A DNA stretch of 64,000 nt from Cenococcum geophilum 1.58. Its lineage: Eukaryota; Ascomycota; Dothideomycetes; Gloniales; Gloniaceae. Below are positions 1 to 64,000 of this stretch, piece by piece. Made by a program: the position numbers and the translations under genes. Below the pieces are notes generated by a model. That model was given only the letters and a program-made list of their open reading frames with translations. It was not told where the DNA came from and ran no database searches. The stretch is from the NCBI GenBank assembly GCA_001692895.1, contig KV748233.1:496001-560000 (forward strand). Reading direction: 5' to 3'. Each line of letters opens with the position of its first letter. Within the stretch, counting starts at the first letter, position 1.

Positions 1-219
1 ATAACGAACTAATATAGCTAGTAGAATAGCTCCGCTAGTCTAGCGAACCTTAGGTACCCCTCCAGCAAACCCTTAATTAAATCCTCTAACAGCTAAGCAA
101 AATTAAAAATAAGTATAATTCCCCCTTATTGGCGAACCGCACCTAGGCCGCCGTAGCTACGCTTTTACAGCATAGGGAACCTACCCCCCTTAAGTTAATA
201 ACTGGGTATATAATTATAA

Positions 220-1130
220 TACGACTAAATACAGAACAAGTAGAGGGGCTTAGGGGATAATTAGAAATAGAAGTCCTTATAGAGATATATAAAGAGGTCT
301 ATAACACTATTATAGTCTAATACCTTAAAAGCGGAGATATTAGAGTCACCCTAAAGGACTAATAGGTAAAGGAACGAGCCGTAAGGGTAGGGGATAGGCT
401 AGGAGAACGTATTGGCATAAAAGTACTCCGTAAGGATTACCTAGTTAAAGTCCTAGCGGTTCCTATAAGCCTTAGGGTAGAAAAGGGACGCTAGGCAGAC
501 AACACAGCAATTATATAGGAGATAGTAAGATAAATGGAACGCCTTATACCAGGACTTAAAATCACCCAAATCCAATAGCTTTAATAGGAAAATGCAAACT
601 AAGCATATAATAAGAATAATAAGAGAATATAAGGGTCGCCGGAGACTTACTAGGGAGACGCCGGACAAACGCATGGCTCCCTTATTATTAGCATATATAT
701 ACTAGGAATGCAAAAACTCCTTATCTAAAAAGGAATAATTATAAATGGCCTTATATATAATATAAGGCTCTATAACTATAGACTACGCCTAGAATAATGC
801 TATCGCTATATATAATAGGGACACACCTAATCTATATACGCAGTATAGGTGTGCTATGGCCACTATACAGGCCCCCACAATATAAGATATTACTTAAATT
901 AAGACTAAATAAAATGCGCGAACTGCCACCAAAGCACATATAAGGCGTAGGAGAGAGAAGACTACATTAAATATAGGAGACGGAAGGTAAGGGCTTAATA
1001 GCTACGGGAATAACTGCACGCTAGGTTATATAAATGGAAATAATAGGCGATAAGCTAGGGGGACGCAGGCACCTTCCTAGCGTTTCCTACCTTTAATACT
1101 AGAGGGCTAGGCCAGCTATCCCAAGCCTTA
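220..1130 (+). pseudogene. LINE ORF1 (gag-like, CCHC zinc knuckles), RIP-inactivated
   Basis: Reading through TAA/TAG as Gln/Trp gives a charged N-terminal part (for example VLRKDYLVKVLAVPISLRV near 425-475) and then a run of CCHC-type knuckles at about 798-957. The pieces QCYRY, GHTQSIY, VCYGHYTGPH and KCANCHQ are readable. Several expected cysteines are now tyrosine (TGC/TGT to TAC/TAT), as RIP produces. ORF1 of Tad-type LINEs encodes an RNA-binding protein that packages element RNA. The true start is not identifiable. The family assignment is firm and the boundaries are rough. Confidence 0.75.
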
Positions 1131-1249
1131 ACGGGCCAGAAGTGACGCCGCGTAACATTACTAGACCAATTAGGGATATAAGGGTTATAGGGGACATAAG
1201 GGAGAGGACGCCCTATAGGAAGACCCCTATAGACAACAACAGCAGGCTT

Positions 1250-4200
1250 AAGACTAGGATAATTAAGAATTAAACTTAATACGGCAAATATAATATTTAT
1301 AGCTAACCTATAAAGGGCATATAGCCGACTAGTAAGAATAGGGGAAGAACCAGTAATAGTAATAGATTTAGATATAGAAGCGCTAATAGAAATATAAGAT
1401 ACGGGAATAGAAAGCTCTATATAAAATAAGTAGTAACTAGGGTATAGATATAAGAGATAGAAGCTCTAAATATCCTAAAGAAAGTAGAAATAGAAGAAGT
1501 AAGGAATAAAGAAGAGTTAAAGGACCCTTGCTAGGGGTCCGCCACCTATCTATTATATAGTATAACTACAGCAATACAAACTACCGCCTCGCAAGGCCCC
1601 TACTAGACAGTCTAGACCTAGAGAAACACTATATCCTTGCTATACAAGAACCGTATTATAATACCTTCACACAATTAACATACTGCCCCTAAGGATTTTA
1701 GCTCCTATACAAACCAAAAGCAGCCACATATATATACTTTATAATTAGCAAGGCTATTAGCCTGTCCTTATAGTTATAGCAGGTAGTTAACCTAGATATT
1801 ATAGTTATAACAATCCAAATATATAGGGGACCAGTATAAATTATTAATGTGTATAACCCTAGGGTTAAAGGGGTCCTATAAACAAAGAATATTATATCAG
1901 CAATAAGCTTACTAGAAACCAAAGGTACAGAGTTTATCCTACTAAAAGATATAAACCTCTACCACCTGCGGTAGGGGGGCATCTATATTACTATAGATTA
2001 ATAGTTAAAGTGCCTATTAAGAGCTATAAATATCTGGGGCCTTAAGCTAGCTACCCCCTTAGGAGCAATTACATAGTAATAAGGCACTGCTAGAAGTATA
2101 ATTAACCTCACATTTATAGACAAAGGCCTATACTAGAGACTCAAAAGGTACAACCCTAAAGAAGAATAGGCACTTACCCTAGACTATATCCCTATTTAGA
2201 TATAGCTAGACCTAAATACTAAAGCGCAACTAAATAGAAAAAGATACGCAATAAGGAAGCTTAAGATAAATAGTTTCCTTAATATAGTTAAATAATAACT
2301 CTAAAACCTAGAAGAAATCTACCCAATACTAAACAAGCGAGGCTTATTAGCCACCCCTAAGGAAATCAACCAAAGACTAGAAAGGATCTAGGCAGCAATT
2401 AAAAATAGGCTAGAAGAGCACTGCCCGATCTTAAAACCGGGCCCCTATACGCGATATATATAGTCTATACAATACGCAGTTTTAGTTGCCAGCTAATAAT
2501 AAGCAAAAAGGAAATATATAAGCAGCTATAACCCTAAAGATAAGAAATGATATAAAGATATAAGAAACTAGCTAAAGAATACCCTAAAAAAAGAAGCAAG
2601 GAATAACTAGAGATGGTTTATAAATAAGCATACTTCTAACATAAGCCTCCCCTATAATAAGGGCCTTTAGGCTATAGCAAAATAGGTAAAGAAAAAGGCA
2701 GGGCGCCTAACAAAAGACCTACACCTACCACCCCTATAAAGAGTAGGAGAATTACAGGCTATAAATAATAATAATAAAAAGGCAAAAATCCTTATAGAAA
2801 GGTTCTTCCCCTAACTAGCTCTAGTAGACCTTAGTAATATTATAGGCGAAACACCGGTGACTCGCCTACGGGTTAACAGCGATATAACAATAAAGGAAAT
2901 GGCTAGAACCATTAGCCGCCTTTTAAATAATATAGTATTAGGACTAGATAGGATTCTAAATAAGGCCCTAAAAACCTATGGGCCACTTATAGCACCTTAG
3001 CTTATAGATATAGCTAGAGTATGCTTTGCTATAGGCTACTACCTGCGACTTAAAAGATCTATAACAACGGTTATCCTATAAAAAGAAGGTAAAGCAGATT
3101 ACTTAATCCTAGGAAGCTACCGCCCTATTACCTTAAAAAACACCCTTAGCAAGATCTTAGAAAGGGTAATAGCGGAACGCATAGCAGATACGGTAAAGGA
3201 ACACGCCCTACTACCACAAAGTTAAATAGGGGCAAGAAAGAACCGCTTAACACTATCAGCACTTACGCTACTCGCTACTACCATTAAATCTATATAGGTA
3301 ATGCGAAAGGACTTTATAGTATTAATACTTAGCCTAGATATTAGTGGTGCCTACAACAATATACCCTATAAGCGTCTCCTATATATCCTTAGGGTAAAGG
3401 GCTTCCTAGAATAGATTATATAATTTATCTAAGGGTTTATAGGCCAGAAAGAAATATTACTAGTTTTTAGCGGATACTAGAGCCCCCCTATTATAGTTAC
3501 AACAGGAATACCATAAAAATCACCCCTCTCGCCTATACTCTTCCTTTTCTTTATAAGCAACCTACTTAACTCCTTTAAGGAAGGGGCGACCTAGGGGATA
3601 GGCTTCGTTAATAATATAAACCTAATTATATATAGGCCAACAGCCGTAAAGAATTATAGAACACTAAAGAAAGCCTATAACACTTATATAGAATAGGCAA
3701 AACGTTATAAAGTCTAATTCTTACTAAAGAAATACCAGCTAATCTATTTTATAAGAAAACGCAACTAATCTATAGATCTCTAGCATACAATTCATATCTA
3801 AGGCTTTAGGGGTCAACTAGTTTAGGGCCTAAGGGTATTAGGAGTATAAGTAAATAGCAAGCTCTAGTGGAGCGTATATACGGCACAAGCAGCCCATAAA
3901 GGCCAAGCACAGTTTATTACTTTATTCAGAATTGTTAATTCCATATAGGGTCCATACTTCTAGAGGTTACGCCTACTATATATAGCAGTTATCCGGCCAA
4001 CTATAACATATAGATCTAGTATTTAGGCCATTAGAGAAACTAAGAAGGGCCCCCCTAAATCACTCCTTAAACCACTTTAAAAGGTCTAAATAGCCTGCCT
4101 TTAGAGTATCATAGGCGGGTACAAGTAAACGGCCACAGCACTACTTAAGAAGGAATCCAATATTCCCCCCCTATAGTTATATATTAAAGCCGCTGTAATA

Positions 4201-5090
4201 TAAAGGACATAAAATAAACGTAACTCTAATATTATAAAGTACATTAAGACATGCCTAAGTAAACTATAGAGGGACCCTAGGGTGCCCTATAGGAGAATAA
4301 ACCAATAACCCTAAAGTAGGGAAGAGATATTAGAGAAATAGGTAAAGAAAGCAGAAGAAAAATGGTGCCGCTTTAGGGCCTAGGCCTATATAGAGGAGGA
4401 AGGGAAACGCGCAAGAGGTTAGTAAAGATAATAGTAAGACAAAGAAAGGAGCTAAAGTAGAATATATAAGAACGCTGGGAAACCATCTACCGTAATACAA
4501 TACTAGTTAGACCAACGCTAGAGAGGTAAATAGGAGTTAAAGGTATAGAGGCTAACTTAGGCAAGATAAACCTAAGCTATAGCATAGTTAACGCCATAGG
4601 GGGTAAATACCTAAGGGCTCTAAGAAGGCCTAATAAAGGCAGAAAATATAATAGCAANACTCTTAAGAACAGGAATAATAGGACTAAAAGATTGGCTTTA
4701 CTNGGTNGGTATCCTAGTAGGTAGCCCAAGATATAAATATAGCTAGCTAAAACAGACACTAAAACACGTAATACTGCTATGCCCCCTACGCACTAATTAA
4801 GAAATAATGCTCTTAGTAGCTAGCATAGAGAACTATAATATACTACTTTTAATACAAAAAGGCCTTAAGGCGGTCACCTAGTGGCTTATTAGTTAAAATA
4901 TGCTAAATTAGTTCTGGGTTGCAAGGGAAATAGTAATAGAAGGTAAGGGGGCGAGCAGTAGGTGCCCCCTAGTAACTCTATAGTAGTAGAGTAATAGTTT
5001 ATAATACTAGCGCGTCCGTAGGCTTATTATAGCAGCAGTGGTTCCTAAGGAGGTTAAATAGTAAGGTAGTAGAGCACTATAGGCGACTTA
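1250..5090 (+). pseudogene. LINE ORF2 (endonuclease-reverse transcriptase), RIP-inactivated
   Basis: The N-terminal part (about 1,250-2,000) sits where the APE-type endonuclease is expected. The reverse transcriptase is clear from about 3,080 to 4,020: SYRPITLKNTLSKILE (about 3,117-3,165), LSLDISGAYNNIPYKRL (about 3,330-3,375), GIPQKSPLSPILFLFFISN (about 3,505-3,560) and the catalytic box at 3,601-3,615, which now reads GFVNN instead of GFVDD. Both metal-binding aspartates are therefore asparagine, so the enzyme would be dead even without its many stops. The C-terminal stretch (about 4,540-5,090) resembles the region after RT in Tad1 elements, where an RNase H may lie, but no catalytic residues were confirmed there. 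Confidence 0.85.
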
Positions 5091-5237
5091 TAGGCGCTAA
5101 GTAGGCGAGTCCTAAAAGGCGGGGAGATGGATTACGGGGTTTTCTCATTTTTCTTAAATAGAGTTTTCTCCCCATATGTAAATAAGGAGTAGTCCGCGTA
5201 GGCCTAATAGGGATCCGAATCGGACGTTAAGTAATGA

Positions 5238-5253
5238 ATTATTATTATTATTA
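5238..5253 (+). repeat. (ATT)n 3' tail of the LINE
   Basis: A short ATT array ends the LINE immediately before gypsy-like sequence. Short tandem tails are usual at Tad1-type 3' ends formed by target-primed reverse transcription. The exact junction is ambiguous by one or two bases because the target also begins with T/A. Confidence 0.7.
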
Positions 5254-8200
5254 AATATTCTCCTAATATATTATTAATACGCTTTTAGAACGTTACTAGT
5301 ACGTTTATAAGCCCGAATTATATAACTAATAGTTTATATAGTCCTTCCTTTAACCTAAAGGCTGCCTTTTATTTATTGCTTTCCTTAATTCTAATCTAAT
5401 AGTATACCTATCTTAAATCTATCTTCGTGAAGATTTACGCATTACCTATCCTATCCTAGATTTCGCTAATTAAGGGTAAAGGATACCTATCCTTTCTAGT
5501 AATGCTGTTTAACTATCTATAGTCAATGCACAGCCTTAGTTTACTATTCTTTTTTAGTATAAATAGTACTAGATAACCCGCTAATAACTATAATGGTCTA
5601 ATATATCCCTTTTATAAGTTCTCTTAAATAAACTCTTTTAATACTCTACCTTTTTCTTTAGTAAGCTTATAGATTAGAAAGAACCTTAGACTTGTTCCTG
5701 GTTCTAATTCTATTTTATAGTTCTATGCTATATACTCTAACACCTTTTTACTCTTAGGTGACTATAGTTTTTTACCATATTTATGGTATCTTTTTAGTAT
5801 ATAGCTTAGCCCTTTTTCCGTTTCTTCGTAGGTCGCTCCTACTTAGTACTATACTAACTTAGCTTATTATTACATCTTGCGGTATTATATATCTCTAATA
5901 TTAACTTAACCTATAACCTAATTAATTTTTAGATTATATTCCTATAACTAAGGCATTCCTAATACTGCCTTATTATTCCCTAATGGTAATATATTAAAAG
6001 ATATCTTAACTTGTTTTCCTTTAATGGTTAGCTAAATAGGTCCTATTTTAAGATTAATAATACCTCCTCTATAGGCTATTAGATCTTCTAAAATTATTAC
6101 TAATAGGTAAGGACGTTTCTTCTACCTATATAGTAACCCTATTTTTTTAACTACTATTAGCGATATATAGTTCCTTATTGCTCTACTATCTATTAATGCC
6201 TTAAACTATTAATCTTACTATTTAACTTATAAATTTAGGTGTTATCCTTAAATTCCTTTAAGGGTTTAAGGCTTTACTACTGGCTCCCTTTAGTCCTATA
6301 GGCTTTTACTTTTCCTAACTACTAGCTACTAGATCCTGTTTGTACTTAGTTTAACTTAAACTAATACTTAGTTTATTTTTTGTCTTCAATATACTATAGA
6401 CAGGTATTCTCTAAATATTCCTACTATTATTATCTATCTAGGCATTCTTCCGTAAGGAATTTTCCTAGTTAAAGTGTTAAGTCCCCTTATTCTTAAACTT
6501 CTACTAGGTGCTAACTATATATATACTTAGCGTTTTAATACTTTGCCTTATCCGTTATCTAATATATCCTTATTAGATACTTTTAATTTTTATTCTTTGG
6601 TGCTCTATATATATTACACACATTATTTACATATACTATCTATAATAGTATATAATATGCTTAATATCTTAGGTTAACTCTTAGTTTATCTTTATTCTGG
6701 AGTTTAAACCTTTTTCGTGTTAATCTAAGCGTTATAACTTTATTTACGGGTACTAAGATTTACCTTTTACTTCTCTAGTCCTCTAATTACTCCTCTAGAT
6801 CCTTTAATATTATAATTAAGGCCCCCTTAATATAAGTTATAGCCTTTTCTATAATTGGGTGGTCTTAGACAACTTTTTTATCTAGCTATATATAGAAATC
6901 CTCTCACTTATTATTATGTCGTTGCCTATACTACTTTTAGTATAGCTGCTTAAGTATATATAGCTCGTCCGTAAGGAAATATCTCTTTATTACTGCGTTA
7001 TAATAGCCTTTAGTGTGTTGTTCCTTAAACCTAGTAGGAATCCCTAAATCCTCTTCTTGTTCCAGTTTGGTAAGCTATTTAGCTTTTAGTGTACCTACTC
7101 TAGGCCTATTAATAATCCTTTATACTAGCGCTCTGTCCCTTATACGTCTTAATATGCTAGATATTTTATCTAGTTTCTGTTCTTGCTATAAGGTAATTCT
7201 TACCCTAAATTCCTTTATGGTTTCCTTTATATTACGTCTTATAAGTAGATCTTTAAAGTCTTTATACTTCTTAATTTTAGTATTAACTTTTTAATCTTTA
7301 GGCTAAATACTATATTCCCCTAGTAAGTCTTCTAGGTCTATATATCTATCTCCTAGTTTAATTGCTACTTACGCTATAGATTCTCTAATCTATAAAGAAG
7401 CTCCTTGCCTCTTACTTGTAGGTGTCTTAATTTATACTCTAAATTCTTAACCCCTTAGATTCTTTAATCCTAAGCTTGCTTTTAACTTAAGCTTAGCTCT
7501 AGCCTTAGTCTAACTAGGCTTTACTAGTGTCCTTATCTTATCTTAAGAGTTCTAGATCTTACTTATCTTATCTTAAAAGTCTTATACTGTTGGGAATTCT
7601 TGTCCTAAGCTTATTTATATGTCTTTAAACTAAGCTACTACTCTACTCTATTGGTTTCTGTTTATTGTGGGTCTTTAAGCCTACCTTATCTTATCTTAAG
7701 AATCTTAGTTGTTTTTCCTCTTATTATAAGAATCTTAAGCCTTTAGCCTTTTGCCTTTATTGAGTAGTGAGCTAGTACTAGCAGTTGTCTGCTTACTTAA
7801 TTATCCCTAGATATTGCTTCTTCTGTCTTATAAAGTAATAGACGCTGTGTCTAATGGTGTTATAATACCCGTTACTAAACCTTGCTCTATAGCGGTCTTA
7901 GTCTCTACTTCTATTGCGTTATTAAGGTTTAGATACCCCTAGTTGGTTCCTTTACTGTCCTTATTGCTATTAATTAATAAGTACTCTAACTCCATTGTTA
8001 TTATTGCTAATTATTATCTATATATTGCTATAACGTTTTAATCTAGCTTATAAAGTTAATCTTATTCTTTATCTAACTCTTTAGTTCCTCTAAGTTTTTT
8101 TAACTCTAGCTTTTATGGCCAATAGCTTATACCGTACTTAGCGTCTTTATAAATTTAGTATACGTTATTATAATAAAATATAAAACTTTTAATTAAACAC

Positions 8201-9360
8201 TCTTTTGTTCCTTATAGTATACTATTATCCCTCTATACGTGTGTGTTATATACTGTTAGTCTAGTTCCCTTTATTATATAGTAATTCTAACTATTTTTAT
8301 AATCCCTTATAAAGTGACCCTATTTTCCACAATTTATATAAGCTCCGTCTCTAAACTATTAACTTTATTATAGAGTCCGCCTAAATGTCTTCTACTATTA
8401 AGATCCCTGGTTTGGCCTCTGCTCCTTAGTTCTATAATTACTAGATCCTTAACCTTTAGGTTTCTATAGTTTCTTACTCTATTTCTTATAGGCTTCTTTA
8501 GTACTACTTAGGTCTATTAGCTCTGCGCTATACTATAGTTTCTAACTTAGCTTTGGTTATTGCGTACTCTATATCTTATATAACTATGGAACTCTATCCT
8601 AGCCTTTCTTAGCCTGTTCCCTTTAGAAGATCCTATTATTAATTTTAATCGCTTAATCTATTAATTTCCTTAGGGTGTCTATATCTTCTATTAGAATAAT
8701 TACGTCCTAGACTTTAGCCTTAAGTCCTTATTTATACTATGCCATAAGCGCCTTATTGTTCTATTTGACCTATATTATAAGTATTTAAAACTATATTATG
8801 TACTTAATTGCTAAAGTTCGCTATATTAGGTCCTAAAGCTTTTTTTTTATTATAGTTGTTGCTTCCGGGTCCCCAAATATTTGTATTAATTATTCTGTAA
8901 ATCCTGCCTAGCTAGAAAACATAAATCGTACCTCTTAATTAGTAGTAGTTATTCCGTTAGTCAGTATTTCTATTAAATAGGGTTTAAACTATTTAAGTGC
9001 CTAACCTATTAGGAATAGTCCTGCGTAGGCTATCTAGTCTATTATTGTGGCTAACTTAGCCCCTTTTTATATAACTTTAAAATGCATTTACGTTAGAAAT
9101 CCTTTAAGCTTTAATCTCTTCCCTAAGAATTGTTTAATTAATGGTAATTTAACCTTTGCTACTCCAATTCCATTAAGTCTGTTCTTAAGTACTATATTAT
9201 TTTCTATTAATTAATCCACTATTTCCTATAATTATTCTACCGTTATAGGTTGTTGCAAGTTAGTGTCCGCTATACTAGTATTACCCCCTAACCTTAAAGT
9301 AGTTGCCGCCGTTAATGGCGTTGTGGTGGCTGCTTTTGGTGGTATGTTGTTTAACCTTCT
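5253..9360 (-). pseudogene. Gypsy copy 1 gag-pol (gag, protease, partial RT), RIP-inactivated
   Basis: Gag begins next to the LTR (start codon mutated to ATA, then PPKAA). It carries a CCHC knuckle at about 8,303-8,343 that reads INCGKQGHF with flanking cysteines changed to tyrosine. The aspartic protease signature at about 6,163-6,204 reads LIDSRA instead of LIDSGA. Reverse transcriptase at about 5,259-5,560 contains [37 protein letters not shown] and QFGLINVLVTFQ, the classic Ty3/gypsy order. RT ends at the LINE junction, before the expected YLDD box. Frame is kept over long distances if TAA/TAG are read as Gln/Trp, so damage is mainly by transitions rather than indels. Confidence 0.85.
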
Positions 9361-9390
9361 ATATTTAATACTATAACTAGGTAGTAATTG

Positions 9391-9816
9391 TGTAACGGAA
9401 CCTTATAGTAGGAACTATAATAGGTTCTATTAATGGGCTAGGTATATAGAAAATGTAAAGATAGTAGTTAATAACGTAATAATAACTAGTGGAGTGGTTG
9501 CCTAATAGATTAACTCTAATTGTATTCTAAGAATTACTATAAGAAAGGAACTATCTAGGTAGGGACTAAGGGTCCTTAAATATACAACTGTACTCCTATA
9601 AAATCCTCCTTATACGCGATGTACGTGTTATATATAAGGTACGTAAGTTCCCTTCGTTCCTCGCGTTCCTTATATAGCACCTTATATAACCTTGGCTACT
9701 ATTCCTCGTTATATAGTTCTATGGGTTCTATCCTAGACCGTGCTTGTATTAACCAACTAGCTTCTTCCGACTCCTCTCCAAGTAGTCGTAATATTATACT
9801 TAAAGCGTCCGTAACA
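9391..9816 (-). repeat. Gypsy copy 1, 5' LTR (426 bp)
   Basis: On the + strand it starts TGTAACGGAACC and ends GCGTCCGTAACA, giving TG...CA termini with a short inverted repeat (TGTTACGGA/TCCGTTACA in the sense direction). The length equals the three other LTRs of the family in this window (426 bp each). About 60 bp in its middle (9,617-9,680) match the LTR at 63,218 but not those of the element at 53,405. Confidence 0.9.
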
Positions 9817-10192
9817 CTGTATAAGGTTAGTATATGCTATAGATATACGGCGCTTAGTTTACTTACGCCTTCTACTAGCTACTACTACTGTGGCGTGTAC
9901 TTTATCTATTATAAGCATATGCCTTATATATACGTTCTCTATAACTAACCTAGTGTTACCTAGTTGGGGTTAAGATTAGGGATTAGGCCTATATACTTCT
10001 ATTAGTATATACTTCTTATAGGCATATATAAAGTATATACTTACTATAGTAGTAGCTAAAGGTGCTAGGGTTATTAGCGCTAGCCACCTACGGATTATTA
10101 AAGTCTATAATTAAGAGGGTGCTTATAGTAAGCGTAAGCTAGGCGTAAATAAAAGTAAAGTTTAGTAGTTAATTTTGACTAGCACTATATTA
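9817..10192. other. Unassigned AT-rich flank of gypsy copy 1
   Basis: No gene or known repeat was recognised. The five bases after the LTR (CTGTA) would be the target duplication of copy 1, but its partner lies outside the window. Composition is RIP-like. Confidence 0.4.
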
Positions 10193-10466
10193 GCATATGC
10201 AGCGCTTATATATAGGTTATACAGGACATACCTATAGTATACGCTGTAGTGGTATTATAGAGAAGTTATAGTACAACCGCTGTTGTTATAGATATGCGAC
10301 GCGTATACACGGGCCATATTTTAATAACTTAGCTCGCGTATTTTATACTATAGCTAGTAGAATATATATGCCCTGTATATACATATCAAGTGTTATATTA
10401 TATTCGTTATTTATTAAATACTTTAAATTCTATAATAATTTTTTTTTATATATGCGCTGCATATGC
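10193..10466. mobile_element. Small inverted-repeat element (MITE-like), about 274 bp
   Basis: The segment begins GCATATGCAGCGCTTATATA (10,193-10,212) and ends with the near-exact reverse complement (10,447-10,466), the first 13 bases matching perfectly. It has no coding capacity and is AT-rich inside. A target duplication is not evident. Its right end coincides with the switch from RIP-mutated to normal sequence. An accidental palindrome is unlikely at this length, but the class is unknown. Confidence 0.5.
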
Positions 10467-10472
10467 ACAAAC

Positions 10473-10620
10473 TCAGCGGGGTGAGCAGGTTCAGAAGCTG
10501 AGCGGCTTGAGAAGCTGAGCAGGGTCAGAAGCTGAGCAGGGTCACAAAGTTAAACTTAAAGTTCTGACCCTGTTGAACTTTCTGACCTTGCCGAGTTTTT
10601 CCGTGACCTTGCCGAGCTGC
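10473..10620 (+). promoter_or_regulatory. Short direct and inverted repeats upstream of the thioesterase-like gene
   Basis: The motif AAGCTGAGC(A/G)GGGTCA occurs three to four times in a row at about 10,493-10,545. Its reverse complement, of the form TGACC(C/T)TGC(C/T)GAGC, then appears three times at about 10,563-10,617. The array ends some 25 bp before the start codon at 10,644. No TATA box is visible. It is likely promoter or 5'-leader sequence. Whether the repeats bind a regulator is inference. Confidence 0.5.
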
Positions 10621-10643
10621 GACCCCCATCTCCTGCACTGACA

Positions 10644-11785
10644 ATGCCTCACTCCGGCCCTATCTATGCGATTCGTACACTCAGGCCCTTCGCCCGCTTC
10701 TCGGCACCCATTAAACGCCATGCGCTCCACCAACGCCGCCTCAATTCTTCTAATCTTGCCTCAACACCGAAGGATACAAGGCCGATCCCACTAACATCTT
10801 CAACACGACCACCTCCCAGGCATCCGCTATCTTTCCGGCCACTAATTTGGAGCACAATATTTGCTGCTCTCGGTCTGACAGGTGGCTACCTGGTTCGCAC
10901 AATCGTCTCTCCTGAGCCCTTCCCAGAGCCTGGAACCCCGGCCGACTTTGCGCAGCTTGAGCAACTCGCTCGTGACGTCGATGGGTTGGATATTGTAAAA
11001 AGATTGAGAGAGGGTGGATACCATCTACATTCGGATACACCGCTGAAAGACTCAGGGGAAGGCAAGGTGGGATGGAGAGAGCTGGACGTGAAAACTGTCA
11101 TCTCGGATGTGGGAGTTCAGACGTCTGCAGTTCGATCCGGGGATGCGCCTCTAAAAAATGTAGACGAGGAGGATACGAGCAAGCAAGTGGCGCGGACTTT
11201 AACTCAACAAACCATGGCCGGTACCGGTGGTCTCGGGGTCCAGCGTGCCTTCTGGAATGCCACTACCCGTGAACTGATTGCGGTGATCTGGTTTGGAGGC
11301 GCGTTGAGTGGGTGGCCGGGTCTCGCGCATGGTGGCGCAATTGCTACAGTATTCGATGAAGGATTCTCAAGAATAGTTGCTGGGCCTGAGACATCTCTGG
11401 GTATGCACAATTCTGTATCCCTAGTCTTCTCGAGAGCCAAGGATTATGGTCAATATTAATCACGATCTACGCAGATTCCATCCCTTCTCCCACTTCTCTA
11501 AGTCTTACCTACGCCCGTCCAACCCAAGCAAACCGCTTTTACGTCTTACGCGCCTCGTTCTCTTCTCCGTCAACTGAAAACAGCCCTTCTCCGCCCCCAC
11601 CACCCGAGCCAAAATCGGCGAAATCCTGGCTCCCTCCAAGGAAAGATTTGACCAGAAAGCCCGCCGCTCCAAGCACTAAACCAGCCATAAAGGTTAGCGG
11701 TACAATTGAAGACCTGGAGGGAAAAGTGTGTGTAAGGGCCAAAGCAACGTTTCCCGCTTCGGCCGTGCGCATCGCTGCGCCTTGA
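10644..11785 (+). CDS. Mitochondrial HotDog/PaaI-type thioesterase-like protein (UPF0644/Fmp10 type), two exons, 355 aa
   Basis: Exons are 10,644-11,400 and 11,475-11,785. The 74-bp intron (GTATGC...CGCAG) joins TSLD to SIPSPTSLSLTYARPT in frame, where a continuous reading would run into a stop at 11,457. The N-terminus is rich in Arg, Ser and Thr without acidic residues (a plausible mitochondrial presequence, residues 1-60). One transmembrane segment follows at about residues 69-90 (LIWSTIFAALGLTGGYLV). The HotDog fold has the hallmark helix motif GLAHGGAIATVFDEG at about residues 228-242 and strands VLRASF and VCVRAKATFP near the C-terminus. Fungal relatives are small mitochondrial, probably membrane-anchored proteins, and thioesterase activity is inferred from the fold. 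Codon use is normal, in sharp contrast to the flanks. It is the only gene here that appears fully intact. Confidence 0.88.
11401..11474 (+). other. Intron of the thioesterase-like gene
   Basis: The donor is GTATGC, the acceptor CGCAG, and a branch-like ATTAATC lies about 15-20 bases before the acceptor. Splicing restores a GAT (Asp) codon and the conserved DSIP...SLSLTYA stretch of the family. The size is typical of filamentous ascomycetes. Confidence 0.85.
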
Positions 11786-13144
11786 AAGCCAGCGAGAGTC
11801 TGAGAGCTTTTACCGATAATCGGTGGCGAGCCAAGAGTATGAAGACCCCGCTCTGGCCATGATAATGCGAACACCGCAGACTTACGGCACTCTGCGGTGC
11901 CTATGCTTGATATGGGGTTTTGTAGCCGCAGGCTAATGCTCGACCCCATTTCGGGTCCACCTTGATGAGCTATAAGGCCTAAGAATCCATTGCTGCTCAT
12001 GGTTTGCTTAGCGTAGTATAATCGGCTGTATGTATGTGAAAAGGGGAAGGCGCCCGGGAACATATGTATTGAAGGATGACTGGCTTATGCTGAAACCCTC
12101 CGGGATTCCCCATTGTTATTCGCATTCAAGGCCGCTTTGATTGGTGGTGTTCTAAGTCTGCTCCTCCGCCCAGTGTGTCTGAACAGAAATATGACCAAAA
12201 TATTGTCTCTATTTCGATTTTCTTTGAACAAACTTGATTGCAGAAGATTGAACAGCTCTTGTGTTCTTTTGTATGCACTTGTAAAGGCATCAAGATGGAA
12301 CTGAGATATTGTGAACGTGGTCCTTGGTTTTAGCAGCTCTCCAAGACCGCGAGGGCGGCAATTAGACCAGAAAGGGGATTTGCTGATTTCCAAGAGATAA
12401 TTATGCCGCGAATCAGTCAGTTGATTAAACTTCTGGAAGTGAACTTTCCCTTCCTCAGGTTCTTGTATCGCCTCCCTACCCATTAAACCAAGAACAAAGC
12501 ACACCCCTATCGGGACGCAGTGAGACTCAATTTGAGGGACGCGTTATAACCAAGCAACCATGATGGCAGATCGGCTGAGTAGCTGTCGACCTGAATCAGG
12601 TTGTCTTACCACCCTAACTCAGTTACCTACCCCCTATTTCCGTTGCCACCCCCTCCCCTTTGTCTTTATTGCCTACATCTCCCTCATGTATATATAGAGG
12701 CCCTAGAGCCACGTTCAATAGACAGAGTCCTCAATTCTTTGATATTCCGATCGGCAATAGCCCTCTCGCATATTAAGGTTATGACAACTGTAGAGAACCT
12801 GAAGGTTTTCATCACGTTGGATTACTCTCAGCCCAAATTCAATGTATACCTCACTAATGGACTTTGAATAGCAGGGTATTCACGGCCCCAATCTTGACAT
12901 CAGCAATTTCTATTTCCGTCTTTGGAACTGAGCAGTTGCTGCTTTAGCATCAGCTGTGGGTGAGCAGGTTCAGTTCAGGGATGCTCAGAATCTGTCGATC
13001 CAGGTCGGATTTTGGTGATCACCCTATTCCTGTTCTAGTTGCCTACCACCTTATGACTTCATACTATTTCTATTACCCAATGTCGACCAAGTAGCAATAA
13101 GGTTTTCAGCCAGGCAGGTATCACGATAGATGACATAGGCCAGC
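11786..13144. other. Unmutated intergenic DNA downstream of the thioesterase-like gene
   Basis: No gene was recognised. Base composition is normal and RIP is absent. A 139-codon open frame on the minus strand (12,085-12,504) and an 88-codon one on the plus strand (12,601-12,867) have no recognisable domains and are probably chance. Around 12,690-12,750 a TATATATAGAGG segment and the following ~50 bp resemble, with C-to-T type differences, the region upstream of the BTB relic (about 46,140-46,195). GGGTGAGCAGGTTCAG at 12,958-12,973 is an exact repeat of 10,478-10,493. Confidence 0.5.
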
Positions 13145-13327
13145 TGATAGGTAGAGACACAGAATTGAATGAGTGATCTGTTTTATTCAAGGTGGCTCTA
13201 AGAGCCCTAATATACATAAGAGATTTGACCCCCTACAGGGGTCCCTAGAGAGTGATGATACATGTTGAAACTGACGTCGAACAGCACCCGTCGCACCTCT
13301 GTAGTAGGGCTACCTCCGTGGCCAACA
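13145..13327 (-). repeat. Copia 3' LTR (about 183 bp)
   Basis: In the sense direction it starts TGTTGGCCACGG immediately after the polypurine tract and probably ends CTCTACCTATCA. The start is well supported by the tract. The end is a guess based on the TG...CA rule, as no second LTR is present to compare. Confidence 0.6.
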
Positions 13328-13578
13328 CACCCCCTCAGATCTGGCGTAGCACGTCAGAGCTGGATTACCGGATTAGGCAGTTGGGAGAGACGTGCTAGTA
13401 GTAAGCTTTGCCGAGCGTCAATTGACTAGATGTCTAATATCGCGGAGCCCTAAGACTTTAACGAATTTTTGATGATTTTGCTTTGAGAGAGCTTTAGTTA
13501 GTCTATCTGCAGCCATCTCGCTTGTTGGTACCTATTGTACAACAAAGCTTCCGTTTTGGACTTCTTGGCGAAGCCAGA
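13145..13578 (-). mobile_element. Copia LTR retrotransposon fragment (end of pol, PPT, 3' LTR)
   Basis: On the minus strand the end of a Ty1/copia pol reads WLRQEVQNGSFVVQ, a TAG (expected Trp), then VPTSEMAADRLTKALSKQ and LGLRDIRHLVN before a TGA stop. This matches the conserved RNase H end of copia elements (VPT.EM.ADGLTKAL). It is followed by a polypurine tract (GAGGGGGTG) directly before TGTTGG, the LTR start. The rest of pol is missing, replaced at about 13,578 by the Crypton-like element. RIP is light here. Confidence 0.82.
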
Positions 13579-13656
13579 ATTAATGGGTATTCGAGGCTCG
13601 GCTGATCGTCGGTCAGCGAAAAAGTCACGTGTTCAGCCAGCCACCTGCAGGATATT

Positions 13657-13702
13657 CGCGTATGTCCACAGCGCCACCAGCGCCAAGCTGTGGACATACG
13701 CG
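13657..13702. repeat. 16-bp perfect hairpin in the Crypton-like leader
   Basis: CGCGTATGTCCACAGC (13,657-13,672) and its exact reverse complement (13,687-13,702) enclose a 14-nt loop. The structure is also present, degraded by transitions, at about 61,871-61,916 in copy 2, so it belongs to the element. A role in recombination or transcription is possible but unproven. Confidence 0.8.
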
Positions 13703-13859
13703 TATCAAGGGCCGCCCGCTGATTGAGCCGCTGATCGACGCCGACCATGGGGTAATTAGGGCCATTAGGGCCCAAATGTATATAGAAAAGTCCTCCCTGC
13801 GTGATCCTCAATCGCGGTAGCACGTCTGCTATTATACCTACTATATAAGATAGCGCTGA

Positions 13860-16170
13860 CTAGCCGCGTAGAGATTAATATCGCTAATAATGCCAAATTA
13901 CGCGCTAACGCGTAGTATATCCTTATCCTTACGCGTAACGCTAGGCCTAAGAATATATCTTTAGCGTATAACCTAAAGTAGAAAGAGTTTAAGGTAAGAA
14001 GGGTATAGTTCCCCCCTCCTACTAAAAGCATCGCGCCTCGCGGCTAATGCGTCGTTTAGCTTTAGGCCTTTTATAAACGGAAGTAGTACTATAACAGCGA
14101 TACCGTTATAGAGGATAAGCTACTTCTTTTTCTTATTAAGGAGGTTACGGGCTAGCCCTTAAAAGGAAAGAGCCGTAAAGCCGATATTAACGTACCCTAA
14201 GAGAAGACGCGGCTCTTATAGCGGTTAGTTCGCGGCTATATTACCGCTTTAATAGACCTTTATTAAATATAGAAAGCTATAGAAATAAACAGCTACCCGT
14301 CTCTGCGGGAGGATAGCGTTAGGGAGTACCTAAAGACGCTATAGCGGAGGAATACGTAGTGTAAGAAAGAGCAGTTCGCCGATAAGGGTAGAGATACCCT
14401 CCTTAACGGCTATACCGAGGACGAGTTTTAAAACGTCTGCTGTAAGCTTTAGGCTAGGGGCGCCGCCTTATTGCTAGAGTGCTACTTCCGTACGCTTATT
14501 AATATCCTGCTAGGCTATTATATACTTACCTATGGCGGCGATAAACGCTCCGCTGAGATCTTAGATCTATTTACCTTTAAGTTTAAGGGCGAAGGCCCTA
14601 CGCGCTATATGCCCTTAATATTTACTATACGCGTAAGCAAGTAGAACCAGTATAGCCGCTTTAAGACTATTAGGGCCCTACGGAATAGGAAGCCGCTTAT
14701 TTATATACTTAGTAGGCTAGCTTTCTATCTTTTATACCGCTAGGATCTTAGTATAAAGCCATTTCTAGATTTTAGTAGGCGCTTAGTATAGTATAATATA
14801 CGCCTAATTAAGAGCAGTATAAGGAACTATAAGGCGGCCCTCTTATATAACTTATAGCAAGATTAGGTCGTAAAGGCCTTCTAGTATATTAGCGTCTTCT
14901 TAGAAAAGAAGATATATATTAGGTAAAGCGCCGGCACTAAATAGTAGAGCTAAAGGGGGTTAGCGAGGACCAGATTTAGCGCGCTAGGAGGTAAAACTAA
15001 GAGTAGATAGTAGGCTGTTACTTAAACTCTCTCTTATAAGAGTTTATAAGGTTAATAGTAAGATACTCCTTATAAATAGGCTGCTTTAAAATCCGCTGTA
15101 TAGGTATTATACCGCTTAATATACTACTATTAATAATATAGCCTAAACTAGATAAATAGAAGGGCCGTTTTAGCCTATAGCTATATTAGATTAATAACCT
15201 TATCGCTACAGGGGTTATAAACCTTCTTTTTTACCTCCGCGAGGTTATTCTATAGGACTTAGTAGCCCTCTATAAGATGTTCCTAAGCTATTTAGTATAA
15301 AGCTACCCTATTTTTTAGTATAAGGCGTATAAAGCCTTTATATAGAAGCTGGAGCCCTACTTATAAAAAGAAGAGGGGAGCTTAAACTAGCTATTAATTC
15401 TCTATTAGGCTATACTACTCCTTATTAACTAACTAAAGGCTCTATATACCAAAAATAAGTAAATAGCTAGCGAGGTTAAGGGCTTATTAGACTATTTAGA
15501 TAAGTCCTAGCGGGCCTAGTTTTTATAGCTTTAATTACTAATATCTAGTAGCCTTATATTTTAACTAAAAGCCCCTTTAGCTATAGCTGCGGTAGTAGCA
15601 GTAGTAGTAGCTATATAGCCTTAGAGCCAGTCTACTAACCCCCTATATCCGCCTATAAAAGCGGCCCCTTTAGCTCTATTTATTACGGGATTTAGTAAAT
15701 ATATATCCGCCTAGGTAAGAACTATAGGCTCTCCTTTCTATATAGCTTTGTTACTATTACCGCCGTAGCTATAGCTATAGCTATAGCTATAGCTAGAGCC
15801 GTAGTCCTAGCCAGAGCTAAGGTCTAAGTCTCTACCTATATACTATATAAGCTATACAGTAAACTCTATATAGGCCCTTTGGCGTAAGTAGACTAAAGGG
15901 CTAAAAGATAACCCCTTTATAATAGCGCTGGATTCTAAATAGGGCAGTAAATAGTAGGCTAGTTAGTAAAAAGAGGTCTAATAGTACTCCCTATAGCTTA
16001 AGGTTATTAAGGAAATTAAGTGGGTTATATAGGCCTAGAAGGTTAGCAAGGAAGTAGCTATATAGTAGGTTAATCTACAGCAGAAGTAGATATAGTGCTT
16101 GCTAGATTAGCTTTATAAACGGCTTTAAGTAGGTAGAAAAGCTTTAAAATAGTTATTTTGTTGCGCGGGA
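13860..16170 (+). pseudogene. CBF3/NDC10-like tyrosine recombinase with GCR1_C domain, RIP-inactivated
   Basis: One frame reads through almost without indels if TAA/TAG are Gln/Trp. Landmarks: LIKEVTGQPLKGKSRKADIN (about 14,125), GAALLLECYFRTLINILLGY (about 14,460-14,520), YGGDKRSAEILDLFTFKFKG (about 14,530-14,590), then a tail matching R-R-x-N-Q-E-Q-I-V-G-C-Y-L-N-S-L (about 14,985-15,040), where family members have RRAGRWNQEQMVGCYL and the Tyr is the likely nucleophile. Further on a Gln-rich linker (AGCTAT repeats at about 15,768-15,799) leads to a GCR1_C-like region from about 15,860, with LDSKQGSKQQA and YSLQLKVIKEIKWV. RIP has replaced Trp and Arg codons. Family recognition is from memory of conserved motifs. 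Confidence 0.78.
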
Positions 16171-18240
16171 AACTGTATTAGGAAATGGAGGCTTCCTTTA
16201 CAGGCAAGGCGCCCTCGCTTATTAACCCCGGCTAAGCCAAGACTACCCCTTAACCTTAACTATAAAAGGCCATTTCTCTTACTGCTTTTCCTTTTATCCT
16301 CCATCTTTCCTTTCTTCTAATGCTGCGCCTCCTTCTCTTCTTACTGCTAGTCCCTGGTATAGTTATATTAAGGTATTTCTGCCGTCCCTTTAGCGCTAAT
16401 GCGTATACAAGTCTAGCCCGCTTATTGCTTTATTCCCCTATATCTTAGACTAATAATTAATATAGTTAACTGCGGCCTTTCTAATAGGCGAGTCTCTATT
16501 CTACGGTAATATATAAATGGTCTTAGCCTCCTCTCCTAATTCCCGCCTCTAGAGCCGATAGCTTTAATTTTTATTAAGCTCTTTTAGCGCCGCCTCTGTC
16601 CGCTAAGCGCGTTTATATCCTTATAATTCTATTCTCTCTCTTATATACACCCTCTCTCCTTTTACTTTCTAAATGGCGCTAGTCCGCAACCGTCCTATAG
16701 AAAGGGGGTTAGGGGAATTCCGTAGTTACTAACCGCGTTAGCACTATTGTCTTATTTAACTTTACCGCATATCTCCTTCTAAGGTAGGGAGGGATAGGCG
16801 TGCTATATCCGCCCCCTTAAGGGCTTAAGCGAGCTTACGTTGCATTTGTTTTAGCTAACCTATACGCTATTTTCTTACCTAGGATATGCTGTTGGTTAGA
16901 TGGCCCGCTTTAGCGTTTGCTAATAGCTAAAGCTACCTATATTACGGCTGGTATGCCTACTAGGCTACCTAGCGGAAAATTAGCTGGACGTTACTAATTT
17001 GAGTGACTACCCCGTATGGGGCTATATTAGGTATTATTTAAACGGACATTGCATAGAGTGTTGCCTAGGTGGCTATATATGCCTGCCTAGCGGTATAGTT
17101 ATATTGCTATAGATGTTTTAAAGACACCGTTTAATCTACTGGTTTAGGGCTAAGGGGCTATTAGCTTTGCCTAACTGCTTAGCGGCAGAGCGGTAAAGGA
17201 TTAACAATCCGGCCTTCTAAGCTATAGGGCTATAGTGGGAACCACCTGGATTAAAATTAGAAGGTTATAGCTTTTGGGCGTATAATAGATCTACGGCACT
17301 GCGGCACGACTGTAAAGGAATTTAATACTAGCTAGTTACGTTAGGAGGGCGAGTATTATATAGTACCTTATATAGTACCCTATACAGTCCTTTACCTAGC
17401 TTATTTATGTATCTATATACGATCACCGTATAAGTGGTAGGCGTATCCGTTACTAGGTGGTTAGTATTAGAGAACCCCGCCTGTTACTAATAATAATACT
17501 ACCTCCTTTTATTATAGATAGCTCGTAACGCGTATGTATAAGCGGGGCTTTATATTTTATTAATACGAGCGGCGTAGAAGATTAGCTAGATTAGTATTGT
17601 TAGGAAGTGAATAGATATATTAGTACTGCCCTTTACTAAGGAATAAGGGTGGAGAATTTAAGCCACTAACCTCCTGATAAGGGGCTAGATATAATAGCTA
17701 TATTAGAGCTAAATATGCTAGCTTAGATGGGCGGATATAGTTCGATTGTAATTTACTAAGGGTGTTAATTAGGTGCTAGGAATTTAAGCCCTTACAAACC
17801 TTTATACCCTATAAATAGTAATTAACCCTAGTTTATGCCGGAGGCGCACGTATTAAATGCTTTAATTTAATAAGAAACCTGGGCAAGGGGCAAAGGGCAA
17901 GGGGTAATAGGCGAGTGTTAGCGGCGAAGGGAGGATTAACATGCACTTAAAAAGACCTTTAATTCCCCCTTAAAGCTTTTAAAAGCTATAAAATAATAGC
18001 AACTCTAATAATAATAATATTAGCACCACCTTAGTCTTTATTTTATATTCCTCCTAAAATTTTGCTTAATAAGAACAATTTCTATACTAGTCCCCCTAAA
18101 AAATTAATAGCTTTATCTTAGCACTATATAATTATAGCCCCTAAGAAAAACGCGAGCAGTAAGCCTAAAAGGAGGAGTAGGGGAGTACCTCTTTTCCCCC
18201 TAAAAAGTTAAGAAGTATTATAAGCTTAGGCACTTAACGG
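16171..18240. other. RIP-mutated sequence without recognised genes
   Basis: The first part may be the 3' region of the Crypton-like element. A pyrimidine-rich stretch lies at about 16,240-16,340. No domain or terminal repeat was recognised on either strand. Confidence 0.4.
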
Positions 18241-18719
18241 CATGTTATTCCACCTAGGGCCTTAATTTAGATATTCTATCTAATAAAGTGCCTATAGACC
18301 CTATATATAATTATAAGAAAGCTAATAATAAGTATTATAAGGATAATAAGGATAATAAGGATAACGAGGAAGATTTCTATAGGGATAGAAATAACAGTTA
18401 AGTCTCTAGAGGAAGTAATTAAGGTAATTATCCCAGCAATTACCCTACTACTCTCCCTCTTTCCCTAGAAGTTCCAAATATGTAGTTTTAACGACTAGTA
18501 GCAAATCTAATAGTTATTGAAGATGATATAGCCGATCTGGACTTAGAAACTAAGGGTGATAAAGCTAGTAATACTAATAATGAAGTTAACGAAGTTGATA
18601 ATTAACTAATACCTTATAGATTAGGTATACGCTTCCCCTTTTAATTTATAATAGCCTTATTTAATAATTAGTAGATAATGGGAATAACGGCAGTAGTAAG
18701 GGCGATAAAGATAATAAAG

Positions 18720-20062
18720 AGCTACCTTTATTAGAAGTGCTAAAAGAGGAGGTATGCGTACCTACGTATAATTATACTATACCCTTAACACTAGACGGCA
18801 ATTAAACGGATAATTTAGCTAAGGGGTGTCGCATTAGAACTACTCCGTAGTTTAGGCAGGAGCTTAGGATATTAGTAGCTGCCGGTTAAGAGTCTTTAGG
18901 AGCCGAGAAGTTAAAGAAGCGGAGGTCCGATTAGCTTAATTAACTAGGCAGCATTAATTATATCTCTAATACTTCTGTTAGTAAGAGTAGCGAGAGTATA
19001 TAACCTAGGAAGTAATAAAGGTTACTTACTTTCTGGAGGACTATACCTTTTAGCTCTCCTACCCTTGGCCTTAACGACGGTAATGGTATTAAGGAGCGAG
19101 CAGCCTCTACTACGCGGCCCACTAGCTCCTTCCCTTAGTACTATATATCTCCTCGTAATACTAGACTACTAGAGGATGGGGCTAATAAAAGTTATAATTG
19201 TATTCTAGACGATCTTATTAACGGCTTAGCTAAAGAAAGCGATAATAAAGATGGCGAGAATATTATAGACAAAGATAAGGCCTAGAACTATAGCGATAAA
19301 AGTAATAACAGTAATAATATAGGTGATAACGACTCTAGGGATAATAATAGCAGTGATAGCGATAAGGGTAATAAGACCTATGGGTGTGTAGGGTGACGAG
19401 AATTACTAACCCCTATTACTAGTTAATTAAAGGTAAAGTGTGCTGCGAAGTATTATCTCTAGCGGTCTTACTATTCCCCTTTAATTTTATCTATATATAT
19501 GTCCGACTAAAGCACTACGCTTATTAGCAATTATTATAAGCGGGTTGCATCCCCTATATATAATCGCCTCCGTACCTAAAAACCGCTGCTAAGCCCTACC
19601 TCTAGCTTTGACTCTAATAAAGCAATACTAGGAGCTGCCTTAAATGCTAATTTGGAAGAAATTTTACTTTAAGCAGCTTTTAGGCGCTAGAAAGACGGGT
19701 TATATATACTAGATATCCTTCCTTAATAATTCCCTTTACCTTTTAACCTAGTTAAGCAGCCCTAGGAGCTAAAGCCCTAAGGGCCAAAGTTTAGAATAAA
19801 ATTTACTAAAGAGGAAGACACGCTGCTTATTAAATTAAAGAAAGGATGTAATCTTCTATGGGAATAGATTAAAGACCGCTTTTTAGAAAGAAGTCTTAGA
19901 TTACTATAGGCGCATTACTATTTAAAATTAAAGGCCTAGCCTGCCGCGTAGAAGAAAGGGGGCCGGCCTACCGGGCGGAAGAGATAGTAGTAATTATGGT
20001 GCCCTTTTTTCTGGTTTAGAGATCTCTTTCTAGCTTTAGGTTCTACTTCTAGCTTATTCTAT
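18720..20062 (+). pseudogene. Myb/SANT-domain protein relic
   Basis: A plus-strand frame, read with TAA/TAG as Gln/Trp, gives a long low-complexity Ser/Asn/Asp-rich region (about 18,900-19,380) and a C-terminal Myb/SANT-like domain at about 19,796-19,937. That domain contains KFTKEEDTLLIKLKKG, LLWEQIKDRFLERS and AHYYLKLK, matching the fungal pattern of an acidic EED start, helix 2 with W..I...F and helix 3 with L...Y..KLK. A basic stretch (GRPTGRKRQQ) follows. Such single-Myb proteins are DNA-binding and often mobile-element-linked in fungi. The start is not defined and could lie further left, where Asp/Asn-rich reading continues. It was not seen elsewhere in the window. Confidence 0.6.
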
Positions 20063-22059
20063 TTATAGTGCATTTCCTATAACATCCTATAATTTCTAAT
20101 TTAAGAAAGTTAAGCCCTTATAAACTATACTGCCGGCTATACTATATATAATCGCCTAACCGCAATGTTGTCTAAAGCCGTAAGCTTAAAGGCCATATGA
20201 AAAGGTCTGTAAGAGCATTACTTTTTTAAGGGCGGTAAGTAAGAGCTACTTATTACTACTTATAACGCTACGGACAATAGAGAATATAAGGCTAAAACTA
20301 TATTTATAACTTAGCCAGCTAATTAAAATTACGTAATATAGTTAAAACTAAGCGGTAGTCCGAATAATATAAAGTCGGGTATTAATAATTAATTAACTTA
20401 TATATATGACGTAAAGGCGTATAAACTGGCTATAGTTAATTTACCTTATAAATAAGAACGAGCCACGAGAATCTAATCCTTAAAGATATTTTAGTTAGTG
20501 GAGGGGCTATATATATCTAGTGACTCTAATCCCCTAGACTTTAGCTAATATATAGTTAAAATACGCATTATAGTGGACGCCTTACCCGTTATTTGGCTGG
20601 TGGCCTAATTATATATATAATATTCTGCGCTAGAAAGCTTTAATAGTAGGGTAGGGTAAATCCAGCCGTAGCTTAGTCTAAGAGGTAGCCGCTTAGCAAT
20701 TCTTTTATATAAGCCTTCCTATTAGGCACTAATAACTAAGTAGCTATAAACCTATTAACTGCAGTAATACCTCTATTTTCCCTTATAAATTTCCTTTAAC
20801 CCTACTTCGCTAATTATTCGCAGCGCAGTTTCATAAAGCTGCTCTCCATTTAAGCCTATAATCCACCTCCTTTTATACTTCTTATATTTTACCTTTTACA
20901 GTTATCTAGCAATTCTATTCTTGCTATTAAGGTAAATATTAGCTTAGCTATTCCGCGCAGTATATGCCTAATTACTTATATCTTCTATAATAGTTATACT
21001 TTAATACACATGTGCTTTATGGCCTTTTATTTTAAAATAAATTCCTAAATTAGCCACTATTTCTCCTTAGACGGCTATCTATAATTAAAAACGCTTTATA
21101 AAAGATAATATTTGCTTAATATTATATGTCTATAGAATACCTCTCTTTTATAGCCACTAGTCCCGCTAACTTACGTAGTTATATTTCTAGCTATATAGAT
21201 TATATCCGCTAAGGCTAGGGATAAGGCGCTTAGTGGGGAATAGGAGGAGATTAGAGGTTATATATTTAAGATAACGGAGGATATAACTATGATATTTAAA
21301 GGTAGATTATGTAATATTAAAGACAGTAAAGGGAAGCTGGTTGAATATTTAGGTATAGAAGATGGATAAGTAATAAGAGAGGTTCTTACTAGGTATAAAT
21401 GCTATATAATAAGGGCACGGATTAAGTTAGAGAAGAGGTAGTAAAAAGAGGTAGTAATAAGTAGTAACCCGAAGTGATATATACTATTTATTATAGATAA
21501 GAGTTAATCTCTAGCTTCTTCTATAGTATTTTCCTAAAACTTTAGAGTATCTAGGTCCCCTAAACCAAATAATTTAAAAATATTCTATCTATTCTTATAG
21601 CCGATCCTAACTAATAAAAGAGCGTCCTTATTGTCTATTTCTAGCATATATATAGATAGGCAATTTATAACCGCTAGTTCTCTACTCTCCTTTTCCTTTC
21701 TTTATAAATTATTTATCTTTATCCCGGTGCAAAATGGCTTAGGGAGATTTTTAATTATATGGCGCCTTATAAATAAGAAAGATAAGTATTAGCCCTCCCT
21801 TGGCAATATTAGATTTCCTATTTAATATTAACCATAGATATAATATCTTATTAAAGGTTATCTTATAGACCTAGAGTTTGCTATAATTCCAACTAGGGAC
21901 GCTTTAATAGTGGTTTATTTATAACTTAATAATATACTAGTATAATAGCGCTTAGAGGACTCTTAGAAGAGGCGTTTATTTTAGATAAGTATTAATGCAT
22001 TAAATTTAGGGAATAAGGTGTCCAACTATTAGTTTTAGGATTGTTAGATAAGATTATAC
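20063..22059. other. RIP-mutated sequence without recognised genes
   Basis: Only short coding-like pieces are visible on either strand (for example a minus-strand piece at about 20,600-20,900 with LYETALRIISEVGLKEIYKG). No family could be assigned. Confidence 0.35.
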
Positions 22060-22830
22060 TTTCCTTTTATAATAAATCTGGCTCTAAAATATATAAGTAA
22101 CTAATTAATAAGCACCCAAGACTTGTATACTAAGCGTTTAATAAGCGTCCTAAGGGATTAGAGCTTTAGAATGCCTCTCCAATAACTAAGAGTCTTAGGC
22201 TAATATTAGGTGTTCCTCTAATAATATTTATTAATAATTCATTTAAAATATAAGGCTCTTTTATACCAGTAAAGGGATCTACCTCTAAAGATAGATGTTT
22301 TAGAGGCGAAGGAATTAATATACTAATTAAATTGGCTTTATAAAGTGTACTTATAGCAACTATAAGACCGCAGGGGTAGAGGTAACTCTCTTACTATCCT
22401 TAAAGCTCTTAGAGGAGGTTTTTTACTAATACCATTGCCAGCTTTAAGATAGGCGCTGCTAAAGTATATAGGAAGAATACTTTAGGACCTAAGCTAATAA
22501 AAACGTCCGTTAATAGAGTGCGCGTATATAGCCTTATACTTCGTCACGAGCTTAATCGTTTCTCTAAGGATATCGCGTTTTCTCGCAGCACTTTAAGGCA
22601 TGATTTAAACGCGTTGTTCTGGTAAGAGGGTAATAGATATATATTAGCGTTAAACGTCTTTCTTTTTTCCTTAAGTAGCTCGTAAAACTAGTTATTTGGC
22701 ACTATTAGAAGTTTAATTAAGAATAAAGAGAAGGATAAAGAGAGCTAGGACGAGAAAGAGCGGGATAAGAAGAGATAGGAAGGGAAGGAGGAAGGGAAGG
22801 GAAGGGAAGAGATAAGATAAGACGAGATAA
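22060..22830 (+). pseudogene. Unrecognised coding relic with a Lys/Glu-rich tail
   Basis: A plus-strand frame stays coding-like after reading TAA/TAG as Gln/Trp, with GAAKVYRKNTLGPKLIKTSV, LRHELNRFSKDIAFSRSTL and HDLNALFWQEGNRYILALNV, then a charged tail rich in KEKD, EKERDKK and KEEGK. I do not recognise the family. The preserved frame and alternating hydrophobic pattern argue that it was a gene. Limits are approximate. Confidence 0.4.
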
Positions 22831-22860
22831 GACAAGATGGGATAGGATAGGATGGGACGG
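22726..22860 (+). repeat. Purine-rich low-complexity tract
   Basis: AGGGA, GGATA and GATAAGA words are repeated for about 130 bp with nearly all purines on the plus strand. It overlaps the charged tail of the preceding coding relic, so it may be coding low complexity rather than a free satellite. Confidence 0.7.
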
Positions 22861-23599
22861 TTAGCCTAATTATATGCCACTTCCCCTAGATAAATAATGC
22901 ATAGCTAGATCGCTTGCTATAATCTAACCAGCATTGCTAGCACCAATTCTACACTTATATCTTTAATTCAACCTAAGACATTGCCTATCTCCTATATGTT
23001 AATTAGAGCACTTCTATACTTTAGGCGATGTCTTTTTTTAGGCTCGCTCTAGTGCTAGAGTTAAAATCCCGTATATAAGCTAGGGGATTATTTCTATAGG
23101 TACGGCAAGCATATATACTATAGCTTTATTTACTATAACGGAGATAATATTAATGTATCTTAACTAAAGTTTGCTAGGATTAATTAGGGAGGGTAGCCTA
23201 TTACTAGAAGAGGGGTACAGACACACCTGTGGCACAGCTTATATTATATAAGAAAAGGGCGGATTTAGCCCAAAAAAAATACTATCTAGCTCCTCTTTCC
23301 ACTTAGCTCCTTCTTTAGATTAGTGTTACGTTACTAAAGCTTTATAGAGTAATGATGCCAGTTATATCTAAGCCCGTTACGCTAGCGCCTTTACTACCTT
23401 ATAATACCCCCCCTAGTAGCCTAAGCTAAACGCATATATATTATAGGCAGTTAGCGCAGTATCTTATAGTTAAAGTGCTTATAGCTATGTTAAAGATAGT
23501 CTAAGCGGCCCAACCTCCTCCACCTCCTCTACCTTCTTTACCTCCCCCTATAAGTTTAGGGGTTAAAGAGATACCCAAAGTGAGAGGTTCTAAGGTTAA
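22861..23599. other. RIP-mutated sequence without recognised genes
   Basis: It precedes the AAA+ relic and may contain its promoter or N-terminus. A Pro/Ser-coding stretch (CTCC repeats at about 23,510-23,545) is visible. Nothing else was recognised. Confidence 0.35.
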
Positions 23600-25845
23600 A
23601 GTTAAGGTGTTAAATAAGATGTATATTCGCGAAATCCCTAAAATATACTTAAAAATACGCTAATATAGCGTCTGCTATAGCTGGGATAAATAAAACTGCT
23701 AGTATAAGACTATAGAGACTTCGCCGGATACGTTAAGTAAGCGTAATATATATGATTAGTATATTTATATCCTTTGGAAGAAATTTAGTTTATCTTTTAG
23801 GTGCCTTTAAACATATTAACTTAGATGCTGACTTTAAGCTAGAAAAGGATAAGAAAGACTGCAGAACGTACCTAAGTATAAATTTAGGAGAAGTGAGAGA
23901 TGCCTTATAGGTAGTGCTAAACGGCGTATAAGCTATCTCCCTTTGGGAAGATAAGCCTATAGTAAGTAGACCTTTTTATAGATGTAGCTTATTCTAATTT
24001 AACTTCTAAATTCTTACAAACCTTATATTTAATTTTTTACCCCAGTTAAAAACATACTAGGAGAGTCTTTCTCCCGACTTAATCGGCGCTAAGCACCTTT
24101 AGGGGTTACTAAGATTCCTTAAAGACCATTTCGCGCCTATAACTAATAGTCTCCTGCCGCTTCTACACTATAGCGAAATTAATTTTAATCTCCTTTGGGC
24201 CTTATTTAAACCAAATACGTATATCCTTATAATTTGCGAAGGCTTGGATTAACTAAGATGCCTTATATATAATTTAGGCAACTTTAAAACCTTACTTTTT
24301 GGCAAAAAGAGCTTTAAACTTAACTATTACTATTTCGGCTATAATGGGAAGGCGTTTAGTAAGGTAAAAACTACCCTCTCTATTCCGGAATTCTGTTTAA
24401 CTATAAAAATTACATCTCTTAAAGTATTTCCGCTAAAGCGTTATAAGAGATAAGCCGAGATAAAGTAGGATTTTATTAGTAATAGCCAAAAGTTTATATC
24501 TTTAAGAGACATTAACTACTATAAATATAAAGGGATCGCATTTTTTTAGACTAAAGATAGCCCGTTAAGATTTTCTATAAGCGGCCGCATTATAGTAGAC
24601 GCGATAGTATTTTATTATTAGAATCCTAACTATAGCAAGTAACTAATCGCTATAAATACGTACGGAATGAGCGTAATTAATTAAGGGACTAATTGGCAAG
24701 GGGATATAAAGAATTAGGGTTTAGTTTTTAAGGAGATAGGAGATAATAAGTACCTAATCTGTCTACTAATAGCCCTAGCCTTTAGTTTAGCAGATAAAAA
24801 ATAGGGTTAGGCTTTCTATACACTTTTTCTAGAGCTAGTGAATTATATATACTAATATAAGCACTAATAGGTGAATTTGCTGTCGCTAATATTAAGGACA
24901 TTAAATAGAATGCCTTAGCATTTAAGTCACTCATAATTAAGGAGGATAAGAAAATAGTGCTTTAAGGACTTATAAAGAGCTACTAGTCTAGGTCCGGGAA
25001 ATTAAAGTTTAATAATATAATTAAAGGGAAGGGGAAAGGCCTAGTTTTCTTACTACAGTAAGTTTTCTGGTAAGGCATTAGCTGTTTTAAAGGCTGACCG
25101 TTTTAGTGGCCCACCTAGGGTAGGAAAGACATTAATAGCTAAAGCACTTGCCAAATCTTAGAGGAGACCCCTCTATATGGTTTGTTCCCCTTTATAAGTG
25201 TATTTATATACTAGTTTAACTATAATAAGGCTTATACGGGAGACCTTAATATAGATTTAGCCTATTTAGAACAAAACCTAGCTTTAATAGTTAAGAACGT
25301 TTACCGCTAAAGCGCTGTTCTTCTTCTAGACGAGGCCGATGTCTTTTTTATAAAAAGAACTTTAAATAATGTTTAACGTAATAGCCTAGTATCCGTCTTT
25401 CTATAATAGATGGAGTATTTCTAAGGTATTATATTTCTTATAATAAATAGGATTACCGTATTTAATATAGCTATATAGAGCAGAATATATCTTATACTTA
25501 GATATAACAAGCTAAAGAGACTAGTAAGAGAGTAGGTATAGAAGACCTTTTTAAAGCAAGCTAATGCTACTACTAATATCTCTAAAAAGGATATAGAGCG
25601 GCTTTTAGACTATTAATTAAACGGAAGATAGGCAAGGTAATATTTAAGAAAGAGTTTTAAGGCTAGTGCTAATATACTATATTAGATTAAGAATACTATA
25701 CGGATTAGTTATAGCTTAGCTAAAAGTAAGGGGGAGAAACTTATATATAAGCATTTGGGCAAGGCTCTTATATTAAACTAAGATTTTAAGAGTAACTTTA
25801 AAGGCGCTAGACTAGTTAAGAATTTAAACTTATATATATAGATTC
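23600..25845 (+). pseudogene. DUF7025-AAA+ ATPase relic
   Basis: The N-terminal DUF7025-type region (about 24,140-24,690) reads LLWALFKPNTYILIICEG, YNGKAFSKVKTTLSIPEF, TSLKVFPLKRYK and GRIIVDAIVFYYQNPNYS, matching the fungal AAA+ family found beside nucleoporin-like and heterokaryon-type genes. After an intron the ATPase follows. Walker A is GPPRVGKT (25,108-25,131; canonical GPPGVGKT). Walker B is LLLDEAD (25,320-25,340), intact. FLIINRITVFNIAIQSRIYL carries the sensor region (TTNR expected). A C-terminal lid ends near 25,845 (GKALILNQDFKSNFKGARL). Stops are TAA/TAG at Gln/Trp/Arg-like positions. The family works in ATP-driven remodelling, but the substrate is unknown. It is single-copy within this window, so its RIP implies either other copies in the genome or spread from neighbouring repeats. 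Confidence 0.82.
25058..25106 (+). other. Relic intron in the AAA+ gene (49 bp)
   Basis: The donor is GTAAGT, the branch-like GGCTGAC and the acceptor TTTTAG. Removing it joins VFLL to CAT (His) and GPPRVGKT, giving the family's FLLHGPPGVGKT. It shows that the locus was a spliced host-type gene, not an intronless processed copy. Confidence 0.75.
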
Positions 25846-25974
25846 GCTTATATATATAGAGTATTAAATATATCTTATAGATCTTATAGCTGGTAGTATT
25901 ATTACTTATTACTTTCTTAAAATTACTTTCTTACTCTTGTAGCAATAAGACCTATATAGTAGGCAGTGGCGTAA

Positions 25975-26790
25975 GCGAATTGCTTGTAGATCCGGGAATA
26001 GGAGAATAGAAGCTATAGGGCATTAGTTCCTATAGGGGAGTGGAAGATATAAGCGTTAGTTCCCATAAGGAATTAAAAGCTATAAGGCGATAGAGAAAGC
26101 GGGTATTAACCCCTATAGAGAACCGTAAGCTATAGGAGATTAGTTTCCGTAGGGGAGTGGAAGAAATTGCTATTAGTTCTTATAGGGGAGTAAAAGCCGT
26201 ATGGGAGTAGGAGCTATAGGGTATAGTTCTTATAGGGTAGTAGAAGATATGGTTACTATATATAGGAACGGAATTTATAGGGGATTTATTCCGTAGGGAA
26301 GTGGAAGATATAGCTAATAGTATCTATAGATCTGGGAATAGAGAACGGAAGCTATAGGGTATTGGTTCCCGTATGGGAGAGGAAAATATAGCTGTTGGCC
26401 CCCGTAGGGGAGTAAAAGCCGTATAGGAATATAAGCCGTAGGGGATTGGTTTCTATAGGGCGGTAGAATACGTGGGCATTAGTACCCGTAGGGGATTTAT
26501 TGCTATAGGGGATTTATTACCATAGGGGAATAAATCCCGTAGGGGAGTGAATCCTATAGGGGATTTGTTGCTATAGGGGAGTAGATCCTGTAGGGGAGTG
26601 GATCCTATAGGGGATTTGTTAAAGTAGGGGATCGAATCCTATAGGGGATTATTAGAAGTAGGGGATTGGTTCCTATAGGGCGGCGAAATATATAGGCATT
26701 AGCTCCCGTAGGGGATTTATTTAAGTAGGGGACTTATTTAAGTAGGGGATTAGCTAAAGTAGGGGATTAATTCTTCTATGGCCTCTATTT
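25975..26790 (+). repeat. Degenerate GTAGGGG-type minisatellite
   Basis: The core (C/T)(G/A)TAGGGGA recurs more than 30 times at irregular spacing of about 15-35 bp, with linkers such as GTGGAAGATAT, TTATTACCAT and TTGGTTCCTAT. Units are unequal, so it is an old array. It is not a telomeric TTAGGG array. Confidence 0.75.
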
Positions 26791-26908
26791 AGACGGTATA
26801 AGGCGGCTTCTAATAGGCTAAAGAGTAGGTTAATATCTTGTGGAAATTTAAAGCTTATATGGGATAGTAGGGTATAGGGGCCTAGCGGAAGATTAGGTTA
26901 TCCGCTTT

Positions 26909-27195
26909 CCTAGGTTTATTTAGCCTAGGCGACTTGCCCTATACTATTTTATATATGTTTTAACTAAGGCTACTACCTAGCCTTAGCCGCCCAAATCCCT
27001 GCAAAACTTAAACCTGTATAGTGGAAGAATATAGGAAAATAAAATGTTATTCTTTCCTAGGTTTATTTAGCCCAGGCGACTTACTCTATACTGTTTTATA
27101 TGCGTTTTAACCAAGGCTACTACCTAGCCTTAGCCGCCCGAATCTTCGCAAAACTTTACTTATATAGTGGAAGAGTAATAAAATATTATTTTATC
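26909..27195 (+). repeat. Two tandem copies of a 147-bp unit
   Basis: CCTAGGTTTATTTAGCC at 26,909 recurs at 27,056, and the whole following ~140 bp match with mainly transition differences. The second copy runs into the 3' end of the FunK1 relic. Confidence 0.8.
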
Positions 27196-29420
27196 TACTC
27201 TGCTAGTACCTTTAAATCCTTCCTTGCTTTTTAAAGCACCTCCTTTATTTAAGAAGGAAGTTTTTTATTATTTCCCTTTTACTTCCTACTACCTAGAAAT
27301 ACTACCTTCCGCAATCTATTAACCTAAGGGATTAGTAGCTAATAGTATGGTAAAAAGTTATTACCTACACCCTTAAGAAAATCCCCTTTGTTATCTACTT
27401 TTCCTTTCTTTATCTTAGCTAGCTCTTCCGTATTTATAAAATTCCACTTATTAAACCTATTAACAACGTTACCTTTTCTATTAGGTCCATTATAGTAAAT
27501 GTATATCTAGAATAGCACCTAAAAGAACAACTTAAAATTATGCTAAGCTAAGTATATCTCGCCTAGGAGCACTCTAATTGCTATAAACGCTTTTATACCA
27601 GTCTTACCCCGCGCTCCTAAAGGTCCTTCCCGCTGCTCCTTAATTGCAAGATTAAAGTCGATTAAGAATGCCGGCTAAGAAGGATTATTGTCTTCTTTAT
27701 TTATTATAAGGTTGCCTATTAAAATATTATATTAGATAATGCCGGCCCGCGTATATAAAGACTTATATCCTTTAATGCCACCCTTTAATATAGTAAGCAT
27801 TACAGCCTAAGAGCTTGCCTTATAAAGAGGCTTTCCGTAATCCCTAGTAATAACGCGTTAATATACTCGATTTAGGGTTATAAGGCGCCTTCCGCCTTTA
27901 GGCGGAGAGCCTAAATACGTACGCTTGCTAAGCGGTAATAGGGCGTTAGTATAGCTAGACAACCTCTTTCTACTAGAACTTTGGCCTTGCCTTATACTAA
28001 TTTTTACTCTAGCTAGTCTTAGAGGCATTATTAAGTCTTCTAGCTTATAGTTTATTACTTTTATAATATTTAGCCCCTTACGGATGTTATTATAAATGTT
28101 ATCTTCTTTACCGCCTATATAAACTGTCTCGTGGTAATAGTACCTAGCCATGTTAACCACTTCTTTCTCCGTTACCTTACGTAGCAGTTTACCTTCTTCC
28201 TTGCGCTATAGGTACTGCTACAAGTCTTTAATAACAAGGGGTATCTTAGAGGTATCCCCCTTACGATATACTTTCTAGTAAGTAGTCGCTTAACCAGCGA
28301 TACAGCGTGCCCGCTTTATAGGTTCGTTAAGGATAAGACGCTCGGTCTAATTATTGCGCACGACCTTAATATATCACTTACCGTCTAATATTAAAATAGT
28401 AGGGTTAAACCTAAGCTGCTCCTTATTTATCTAGAGAAACCCTAATATTGCTAAGGTAAATTATAATCCGTCTTTATTAATATTAAATAGTGATAATATA
28501 ATACCTCCTACCTAGTTATACTCCTATAGCCGTATAATAGATCTATAGAGGGTAAAGCCTAGGATAAAGCGATAAGTGTCCTAAGTAGCAAAAACTTCTC
28601 TTATATATTTTCCTAAATTAAACTATGCCTATAAGGCTATATTAGTATTTAAATTACTCTTTAGCTCTCCTAGTATAAGTATATACAACTAATAGCATTA
28701 AGAACTTTTACTAGTTATTAGATTATCTATAAAACCGATATCTAGCTTTTGCTTTACTATAGACCCTTATAAGGGCTGCTTAGTATATACAATAAGCGTT
28801 TATTATATCTTTGGGGCGGACCTATACTCCTCTATAAAGCCTAAAAATAATTTAATTAGGTTATTAAACCACTTTAGGATATTATCTTGCTCTATACTTC
28901 TAGGCTAGCTATACTAGCCGCCCTTAGCGTATAGTAGATTGTCCCCTTTCTTATATTTCTTAAAAACGGCGGCGCTTACCTCTTTAAGACCTTCTATCCC
29001 CCTAAAGAATGCTTTATATAAGCCAGGAATTCCCATATAAAGAGGGCTTAGCTCTTCCTTTAGAACATAATCTACGTATTTCCTATATTTGGATAAGTTA
29101 GTAAAGCTACTTATGTTGCGTAGATATAGGGTTTAAATATAGAATGGTAGCGGTTGGGGAGGAGGCATAGACTCTATTATGGTGGCGTACGCCTTTTCCT
29201 AGATAACCTCGTTAGGTTTAATCCAAAGGATTATATTTAGAAGAGGTAGGAACCGCTTAATATTAAAGTTATTAGAACTAACCGCTGAATTAAGTCTTAA
29301 TAGATTAATAAGAAGGCTTTTATTGCCGCCGTTAGATAGTAATAAATAAGAAGTGGAAAGGCCCTATAGAGCTAGTATTAAATTAAGTAAAATATTCTTT
29401 AGTTCTATAAGCGTTAGATG
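27196..29420 (-). pseudogene. FunK1-type (fungal-specific) protein kinase relic
   Basis: A minus-strand frame gives a FunK1-like protein. N-terminal region: SLYMGIPGLYKAFF-type reading near 29,010. Middle: GELKSNLNTN, YIREVFATQDTYRFILGFTL, GGIILSLFNINKDGLQF, RNNQTERLILNEPIKRA. Kinase lobe: NMARYYYHETVYIGGK (about 28,150), SSSRKRLSSYTNALLPLSKR (about 27,930), then the catalytic loop IIQYNILIGNLIINEED (about 27,700-27,750; HRDISINNLMI expected) and FLIDFNLAIKEQREG (about 27,640; LIDLDLA expected). The catalytic Asp and the metal-binding Asp are Asn, as RIP would give. The C-terminus, ending in NRLQKVVFLGSRK, closes near 27,196. FunK1 kinases are expanded in basidiomycetes and some ascomycetes and are often near transposons. 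It may once have been cargo or an element-linked gene. Confidence 0.85.
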
Positions 29421-32400
29421 GAAACTTATAATAGGTATATTAGTAATTACCTTTGTTACCTATCTAATGCAATAAGTCTAAAGAGCTAGAGATATCTAGA
29501 TCCTAATAAGCTAAGTTAAATAAATTGCGAAAGTTATTTAGTTCTTCTCTAATAGGTTTTGTTTTAATTATCTCTAATTAGGAGAAATTCGCTATTGCGA
29601 GTAAACGCGCCAAGAGCTATGTTAGGAGGGCTAATGTGGTAGGCGGGTAGGTAGACAAGAAGGGAAGATTAAAGAGGCTAGTATATAACGGATAGTATAA
29701 TGGCAGATAAGTATAGGGAGGTTAAGTATATATTAAGCGCGTCTTGCAATAAGGAAATAACTAGGGAGAAAAGTATAAGGAAGAAAGTAGGGTACGAGTA
29801 AACGCGAGGATTAAAGATTGGGTATAGAAAAGTTAAGCTAACCTAATGTGGCTTAGACTAAGGCTTCGCAGGGCTTAGTTAAATACTAAGCTATAATAAC
29901 CTAAAGTAGAAAGTTGTAGGTAGTATTTATTAGTAATTATAGTTATTAGCTTTTAGTTTATTCTATAATATATAAGGCTTAAATAGAGTAAGGCTCTAAT
30001 ATAGCGATGCTAAAAGGCGCTAGGTAAGGTATAGCTGGCGATAGTAGGTTAATTATTAGGTTAGTTATATAAGTACCTATAATTAATTACGTGGCTGGTC
30101 CTAAAATAAGCTAAACCTAATATGCTAAATATAGATATAGCCAACCCCATTTTATAGCGCTTAATTAACCTATTTTCTATAACTAGGATCTAGTTCTTAG
30201 AACCGGATCCTTTTTTAGAATTACGCCCTTTTTATAGCAGTTAATTGGTCTACTTCGTAAACCTAAATTAGGATCTTAGTTTTAGAATTAGATTCCATTC
30301 CTGGAATTATAACTTAAGCTATAACTAAAAATAGCTCCTCTCTTCTAAGACCATTAAACCGCTTAGCTTAACGCTATACCTTTTTAGCTACGTTTAGTAT
30401 GTTTAGCTTAGAATTAGGATAGGATATAGTCTTTAGAATTAGATCTAGTTCTTAGAACAAGATCCTATTTTTAATATTAAAAGAGATATCCTATATTTAT
30501 CCTTAACATTCCTACCTTATTAATATAAAATTCAGAGTTAACCTACACCCTAGTTACCTATAAAAACGCCAGAGACTATAATACCTTAACTTTAATTCTT
30601 TATAGAGGCTGACTTATTACTGCCAAGTATATAAAGGTAGAGGACTTATAAGCTTACTATAAGCGAGTTCTTAACTTCAATTTAATGTATAGGTAAATAA
30701 CAATAAGATACTCTTAATATAGAAGCAACTAGATAGAAAAATAATACTAAGCTAAGGAAATCCTAATTAGCGCCTTAATTTTTAGCGCTAGAAAACATAA
30801 ACGTGATTATAAAAATCTTTTCTTATAAGAAATTTCTTATTTCTTTAGCTTTTTAGAGGCTCTATCTATGGTGCAATCTACCTTTTTTTTTTTACGTATC
30901 CCTCTTATTAATGGATCTTCTAAATAATTATCTAGCGCCTCTTCTAGTTGGTCTCTTTACTTATATAGTTTACCCCTCTAAGCTATCTCTATTATAATAT
31001 CTTTAAGCGGTTTATATATCCTAGTATAATAATAGAGGTAACGCGGGTTCTTAGTATAGTATAATATAAGTCTCTTATACGGTATACCCGCGGGTAAAAC
31101 CTAAGTAGAATACTAGAATACTATTGTAATAGGACTATATATAGATATAACTAATCTATATCTAGGGTTTTGGAGACGCTTTAAGTCCTTTATTATATAG
31201 TAAGTTAGCAACCACAATAAGAGATATTTTAGTTATCCGCCCGAAATTATAGCATTAGAAATTGTTAATACTTTAGTTAGGGGAGGTATATCTCTAAGGA
31301 AGTTTATAGGATTAGCTAAACTATTCTCTACTTAATTATTAGTATTGCTAAATAATATATAGGTGTTTTATAAACATACCTAGAGGTACTAGTAAACCTT
31401 TAATATAAACCTCTTTTAGTTAAGGTAAGTCTGTCTTAGCCTCGCTATAGCTCTCTATTAGCTTAGATAAGACTATCTTAGTTTTACTACGGCCTTTTAG
31501 GCTCTTAAGGTAATTAGCATATATTTCCGTATCCTTTTATATATTACCCTTCGTATTATTATTAATTTTATAAGAATTAACCTCCTTAAGTATTTAAGTA
31601 GGCGTATAAGGTATCTGTTTCTATATAGGGTCGGAAAGCTATAATTATTTCTCCTCCCTACTACTAGATGCTGTGTCTTTATTGTTAATACGATTTTAGG
31701 ATAATTTAAGGTTTCTAGTAGGTTAATAATTAGGTATATTATCTTTAGGGCAATAGCATATTATAATATTTTTATAAGCACTAATTAAGGACCTATAGGT
31801 TATATTAGTAATATATCTAAGCTTAGTTAAGGTAATATATATAATATCTAGTATTCTTATAAGGATGGTAAGGGATATATAGTTAAGAGGTTAGATTTAA
31901 AGGTGAGTTAAATTAATAGCATATAAGAACCAGGAGTATAACGTTTATATTTTATTTCTCTCCTAAGGCGGAGTTAGAACAGAGGGTAGAAGGAAAAGGC
32001 GGAGTATATTAGCCGCCCCTTTCTACTTTATATAGTGTCTGTAATACAATATTCAGTAGCTGTAATTACTCTTAGCTTATATATTATCTATGCCTAAGAC
32101 TATAGGTGCCTAGAGTGATCTATAAGTAAGGCATTATTAGGGGTAGCTATTGGCTAAGCTACTGCTAAACTTAAATAGCTAACGATCCCCAACAGACGCT
32201 GTATGCCTTAGTAGGGTTTAGAAGCGTTCGCATGAAGTTATAAACTAGAATTAGAAGTTAATAATAACCCCTAATAACGCCTCTCTTAGTAGGAATAGCA
32301 TTATATAATCTACTTCTAACGCCCGTCCTTCCTAGGGCAAAATACTGCCTAAGCAGTAGACTTATCCTAGCTAGTTAATCTCGTATATTAACCCCCTATC

Positions 32401-32639
32401 TATAGCAAAGGAGCTATTAGTGCCTCTAGGGTGGTTTAATTACTATTTTAGCTAAGCCCTTTATAAGTGCTCCGCCTTATATAGGCGGTAATTAACTCTT
32501 ATTAATCTACCTTGCGTTAGGGGAGATCTTTTACTTAAAGCGCTAAGTAGCTAGTACTTAGAGGTCTATAGGCTTATTCTATATCCCAATAACATTAACT
32601 ATAATTTCTCTTTAAGTGGTATTTGTAACCCTAAGTACT
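29421..32639. other. RIP-mutated sequence, mostly unassigned
   Basis: At about 30,860-31,130 a minus-strand coding-like piece reads RFYPRVYRIRDLYYTILRT and VTSIIILGYINRLKILQQRQ, from a family I cannot name. Around 30,180-30,480 a GGATC(C/T)/TTAGAA motif recurs irregularly. No terminal repeats were found. Confidence 0.35.
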
Positions 32640-33100
32640 TATAAGCGTAGCGTCCCTAAATTATTAGCTAGTAAGTAGGCGTTTATAAATAGAGAAACCG
32701 ACTTTAGAGATAACGGTAACGTAGAGGCGTTAGCTAGTTAGGAAAGTGACTTTAGTAATAAGGATTAAGAATAGGACATAGAGACATTATATAATAGAGA
32801 AAATGGTTTTAGCACTAAAGATTAAGAAATAGGGGTAAAAAATAATAAAGAGATATTGAGTAATAAGGCTATATAGGCGACGGTTAAATACGGTGGTCTT
32901 AGCTTTATAGTCTTAAATCTATAAGTATAGGATATAAATATAAAGAAGATTTCTAATAAAAGCTGGTAAAAGGGTTAGAACTTTGGCCACTTTTTATTTA
33001 GCCTATTACGAAACAAAATAATATTTTACTATTCCTACTAGAGTCTCTGCCCGCTTGACTTATAGCGAGCTATAAAGCATTCGCAATAATTTATACTTTT
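32640..33100 (+). pseudogene. Unrecognised coding relic with acidic repeats
   Basis: The plus-strand reading gives the similar pieces ETDFRDNG, ESDFSNKDQEQDIETLYN and NGFSTKDQE, then TVKYGGLSFIVLNLQVQD. Original Asp/Glu content was probably higher, since GA-to-AA changes give Asn/Lys. The family is unknown and the limits are rough. Confidence 0.4.
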
Positions 33101-33559
33101 ACTTAAATAAATTTATTTACTACCTTAAAAGCGATAATAGAAGGAAAATCTATACTAATAACCTAGGATTTTTTAAATTTCTTATAGACCTGGGACATAT
33201 GCTACCTTAGCAACTATTAGTTATATTTAAGACTATAATACTTATAGATTTATATCTTAAGGATATAAATATTTTTTTTAATAGTGTTTTCTTTTTATTT
33301 AAATTATTTCTCTACTTATGGTATATAGCGGTCATTTATTTATTCCGGTATAGTAGGGAGAAATAGTTAGGTTACGTAAGAGGGCTTAGACTTATAGCTA
33401 CGCTTATAGGGCTGTTTATATAGGAACTTCTCTAAGTATATATAAGGGGTCTTTATATAGGAACCTCTTTAATATTTCTAGATCTAGGACTTATATATTT
33501 CTTTTTTTTATAGTTCTAATATTTTCCTAATATTTACTTCCTATTTATATGCTAGGCGT

Positions 33560-34140
33560 TAATAGAGGGCGCTAGGTTAGATCACCCTGCTTATATAATT
33601 ACTCTGCTTATATAATTACTCTACTCGCACGATCGCCTAGCTTATATAATCACCTAGTTTGTATAATTACCCAGCTTACACAATTACCTAGCTCGCACAA
33701 TTACCCAGCTCGTACAATTACCTAGCTCGCATAATTACCCAGCTCGTATAATTACCTAGCTCGTATAATTACCTAGCTTATAGGATTACCTAGCTCCCAT
33801 AAGCACTATACTCGCACGGTTACCTAGCTCGCACAATTACCTAGCTTGTGGGATCGCCTAGCTCCCACGAGCATCCAGCTCGCACAATTACCTAGTTCGC
33901 ACGATTACCCAGCTCGCACAATTACCTAGCTCGTAGGATCGCCTAGCTCCCACGAGCATCTAGCTCGCACGATCACCCAGTTTACATAATCGCCCAGCTC
34001 GCACGATTACCTAGCTTATAGGATTACCTAGCTCCCACGAGCACTATACTCGCATAATTACCTAGCTCGTAGAATTAGCCAGCTCCTATAAGTATCTAGC
34101 TTATATAATCGCCTAGCTCGCAGGATTAAAGCCGCAAAGT
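33560..34140. repeat. 18-bp minisatellite, about 32 units
   Basis: The consensus unit on the plus strand is CCTAGCTCGCACAATTAC, with variants TTATA, CCCACGAGCA and GTAGGATCG. Period 18 holds across most of the block. The unit is head-to-tail with no spacers, so it is not CRISPR. A related stretch flanked by GAGGGCGCTA continues at about 34,165-34,320. Eighteen bp equals six codons, so the array may be the coding tail of the neighbouring minus-strand Myb-like ORF. Confidence 0.85.
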
Positions 34141-34149
34141 TATTAAACC

Positions 34150-34720
34150 TATTAATACCCTATTTACACGCTAGGTATTAATTAGAGGGCGCTAAGTCAG
34201 ACCACTATACTTATATAATTACCTACTTTATAGGATCCCCTAGCTCCTACGACCTCCTAGCTTATAGAACTAAAGCTATAGCTATTAAATCCGTTAAGAC
34301 CCTAGCTATATATTTAGAGGGCGCTACGCCTAACTACCTAGCTTACTCTTTTTATAGAATTCCTTAATTAATTAATAGTGCCTATTTAGAAAATGTTTCC
34401 CAATCTCTCTTTATAACAGAAATTTCTTATTACACAATTTTATAAGGAGATTCTCTTCCTTAGCTATCCATGCTGGCTTATTAGCGCGAAAAATAACGTT
34501 ATAATGGCGCTGATATATACCCCGTGTTCTCCCTAGCAGGGCTTTTATAATATTATCCTATAATAAAACTATAAGTAATACCTAGTGACCTAGCTCTATA
34601 AGGGTATTATCTTTATTAGGTGTCTATACGCTAGTTTTAGGCTTTAGCTCCCGCAAGGCTTTCTTTATAATAATAATCTTTAAAAAATATTAGCAAAGCT
34701 ATTAGAAGTTATATCTAAGA
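34150..34720 (-). pseudogene. Myb/SANT-like protein relic adjoining the minisatellite
   Basis: The minus strand reads PAWIAKEENLLIKLCNK (about 34,430-34,480), EIGKHFLNRHYQLIKEFY and KKSKL (to about 34,340), fitting a Myb/SANT helix set (W.A.EE..LI.L, then I...F..R, then a basic third helix). Reading continues left into a Leu/Gly/Gln-rich section and then into the 18-bp repeats. N-terminal sequence before the domain (about 34,500-34,720) is coding-like. This is a different gene from the Myb relic at 19.8 kb. The assignment rests on pattern only. Confidence 0.45.
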
Positions 34721-37700
34721 AAAGAAACTAACTAGCGATATACGCTAAAACTCTATATCTAGGTTATAGTGTTGTAAGCAATCCTATATGTTACTTAACC
34801 TAGTAAATATAAGTAATATATAGCCCTAGTAGGATAAGGCATAAGATATATATAGTTAGGTACATCTCTGAAATTTAAGCTAGTAAATGCGGCACCTATT
34901 TAGTAATATTTATAAATAAAAACCGCTCCTGCCTTAAATAGTATATAATAGCTTTATCTTCCTTTATCTATTCACTACTTACTCTAGTATTAAGAAAAAG
35001 GCTATAATATTTCTGCTTATAACCTAATATTAGTCTATTAAGTTTAGACAAAATGCTATCCCAACCATTACTATCCTTAAAAGTCGTGTTTATTAACTTA
35101 GATTATTTATTAATTAACTAAGACTTATATACGGATGCTAAGGGCTAGTTAAGTTATACTTTATAAAGTGTTAGTGGAGTCTTACTAGGGAAAGACTAAT
35201 GGTGTAAACTAATAGTCTGGGTAGTTTTTAGAGAGCTAAGTTAATTAATATTAAGCAGGTAATCGGTGCTAGTAGCTCTAAATTAACTATTGCTGGTAAG
35301 ACCCTCGCTAGATACTAGACTAGTCACTCTCCTTAACTTATTAGGAATATCTATAAAGTAAGCTCCGTTATCTAAATCGATAGGTTTTATTAATATTAAA
35401 AATAATAGTAATAGATTATATTGCTAGAGCGATTAATCGAAGTGTATATTGTATTAAAACTATAATAGGTATAGCAGGAGCGTTAGTAGTAATTAGGAGG
35501 ATATTTAGCGGAACATACCCATTTAATAGAGTACTAGGCGGCTAATAAATGTAATAACGCCACTAGTACGGCTCCCCCTTAATACACAAGCGCTGCAATT
35601 TTAAGAATTTAAGGCGCATGTACGTAAATTCACATTATAGTATAAGTAGATTTATACAGAGACTGGAGGACCAATCTTAATTATATGCCGAAATCTTAAC
35701 TCTAAGCTAGATAAAAATAACTACTATTAAAGGTCTATAATATTAACAAGTTAATATAGCTAACTAAATTTAACGGAATATAGTAAGTCTTATAATAAAG
35801 TAGGGTAATTATTATAGGCTTATAACAAAGAGCGAGATATAAAGCTAGAATAAGCTTCTTAGAATGTAAAGAGAACTAGTAAGCCGACTAGAGGTAAATA
35901 TAGGGTTAAGGTACTTAGAGAGGTACTAAATAGTATTATTATACAGAAGGCGGAAGCGGAGATTGGTGGCGTTAGCCGGTTTTATATTGCTAGCGGTTAA
36001 TTAGGTTAATTAGGTTAATATAGTTAATAGGGTTAACGGAGTTAACGGGGTTAATAGCCCCGACTTGGCAGATAGCACTCGCCTAGCGACACTAAACTTC
36101 TTATTTTAACGCCACTATATATAATAAGTCTTACTGCTAGGTCTAAAGCTAGTAATATATAGGCTGTTGCTAGATATTTTAAAACTTAATAAAAGCGGTT
36201 TCTGGTAAGTAGGGATATAAGTATAGCCTTAACTTTTAATAATAAAGATCGGTAGATACTTATATAGGAGGAAGCTAAACGACTTTACTTATTATATCTA
36301 ATACGCTCTGCTTAGTTTAAGATTTTTATAGATAAATAGAAGGAGCTTCTAGAGCGTTTAAATAACCTACTAGCGGCCGAGAATATACCTAAGGTAGCCA
36401 CTAAAGTCCTTAATTAGCATATAGCATAAGCTGTTAGAAAAGCCTATTGTTAGTTCTACTATATTATAGCTAGGACACTTATACTAATTTATGTTTAGCT
36501 TTATTAAATATAGCGCCTAGGGAGGAAGTAAGCGAATTAAGTTAATCGACTAATTAACCCTAGGTATTAACTAAGCTATATAACCCTATAAGAGATATAG
36601 GACGAGTGACCTATATATTATAGGCCCTATAAGGTATAAGAGTGGGACTAATAGAGGGATATCGCTAGGAAAAGTTGTTTTAGTTTTTTAAGTAGTTTAT
36701 ATATTAACGCTAGCAGCACCCCTACTTCTAAGTCTTCTTACTTAAGAAGGCTTATTTATACTGGATTTTATTAAAGATATTAGGCTTCTAAAGGGTTAAT
36801 GGGGAGGTAAGGAGCCAGATAGAAAACGTTTACGTTAGTATTAGTTTATGCCTAGTGTTAAGACTAATACTATAGAAACCGGTAAATTTACTTGGCGATC
36901 TTAACCATTAAGTATTTTTATTCCCTAAGCTACTTCTTAAGCCTATTAGTCCCCTAAAAATCTTATTTTCTTTAATAAGAAGCCCCTACGCCGCACTAAT
37001 AACGCCTCTTATTATGTGAGGCATCCCCTTTAGCACGTATATAGGCTATAGTCTTTAATATATTAATTACCAATCTTTTTAAACTACGCTAGAATATATA
37101 AGCGGTTATTTTTAGTAAGGATAATACGTATACCCAGGATTGTTAGAAGCCTACTATAGATATATCTATACCGGCTTCTTACCTAATTTAGAGCTTTAGA
37201 TAAAGTAGCCTCCTACTATATTACCCGTAGTCACATCCTATCCTAAATCTAAATAAATTAATATTGCTATTCGCTTAGTCTACCTTATCTTAATAGAGAA
37301 GCTAGACGCAGTGTTTATAACTATAGTTTAAAATTTAGGCGTAAAGATTATAGAGGAACCTTCTAATTAACTAATTATTTGTTTATGCTCTACTCCTAAG
37401 CAAAGACAATATACTAACTATTTTATAAAACAGACCTGAGAATACGTGTGTGTATATTCGGGGTGTCTATATAAAAGCATATATAGGAACAATTAGTTCC
37501 GTTATAATAATTCTCTATACTTCTAGATAGATATATAGGTATACCTATAGGAAACGGCGACTGGCTAACGATATTTAGACCTAAGCTATAATACGTAATG
37601 CTTTAAGTAGCATCTTTAAACATATAAGGGTACCGTTCCTTTTAAGGATATTAAGTTATCTTATATAGGCCAGAATGGCTAATTCTAATATTAGTGTGGC

Positions 37701-39561
37701 TTCTACGCATAACTATAGAAATTAGAGATAGTGTATAATAAGGCTTAGTATAAGCGTGCTAAGTATATCCTTGATTATTTTAATAAAGGATATACTCTTA
37801 GCGATTAGTAGTGTTTAGAGTTAAAAGGATATAAGGGTAAAATTAAATAGAATAACTCTTAGCTTCTATCTACCGTACTTTTATAGTCTTAGTTTTTGGA
37901 TTATAGTGGCAAATATTATAGGGTTCGTAATTTTATGGAATGTAATTTATATTAGATTCTAAGGTCTTATTACCTAAACTTTATAACTATAATTTATCCT
38001 TTAACCCATCAGCGCCTAATAAGTAAGTAGTCTGTGCACGAACTTTAAAATAACGCATACCTATATAGATTCCATTAATTAATTACCTGCTATATTGCAA
38101 AATATGGTTCTTTAGGAAGGATAAGTGCTAGCTACCTTATATTAAGCGACTTAACTCCCAAAATTAAGCGTGTATATTAAATTACTATAAAATTAAAAGC
38201 TTTATATTCCTTAGCATAAGCGTTAAATTTAGCTCGATTAATTGGCTAGTTCTTATTAATAACCGTTAAACGTAAATTAACGGGTTAAGGGATAAGTGCG
38301 GTTTTAATATAAAATGCTTTTGATAAATTGCTATAAACGCTATAAACACTATAATAGATACTACCCTAGCCTAAGTACTAGCGCAAAGAAGCGGATACTT
38401 AAACGGCTTTAGATATTAGAGTTTTCATCTCTAATTCTATTACTTTCCTATAATTTATAATTCTAAAAACCTATATATTCCGATAAAGATATTACTATAA
38501 ACGTTATAACGCATACCCACTACCTTATATTAGAGGATTTCTTTAAAGGTTAGATAATTTACTTACTAAGAGGTAATAATCCGTCTAAGATAAGATAAGG
38601 AGAATTAAACTTACTATATCTAGAAAAAAGCTAATAGTTGCATTAAGTATAATTATCCGCGATGCTTTATCTAACTAGATTTGTTTTACTATAACTTAAG
38701 AAAATACATTATAGTCTAGACGCGTGCGCCACTCCCACTTTATAATAAGTTGGGCTATAGTAAATAGAACCTATACCAAGATGCTTCCTAAAGCTATTAA
38801 AACGCGTACTAAAAGTCGGCTTAATGTTAAGAATAATAGCACTATACCAGAAGGCTGGAGTAGGGAAGGGAATAAAATAGCGATAATAAGTACCTGGCGT
38901 GCTAGGCGGGGGCTTTAGCGGTATTACTTGCAGAAGTTCTATAGACTTATAACCTAGTTCCCTATTAATGGATTCCTTTAATATAGTGGCCTTATAAACC
39001 TAGATAACTAATATAAGTAATAATAGAGACTCTAGTAACTAAGTTATTGGCTATAATAAGTCTTAGGGTGAGTAGACTTTTTAGAGCTTCTTATACTGCT
39101 AAATAAGAAGCCTAATAGCAAGTTTAGAAAAAATGAAAAGGAGGAGTACCTAAAGTAAAAGATGCTCCTAGAAGTAGTTTAGCTGGTAGTACTAATGGAG
39201 TATAATATAGAATAGTATAAAGTAATAAAAGAACTATATATAGAAATACGTAGCGTAGGTAAACTAATAATTGTGTATTTTTATAACCGAAACAACTAAG
39301 AGTAGTAAAGGGAGAAGGTAACTGTATCCTTGCCCTAGTTAACCTGCCGCCCTTATATCTATGCTAGCAATACTAAAACTTATAGGGAAGTGGCCTTAGA
39401 TATCCTATTGCGACTTATAGAAGAACTAATATAATATTAAAAATGCTTTTCTAGGGGGTTATATACTATCTCCTAAGGTAAATAAAGTTAGTATAAGACT
39501 GTAGATGTGTTAGGGTAGGTAGGACGGGCTAACTTTAGGGGGCTAGGGGAGGCGTTTTATG
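34721..39561. other. RIP-mutated sequence, unassigned
   Basis: Coding-like pieces occur at about 36,230-36,420 (+; LTFNNKDRQILIQEEAKRL, LLERLNNLLAAENIPKV) and 38,724-38,918 (+; a 64-codon open frame inside longer coding-like sequence). A GGTTAA-rich low-complexity patch lies at about 35,994-36,058. I could not place any of these in a family. Confidence 0.35.
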
Positions 39562-39676
39562 TAGTAACTACTAAATCCTAAATATAGCGTACCGCGACCA
39601 CTAAATTATGGACGCCTTTATACTGGACTACTAAATTATAAACGCCTTTATACCGCGACCACTAAATTATAGGATA
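39562..39676 (+). repeat. Left terminal repeat of the 4.2-kb element
   Basis: The unit CTAAATTATGGACGCCTTTA plus 11 further bases repeats with period 31. It is the inverse of the right end. Confidence 0.75.
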
Positions 39677-41849
39677 TACTAAAAATTAGAGCCGCCACTT
39701 ATGGCTAACGTGGCAATTACCGCCTCTTTTAGCTAAGTATATTTAAATCCAAATCCATAGCTTTAACGTAGTTATTATCCCTTAATTAAAGATTAAATAA
39801 GCCAGCAATTATAAATAAGGATTAAAATCTATAAGCAAATATTAAAGTAATACTAAGTTATAACTAAATCCGGCGCCTAGGATAAAACTCTATAATATTT
39901 AGGAAATACTAATTAATACTAGTTAGAGACATAGTTGGATAGCTGCTATTAAGTGGGAAAGGTTATATAAAAACAAGCCGCCGTCTTGCTCTTAAGCAGT
40001 TAAATTAGTATATAATGAGTCCTGCTTAACCTCTAATCCTTCTTATAAGTTGGGCGTAAGGCTTAAAGGCTAAGTTCTATTAATGGTTGCCTTATACGTA
40101 TAAGAGCTATCCGCCTCTTTAGGTGCACTATTAGGCTAACTTGCGTTTTAAGTGTATATATACGGAGTAGACGCAATAATGGATTTGGTGCTTTTTAGTT
40201 ATTAAGCCTTCGTTATACTAATACCCTAGATTAACTAGATATACTATAGAACTAAAATAAGGCTAGTAATATATATGTAGCTAGATAATTATGGAATACT
40301 AAGCTAATTACTAGAAAATGCTATTTTAAAGGGTAATAAATAACTCCACCGCGAGTGTTTTCTAGTAGTTAGATATAATGCACTAGGTAGTTATATACCT
40401 AGCGTATAGTAATAAGAACTAAGAGTATATTGCTAAATATATAGTATATAGGGAGCGCCTTATTATTAGATAAATAAAAGCTTTATTAGGGTATAGGTTA
40501 TTTTTTAATTAAATTTTGCTTTTATTTACGTGTTTAGTTTTCTAGTTCTCTTAGCATTAGTAAGGTAACTAGCCCTAAATTTAAATCGCGTTATATAAAG
40601 GTTAAGATTTTTTCTAAGTTAAAGATATAAGTTCTCTTGCCTTTAAAGTCTATAGATACTAGGAGAAGTAGTTACTAGACCTATCTAATAAGAACTCTGC
40701 CTGTTTTATCTTATAGCTTCTGTAAGATTAAGGTATTATAGTCCTTAAAGGCGCAACTGATGCCATTTTAAAGTAGCCGCAAATTAACGATAATAAGGTT
40801 ATGCCAGTTTTCTTTTTTTTAAGGAAAAAAAGCTCTACTTACTGATACCTTTAAAGTTTATAAATGCCCTTATTAGTTTTATTAGGGATAGTAGTTTTTA
40901 AGTCTTATACGTTAAAGAATACGATTTCCCTTAATATGCCCTACTCTTAATTGGATAATTACCGGATTAGAAGTAGCTAGCTAATAATAACGATATTATT
41001 ACTATTAGTTGCTATTACCTTAGAGGAGACATTAATTAGAGATAGATTATGTAGTATAACCTAGCCCTTTAAAAGGAAGAGACTAATAGCATGTCTATTA
41101 TTGAAGTATACGGAGGGGATATGTAAGTAATCGCGCCTACCGATTAAGCCAGCTCTTATTAAAATTAGTATTATTTAAAATAGGTAGCTAAGATAATTAA
41201 GTCTAACTCCTACTATTAAAAAAGGGAAAGTAATAGTGGTTTATTATATGTGGAATGGAAATAAGCCCACTTAATAAGTAGTAAGACGTAACTTGTTTGC
41301 GTTATTTAAGATATATTTTATCTAATCTCTTTACTAAGAGTTCTAAAGCTATAACTACTAACCCTAGCCCGCTCTAAATATAAGATTATTAAAGGGAATA
41401 TTAGCGGCGTAAGGTTCTATCCTAAATTTAAAAATCCCCTTACTATAACCCCCTAGTTTACCTGCCGGAAACTTTATATACGGAGCTATATATCTAAAAT
41501 CCCCTTTAGTACTATTTCTACTAAACCTAACTATAGTGGCACTTAGTAACCTTAACCTAAAGTCCTTTTTAGCTTTAGGTTTAATAGAAAAATTAGTTTA
41601 TAAATCTATAGTAAATCCAAAACCCTCTTTAGTAGCGCTTGGTGTTATAGAGAACTTAAATACCCTTTTACCCCCTTATGCTTTAGGTTTAATCGCATAT
41701 AGCGCAGTACTTAGTGCTATAGTGAATTTAAAGTCTCCTCTTGTAAAAGACGTTGGGATGGGCATCTAAGTGCTGTCTTTGGCTTTTAAAGTTAAGGGGC
41801 CTATTTTAGCGCTTAGAGGAATAGATTCTCCTTGGCCACCGCTATTAAA

Positions 41850-42400
41850 GCTAGGTTTTGGCGAGTCTATATAAGGCGTATAAACGGTAGAGTTTTCCGT
41901 TTGTTTTATTTAATTACTAGCCTCCGCTAATTATAAGTCTATATCTTATAAGCATTTCTAAAATAATATAATCTTATAATATACTCTTCTTAATATACGT
42001 TATAAATAGTGTAAATATTTAAGTCTATAATAAAGCTTCTATACTATAAGCTTTTCGCTTATATTAAAGAAGACTAGTAGAAGAGTCGAATTAGTAGCTG
42101 TACGGTAGGTATATATCCTAGTTAAGATAACGCTTTAGAATCTTATACCTAAACCCCTCTGTAGTTTTAATATGCTTATAATATAAATCTAGACGCTGGT
42201 AAATTCTATTATAATCTTTAATAGGATAATCTTATCCTCCTTTTAACTTTAAGGGTTGAAAATATCTAGCTCCTATATAATACTTAAGGGCGAGAATGCG
42301 ACCGGTGACGGCCTTGGTGAAGGCGGCTTCGTCTACTTATATTATAGGCGATAGCCTAAACATCTCCTCTAAAATACTAACTTGCGTAGCGAGATCTTTA
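41850..42400 (-). pseudogene. Unrecognised coding relic inside the 4.2-kb element
   Basis: The minus-strand reading is convincingly coding-like: AAFTKAVTGRILALKYYIGA, YNRIYQRLDLYYKHIKTTEG, FRYKILKRYLNQDIYLPY, QFDSSTSLLQYKRKAYSIEA and LIRYRLIISGGQQLNKTNGK. I do not recognise the family. It may be part of the element's transposase or a passenger. The short plus-strand open frame at 41,536-41,769 lies to its left and is probably not a gene. Confidence 0.45.
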
Positions 42401-43619
42401 TATAATATAAATAAACGGTATTATAGGTTGGTATTTTTTCTCTTTAATAGATATCAACGTTTAGCACGTTGGGGGTGAGGTGGAGGTGTTTTAACGGATG
42501 CATTTATTGTATATATTAGTTTCTTTGTAAATGTTAGTATATATGCCGTCTATAGCGTACAAAGAGCTACTTACTATTATCTCTATTTAAAAGCTATTGA
42601 ATGTATTTAATAGGCGGGCGGTTAGTAGAATGTTATAAGTGTATATGCTAAGGTTTACCTAGCCTATGTCTGAGGTCTCACCGTCTAGGGGCTGAGGCTT
42701 AGTGTATTAAGTTGGGCGGAATTTAGTAGCGCTGACCGCTTAATTCCGGCTATAACTAAGCCACGAGCCGGACATATATAATAACTAGACTTATTGCTAG
42801 GTTTGGAACACATTAAATACTTTATTAGAGATAGTTTGGTTTCTCTACCCTAAATACTTATTTATAGTGCATCTATGAAGAAGAGAGTTATATATACCCT
42901 TTGCCAGCAATACGTAGCCCCCTTCGCGTTCGTTAAATAATTTCCTCCTTTGCCTTCTTATGTATATTTAAGTAAGCCTTTTAGTTTAATATGTCTTTAT
43001 AGTCGCTTAGAAGAAATTCTTATATAAGCTTCTTGGGCCTCTATATAGACCTATAAAGGCGTACCACAGTTTTTATTAAGCCTGTATTTACTATAATAGA
43101 AAATTAGTTATACATTAATGGCTTAGGTATTTACTCTTATATTGCGACAATGTTTACTAGATATCTTTTCTATATCTCCTAGTATTTCGTATACTAAGCT
43201 CTTATGGTATAGCGGAGATAAGTATACTTATAGTGAACCTAGGTATAATTATACATTGCTAGTAGCAAATAGAAGGGAATGGATATTAAAGGATATTAAA
43301 TAACAGCAATAAAATTAAGCATTTTATTTTTAAATAAAAAGGATTACTGATTAAAAGAACGTATATCGCTTTAAGTGTTGAAAAAGCAGGGTACCTAAGA
43401 TCCCTATTATTACTAAAGAGTGCTAGGAACTAATAAAGTATTTATATAGGAGCTCGTATTACGTAACACTATATAGGGCCCTCTAGACAAATACTAGATA
43501 AGTATTAAGTATATTCCCTTTACTATCTTAAGCTACTAGGATCTATTACTAATACTGTTAAATCTAGTACGCATGCTATAATTAGATTAGATCTTAATAT
43601 AGGGCTCCTTATGCTAGTG

Positions 43620-43750
43620 CTTATGGTATAGAGCGTTTATAATTTAGTAGTCCTAGTACAAAAGTGTCTATAATTTAGTGGTTATAATACGAAGGCGTTT
43701 ATAATTTAGTGGTTGTAGTACAAAGGCGTCTAGAATTTGGTAGGCACTAT
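43620..43750 (-). repeat. Right terminal repeat of the 4.2-kb element
   Basis: AATTTAGTGG and GGCGT(C/T)TA recur with period 31, as the reverse complement of the left end units. Confidence 0.75.
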
Positions 43751-44689
43751 AAGCTATTAAACCATTTAGGGTTCCGCTATAAATTAGACGAGAGCTAATT
43801 AAGAAGCTAATATTACTTTCTTTTCTTTTAATATTATCCCGGATATAATCTAAGCTAAATCGCGGAAGATCCTTAAGGTTAGATAACCTAAGCCTTATTC
43901 TGCGACTCCCTATATTCTACAAGCCTTAAATATAATTATTTAACAGGCTTAGTAGGAGCTAATTAGATTTATCCCCAAAGCTTATTACCTATTTAAGAAG
44001 ATAAGCCCTCTTAAAACCGAAATAATTTAGGAGTATATATACTCTAAATAATAGTAATAAGTATAGCGCGTGTTCCCTATAAGCATTATAGGTAATTAAT
44101 ATAGCCCTTTTTCCTTACTTACTTCTTTTACCTACGCAATATTTCCTAGATATAAAACTCTCTAAAACTTTTAGAGGTTTAGCTTAGCAGTCCGCTCCCT
44201 AATAGTTTATCTTTTTAACTTTTTATATTCTACTCTTCTACTATTTAGAATGCGAAATAGTAGGACGCCTTACGCTTTAAATAGAAACTAGGGTTCTATA
44301 TTAGGAATGCTTATATTATTACATTAATTATTAATACGCTAAATTATTCCATATATAATATTAGTATTAGCGCCACGTTAATACGTGGAAACTTTATATC
44401 CCGCCTCCTCTTAGTAGTCTATATCTTTAATTCTATATCTTTCTATATTTTAAACCTCTTTAATATTATATATAAACTTAGCCGTCTACTTTTAACTACT
44501 AACTGCCGCGATAGAATGGAAATAGGTAAGTAAAAGGATGCTTTACCCTACAGTTATTAGAGTTAATAGTCCACTTATAAAGGGGCAGCTACCAAATTAG
44601 AAAATTTATATATATAACTATAGCAATTATATAAGAAGTTTCGTTTAAGTGGGGTACTTAAACTAATACTAAAAATCCTATAAGTTTTT
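43751..44689. other. RIP-mutated sequence without recognised genes
   Basis: It lies between the inverted-repeat element and the zinc-cluster relic and may hold upstream sequence or the N-terminus of the latter. Nothing specific was seen. Confidence 0.35.
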
Positions 44690-45465
44690 GCTTTATCTAA
44701 CCGCAGCGTATATTCTTAACTTTTATAAACGCTAAAGAGCTAACCCACGATTGCGATAAATGCTTTAAAGCTTTCTTTTAAGGTAACCTTCTTAAGTTAT
44801 ATAAGAGGCGTTATAAAAAAAGGACTGTTGCTGGCTATAGTTAAGACTTATAAATTCTAGTACTAAGGAGAATAAGATTATGCTTTTAATGCTCCTTAAA
44901 GAAACTTAAGTATAATGGTAATGGCGATAAACCTTGCCTAAGATGTTTACTGGCGGGTTTATAATACATTTATAAGTAGAGGCGTAACTAGGTAACTCTC
45001 CTAGAAGAATTAAAGGAGGCTAGAAAACTAGTAGAAGAGATAGATAGGAGAATAACGGGAAATAAAGAGGATAAATTAATGCTAGGAGTTTAGTTCCACT
45101 CCCCGTCCTTAGGTTTATCCACTATTCTATTTTCCTTAAACTCCTTAGCGGCTTTACCTAAATAACAGCATTACCTAGAACCAAATTTTCTCCTTAAAAG
45201 CATCTCCTAGTGCTGGATTTGCTTATATCTAGGGTTCTTTAGAAAGACTGAAACATTACTATATGGGTGCGACTACGTAAGGGATAAGTACTATAGCAAT
45301 ATAGAGCATGGTTAGGCTCCTTTAGGTTTTATACCTCTATAGATATATAATACTACATTATATACCTCTTCCGTTACTTCTTAGCATTGTTCTTTAGTGC
45401 CCTTAGCTGATTTTGGTACGTATAAGCCCTCTATAATATGTGTAAAATGTTATATAAATATCTAA
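44690..45465 (+). pseudogene. Zn(II)2Cys6 transcription factor relic (with preceding C2H2-like finger)
   Basis: The plus frame gives a C2H2-like finger (ELTHDCDKCFKAFFQGNLLK, about 44,735-44,795, with later His positions now Tyr). A fungal binuclear zinc cluster follows at 44,881-44,967. Codon spacing is C-x2-C-x6-[Y]-x7-C-x2-C-x6-[Y], exactly the family pattern, with ligands 3 and 6 changed from Cys to Tyr by TG-to-TA transitions. Next comes a coiled coil typical of this class (VTLLEELKEARKLVEEIDRR), and then LGLSTILFSLNSLAAL, CWICLYLGFFRKTETLLYG and others up to a TAA at 45,463-45,465. C2H2 plus Zn2Cys6 is a known fungal combination. The protein would have been a nuclear regulator of unknown target. 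Loss of two zinc ligands means it cannot fold. Confidence 0.78.
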
Positions 45466-46257
45466 TATACTAGGAGAGTTCCCTCTACTAATAATAGAAG
45501 AAGGTGAATTATTTCCTAAAAGATATTTTGTTAATGCTAATAATAGTAAAGTTATAAAATTTTAAGGTATTTTAAATATGCTAAAGCATTATATAATTAC
45601 TCTTTATACTAAATCCTATTAATTTAGGAAATGTATTTTTATCTACTGAGCTTTATATAGTAGTGTGTTTATAAGGTTAGTTTTATTAATCTGCTTACTT
45701 AGTTAGCGAGTTATTAGTAGGGAATATACTATCTCTAAGACTTATAAAGTAATTAACTAAGAATTAAGTTAGTGCCCCTTATCTAAAAAGTATACTTTAA
45801 CCAGCTAATAATAAAAAGGTTAGCTAGGAAACCGCTCTTAAAGGCGTAAGAATAGTATAATTAGTAGGCCGGTACGCAGGAATATAATACTATTTAACTT
45901 TACTTAATGTGGCTTAGAGGAGTATAGAGCCTTAACCTAAGCTATAGGAATACGTTCTTTAACTAAGCCTCTATTATATAACCTAACTGCTTTTAGGCGC
46001 TGCGGCTAACCCCACTACTTACCCTTTCTGGAACTTTAGAAGTTATACTAGTCCTTAGTTAAGCGACTAATGTTTAAAGCTCTAACTAACTAGCTAAATC
46101 CGTTATAGATTAGACGAAGCTAATAATGACTTCTTAATATATATATAGAGGCTCTAGAGCTATGTTTAATAAAGTAGAGTTCTTATTCTTAATTATCCTG
46201 TTTAACACTAAATTACTCCCTTAAATATTACTTAAGGTGTAGTTAAAACTAAAGAAA
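45466..46257. other. Gap with the presumed BTB gene promoter
   Basis: It is RIP-mutated. TATATATAGAGG at about 46,140 and the following ~50 bp resemble 12,690-12,750 and may be the core promoter of the BTB relic. Nothing else was recognised. Confidence 0.35.
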
Positions 46258-46891
46258 CATACTATCTAAAAGTGCTCTATTTAGCTTAGCGTAGCTTATA
46301 GATAGCGAGAAATATAGTAACTTAAAACTTGTATGCCAGGGGCTAGAGTTTAAAGTCTATAAAGCGATTATATATACCTAATCTTTTATACTTATAGCTG
46401 CCTATAATAAAGGCTTTTAGGTAAAAGCTAACTAAATATTTAGTAGAATTAACCCTAACTAACTAACTAATGGGTAGGAGGCGGCGACTAATATTATAAA
46501 TATTAACGAGTTCGATTCTAGCACCGTTAAGAGGATAATCTAATTTATATATAAGAGGGACTATAAGAATGGTAAGGAGGAGTAAGGATCTAATATTAAC
46601 GACGCCGATACCTTATTGCCATCTAAACTAGATAATAGCGGTGGTAATAATAAAGATATAACGATACGGCTGACGACGGCCTATATTACACTTTGTCACA
46701 TCTATATTAATATAATTGCCGATTACTACGATATACTATAGCTAAAAGAGCTTGCGAATATAAAAATCTAATACATTCTAGGAACTAGTTGGTCCGCAGA
46801 TGGGTTTCCTAATATTGTTAAGGATGTCTTTAGCCTAATAGGTAACTTAGCATTGTATAATATAATTACCTTAATAGCGGCTAAGTATATC

Positions 46892-47062
46892 TATCGAACT
46901 GAAAGTTTAGGTCAGGAAGACTCGTGTAATTATTAATCTATGAAGAAAAGTGACTATATATATATGATATGGATAAGTTATAGGTAGACGTAAGTTATAA
47001 AATAACGATAAAGCTGACGACAACAAATTGCCACTAGGTAGGTAGTAGGCGACCGTTTAATA
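46892..47062 (-). repeat. 3' LTR of the non-autonomous element (171 bp)
   Basis: It aligns without gaps to the 5' LTR. The differences are essentially all C-to-T/G-to-A transitions in this copy (for example TATCGAACTG versus TGTCGAACTG). Confidence 0.92.
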
Positions 47063-47070
47063 TACCCCCC
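47063..47070 (-). other. Polypurine tract
   Basis: In the sense direction GGGGGGTA lies directly before the 3' LTR start, the position used for plus-strand priming. Confidence 0.75.
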
Positions 47071-47128
47071 TAGCTTTAAGCTTGCTTGTAGGTCAAAGCT
47101 ATATCACTAGTCTTGGCGTGGTATTAAG

Positions 47129-48502
47129 TCATTATCTTTCCTCTAAAAGCTCCCCACTAGAGAGCGGTCTAGAGAGTAGTTGACGAAGTTAAAGCTCCTC
47201 GCTAGTATATAATCTATAAGGGTTATCGCTAGAGACTAATTGACTAGGCTCTTTCCTAGGGCTGTGTTCCCTTAAGTCGCGATCCTAATGTCGTCTATTA
47301 AGTTCAGAGGTATAGACTAATCGACCGTCCTAATAACGCATACGATTCCTCCGTCGTTTAGTAATTATAGGTGACTTAATTCTTTACTCAATCCGATTAC
47401 TATAATAACGGTCTTTAACCTTATCTCTTTGTCTTTTCTGTCTATTAGTAGCCACTAGTATCCGTTTTAAAAGGTCTCTATATTATCCTTCTGTATAAGC
47501 AGGTACCCGTACCTATACCAATACTACCCTACTTAGCTGAGACCGTTAGTCGTCATCTTGTAAAGAGGTTAATTCTAATCCTGTTGTAGAATCGCTACCC
47601 TAGTCCTCTTATGCCCTAACTCGTCTTAACCCATTATCTATCTCTACCTTGTGTTTTCCTAGGCCTTGGCGTTATAGAGATATTCTTAGGCGTTTAAGGA
47701 CGCTATATTATAGGCCCCATTTTATAGCTAGAGCCATTAGATACTTATAGGGATGCGTAGTAACTATATCCTTTAAGTCCATGTAGTAGGTAACATTAGT
47801 ATCCCTTAAAGTAGCTCTCTTTTATCGGTCCTAGCCTTATACTAAGTAATGTTTTGTAAGCTTTGTTAGGGTAGTAGGGTCTAAAATAAGCTTCTAGAAG
47901 TCCTTGACTCTTTTAGGAAAGCCCTTAGCCGCGGTATGTTTCCAGGAGCCTTTATCCTAAACAGGCGCTAAGATAGGTTCAATCGGATCATCGAGCCACT
48001 TCCGTAGGGAGTTCAGCTGAACTGCCGTATGGTTACGAAGGCCTTCCGTCTGGTTACAAAGGCTTGCCCTAACGTCGTTCATTTGCATTTCCATCGACAT
48101 TATTTGTAACTTGACGTCGTTAACCTATGTCGTAAGACGTTCATCCAGTGACCTCATTTGCGTCTTGACCTCATCAACTTGTGTCTTGACCTCATCAACT
48201 TGTGTCTTGACCTCATTAACTTGTGTCTTGACCTCGTCCACTTTGGCATCGACTCGATCGACACCCCTTTTTACCTCCGCTACTCTTACGGCCCACGGAG
48301 CATCGTCGTCATATAGGAAAGCTGTCGAGTCGCTTAGCATGCCTATGGCGCCATCTAGGTAAGGATTCGAATCCGTGGAGAGGTCTGACGGTCGAATGGG
48401 TAGGGTAAGGTTGACTGAGGTTGTGGTGTGTTTGTGTATCTTCTGACGTAGGTTCTTCAACGCCGTGTAGGACGGCTCGAACGGGACAGCTGATGGAGCC
48501 AT
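47129..48502 (-). pseudogene. Coiled-coil ORF of the non-autonomous element (about 457 codons, gag-like position)
   Basis: ATG at 48,502 (MAPSAVPFEPSYTALKNLRQ), first in-frame stop TAG at 48,125-48,127 (a former CAG). If TAA/TAG are read as Gln/Trp, the frame continues to a TGA at 47,129-47,131. Residues ~90-140 form heptads built from near-identical VDEVKTQ units. After these come MQMNDVRASLCNQTEGLRNH, KGFPKRVKDFQKLILDPTTL and NVTYYMDLKDIVTTHPYK, then a basic Arg-rich C-terminal half (RQKRQRDKVKDRYYSNRIE). No CCHC knuckle or catalytic motif is present. The position between primer site and polypurine tract is that of gag, but I do not recognise the family. The first 126 codons are unmutated. 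An alternative upstream ATG at 48,646 would add 48 residues. Confidence 0.65.
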
Positions 48503-48731
48503 TGCGTTAGTAATACTTGCTGCTTCTTCTGTTGCGTGTACCTGACGTCTGCGTGATAGATATTCGTGTATTTTGATGAGAATGATGATAGAGTCTTGCG
48601 GGGTAGACAGTTGTCTAAAAGTCAGATTTGACTTGATCACGTGCACCTAAGCGAACCAATGGCAGAAGCTTGCTCAGAAGAAGTCAAGACACGTAGGTTC
48701 TTTGAGTGGTCCAAAATGATTCTTTTTGACT

Positions 48732-49155
48732 TGATTCGATCGATCGATTGACCGAATCGTTCCTTGTTCGCTGGCTGTTCGCTCGAACGATTGACGTCTA
48801 GTGTACCTCCATAGGAGGCCTTGATTTGATTTGATTCGGCAACGAGCCGATATCGAGTCTCTGGTTTGATTCGATCGATCGATTAAACGAATCGTTCTGG
48901 TGTTCGTTTCCTCAATCAAATGTCATTCAGTAACTGTCCATCTAGTACCCAACTAAGCCGTAGTAGTGCCTAGATCCTACTATACTATTCAGCAATCGTC
49001 CATCTAGCATCCAACTAAGTCGTAGTGGTGCCTAGATCCTTCCCTGCTGTTTAGTAATCGTCCATCTAGCACCTGCCTCGTATCTGGCCCCTGGGCCCTG
49101 CCTCGTGTCTGGCTCCTTGCCTTGTGTCTAGCTCGTCCCTGCCTCGTGTCTAGCC
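48732..49155. repeat. Short repeats in the leader of the non-autonomous element
   Basis: GATTCGATCGATCGATT with AACGAATCGTTC-type flanks occurs twice (about 48,732-48,766 and 48,866-48,898). A ~67-bp unit containing GTCCATCTAG and TGCCTAGATCC occurs about 2.5 times (48,937-49,070). CCTCGTGTCTGGCT-like units follow (49,076-49,155). Confidence 0.7.
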
Positions 49156-49312
49156 TCTACAAGCTTGTGGTACCGTGGGAATCGTCTGTTGTAACACTGG
49201 TTGAAGGAAGTTGTTATCAATTTGAAAGGAATCACGAGTACAAGACTAGTACCCGGACACGAGCCTGTAGGAACAGCTGATTAAAAGAATAATCGGTGCA
49301 TAGGAAACAACT

Positions 49313-49325
49313 CCGGGCTCATAAC
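49313..49325 (-). promoter_or_regulatory. Primer binding site (half tRNA-iMet)
   Basis: GTTATGAGCCCGG (sense) begins at the first base after the 5' LTR. Its complement CCGGGCTCATAAC matches the anticodon arm of fungal initiator tRNA-Met rather than the 3' end. Half-tRNA priming is known from copia and Ty5 elements. Confidence 0.75.
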
Positions 49326-49496
49326 TGTCGAACTGAAAGTTCAGGTCAGGAAGACTCGTGTGATTATTGATCTACGAAGAAAAGTGACTATATATACATG
49401 ATATGGATGAGTCATAGGTAGACGTAAGTCACAAGATGACGACAAAGCTGACGACGACAAATTGCCACCAGGTAGGCAGTAGGCGACCGTTTAACA
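49326..49496 (-). repeat. 5' LTR of the non-autonomous element (171 bp)
   Basis: It is the unmutated copy. In the plus direction it starts TGTCGAACTG and ends CCGTTTAACA, followed by the ATATC target duplication. Confidence 0.92.
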
Positions 49497-49900
49497 ATAT
49501 CGAAGAGCTTGTCAAACTTAAGGACTTCGTAGAGCTGGACGTTATAGGCGATTTCGCCATCGGCATTGTATGGACAGCGATTACCGCATTTAAGGACATG
49601 GAGGAAAATTTTATACTAAAACTTTAAGCTGTCTAATCTCAGCTATAACAAACAGAATTACTGCTTTAATCCGCCGAGGCGAGGTATGCCGCGGCTAAGC
49701 GCAAAAGCGAAAACATTAATAACTGTCTTAATACCCTCTGTATAACTAGGACCTGTTATAATATTAGTTATAGAGCCGAGTTTATATATTACATTAAGGA
49801 TAGTAGTTATCTATCCAACCCTAATTACCCTTATATACTTTATTGCAAAAGGTGCGAGCATTATACATAAGTAAAGATATATAGCTTAGGAGATCGGCTT

Positions 49901-50367
49901 AGGTAGGAAGTTATTATATAATACTTCTCTTCCTTTCTCCGTTCGGGTTAATCTAAGAAATTCGAATGTATATCTTGTCCATAGTTGGTCCGTTAGATAT
50001 TATGCAACTATATTATCTATCTCCTATCAGCCTCCCCTTACCTTACCTTTTACCCTACCCTTTATCTTATCCTTTACCTTACCCTTACCCTTACCCTTAC
50101 CCTTACCCTTATCTATTACCCCTCGCCCCCCCAAACAAATTATAAAATCCTAGTTATTGTATTTATTCTACTAAATACTAGAATAGGATTGGATAATAAT
50201 AAACTAAAATAAAATAAAAAGTAGTAAAGAATAATAAGATAAGCGCGTAATGACTAGGAAAAGGTCCTATATATAAGGAACGTATAGTTCTAAATTTACT
50301 AGTTATATGCCTTTCTATAGGTACTAGAGGGTCAGTATAGGATTCTTATATAGGCAAGGCGACTTAC
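49901..50367. other. Intergenic with a CCCTTA/CCTTAC simple repeat
   Basis: About 50,035-50,115 is built of CCTTAC, CCTTTAC and five consecutive CCCTTA words. The rest is RIP-mutated and unassigned. Confidence 0.6.
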
Positions 50368-53000
50368 CTAGCGGTGCCTCTTAATCGGATGCTATACGCC
50401 ATGTATAAGGGCTGCGTAATTTTTAAAATGCTTAAGTCCTTTAATCTACTCTAAGCAATAAGGATGCTTATAGTGGAACCCCTGCCTAAACACTCCTTCT
50501 GTAACGTAATTATTAAGATACTTTTATAGTATATCCTTCTTCGCAAATAGGCGGGTCTGCCTTAGTATTAAGAGTTGGTTATTACTAATATAGATAAGAT
50601 AAATAAGATTAGTAAACGTTATAGGATATAACAGCTGTATTATCTTAACACCCTCTTCCTTAATTAGGACCGCGCTCTATATCTTATCTAGGTTTTTTTA
50701 AAAAGGCGAGTCTAAGCTAATCTATTCTTTCTGCCGCTTTGCCTACTAATGGGTGCCAGTATTGGCGTTACTTGCACCTCTTTTTATGCCTATTATATTT
50801 TAGTCTACTTTAGACCTAAGTTAAAATCTAATAGCCTTGCTTAGGATCCTATTCTACTAACTCTCTTATTAATTATAATACTTAATAAGATTGCGGATAA
50901 ACTTTATATAGAGTTTTATAGCGTGTCCTTTTTTAAGCTTATTTAGCGGCTAAGATAGTAGTTTAGTAATAATAGCACGTTTGCGAAATTTATACTATAC
51001 AGCTAAATAGGTGGGAATTTCCGTCCTAACGCTACTACTAAGCTGTCTTTTAATATCGTAATTATTAATAGTGTTATAAAAATTGAGAATAACCTAGTCC
51101 TCTTTTTATTTGCGTAGGACGTTTATAATACTATAAAGTTTACGTCTGGCTTTGTTATAACGGTTGTATAGTTTTGTTCCCTTTGCGGTGTTAATAGGGT
51201 GATATCCCTGGCTCCTAATCTTTTGCTTATATCGCTCTTATTTCTTATAAAGCTGCGGAATATTAGGGCGTTAATTAAGTTCTAGCTAGAATTTAAGCTT
51301 TTACTTATTAGTTAGACCTATAGGGGCCCGCTTATCCCTTAAGATCCCTATCTATACGGTATATTAGATAAGGTCGTCCTGTAATAGAGTCCCGAAGTAA
51401 ATTAACTAGAAATTGCGCTTAATTAAATTAGGTAAATAAAACCGTTAGTAGGTATTATTGTGATAACCTATTATCTAATTTCGCTTTTCTAGAGTAAGGG
51501 CGCCTAGAAAACTTAGTTAATATATATACTTATATTAAATTAGATACTTACTATTTAATTTCCTTTTAGATGCTTGTTGTAGCTAGTAAAGTTTAAGTAA
51601 TTTTTTAAACCTGGCTACTCGGCCTAACTATATATAGTGATTGCGGCATTTCTGGTAAGGGAATGCTTTGGTGTCCGATACTCCCCTATAACTAGCCATT
51701 ATCTTAATATCTTAAAAGATAGGTTATTTCTCTATCTTCTTCTTAAACTTTACTTTAAGACTCTCTTTTTTTACTAGGATTTTAAGTCTAAAAATCTCTT
51801 CCGGTGAAGTATAACGGCGTTAAAATATATTATCTGTGATAGTAAGGCTTATAAGATAGGATAGGATATAAAAAGCTAGAATGCTTTTAAAATGGAAAAT
51901 AAACCTCTTACTATAGGTCTATTAGCACTATTTGTGCCGTCTTTAATTAATATTGCTATATACCGTCTACCTATACCTCTAGAATTCTTAATATGCACGA
52001 GATTTACGAGGGCGATAGTTATGGTTTAATTAAAGTTTTTTACATTGTGAACTCTTAGGATTGTGATATGTTTATATAAAAGCGCTTTATTAGAGCCTCT
52101 TATGCTTAAACTTTTAATAAAAGCTTAGGGTCTTATTACCATGGCACTAAAGAGGAAGAGGATTGCTCCTATCTGCACTTAAAAACGACTATAGTAAGGC
52201 TTTACGTCTATTATCTAATGGGTATTAATAATTATATATAAGTCCTATATATATATAGCATCCTTTTCTTTCTCTAATATGTCTAGCTTATATATTAGCG
52301 TTAAGTAGGTTAGGATCTACTATAATAAATTAGCTAGGATTTTTTTTAAAAAATTAAAAATTACCTATATCTTATATATTAAGTTCTGCGCTATTATTTA
52401 TACTATGGCCTGCCACATCTATAAATTTATATAGTATTCGTCTCCAGTATAACTAGATTATGCTTTCCTTTTTAATTTAAGAATTCTTTACGTGCTATTT
52501 AAGGTATGTTTTAAATGTATTGGCCACACACTAATAAAGGGCCTTAGTTGGGTTAGACTTAACTTTTAGGTAGAACCTAAATATAAATCGTTAGTATTAT
52601 AAGGTGAATTTTAGTTTAAATATAAACGAACTTTTTCTAATTCCGGAACTTATGCTTAATAAGAGAAGTAGACTAGGGCTTCTGTTTTAACTTCGCCCTT
52701 CCTTAGTCCTTATAATACGCAATCCTCTACTATAAATATTCCCCCTTAGAATTGGCGTCTTCCCTAGCTCTAGAGTTAGAGCTTAAATTTAAGTCCGAAG
52801 CTAGCTTAGAATAAAACGGCTTATCTGGTTTAGAGTCTAAGCTAAAGGCTAGATCTATATTTCGCTATTTCTTACTTTAAGAGGGTATAGTAGTTAAACG
52901 CGTAGTATCTTAGTGCTTTAGTAGCTGCTAGTTACTTATACGTAGAAGCTAGCTTAAGAGCGACTGCTATTAATAGGAACGCTGAAAAAGGCTCTATAGG
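50368..53000 (-). pseudogene. DUF3435 (FluG-type) tyrosine-recombinase-like protein relic
   Basis: The minus frame from about 51,400 down to 50,368 matches the C-terminal half of DUF3435 proteins. Landmarks are LIYFGTLLQDDLIQYTV (about 51,400; family LQAIYFGT..QDDLIRAV), LRDKRAPIGLTNKQKLKF, INTAKGTKLYNRYNKARRKL, ILNFYNTINNYDIKRQL, then a C-terminal C2H2-like part reading VTEGVFRQGFHYKHPYC and GLKHFKNYAALIHGV (HxxxxH-type; one Cys now Tyr). The upstream part to about 53,000 is coding-like but less certain. DUF3435 proteins include the 'captain' recombinases of Starship elements as well as Crypton-like relatives. It is heavily RIPped, with a TAG end at about 50,368. Which subgroup it belongs to cannot be told without alignment. 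Confidence 0.75.
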
Positions 53001-53404
53001 AGATTGGCGTTCTTAAGAGCGGGATAGGGCAAAAAAATCCCATAGGTAGAAACCTAGAAATTAAGTATTAGAAGTAAACGATATAATAATAAAGGAAAAT
53101 GTATACGTAGCTACTGTGGGAAAAGGGTTAAAAGAGCGTAGTGCAGAAGGGAGGTTTCGTTATATAAGGGTAGTGCTTTTAGCAAAGGATAAGGATAAAG
53201 GTAGGCGGCGGACGTCTATGGCTTCTTAAATAACGTTAGCCGCTAAGGGACGTTTAGGGAGCTTCTAGGTTTAGTAGGTGAATAAGGAAGACCCTGCCGT
53301 TCTTAGCATGTTTAGTATATTGCAAAAGCGGCGACAGATATAGGTTTAAGTAAGGAGAAACAGCCTCCTAAAACGGGGGGGAGAAGCCTTTAAATCTGGC
53401 TGCG
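53001..53404. other. Presumed upstream region of the DUF3435 relic
   Basis: It is less AT-rich than the surroundings (for example GGGGGGGAGAAGCC at about 53,375). It ends at the gypsy copy 2 target site CTGCG (53,400-53,404). No coding was recognised. If the relic was a Starship captain, the element edge would be expected about here. Confidence 0.4.
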
Positions 53405-53830
53405 TGTAACGGAACCTTGTAGCAAGAACTACAATGGGTTCGTTATTAGGCTAGGTATATAGAAATGCAAGTATAAAGAAGCAACAACGTAATAACAACT
53501 AGTGGAGTGGTTGCCTAATAGATTAACTCTAATTATATTCTAAGAATTACTATAAGGAAGGAACTATCTAGGTAGGGACTAAGGGTCCTTAAATACACAA
53601 CCATACTCCTATAAAATCCTTCTTATACGTAATATACGTATGCTTTATCTACTCTACTATAGATCTTATAGATTATATAGATTATATAGATTATATTATA
53701 TAACCTTAGTTACCATTCCTCGTTATATAGTTCTATCGGCTCTATTCTAGACCGTGCCTATATTAACTAACTAGCTTCTTCNANCTCTTCTCTAAGTAGT
53801 CGTAATATTATACTTAAAGCGTCCGTAACA
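53405..53830 (-). repeat. Gypsy copy 2, 3' LTR (426 bp)
   Basis: It starts TGTAACGGAACC and ends GTCCGTAACA on the plus strand. Its middle (about 53,631-53,703) holds TTATAGATTATA-type repeats absent from copy 1 and copy 3 LTRs. Confidence 0.93.
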
Positions 53831-53949
53831 CTATCTCCCTCCTCTTTATCTTCGTCCTTAAAGATTTAAAATATCTTTAAGTTATTTACTAGAGGTATAA
53901 TATCCGTCTAATTAATTTAGTTAATATCGTTACTTATTATACCTAAAGC

Positions 53950-56900
53950 AATTTCTTCTTCCTTAACTACTTATTGTGCTCGCACTATTGCTATAATATT
54001 GTCTCTTAGTAAGATTATACCGTCTCTATATTCTCGTTGTTTGAAAGAGGGGTTAGTTTATATTACGTTAGTAAACCCATCTTCGCAACAACCGTCCTTT
54101 TACTTAAAATGCACTAAAGCAAATATTTATTCGTCCTATAACGTTCGCTCTACCTCTAATACTAAATATACGCGACCTATTACTCTTAATAGTCGTCTAG
54201 TTCCCTAATTAATTTGTCTTAGGGTTTTATATTTAATCTACTGCTACGCGGCTAGATAATAAACTATCTATTGCTCTTGCTAAATTGCACCAATCTTAGG
54301 ACGCTAAATAGGAGGCTGCCGATGCTTAGTAACAGGCTCTTAAGTCTTATTTAGCGGCGTCCACTCAATTAATCCGTCTTAAAAAGGTACGTAAGAAGGT
54401 TTATTTTAAGGAGTGGAAACTTATAGAATAAGGTCTACAGGAACTAGGTAATAAAAAAACGGATTCTCCTCTAATAAAGAAGAAAATAGATCTAAATAGT
54501 TCGGTAACTGCTCTTCTTAGGTCCCCCTTAGGTAACTCATTCTTTAGCGATTTTTCTTTATTAATACTACCTAACCTAATCTCTTCCGATACTCCTATAC
54601 CTTTCCTATAATGTTCTTTAAATTCTCTAGTAGCTCCTAGGTAGTCTTAGTATAGCCTATTTACTTAACCTTATACTATATTTTATTATTAATGTCCTTA
54701 TAATTAACAATCTTCGAAACTTACCATTTGTCTTCTTCTTATCCTCTATATATGTCTACTTTATAAACCGGTAGCTTAATATTCCTATATACTGGTTCTA
54801 GCATTGCGATATACTATATAGGGTAAATCTTTATTTTAGCTAGTAGGTTTAACTTAAATATAACCAGTAAAATCCTCTATATAATTTTAAAAGGTCCTAG
54901 TCTAACGTGGTCCAATTTCTTACTTAGTTATTAACTCTTAAAATTTTTATATAGTAGCTACACTTTATCTCCCTCCTTAAGATCTGGTCCCTTAGATCTC
55001 TTAGCATTATAGTACCTTTTTATTCTCTACTATACTACCTTAGCTGTCTCTATAAGGTCTATATAAAGATTTATTAAATCCTTTATTCTTTCTTTAGCTG
55101 TATTACTCGTTTTCTTTACTTGCCGTAATAACAATAACATTCTTAGCTTATATCTATAATTTGCCTTAAATAGTAATATGCCTATTCCTTCTTAAGGTGT
55201 TATATTATACGTAAACTATATAACTAGTAATAGTAATACCTAATTATTCTATATATAATTAATATAATACCTTAGATACTGTTCTAGTATCTAGTTTAAT
55301 CTTTCCGTTTAACCGTCTGTTTATAGATAATATATAGTAGAAGTTACTGCTTAAACTCCTTACTCCGCTAAGAATACTTCCTAAAATGCTACTATAAATC
55401 TTAGATCTCTATCTAATATAATTTTACTTAGTACTCTATATTTTATAAACACTTCTTTAATATAGATTCTAGTGACATCTTTTACTAAGATTTCTTCTAT
55501 ATATACTATAAAGTATCCCCACTTTATAAGCTTATCCACTATTATTAAAATCGCATTATAATCTTATCTAGTAATAGGATCTTTTAATTTTGGCAACTTA
55601 ATAATAAAGTCCTATAATATAACCTCCTATAGTCTCTCTAGTATTTTAATAGGTTATAGCCCTCCGTATAGCTTATACCTTATTAGTTTATTCCTTTAGC
55701 AATCTAGATATTCCTTTATAACTTTTCTAGCTATCCTCTAGATTCCGTTAATAATATATTCCTCCTAGAGTCTTGACACTAAGCCTATAGCCCTATTATA
55801 TCCTTAAGTTAGTCCCTTATAAAAGTCTTCTATAAACTACTTTACTATACTTCTTGGGATATATTTCGCTTCTTAATTTTTATATATATCTGTCTATAGA
55901 TCTTCTAGCTATGCTTTTAGAATTCTTTATACCTAAAAGCTTTCTAGTATCTCGTAGACTTTCTTTAGTTTATTATCTTCTTAAGTTGCTGTGATTTCCG
56001 GATAATTATACCTAATTAATCCGTCTATATCCTTTCGCAATAAAGCCCCTAATAGCTTTTCCTTATTTTATAGTTTAGCTTTATAGCTTAAAGCATCTAC
56101 CCGCGTATTGTCTGTACCCTTAGTATACTAAATCTTAAAATAGTATTCTGTAAGCATCTCTACCTATCTAACCTATCTTTAGTTAAGTTTCTTTATTATT
56201 AGAAATTCTATTAAGTTTTTATAATCCATTTTTACTATAAATAGTTTCTCTATACCTTGTAAGAATGCTCTCTATTTCTTTAATACTGTAACTATACCTA
56301 ACAACTCCTTATTATAAATATTATAGTTTAACTCTAGTAGTATTATCTTCCGACTATAGTATACTACTAGGTACTATCTATCTTAATGCCTTTATATAAA
56401 GTACGCCCCTAGTATATAATTTAATATATTTGTTTTTATAACCGTCTCTAGTCCTAGTTAATAGATTTTAAAAATTAGCTCCTAGGTAAACAACTCTTTA
56501 ACCTTCTTAAAGAGTTTTCTTTACTCCTCTTCCTATACCTATAGTTCTTCTTTCTTTATTAACCGCGTAAATAGCTTAATATCCTTTAACCACTGCGCTA
56601 TAAACCTTCTATAGTAATTGTAAAACCCTAAGAATAATCTTAACTGTGTAATATTCTCTAGTTCCTACCAATTTACTATAGCCTCAATCTTCTTTAAATC
56701 TATACTAAATTGGCCTGGTTTAATAATAAATCCAATAAAATCAGTCTTCCTAGTAAAGAACTCGCATTTCTTAATTATTACTAATATCTATTCTTCCTAT
56801 AGTCTCTTTAAGACCTATTTAACGTATTCCCCATATTCTTCCTTAATTATTAAGTAGATAATAATATTGTTAAGGTATACTATAACAAATTCGTCTAAGT

Positions 56901-59900
56901 ATTTTCCTAATATATTATTAATACGTTTTTAGAACGTTATTAGTGCGTTTATAAGTCTAAATTATATAACTAATGGTTTATATAGTCCTTCCTTTAACCT
57001 AAAGGCTGCCTTTTATTTATTACCTTCCTTAATCCTAATCTAATAGTACGCCTATCTTAAATCTATCTTCGTAAAGATTTACGTATTACCTATCCTATTT
57101 TAAATTTCGCTAATTAAGGGTAAAGAATACCTATCCTTCCTAGTAATGCTATTTAACTGTCTATAGTTAATATATAACCTTAGTTTACTATTTTTTTTTA
57201 GTACGAATAGTACTGGATAACCCGCTAATAACTATAATAGTCTAATATATCCCTTTCGTAGATTTTCTTAAATAAACTCTTTTAGCGCTCTACCTTCTTC
57301 TTTAGTAAGCTTATAGATTAAAAAAAACCTTAGACTTATTCCTAGTTTTAATTCTATCTTATAGTCCTATACTATATATTCTAACAGCTTTTTACTTTCT
57401 AGTAACTATAGTTTTTTACTATACTTATAGTATCTCTTTAGTATATAACTTAGTCCTTTTTCTATTTCTTTATAGGTTGCTCCTACTTAGTACTATACCA
57501 ACTTAGCTTATTATTATATCTTACGGCGTTAAGTATCTCTAATATTAATCTAACCCGTAATCTAATTAATTCTTAGATTATATTCCTATAACTAAGGTAT
57601 ACTTAATACTGCCTTATTCTGTCCTAATGGTAGGATATTAAAAGATATCTTAATTTATCTTCCTTTAATAGTTATCTAAATAGGTCCTGTTTTAAGATTA
57701 ATAATCCCTCCTCTATAGGTTATTAGATCCCCTAAAATCGTAACTAATAGGTAAAGTTACTCCTTCTATCTATAAGGTAGTCCTATTCTCTTAACTACTA
57801 CTAGTAAGATATAGTTTCGCGTTACTCCACTATCTATTAGCGCTTTAAACTGCTAATCCTACTAATTAATTCGTAAATTTAGGTATTATCCTTAAATTCC
57901 TTTAAGGGTCTAAGGCTCTACCACTAGCTCCCTCTAGTCCTATAGGCCTTTACTTTTCCTAACTATTAACTACTTAATCTTAGTGTACTTAGCTTACTCT
58001 TTAGCCAATACCTAGTTTGCTTTTTATCTTTAATATACCATAAACACATATTTTCTAGGTATTCCCACCACTGTCGTCCGTCTAAACATTCTTTTATAAG
58101 GAATCTTTCTAGTTAAAGTATTACACTTCCTTCCTCTTAAACCTTTGCTAGATGCCATTTATGCATATATTTAGCATTCCTATACTATTATTTATCCATT
58201 ATCCAGTATATTCTTATAGGGTATTTCTAATTCTTTTCCTTTAGATTCTTATATATTTCGTATATATTGTCCACGCACGCAATCTATAATAATATGTAGT
58301 ATACTAGGTGCTTTAGGTTAACTCTTAGCTCGTTTTTATTCCTAAGTTTAAACCTTTATTATACTAATCTAAACGTTATAACTTTATTCGCAGGTACTAA
58401 GATGCGTCTTTTGCTTCTCTAGTCCTCTAAACATTCCTCTAAATCCTTTAACGTTATAATTAAAGCTCCCTTAATATACGTTATAGCCTTCTTTATAATT
58501 AGGTAGTCCTAAATAACTTTTTTATCTATCTATATATAGAAATCTTTCTATTTATTATTGTGCCTTTGCCTATATTACTTTTAGTACAGCTGCTAGAGTA
58601 TATACAGTTTATCCGTAAGGAAGTATCTTCTTATTACTATATTATAATAGCCTTTTATATATCGTTCTTTGAACCTAGTTAAAATCCCTAAATCCTCTTC
58701 ATTTTCTAGTTTGGTAAGCCACTTAGCTCTTAATATGCCTACTCTTAGCCTATTAATAATTCTTTATACTAGTGCTCTGTCCTTTATACGTCCTAATATA
58801 CTAGATCTTTTATCTAGTTTCTATTCTTACTATACAATAATTCTTTACCTAAATTCTTCTATAGTTTCTTTTAGTTTACACCTTACGCCCTAATCCTCAA
58901 AGTTATCTTACTTCTTAATTCTAGTATTAAACTTTTAATCTTTAGGCTAAACACTATATTCCCCTAGTAAGTCTTCTAAGTCTATATATTTATCTCCTAG
59001 TTTAACTACTATTTATATTATAGATTCTCTAATCTATAAAAAAGCTCCTTACCTCTTACCTATAGGTGTCCTTATTTATACTCCGAAATCTTAGTCCTTT
59101 AGATTCTTTAATCCTAAGCTTACTTCTAACTTAAGCTTAGCTCCCGCCTTAGTCTAACTAGGTATCTATAGTATTCTTATCTTATTTTAAGAGTCTTAAA
59201 TCTTACTTATTTTATCTTAAGAGTCTTATATTTATAGGAAACTTTATCCTAAGCTTATTTGTATATTTTTAAACTAAGCTACTACCCTACTCTATCGGTT
59301 TTTATCTATTATAGGTCCTAGGGTATACCTTATCTTGTCTTAAGAATCTTAGTCATCTTTTATCTCGTCTTAAGAATCTTAAGCTTTTGGCCTTTTGCCT
59401 TTATTAAGTGCCGAAATGGTTTACTATCCTACTTCTCTTACGTCTTATAAAGCGATAGACATCGTATCTAGTAGGGTTTTAATCCCTACTAATATTCCTT
59501 ATTCTATAGTGGAATTATCCTCTATCTTTAGTATAATATCTTTAAGGTCTACTCGCTTCTAGTAAGCGGCCCTTATTACCTTATCGTTATGGAATATTTT
59601 ATTTAGGTTAAATTTATTGTCCTTAATATCCAATCTGCGAACTAGTTTATTAGTTCCTCTATATTCTATAAGTACTAGCTCTTATAGCTAATAGCTTACA
59701 CTATACTTAGCGTCCTTATAAATTCGGTATATGTTATTATAATAAAACGCAAAACTTTTAATTAAATATTCTTTTGTTCCCCGTAGTATATTATTATCCC
59801 TCTATACGTATATATTATCTACTAGTCTTATACCTTTTACTATATAGTAACTTTACCCGCCTTTACAGTCTCTAATATAATAACCCTATTTTCCGCAATT

Positions 59901-60930
59901 TATATAAGCTCCTTCTTTAAACCATTTTTCTTACTATAGAGTCTGCCTAAATATCTTCTGCTGTTAAGATCCCTAATTTGGCCTTTGCTCTTTAGACCTT
60001 TAATTACTTAATCCTTATCCTCTAGGTTTTTATAGTTTGCTCTATCTCTTATAGGCTTCTTTAGTACCACTTAGGTCTATTAACTTTACGCTATACTATA
60101 GTTTCTAACTTAGCTTTTATTATTACGTACTTTGCGCCTTATATAACTATAAAACTCTATTCTAGCCTCTCTTAGCCTATTCCCTTTAGTAGATCCGATT
60201 ATTAATCTTAATCGCCTAATCTATTAGTTCCCTTAGGGTATCCACATCTTTTATTAGAATAATTACATCCTAGACTTTAGCCTTAAGTCCCTATTTATAC
60301 TATGCTATAAGCGCCCTATTATTCTACTTTACTTATATTGCTAGTGTCTAGAACTATATTATATACTTAATTACTAAAGTTTATTATATAAGGTTCTGGA
60401 GTTTTTTTTCCGCTATAGTTATTTCTTCTAGGTCTCCAAATATCTGCATAAGTCGTTCTATAAATCCTTCCCAGCTTAAGAACATAAATCGTATATCTTA
60501 GTTAGTGGTTATTATTTTGTTTACTTATATCTCTATAAGGTAAAATTTAAACTACTTAAGTGCTTTTTTTAATAAGAATAATCCTGTATAGGCTATCCAA
60601 TCTACAGGTATAGGTAACTTTACTCCTTTCTATAAGACCTTAAAGTGCATCTATATAAAAAATCCTTTAAGCTTTAACCTTTCTCCTATAAATCTCTTAA
60701 TTAATAGTAGCTTAATCTTTACTGCTTCTATCCCATTAAGTCTTTCTTCTAACACTATATTATTAGCTATTAGCTAGTTAACTATTTCCTATAGCTATCT
60801 AACTATTACAGGTTGCTATAAGTTAGTATCTACTATACTAATATTACCTCCTATCCCTAAAGTAGTTACTGCCGTTAATAGTATTATAGTGGCTGCTTTT
60901 AGTAGCATGTTACTTAACTTCTTATATTAA
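53950..60930 (-). pseudogene. Gypsy copy 2 gag-pol, RIP-inactivated
   Basis: Gag (about 60,930-59,700) has FRIGGN-like and IVRQLQEIVNQLIANN-type readings near its start and a CCHC knuckle INCGKQGYYIRDC at about 59,862-59,910. Protease has an intact LIDSG at about 57,825-57,836. RT (about 57,230-56,850) ends in a catalytic box at 56,854-56,880 reading VYLNNIIIY, where YLDD is expected, so both Asp are Asn. Integrase (about 55,960-55,250) reads EEYIINGIQRIARKVIKEYL then DCQRNK, with one zinc Cys lost, followed by DYNAILIIVDKLIKWGYF. A C-terminal chromodomain-like section (about 54,900-54,650) reads GPFKIIQRI and YRGQEEDKWQVSKIV. Frame is largely preserved between stops. Confidence 0.9.
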
Positions 60931-60952
60931 TACTATAACTAAGTAGTAATTA

Positions 60953-61378
60953 TATAACAAAACCTTATAGCAAGAACTATAATAGGTTTATTATTAGGCT
61001 AAGTATATAGGAATGCAAGTATAAAGAAGCAATAACGTAATAATAACTAGTAGAGTAGTTGCCTAATAGATTAACTTTAATTATATTCTAAGAATTACTA
61101 TAAGGAAGGAACTATCTAGGTAGGGATTAAGGGTCCTTAAATACACAACCGTACTCCTATGAAATCCTTCTTATATATAATGTATGTATACTCTATCTAC
61201 TCTGCTATAGATCTTATAAATCATACAGATTATATAAATCATATTATATAACCTTAGTTACCATTCCTCATTATATAGTTCTATCGGCTCTATCCTAGAC
61301 TATGCCTATATTAACTAACTAGCTTCTTCCGTCTCTTCTCCAAGTAGTTGTAATATCGTACTTAAAGCGTCCGTAATA
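60953..61378 (-). repeat. Gypsy copy 2, 5' LTR (426 bp)
   Basis: It is the same length as the 3' LTR. The termini are mutated by RIP (TATAACAAAACC...GTCCGTAATA). Confidence 0.93.
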
Positions 61379-61814
61379 CTGCGTTTTCCCTAATAATAAG
61401 ATTCTAGGAGTTATATATATTATCTATATCTAACTTCTAATAAAATACTAAGGGGTCCTATTGTAGCCTTTGTCTATAGCCCCCTAGGGGCTTATTTTAG
61501 TGCAATATAAGTTTAATAGGGTGCTTTAGGGTACTTATATAATAGTAGCGCGCAACTTAAAACGCGAATATCTTTATTAACCTACGGCCGATTCTTACCA
61601 TTCTAGTATAAGTAGAAAGCGCTTAGTAGGCTCTACGTATAGCGCTTAATAGGTATTAAGAGCGCGGTATTACTAGCAATTAAAAATTAACTGTAGATAT
61701 AGGGTAATATTTATAGTAGCTAAACGCACGGGCCTCCTCGCCTGCGTAATCGTAACTTAGTCGCTAAATTAGCTATATAAACGTAACTGTAAATATACTA
61801 TTAGTATTTAAGGC
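61379..61814. other. Spacer between gypsy copy 2 and Crypton copy 2
   Basis: It is RIP-mutated. It begins with the right-hand CTGCG duplication. No gene or repeat was recognised. Confidence 0.4.
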
Positions 61815-63217
61815 TTAGCTAATTATTAGTTAGCAAAAAAGTTATATATTAGCTAGCCACCTATAAGATATTCGCGTATGTTTATAGTGCTACTAGCGCT
61901 AAGCTGTAGACATACGCGTATTAAGGGCCACCCGCTAATTAAGCCGCTAATTAACGCCGACTATAGGGTAATTAGGGCTATTAGGGCCTAAATATATATA
62001 AAAAAGTCCTCCCTATATAATCCTTAATTGTAGTAGCACGTTTGCTATTATACCTACTATATAAAATAGCGCTAACTAGCCGTGTAGAAATTAATATCGC
62101 TAATAATGCTAAATTATGCGCTAATATATAGTATGTCCTTACCCTTATATATAACGCTAGGCCTAAGAATATATCTTTAGCGTATAACCTAAAGTAGAAA
62201 AAGTTTAAGGTAAAAAGGGTATAGTTCCCCCCTTTTACTAAAAGTATCGCGCCTTACGGCTAATGTATTATCTAGCTCTAGGACTTTTATAAACGGAAGT
62301 AGTACTATAATAGTAATACCATTATAAAGGATAAGCTACTTCTTTTCCTTATTAAGGAGGTTATGGGCTAGCCCTTAAAAGGGAAGAGCTGTAAAGCTAA
62401 TATTAATATACCCTAAGAGGAGACGCGGCTTTTATAGCGGTTAGTTTATAGCTATATTACCGCTTTAATAGACCTTTATTAAATATAGAAAGCTATAAAA
62501 ATAAATAGCTACCTATCTTTATAGGAGGATAGCGTTAGGGAGTATTTAAAGACGCTATAGTAGAGGGACGTATAGCATAAAAAAGAGCAGTTTGCTAATA
62601 AGGGTAGAGATACCCTTCTTAATAGCTATACTAAGGACGAGTTTTAAAACGTTTGCTATAAGCTCTAAGCTAAGGGCGCCGCCTTATTACTAAAGTGCTA
62701 CTTTTATACGCTTATTAATATTCTACTAGGCTACTATATACTTACCTACGGCGGCAATAAACGCTCCGCTAAGATCTTAAATCTATTTACCTTTAAATTT
62801 AAGGGCGAAGGCCCTATACGCTATATACCCTTAATATTTACTATATATATAGGTAAGTAGAACTAGTATAGCCGCCTTAAAACTATTAGGGCACTATAAA
62901 ATAGAAAGCCGCTTATTTATATACTTAGTAGGCTAGCTTTCTATCTCTTATATTACTAGGATTTTAGTATAGAGCCATTTCTAGATTTTAGTAGGCGCTT
63001 AGTATAGTATAATATACGCCTAATTAAGAGTAGTACGAGGAACTATAAGGCGGCCCTCTTATATAACTTATAGCGAGATTAGGTTATAAAGGCCTTTTAG
63101 TATATTAGCGTCTTCTTAGAAAAGAAGACATATATTAGGTAAAGTGCCGGCGCTAAAACGGCGGAGCTAAAGGGGGTTAGTAAGGACTAGATTTAGCGCG
63201 TTAGGAGGTAAAACTAA
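61815..63217 (+). mobile_element. Crypton-type element copy 2, interrupted by gypsy copy 3
   Basis: It matches 13,580-15,003 collinearly. Unlike copy 1 it is RIPped from its first bases, including the hairpin (about 61,871-61,916). Coding landmarks recur (GAALLL, YGGNKRSA, LIYILSRLAFYL). Homology stops exactly where the LTR of gypsy copy 3 starts, inside the recombinase coding region just before the catalytic Tyr motif. Confidence 0.85.
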
Positions 63218-63643
63218 TATTACAGACGCTTTAAGTACAATGTTACGGCTACTTAGAGAAGAGACGGAAGAAGCTAGTTGGTTAATTTAAGCATAGTTTA
63301 GGATGGAGCCGGTAGAACTATATGACAAGAAATAGTAACTAAGGTTATATAATATGCTATGTATTAAACGAGAGGAATAAAAGGAACTTACGTACCTTAT
63401 ATATAAGACGTATATTATATACAAAAAGGGATTTTATAGGAGTACGGTTGTGTATTTAAGGACCCTTAATCCCTACCTAAATAGTTCCTTCTTTATAGTG
63501 ATTTTTAGAATATAATTAGAGTTAATTTATTAGGCAACTACTCCACCAGTTATTATTACATTGTTGCTTCTTTATACTTATATTTCTATACATCTAGCCT
63601 AATAATAAACCTATTGTAGTTTTTACTACAAGGTTCTATTACA
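63218..63643 (+). repeat. Gypsy copy 3, 5' LTR (426 bp)
   Basis: It is the same length and ends as the other LTRs. Its middle matches copy 1 (TATATATAAGG/ACGTAAGTTCC type), not copy 2. No tRNA primer site was recognised after it. Confidence 0.9.
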
Positions 63644-63687
63644 TAATTACTACCTAGTTATAGTATTAATATAAGAAGTTAAGCAAT

Positions 63688-64000
63688 ATGCCACCAAAAG
63701 CAGCCACTATAATGCTATTAATGGCAGTAACTACTTTAAGGATAGGAGGTAATACTAGTATGGTAGATACTAACTTACAGCAACCTATAATAGTTAGATA
63801 GCTATAGGAAATAGTTAACTAGCTAATAGCTAATAATATAGTGTTAGAAGAAAGACTTAATAGGATAAAAGTAGTAAAGATTAAGCTACTATTAATTAAG
63901 AGATTTACAGAAAAAAGGTTAAAGCTTAAAGGATTTCTTATATAAATACACTTTAAGGTCTTATAGGAAGGAGTAAAGTTACCTATACTTATAGATCGGA
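63688..64000 (+). pseudogene. Gypsy copy 3 gag, partial, RIP-inactivated
   Basis: It starts MPPKAATIMLLMAVTTLRIG. Pieces such as NLQQPIIVRQ and QEIVNQLIANNIVLEERLNR, with TAG at Gln positions, follow. It is truncated by the window end. Confidence 0.85.

Follow-up and report, generated by a model that had tools for sequence, protein, structure and literature searches.

One conserved ORF in two vehicles of a probably helper-dependent LTR retrotransposon family of Cenococcum geophilum

Analysis of a 64,000-nucleotide stretch of the large, repeat-rich genome of Cenococcum geophilum 1.58 (contig KV748233.1, positions 496,001 to 560,000; hereafter the window) points to a helper-dependent element whose conserved open reading frame (ORF) travels in two vehicles, an explanation that we regard as probable. 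Most likely, this ORF, which is not recognisably gag, has moved between retrotransposon superfamilies. The anatomy of the element, its family of copies, the two vehicles, the cassette that they share and the mosaic ORFs can each be followed in the sequence itself.

Inspection of the minus strand between 46892 and 49496 reveals one LTR element of 2.6 kb, whose orientation makes the right LTR the 5′ LTR. The LTRs, polypurine tract and target duplication reported in a first-pass annotation are all present. LTR comparison places the 5′ LTR (171 bp) at 49326-49496, with a TATA-like ATGTATATATAG at about 49388-49399, and the RIP-mutated 3′ LTR (171 bp) at 46892-47062, adjoining the polypurine tract GCTAGGGGGGTA at 47063-47074, all on the minus strand; the two copies of the target duplication, ATATC, lie at 46887-46891 and 49497-49501. 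The LTRs align with 90% identity over 174 bp and differ at 17 sites (16 transitions and one transversion). Thirteen of the 16 transitions stand in a CpA/TpG context, and the differences appear as would be expected from RIP. The half-tRNA-iMet primer site that had been proposed also holds: all 13 nt of GTTATGAGCCCGG at 49313-49325 (minus strand) are complementary to the anticodon arm in a tRNA-Met gene that the same genome carries. This gene starts with A1, ends in TTCAGCTA and has an A1:U72 pair, and on these grounds we take it to be of initiator type. The 13-mer is present 236 times genome-wide, as against two occurrences of its reversed control. No tRNA gene was found in the window, and positions 46500-49900, compared with Rfam up to E 1, gave no match and no visible tRNA-derived LTR.

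Downstream of the primer site, the leader (48915-49312, minus strand) matches TRIM-like elements without an ORF at 72-75% over its first 200-260 nt. It is followed on the same strand by a cassette common to the gypsy-type copies (47192-48914), comprising the ORF and a 146-bp 5′ UTR module at 48769-48914. The single ORF runs from the ATG at 48502 to about 47135 (47135-48502, minus strand) and spans 456 codons, close to the 457 first estimated, with 17 in-frame stops, the earliest at 48125, and RIP damage below about 47950. Its VDEVKTQ heptads, noted at first pass, prove to be 21-bp direct repeats (48158-48262, minus strand) that would form a coiled coil, for which AlphaFold2 predicts a helix at residues 67-150 of the intact copy. 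No pol is seen in the window frame, as had also been stated.

The element belongs to a sizeable family. An ORF search found the ORF in at least 57 stretches of the genome, and at least 86 stretches match the element in a genome search in which 40 of 496 candidates were scored. At least 20 two-LTR copies of 2.5-3.9 kb each carry the ORF, three of them of the window type (vehicle A) and 17 of a second type (vehicle B). This set consists of 18 of the 20 loci L009-L028 together with C25 and C34; two LTRs were recognised by self-alignment at 15 loci, and at L010, L023 and L026 by other means. Of the 20, ten were tested for target duplications: nine show a perfect one of 5 bp, which is above chance, and L011 has none. 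The sole copy with an uninterrupted ORF, L025, encodes 427 aa between LTRs that are 99.5% identical. TRIM-like siblings without the ORF are known for both vehicles, among them a 1-kb A-type sibling whose 151-bp LTRs are 100% identical, indicating that the A vehicle was recently active. In the A copy on C22, an additional segment of about 1.2 kb precedes the 3′ LTR; no frame in it reaches 84 codons, and none of the four pieces of copia and gypsy elements with which it was compared gave a match. The two-LTR copies bear out the non-autonomous, single-ORF family of the first-pass annotation, which had nevertheless missed the larger, gypsy-type and apparently self-primed set of copies.

Comparison of the two vehicles indicates that they share the cassette and little else. 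Vehicle A (3 of 20 copies) has a copia-type primer site and polypurine tract, while vehicle B (17 of 20) has the U5, leader and polypurine tract of an autonomous Ty3/gypsy element together with a putative Tf1-like self-priming site; blastn of A against B found nothing in common outside the cassette. Within it, five of the 15 ORFs tested, each against two references, are mosaic: L012 in an A vehicle and L011, L016, L017 and L020 in B vehicles (Fisher tests on transversions, p 6e-14 to 8e-7). L013, L023 and L026 were excluded from ORF comparisons on account of a split match. The mosaics hold internal segments with both ends from one vehicle. L012 is a two-LTR mosaic that we read as a fairly young insertion, because its LTRs are 98.3% identical and it has its own 5-bp duplication. 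Together, these patterns suggest that the same ORF cassette has switched between the machinery of two retrotransposon superfamilies. Our search of the open PMC literature, as distinct from subscription papers and Repbase, turned up no account of this ORF, nor of a single cassette shared by copia- and gypsy-type vehicles.

A candidate copia helper with matching LTR ends and primer site, the kind of element that the first-pass annotation had suggested looking for, was found on C6. It has an open RT frame of 1560 aa and 227-bp LTRs that are 100% identical, and it shares with vehicle A the primer site, similar LTR termini and a polypurine tract/LTR junction differing at one of 18 positions; the polypurine tract of the C22 sister copy, GCTGGGGGGGTG, is the same in the C6 copia. 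When the first 100 of 236 primer sites were paired with 54 of 75 polypurine-tract sites, five of the ten pairs found, the C6 copia among them, had a spacing of 4.80-4.87 kb. Of the 100 listed primer sites, eight have a scored copia RT no more than 8 kb away, downstream and on the same strand in six cases; the two C8 sites are arranged otherwise. The A leader was not found in the copia examined, the match between A and the C6 copia being confined to 29 nt at the LTR end and primer site. A search for an autonomous copia with the A leader found none: with all 37 candidates scored, one of the 37 leader places lies less than 8 kb from a scored copia RT, on the opposite strand. Five leader places were inspected in pieces of 2.7-3.0 kb, of which three are TRIM-like (L062, L064, L065) and two are tandem LTR arrays (L063, L066). 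None of the 150 scored copia RT matches lies near the three two-LTR A copies.

Vehicle B is tied to gypsy elements by its ends. Its combined polypurine tract and LTR start recur 543 times in the genome versus zero for the control. Using 100 listed of these 543 sites, which cover contigs C1-C26 and thereby 72 of the 150 scored RVT_1 matches, the pattern was found about 2.5-2.9 kb downstream and on the same strand of six of the 150 matches, with none upstream and none on the opposite strand. A gypsy element on C77 has an open RT frame of 1042 aa, LTRs 99.1% identical over 213 bp, and 78% identity to B over 287 nt of U5 and leader; the polypurine-tract region of three of four gypsy 3′ ends matches B at 95-98% over 55-60 nt. 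The U5, leader and polypurine tract of the C77 gypsy are like those of B but its U3 is not, which makes it a relative rather than an owner of the same LTR. Self-priming of B is suggested by a primer site exactly complementary to 9-10 nt of the copy's own LTR in eight of nine copies tested (of 17), the two sites covarying between copies and the LTR site lying about 40 nt after a TATA-like motif. The match is absent from the B copy L016. The C77 gypsy has a different 10-nt complementary pair (0 of 2000 shuffles). Among five ORF-less B-type siblings, a script detected the full 10-nt pair in two and no more than 5 nt in the other three; by eye, the pair in these three is broken by one RIP-type mismatch.

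A pol between the same LTRs, which the first-pass annotation had named as the sign of a mere internal-deletion derivative, was not seen among the RT candidates scored (150 of 910 copia and 150 of 8909 RVT_1 candidates, with 40 candidates per LTR search). Around the 47 A-LTR places, no scored match occurs at a distance of up to 8 kb, whether among the 150 for copia RT or the 150 for RVT_1. For the B LTR, 40 places (from 48 rows) were compared: no copia RT is close to any of them, and an RVT_1 match accompanies a single one, on C77. Derivation from an ordinary copia by internal deletion, with the ORF as a remnant or chance frame, is very unlikely and already contradicted, even though such derivatives are common and the primer site, polypurine tract and LTR termini are common to full-length copia elements. 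Twenty two-LTR copies of the same size range all carry the same ORF, which is unlike the copia gag and RT pieces compared and also occurs in gypsy-type vehicles. Moreover, the L025 frame is open over 427 codons, and transversions by codon position number 172/144/233 (p 1e-5) across eight disjoint copy pairs, with the coiled coil left out and L028, like L013, L023 and L026, excluded. This avoidance of second and preference for third positions shows a signal of coding constraint, albeit an uneven one, first positions also being elevated in A-versus-B pairs. On the strength of the copy family, the uninterrupted L025 frame and this constraint, we reject a chance frame or simple deletion derivative.

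What the ORF encodes divides the remaining alternatives. Throughout the family it spans about 427-460 codons, with a coiled coil, a middle domain and an Arg-rich tail, and it matches no gag family, gag piece of the partners or intact stand-alone gene. The protein might be a very divergent gag, the element being gag-only (TR-GAG), making particles or an RNA-binding protein and borrowing RT and integrase. The long coiled coil, the Arg-rich second half, the location of the ORF at the place expected of a gag and a middle domain predicted as a beta-hairpin then helices (pLDDT 58 only) would suit such a protein, and TR-GAG elements encode one gag ORF and can transpose (PMC8704663). Nevertheless, we consider a true gag rather unlikely, since the middle domain matches no Pfam gag family even at E 10, the uninterrupted L025 lacks a zinc knuckle (an absence also noted at first pass), the partners' gag pieces (132 and 244 aa) give nothing above chance (best E 0.61), no fold match reaches E <= 0.001, and the same ORF sits in vehicles of two superfamilies. 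Slightly less plausible still is the view that the ORF was captured from the host and travels as a passenger gene without any role in transposition. The ORF is indeed unlike retroelement proteins, and ORF-less siblings with the same ends make it seem dispensable; yet the codon-position pattern holds across copies, and the 57 ORF stretches include no uninterrupted full-length match besides L025, introns disregarded. Most of these stretches lie in LTR copies, while those at C44:1352084, C49, C60, C28, C14, C18:2295298 and C83 are not assigned to one. A further alternative concerns the mosaics: instead of exchange in particles, gene conversion or recombination at the DNA level, acting on copies already integrated, could have made their ORF segments alike. 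We hold this to be quite possible, if somewhat short of an even chance: fungal repeats recombine, and conversion would also be expected to yield internal segments flanked by one vehicle's ends. The fairly young L012 insertion speaks against it, although conversion in its source copy stays compatible.

Known systems resemble parts of this family. Kojima 2024 (PMC10886601) describes TRIMs as under 1 kb and without proteins, and reports that fungal TRIMs, including Helenus, are dominantly primed by the tRNA-iMet anticodon loop and linked to copia. The window family shares with TRIMs its LTRs, primer site, polypurine tract, 5-bp duplications and lack of pol, but differs in its conserved ORF of 427-460 codons, its length of 2.5-3.9 kb and its second, gypsy-type vehicle; the tRNA-like LTR sequence of Helenus was not found in the window element (Rfam up to E 1). 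Plant TR-GAGs (PMC8704663) likewise have two LTRs around a single ORF and depend on helpers, but theirs is a recognisable gag, whereas the window ORF matches no gag family tested. The wheat Angela non-autonomous subfamilies and the Wilma/Sabrina/WHAM complex are comparable as long-lived non-autonomous partners with only short motifs in common with the autonomous element, and host switches by gene conversion or template switching have been proposed for them; in the parts of PMC9744471 available, those exchanges fall within a family or among gypsy elements, whereas here one gene occupies copia- and gypsy-type vehicles. GalEa and FunCo1 are also Pezizomycotina copia elements, GalEa having TGT...CA LTRs and 5-bp duplications; according to PMC5445492, GalEa has a conserved hairpin instead of a primer site and FunCo1 a tRNA-Lys internal primer site, whereas type A would use the tRNA-iMet anticodon arm, and the two commonest 9-bp GalEa motifs given there are absent from the 120 nt after the B LTR. 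Unlike Ty1/copia elements, type A shows no pol of its own with RT after integrase, whether near the three two-LTR A copies among the 150 scored RT matches or in the window frame and the extra segment of C22. Type B, as a vehicle, belongs with Ty3/gypsy in sharing U5, leader and polypurine tract with an autonomous gypsy. Tf1 is a self-priming Ty3/gypsy element, and B resembles it in having a primer site that is complementary to, and covaries with, a site inside its own LTR; it differs in lacking pol, and its self-priming is deduced from base complementarity.

For a helper-dependent element with one ORF in two vehicles, we envisage LTR-driven transcription, after which autonomous elements would supply the proteins for reverse transcription and integration of the RNA. 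Type A RNA would use the anticodon half of initiator tRNA-Met as its primer, with a Ty1/copia element as its most likely helper, and type B RNA would be self-primed as in Tf1, most likely helped by a Ty3/gypsy element sharing its leader, U5 and polypurine tract. The cassette may have moved between vehicles through template switching in co-packaged RNAs or through DNA recombination. As to the ORF product, our best guess is that it associates with RNA or with particles in a gag-like role and may aid its own RNA. A bolder version, to which we give little credence, holds that the gene, being neither gag nor pol, parasitises two superfamilies at once, its protein recognising its own RNA module (the 5′ UTR module plus ORF) and docking it into copia and gypsy particles, where differently primed RNAs would be co-packaged and recombine.

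Non-autonomous LTR elements are usually viewed as loyal to one autonomous family. Should one coding cassette switch between a copia-type vehicle primed by a tRNA and a gypsy-type vehicle that primes itself, the choice of partner would depend on brief cis-acting modules (LTR end, primer site, leader and polypurine tract), exchangeable together as a block, and a single particle may bring together RNAs from different superfamilies. With ORF-less siblings of both vehicles at hand, the contribution of a satellite-encoded protein could be gauged from natural variants.

The non-autonomous LTR retrotransposon of the window lies at 46892-49496 on the minus strand, where the first-pass annotation had placed it, and both 171-bp LTRs, the ATATC duplication on each side, the primer site adjoining the right LTR and the polypurine tract (PPT) adjoining the left LTR were located. 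Its single frame of 456 codons is interrupted by 17 stops. Comparison of the two LTRs reveals 16 transitions and one transversion, where 13 of the 16 transitions occupy the CpA/TpG context of RIP, a mutation process that damages repeats. Damage is evident left of ~47950 (TpA/ApT 1.4-1.9) and in both flanks (1.67 and 1.52), while the remainder of the element is undamaged (0.93-1.0). The boundary at 47950 is sharp, separating a damaged 3′ part and flanks from an undamaged 5′ part that includes the 5′ LTR. Elsewhere in the window, 54500-61000 and 5500-9000 are long stretches with a strong plus-strand pyrimidine bias (GC skew mostly -0.2 to -0.37), and 13445-13576 on the minus strand resembles, over a short span (50% over 44 aa), the RNase H end of a copia element.

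The genome (177,193,698 bases, 162 contigs) was searched with the less damaged inner part of the element, giving at least 86 matching stretches (40 scored of 496 candidates), and with the intact ORF, giving 57. Self-alignment identified an LTR pair in 15 of the 20 loci L009-L028, LTR coordinates added three, and contigs C25 and C34 added two, for a total of 20 two-LTR copies of 2.5-3.9 kb, each with the ORF; L013 and L014 each lack one LTR. A perfect 5-bp target duplication flanks nine of ten copies tested, the exception being L011. Only L025 retains a whole stop-free ORF (427 aa), and its LTRs are 99.5% identical. The coiled-coil heptad array, built of tandem 21-bp units, differs in length among copies, as noted for L026, L023 and L021.

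The ORF is borne by two distinct vehicles, represented by three (type A) and 17 (type B) of the two-LTR copies. Type A comprises the window element, L010, L012 and the truncated L013 and L014, with LTRs of the form TGTYGAACGG...TCGACA and a tRNA-iMet primer site. Type B comprises L025 and the remaining copies, with LTRs of about 188-192 bp (TGTTACGGCAC...GCTAACA), and no tRNA primer site was recognised in it. Blastn similarity between A and B is confined to the ORF and a 146-bp 5′ UTR module (592-737 and 846-2314 of 2625 in A; 393-538 and 929-2325 of 2775 in B, plus a 36-nt module repeat), where the LTR, leader and PPT region show none at E 1e-3. The module also occurs in a separate ~1-kb repeat with diverged internal repeats (L060, L061 and about 14 further loci).

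Type A looks copia-type from its sequence. On contig C22 a less damaged A copy has the PPT/LTR junction GCTGGGGGGGTG/TGTTGA, which matches the junction of an autonomous copia on contig C6 at all but 1 of 18 positions. The C6 copia shares the primer site, its 227-bp LTRs are identical, and its RT frame is open for 1560 aa. Over 13 nt the primer site complements the anticodon arm encoded by a tRNA-Met gene of this genome, which we take to be the initiator from its A1:U72 end pair; this 13-mer has 21 sites in the 20 regions examined, one of these regions being the tRNA gene itself. Pairing primer sites with PPT sites yields 10 pairs, five of which, including C6, span 4.80-4.87 kb, the size of a full-length copia. 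The others are the C22 copy (3.5 kb), a TRIM-like element (0.9 kb), two of 2.4 and 3.0 kb, and one of 6.1 kb that probably spans two elements. C22 is the longest A copy, with ~1.2 kb of extra sequence ahead of the 3′ LTR (C22:2205260-2206470, in L031) that contains no frame of 84 codons and no match to the four copia/gypsy pieces compared. Sequence comparison found the A leader absent from the C6 copia and common to TRIM-like elements without the ORF. In one such sibling, located at about C1:1825170-1826170, no base differs between the 151-bp LTRs (100% identity), and the A vehicle has therefore moved recently. At L063 and L066, ORF-less elements with this leader form tandem LTR-internal-LTR-internal-LTR arrays.

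Type B, judged by sequence, is gypsy-type. Its PPT and LTR-start pattern occurs 543 times in the genome (control, 0). Six of the 100 sites listed follow a scored Ty3/gypsy-type RT match that has the same orientation, at a distance of 2475-2858 bp (the script's measure). Within 5 kb, no listed site precedes such a match or stands on the strand opposite to it. We compared B with four of the six gypsy 3′ ends and with both ends of a fifth element, on contig C77. Gypsy and B share U5 (82-93% over 84-96 nt) and, in three of four, the PPT region (95-98% over 55-60 nt), while their U3 regions differ. The C77 gypsy, whose RT frame is open for 1042 aa and whose LTRs agree at 99.1% over 213 bp, matches B across U5 and leader (78% over 287 nt). 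Type B also looks self-primed: directly 3′ of the 5′ LTR, 9-10 nt are complementary to a site inside the LTR in eight of nine copies tested (L016 fails). The pairs covary across ORF copies (GTCTTGATAT, AGCTTGATAT, GACTTAATAT and ACTTGATAT), ORF-less B siblings (ATCTTGATAT) and the C77 gypsy (AGCTTTAGAT; 0 of 2000 shuffles), the independent covariations being fewer than the pairs because some variants are single RIP-type changes. Among the siblings the pair is exact in two of five; for the other three the script gives 5 nt, and by eye the pair is broken by one RIP-type mismatch.

Exchange between vehicles was assessed by counting transversions alone, which RIP does not make. L012, an A vehicle flanked by a 5-bp duplication of its own and with an LTR identity of 98.3%, is A-like over the first 300 columns (3/300 versus A, 31/294 versus B) and B-like in the last part (44/471 versus 7/477; p 6e-13). 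Four B-vehicle ORFs likewise start nearer A and end nearer B (p 6e-14 to 8e-7). Their start resembles A strongly in L011 (7/300) and less so in L016 (15/289), L017 (11/259) and L020 (15/300). L015 is intermediate (p 0.009), and the nine other ORFs tested show no shift. These mosaics may have arisen when reverse transcription switched templates between co-packaged RNAs, or when DNA copies recombined.

What the ORF contributes is suggested from two sides. Siblings without it exist for both vehicles, which suggests that mobility does not require it; that it is conserved on two vehicles suggests a helpful role. Transversions at codon positions 1/2/3 number 172/144/233 (eight disjoint copy pairs; p 1e-5), a bias that indicates selection on the protein, with the caveat that A-versus-B pairs have raised counts at first positions too. 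Residues 67-150 of the L025 protein are predicted to form a coiled-coil helix, confidently along most of its length; model quality is poor for the rest. Modelled by itself, the middle domain is predicted at low confidence (pLDDT 58) as a beta-hairpin and then helices, with no fold match. The second half is Arg-rich, a zinc knuckle is absent, and the protein is unlike the partners' gag pieces compared (132 and 244 aa). A gag-like or RNA-associated role, as opposed to that of a passenger, is a tentative reading that we hold to be less likely than not. Fragments of the ORF also occur as inverted duplications at C28:223933-224180, C49:563822-564524 (L077), C60:209351-209923 and C14:1372000-1374600 (L076; a 234-bp palindrome); these may be sources of hairpin RNA or products of aberrant reverse transcription.

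Published studies describe fungal TRIMs with tRNA-iMet priming tied to copia (PMC10886601), gag-only elements of plants (PMC8704663) and wheat non-autonomous/autonomous partnerships with host switching (PMC9744471); we found no case in the open PMC literature of a single coding cassette in both copia-type and gypsy-type vehicles. The cis parts and duplications are seen in the sequence. In the mechanism that we envisage, the element would be transcribed from its LTR, the ORF translated and the RNA packaged by a helper's gag. Priming would be by tRNA-iMet in A and by the RNA itself in B, and helper enzymes would carry out synthesis and integration, leaving the 5-bp duplication. We consider it reasonably likely that these elements are helper-dependent and that one ORF cassette travels on two vehicles.
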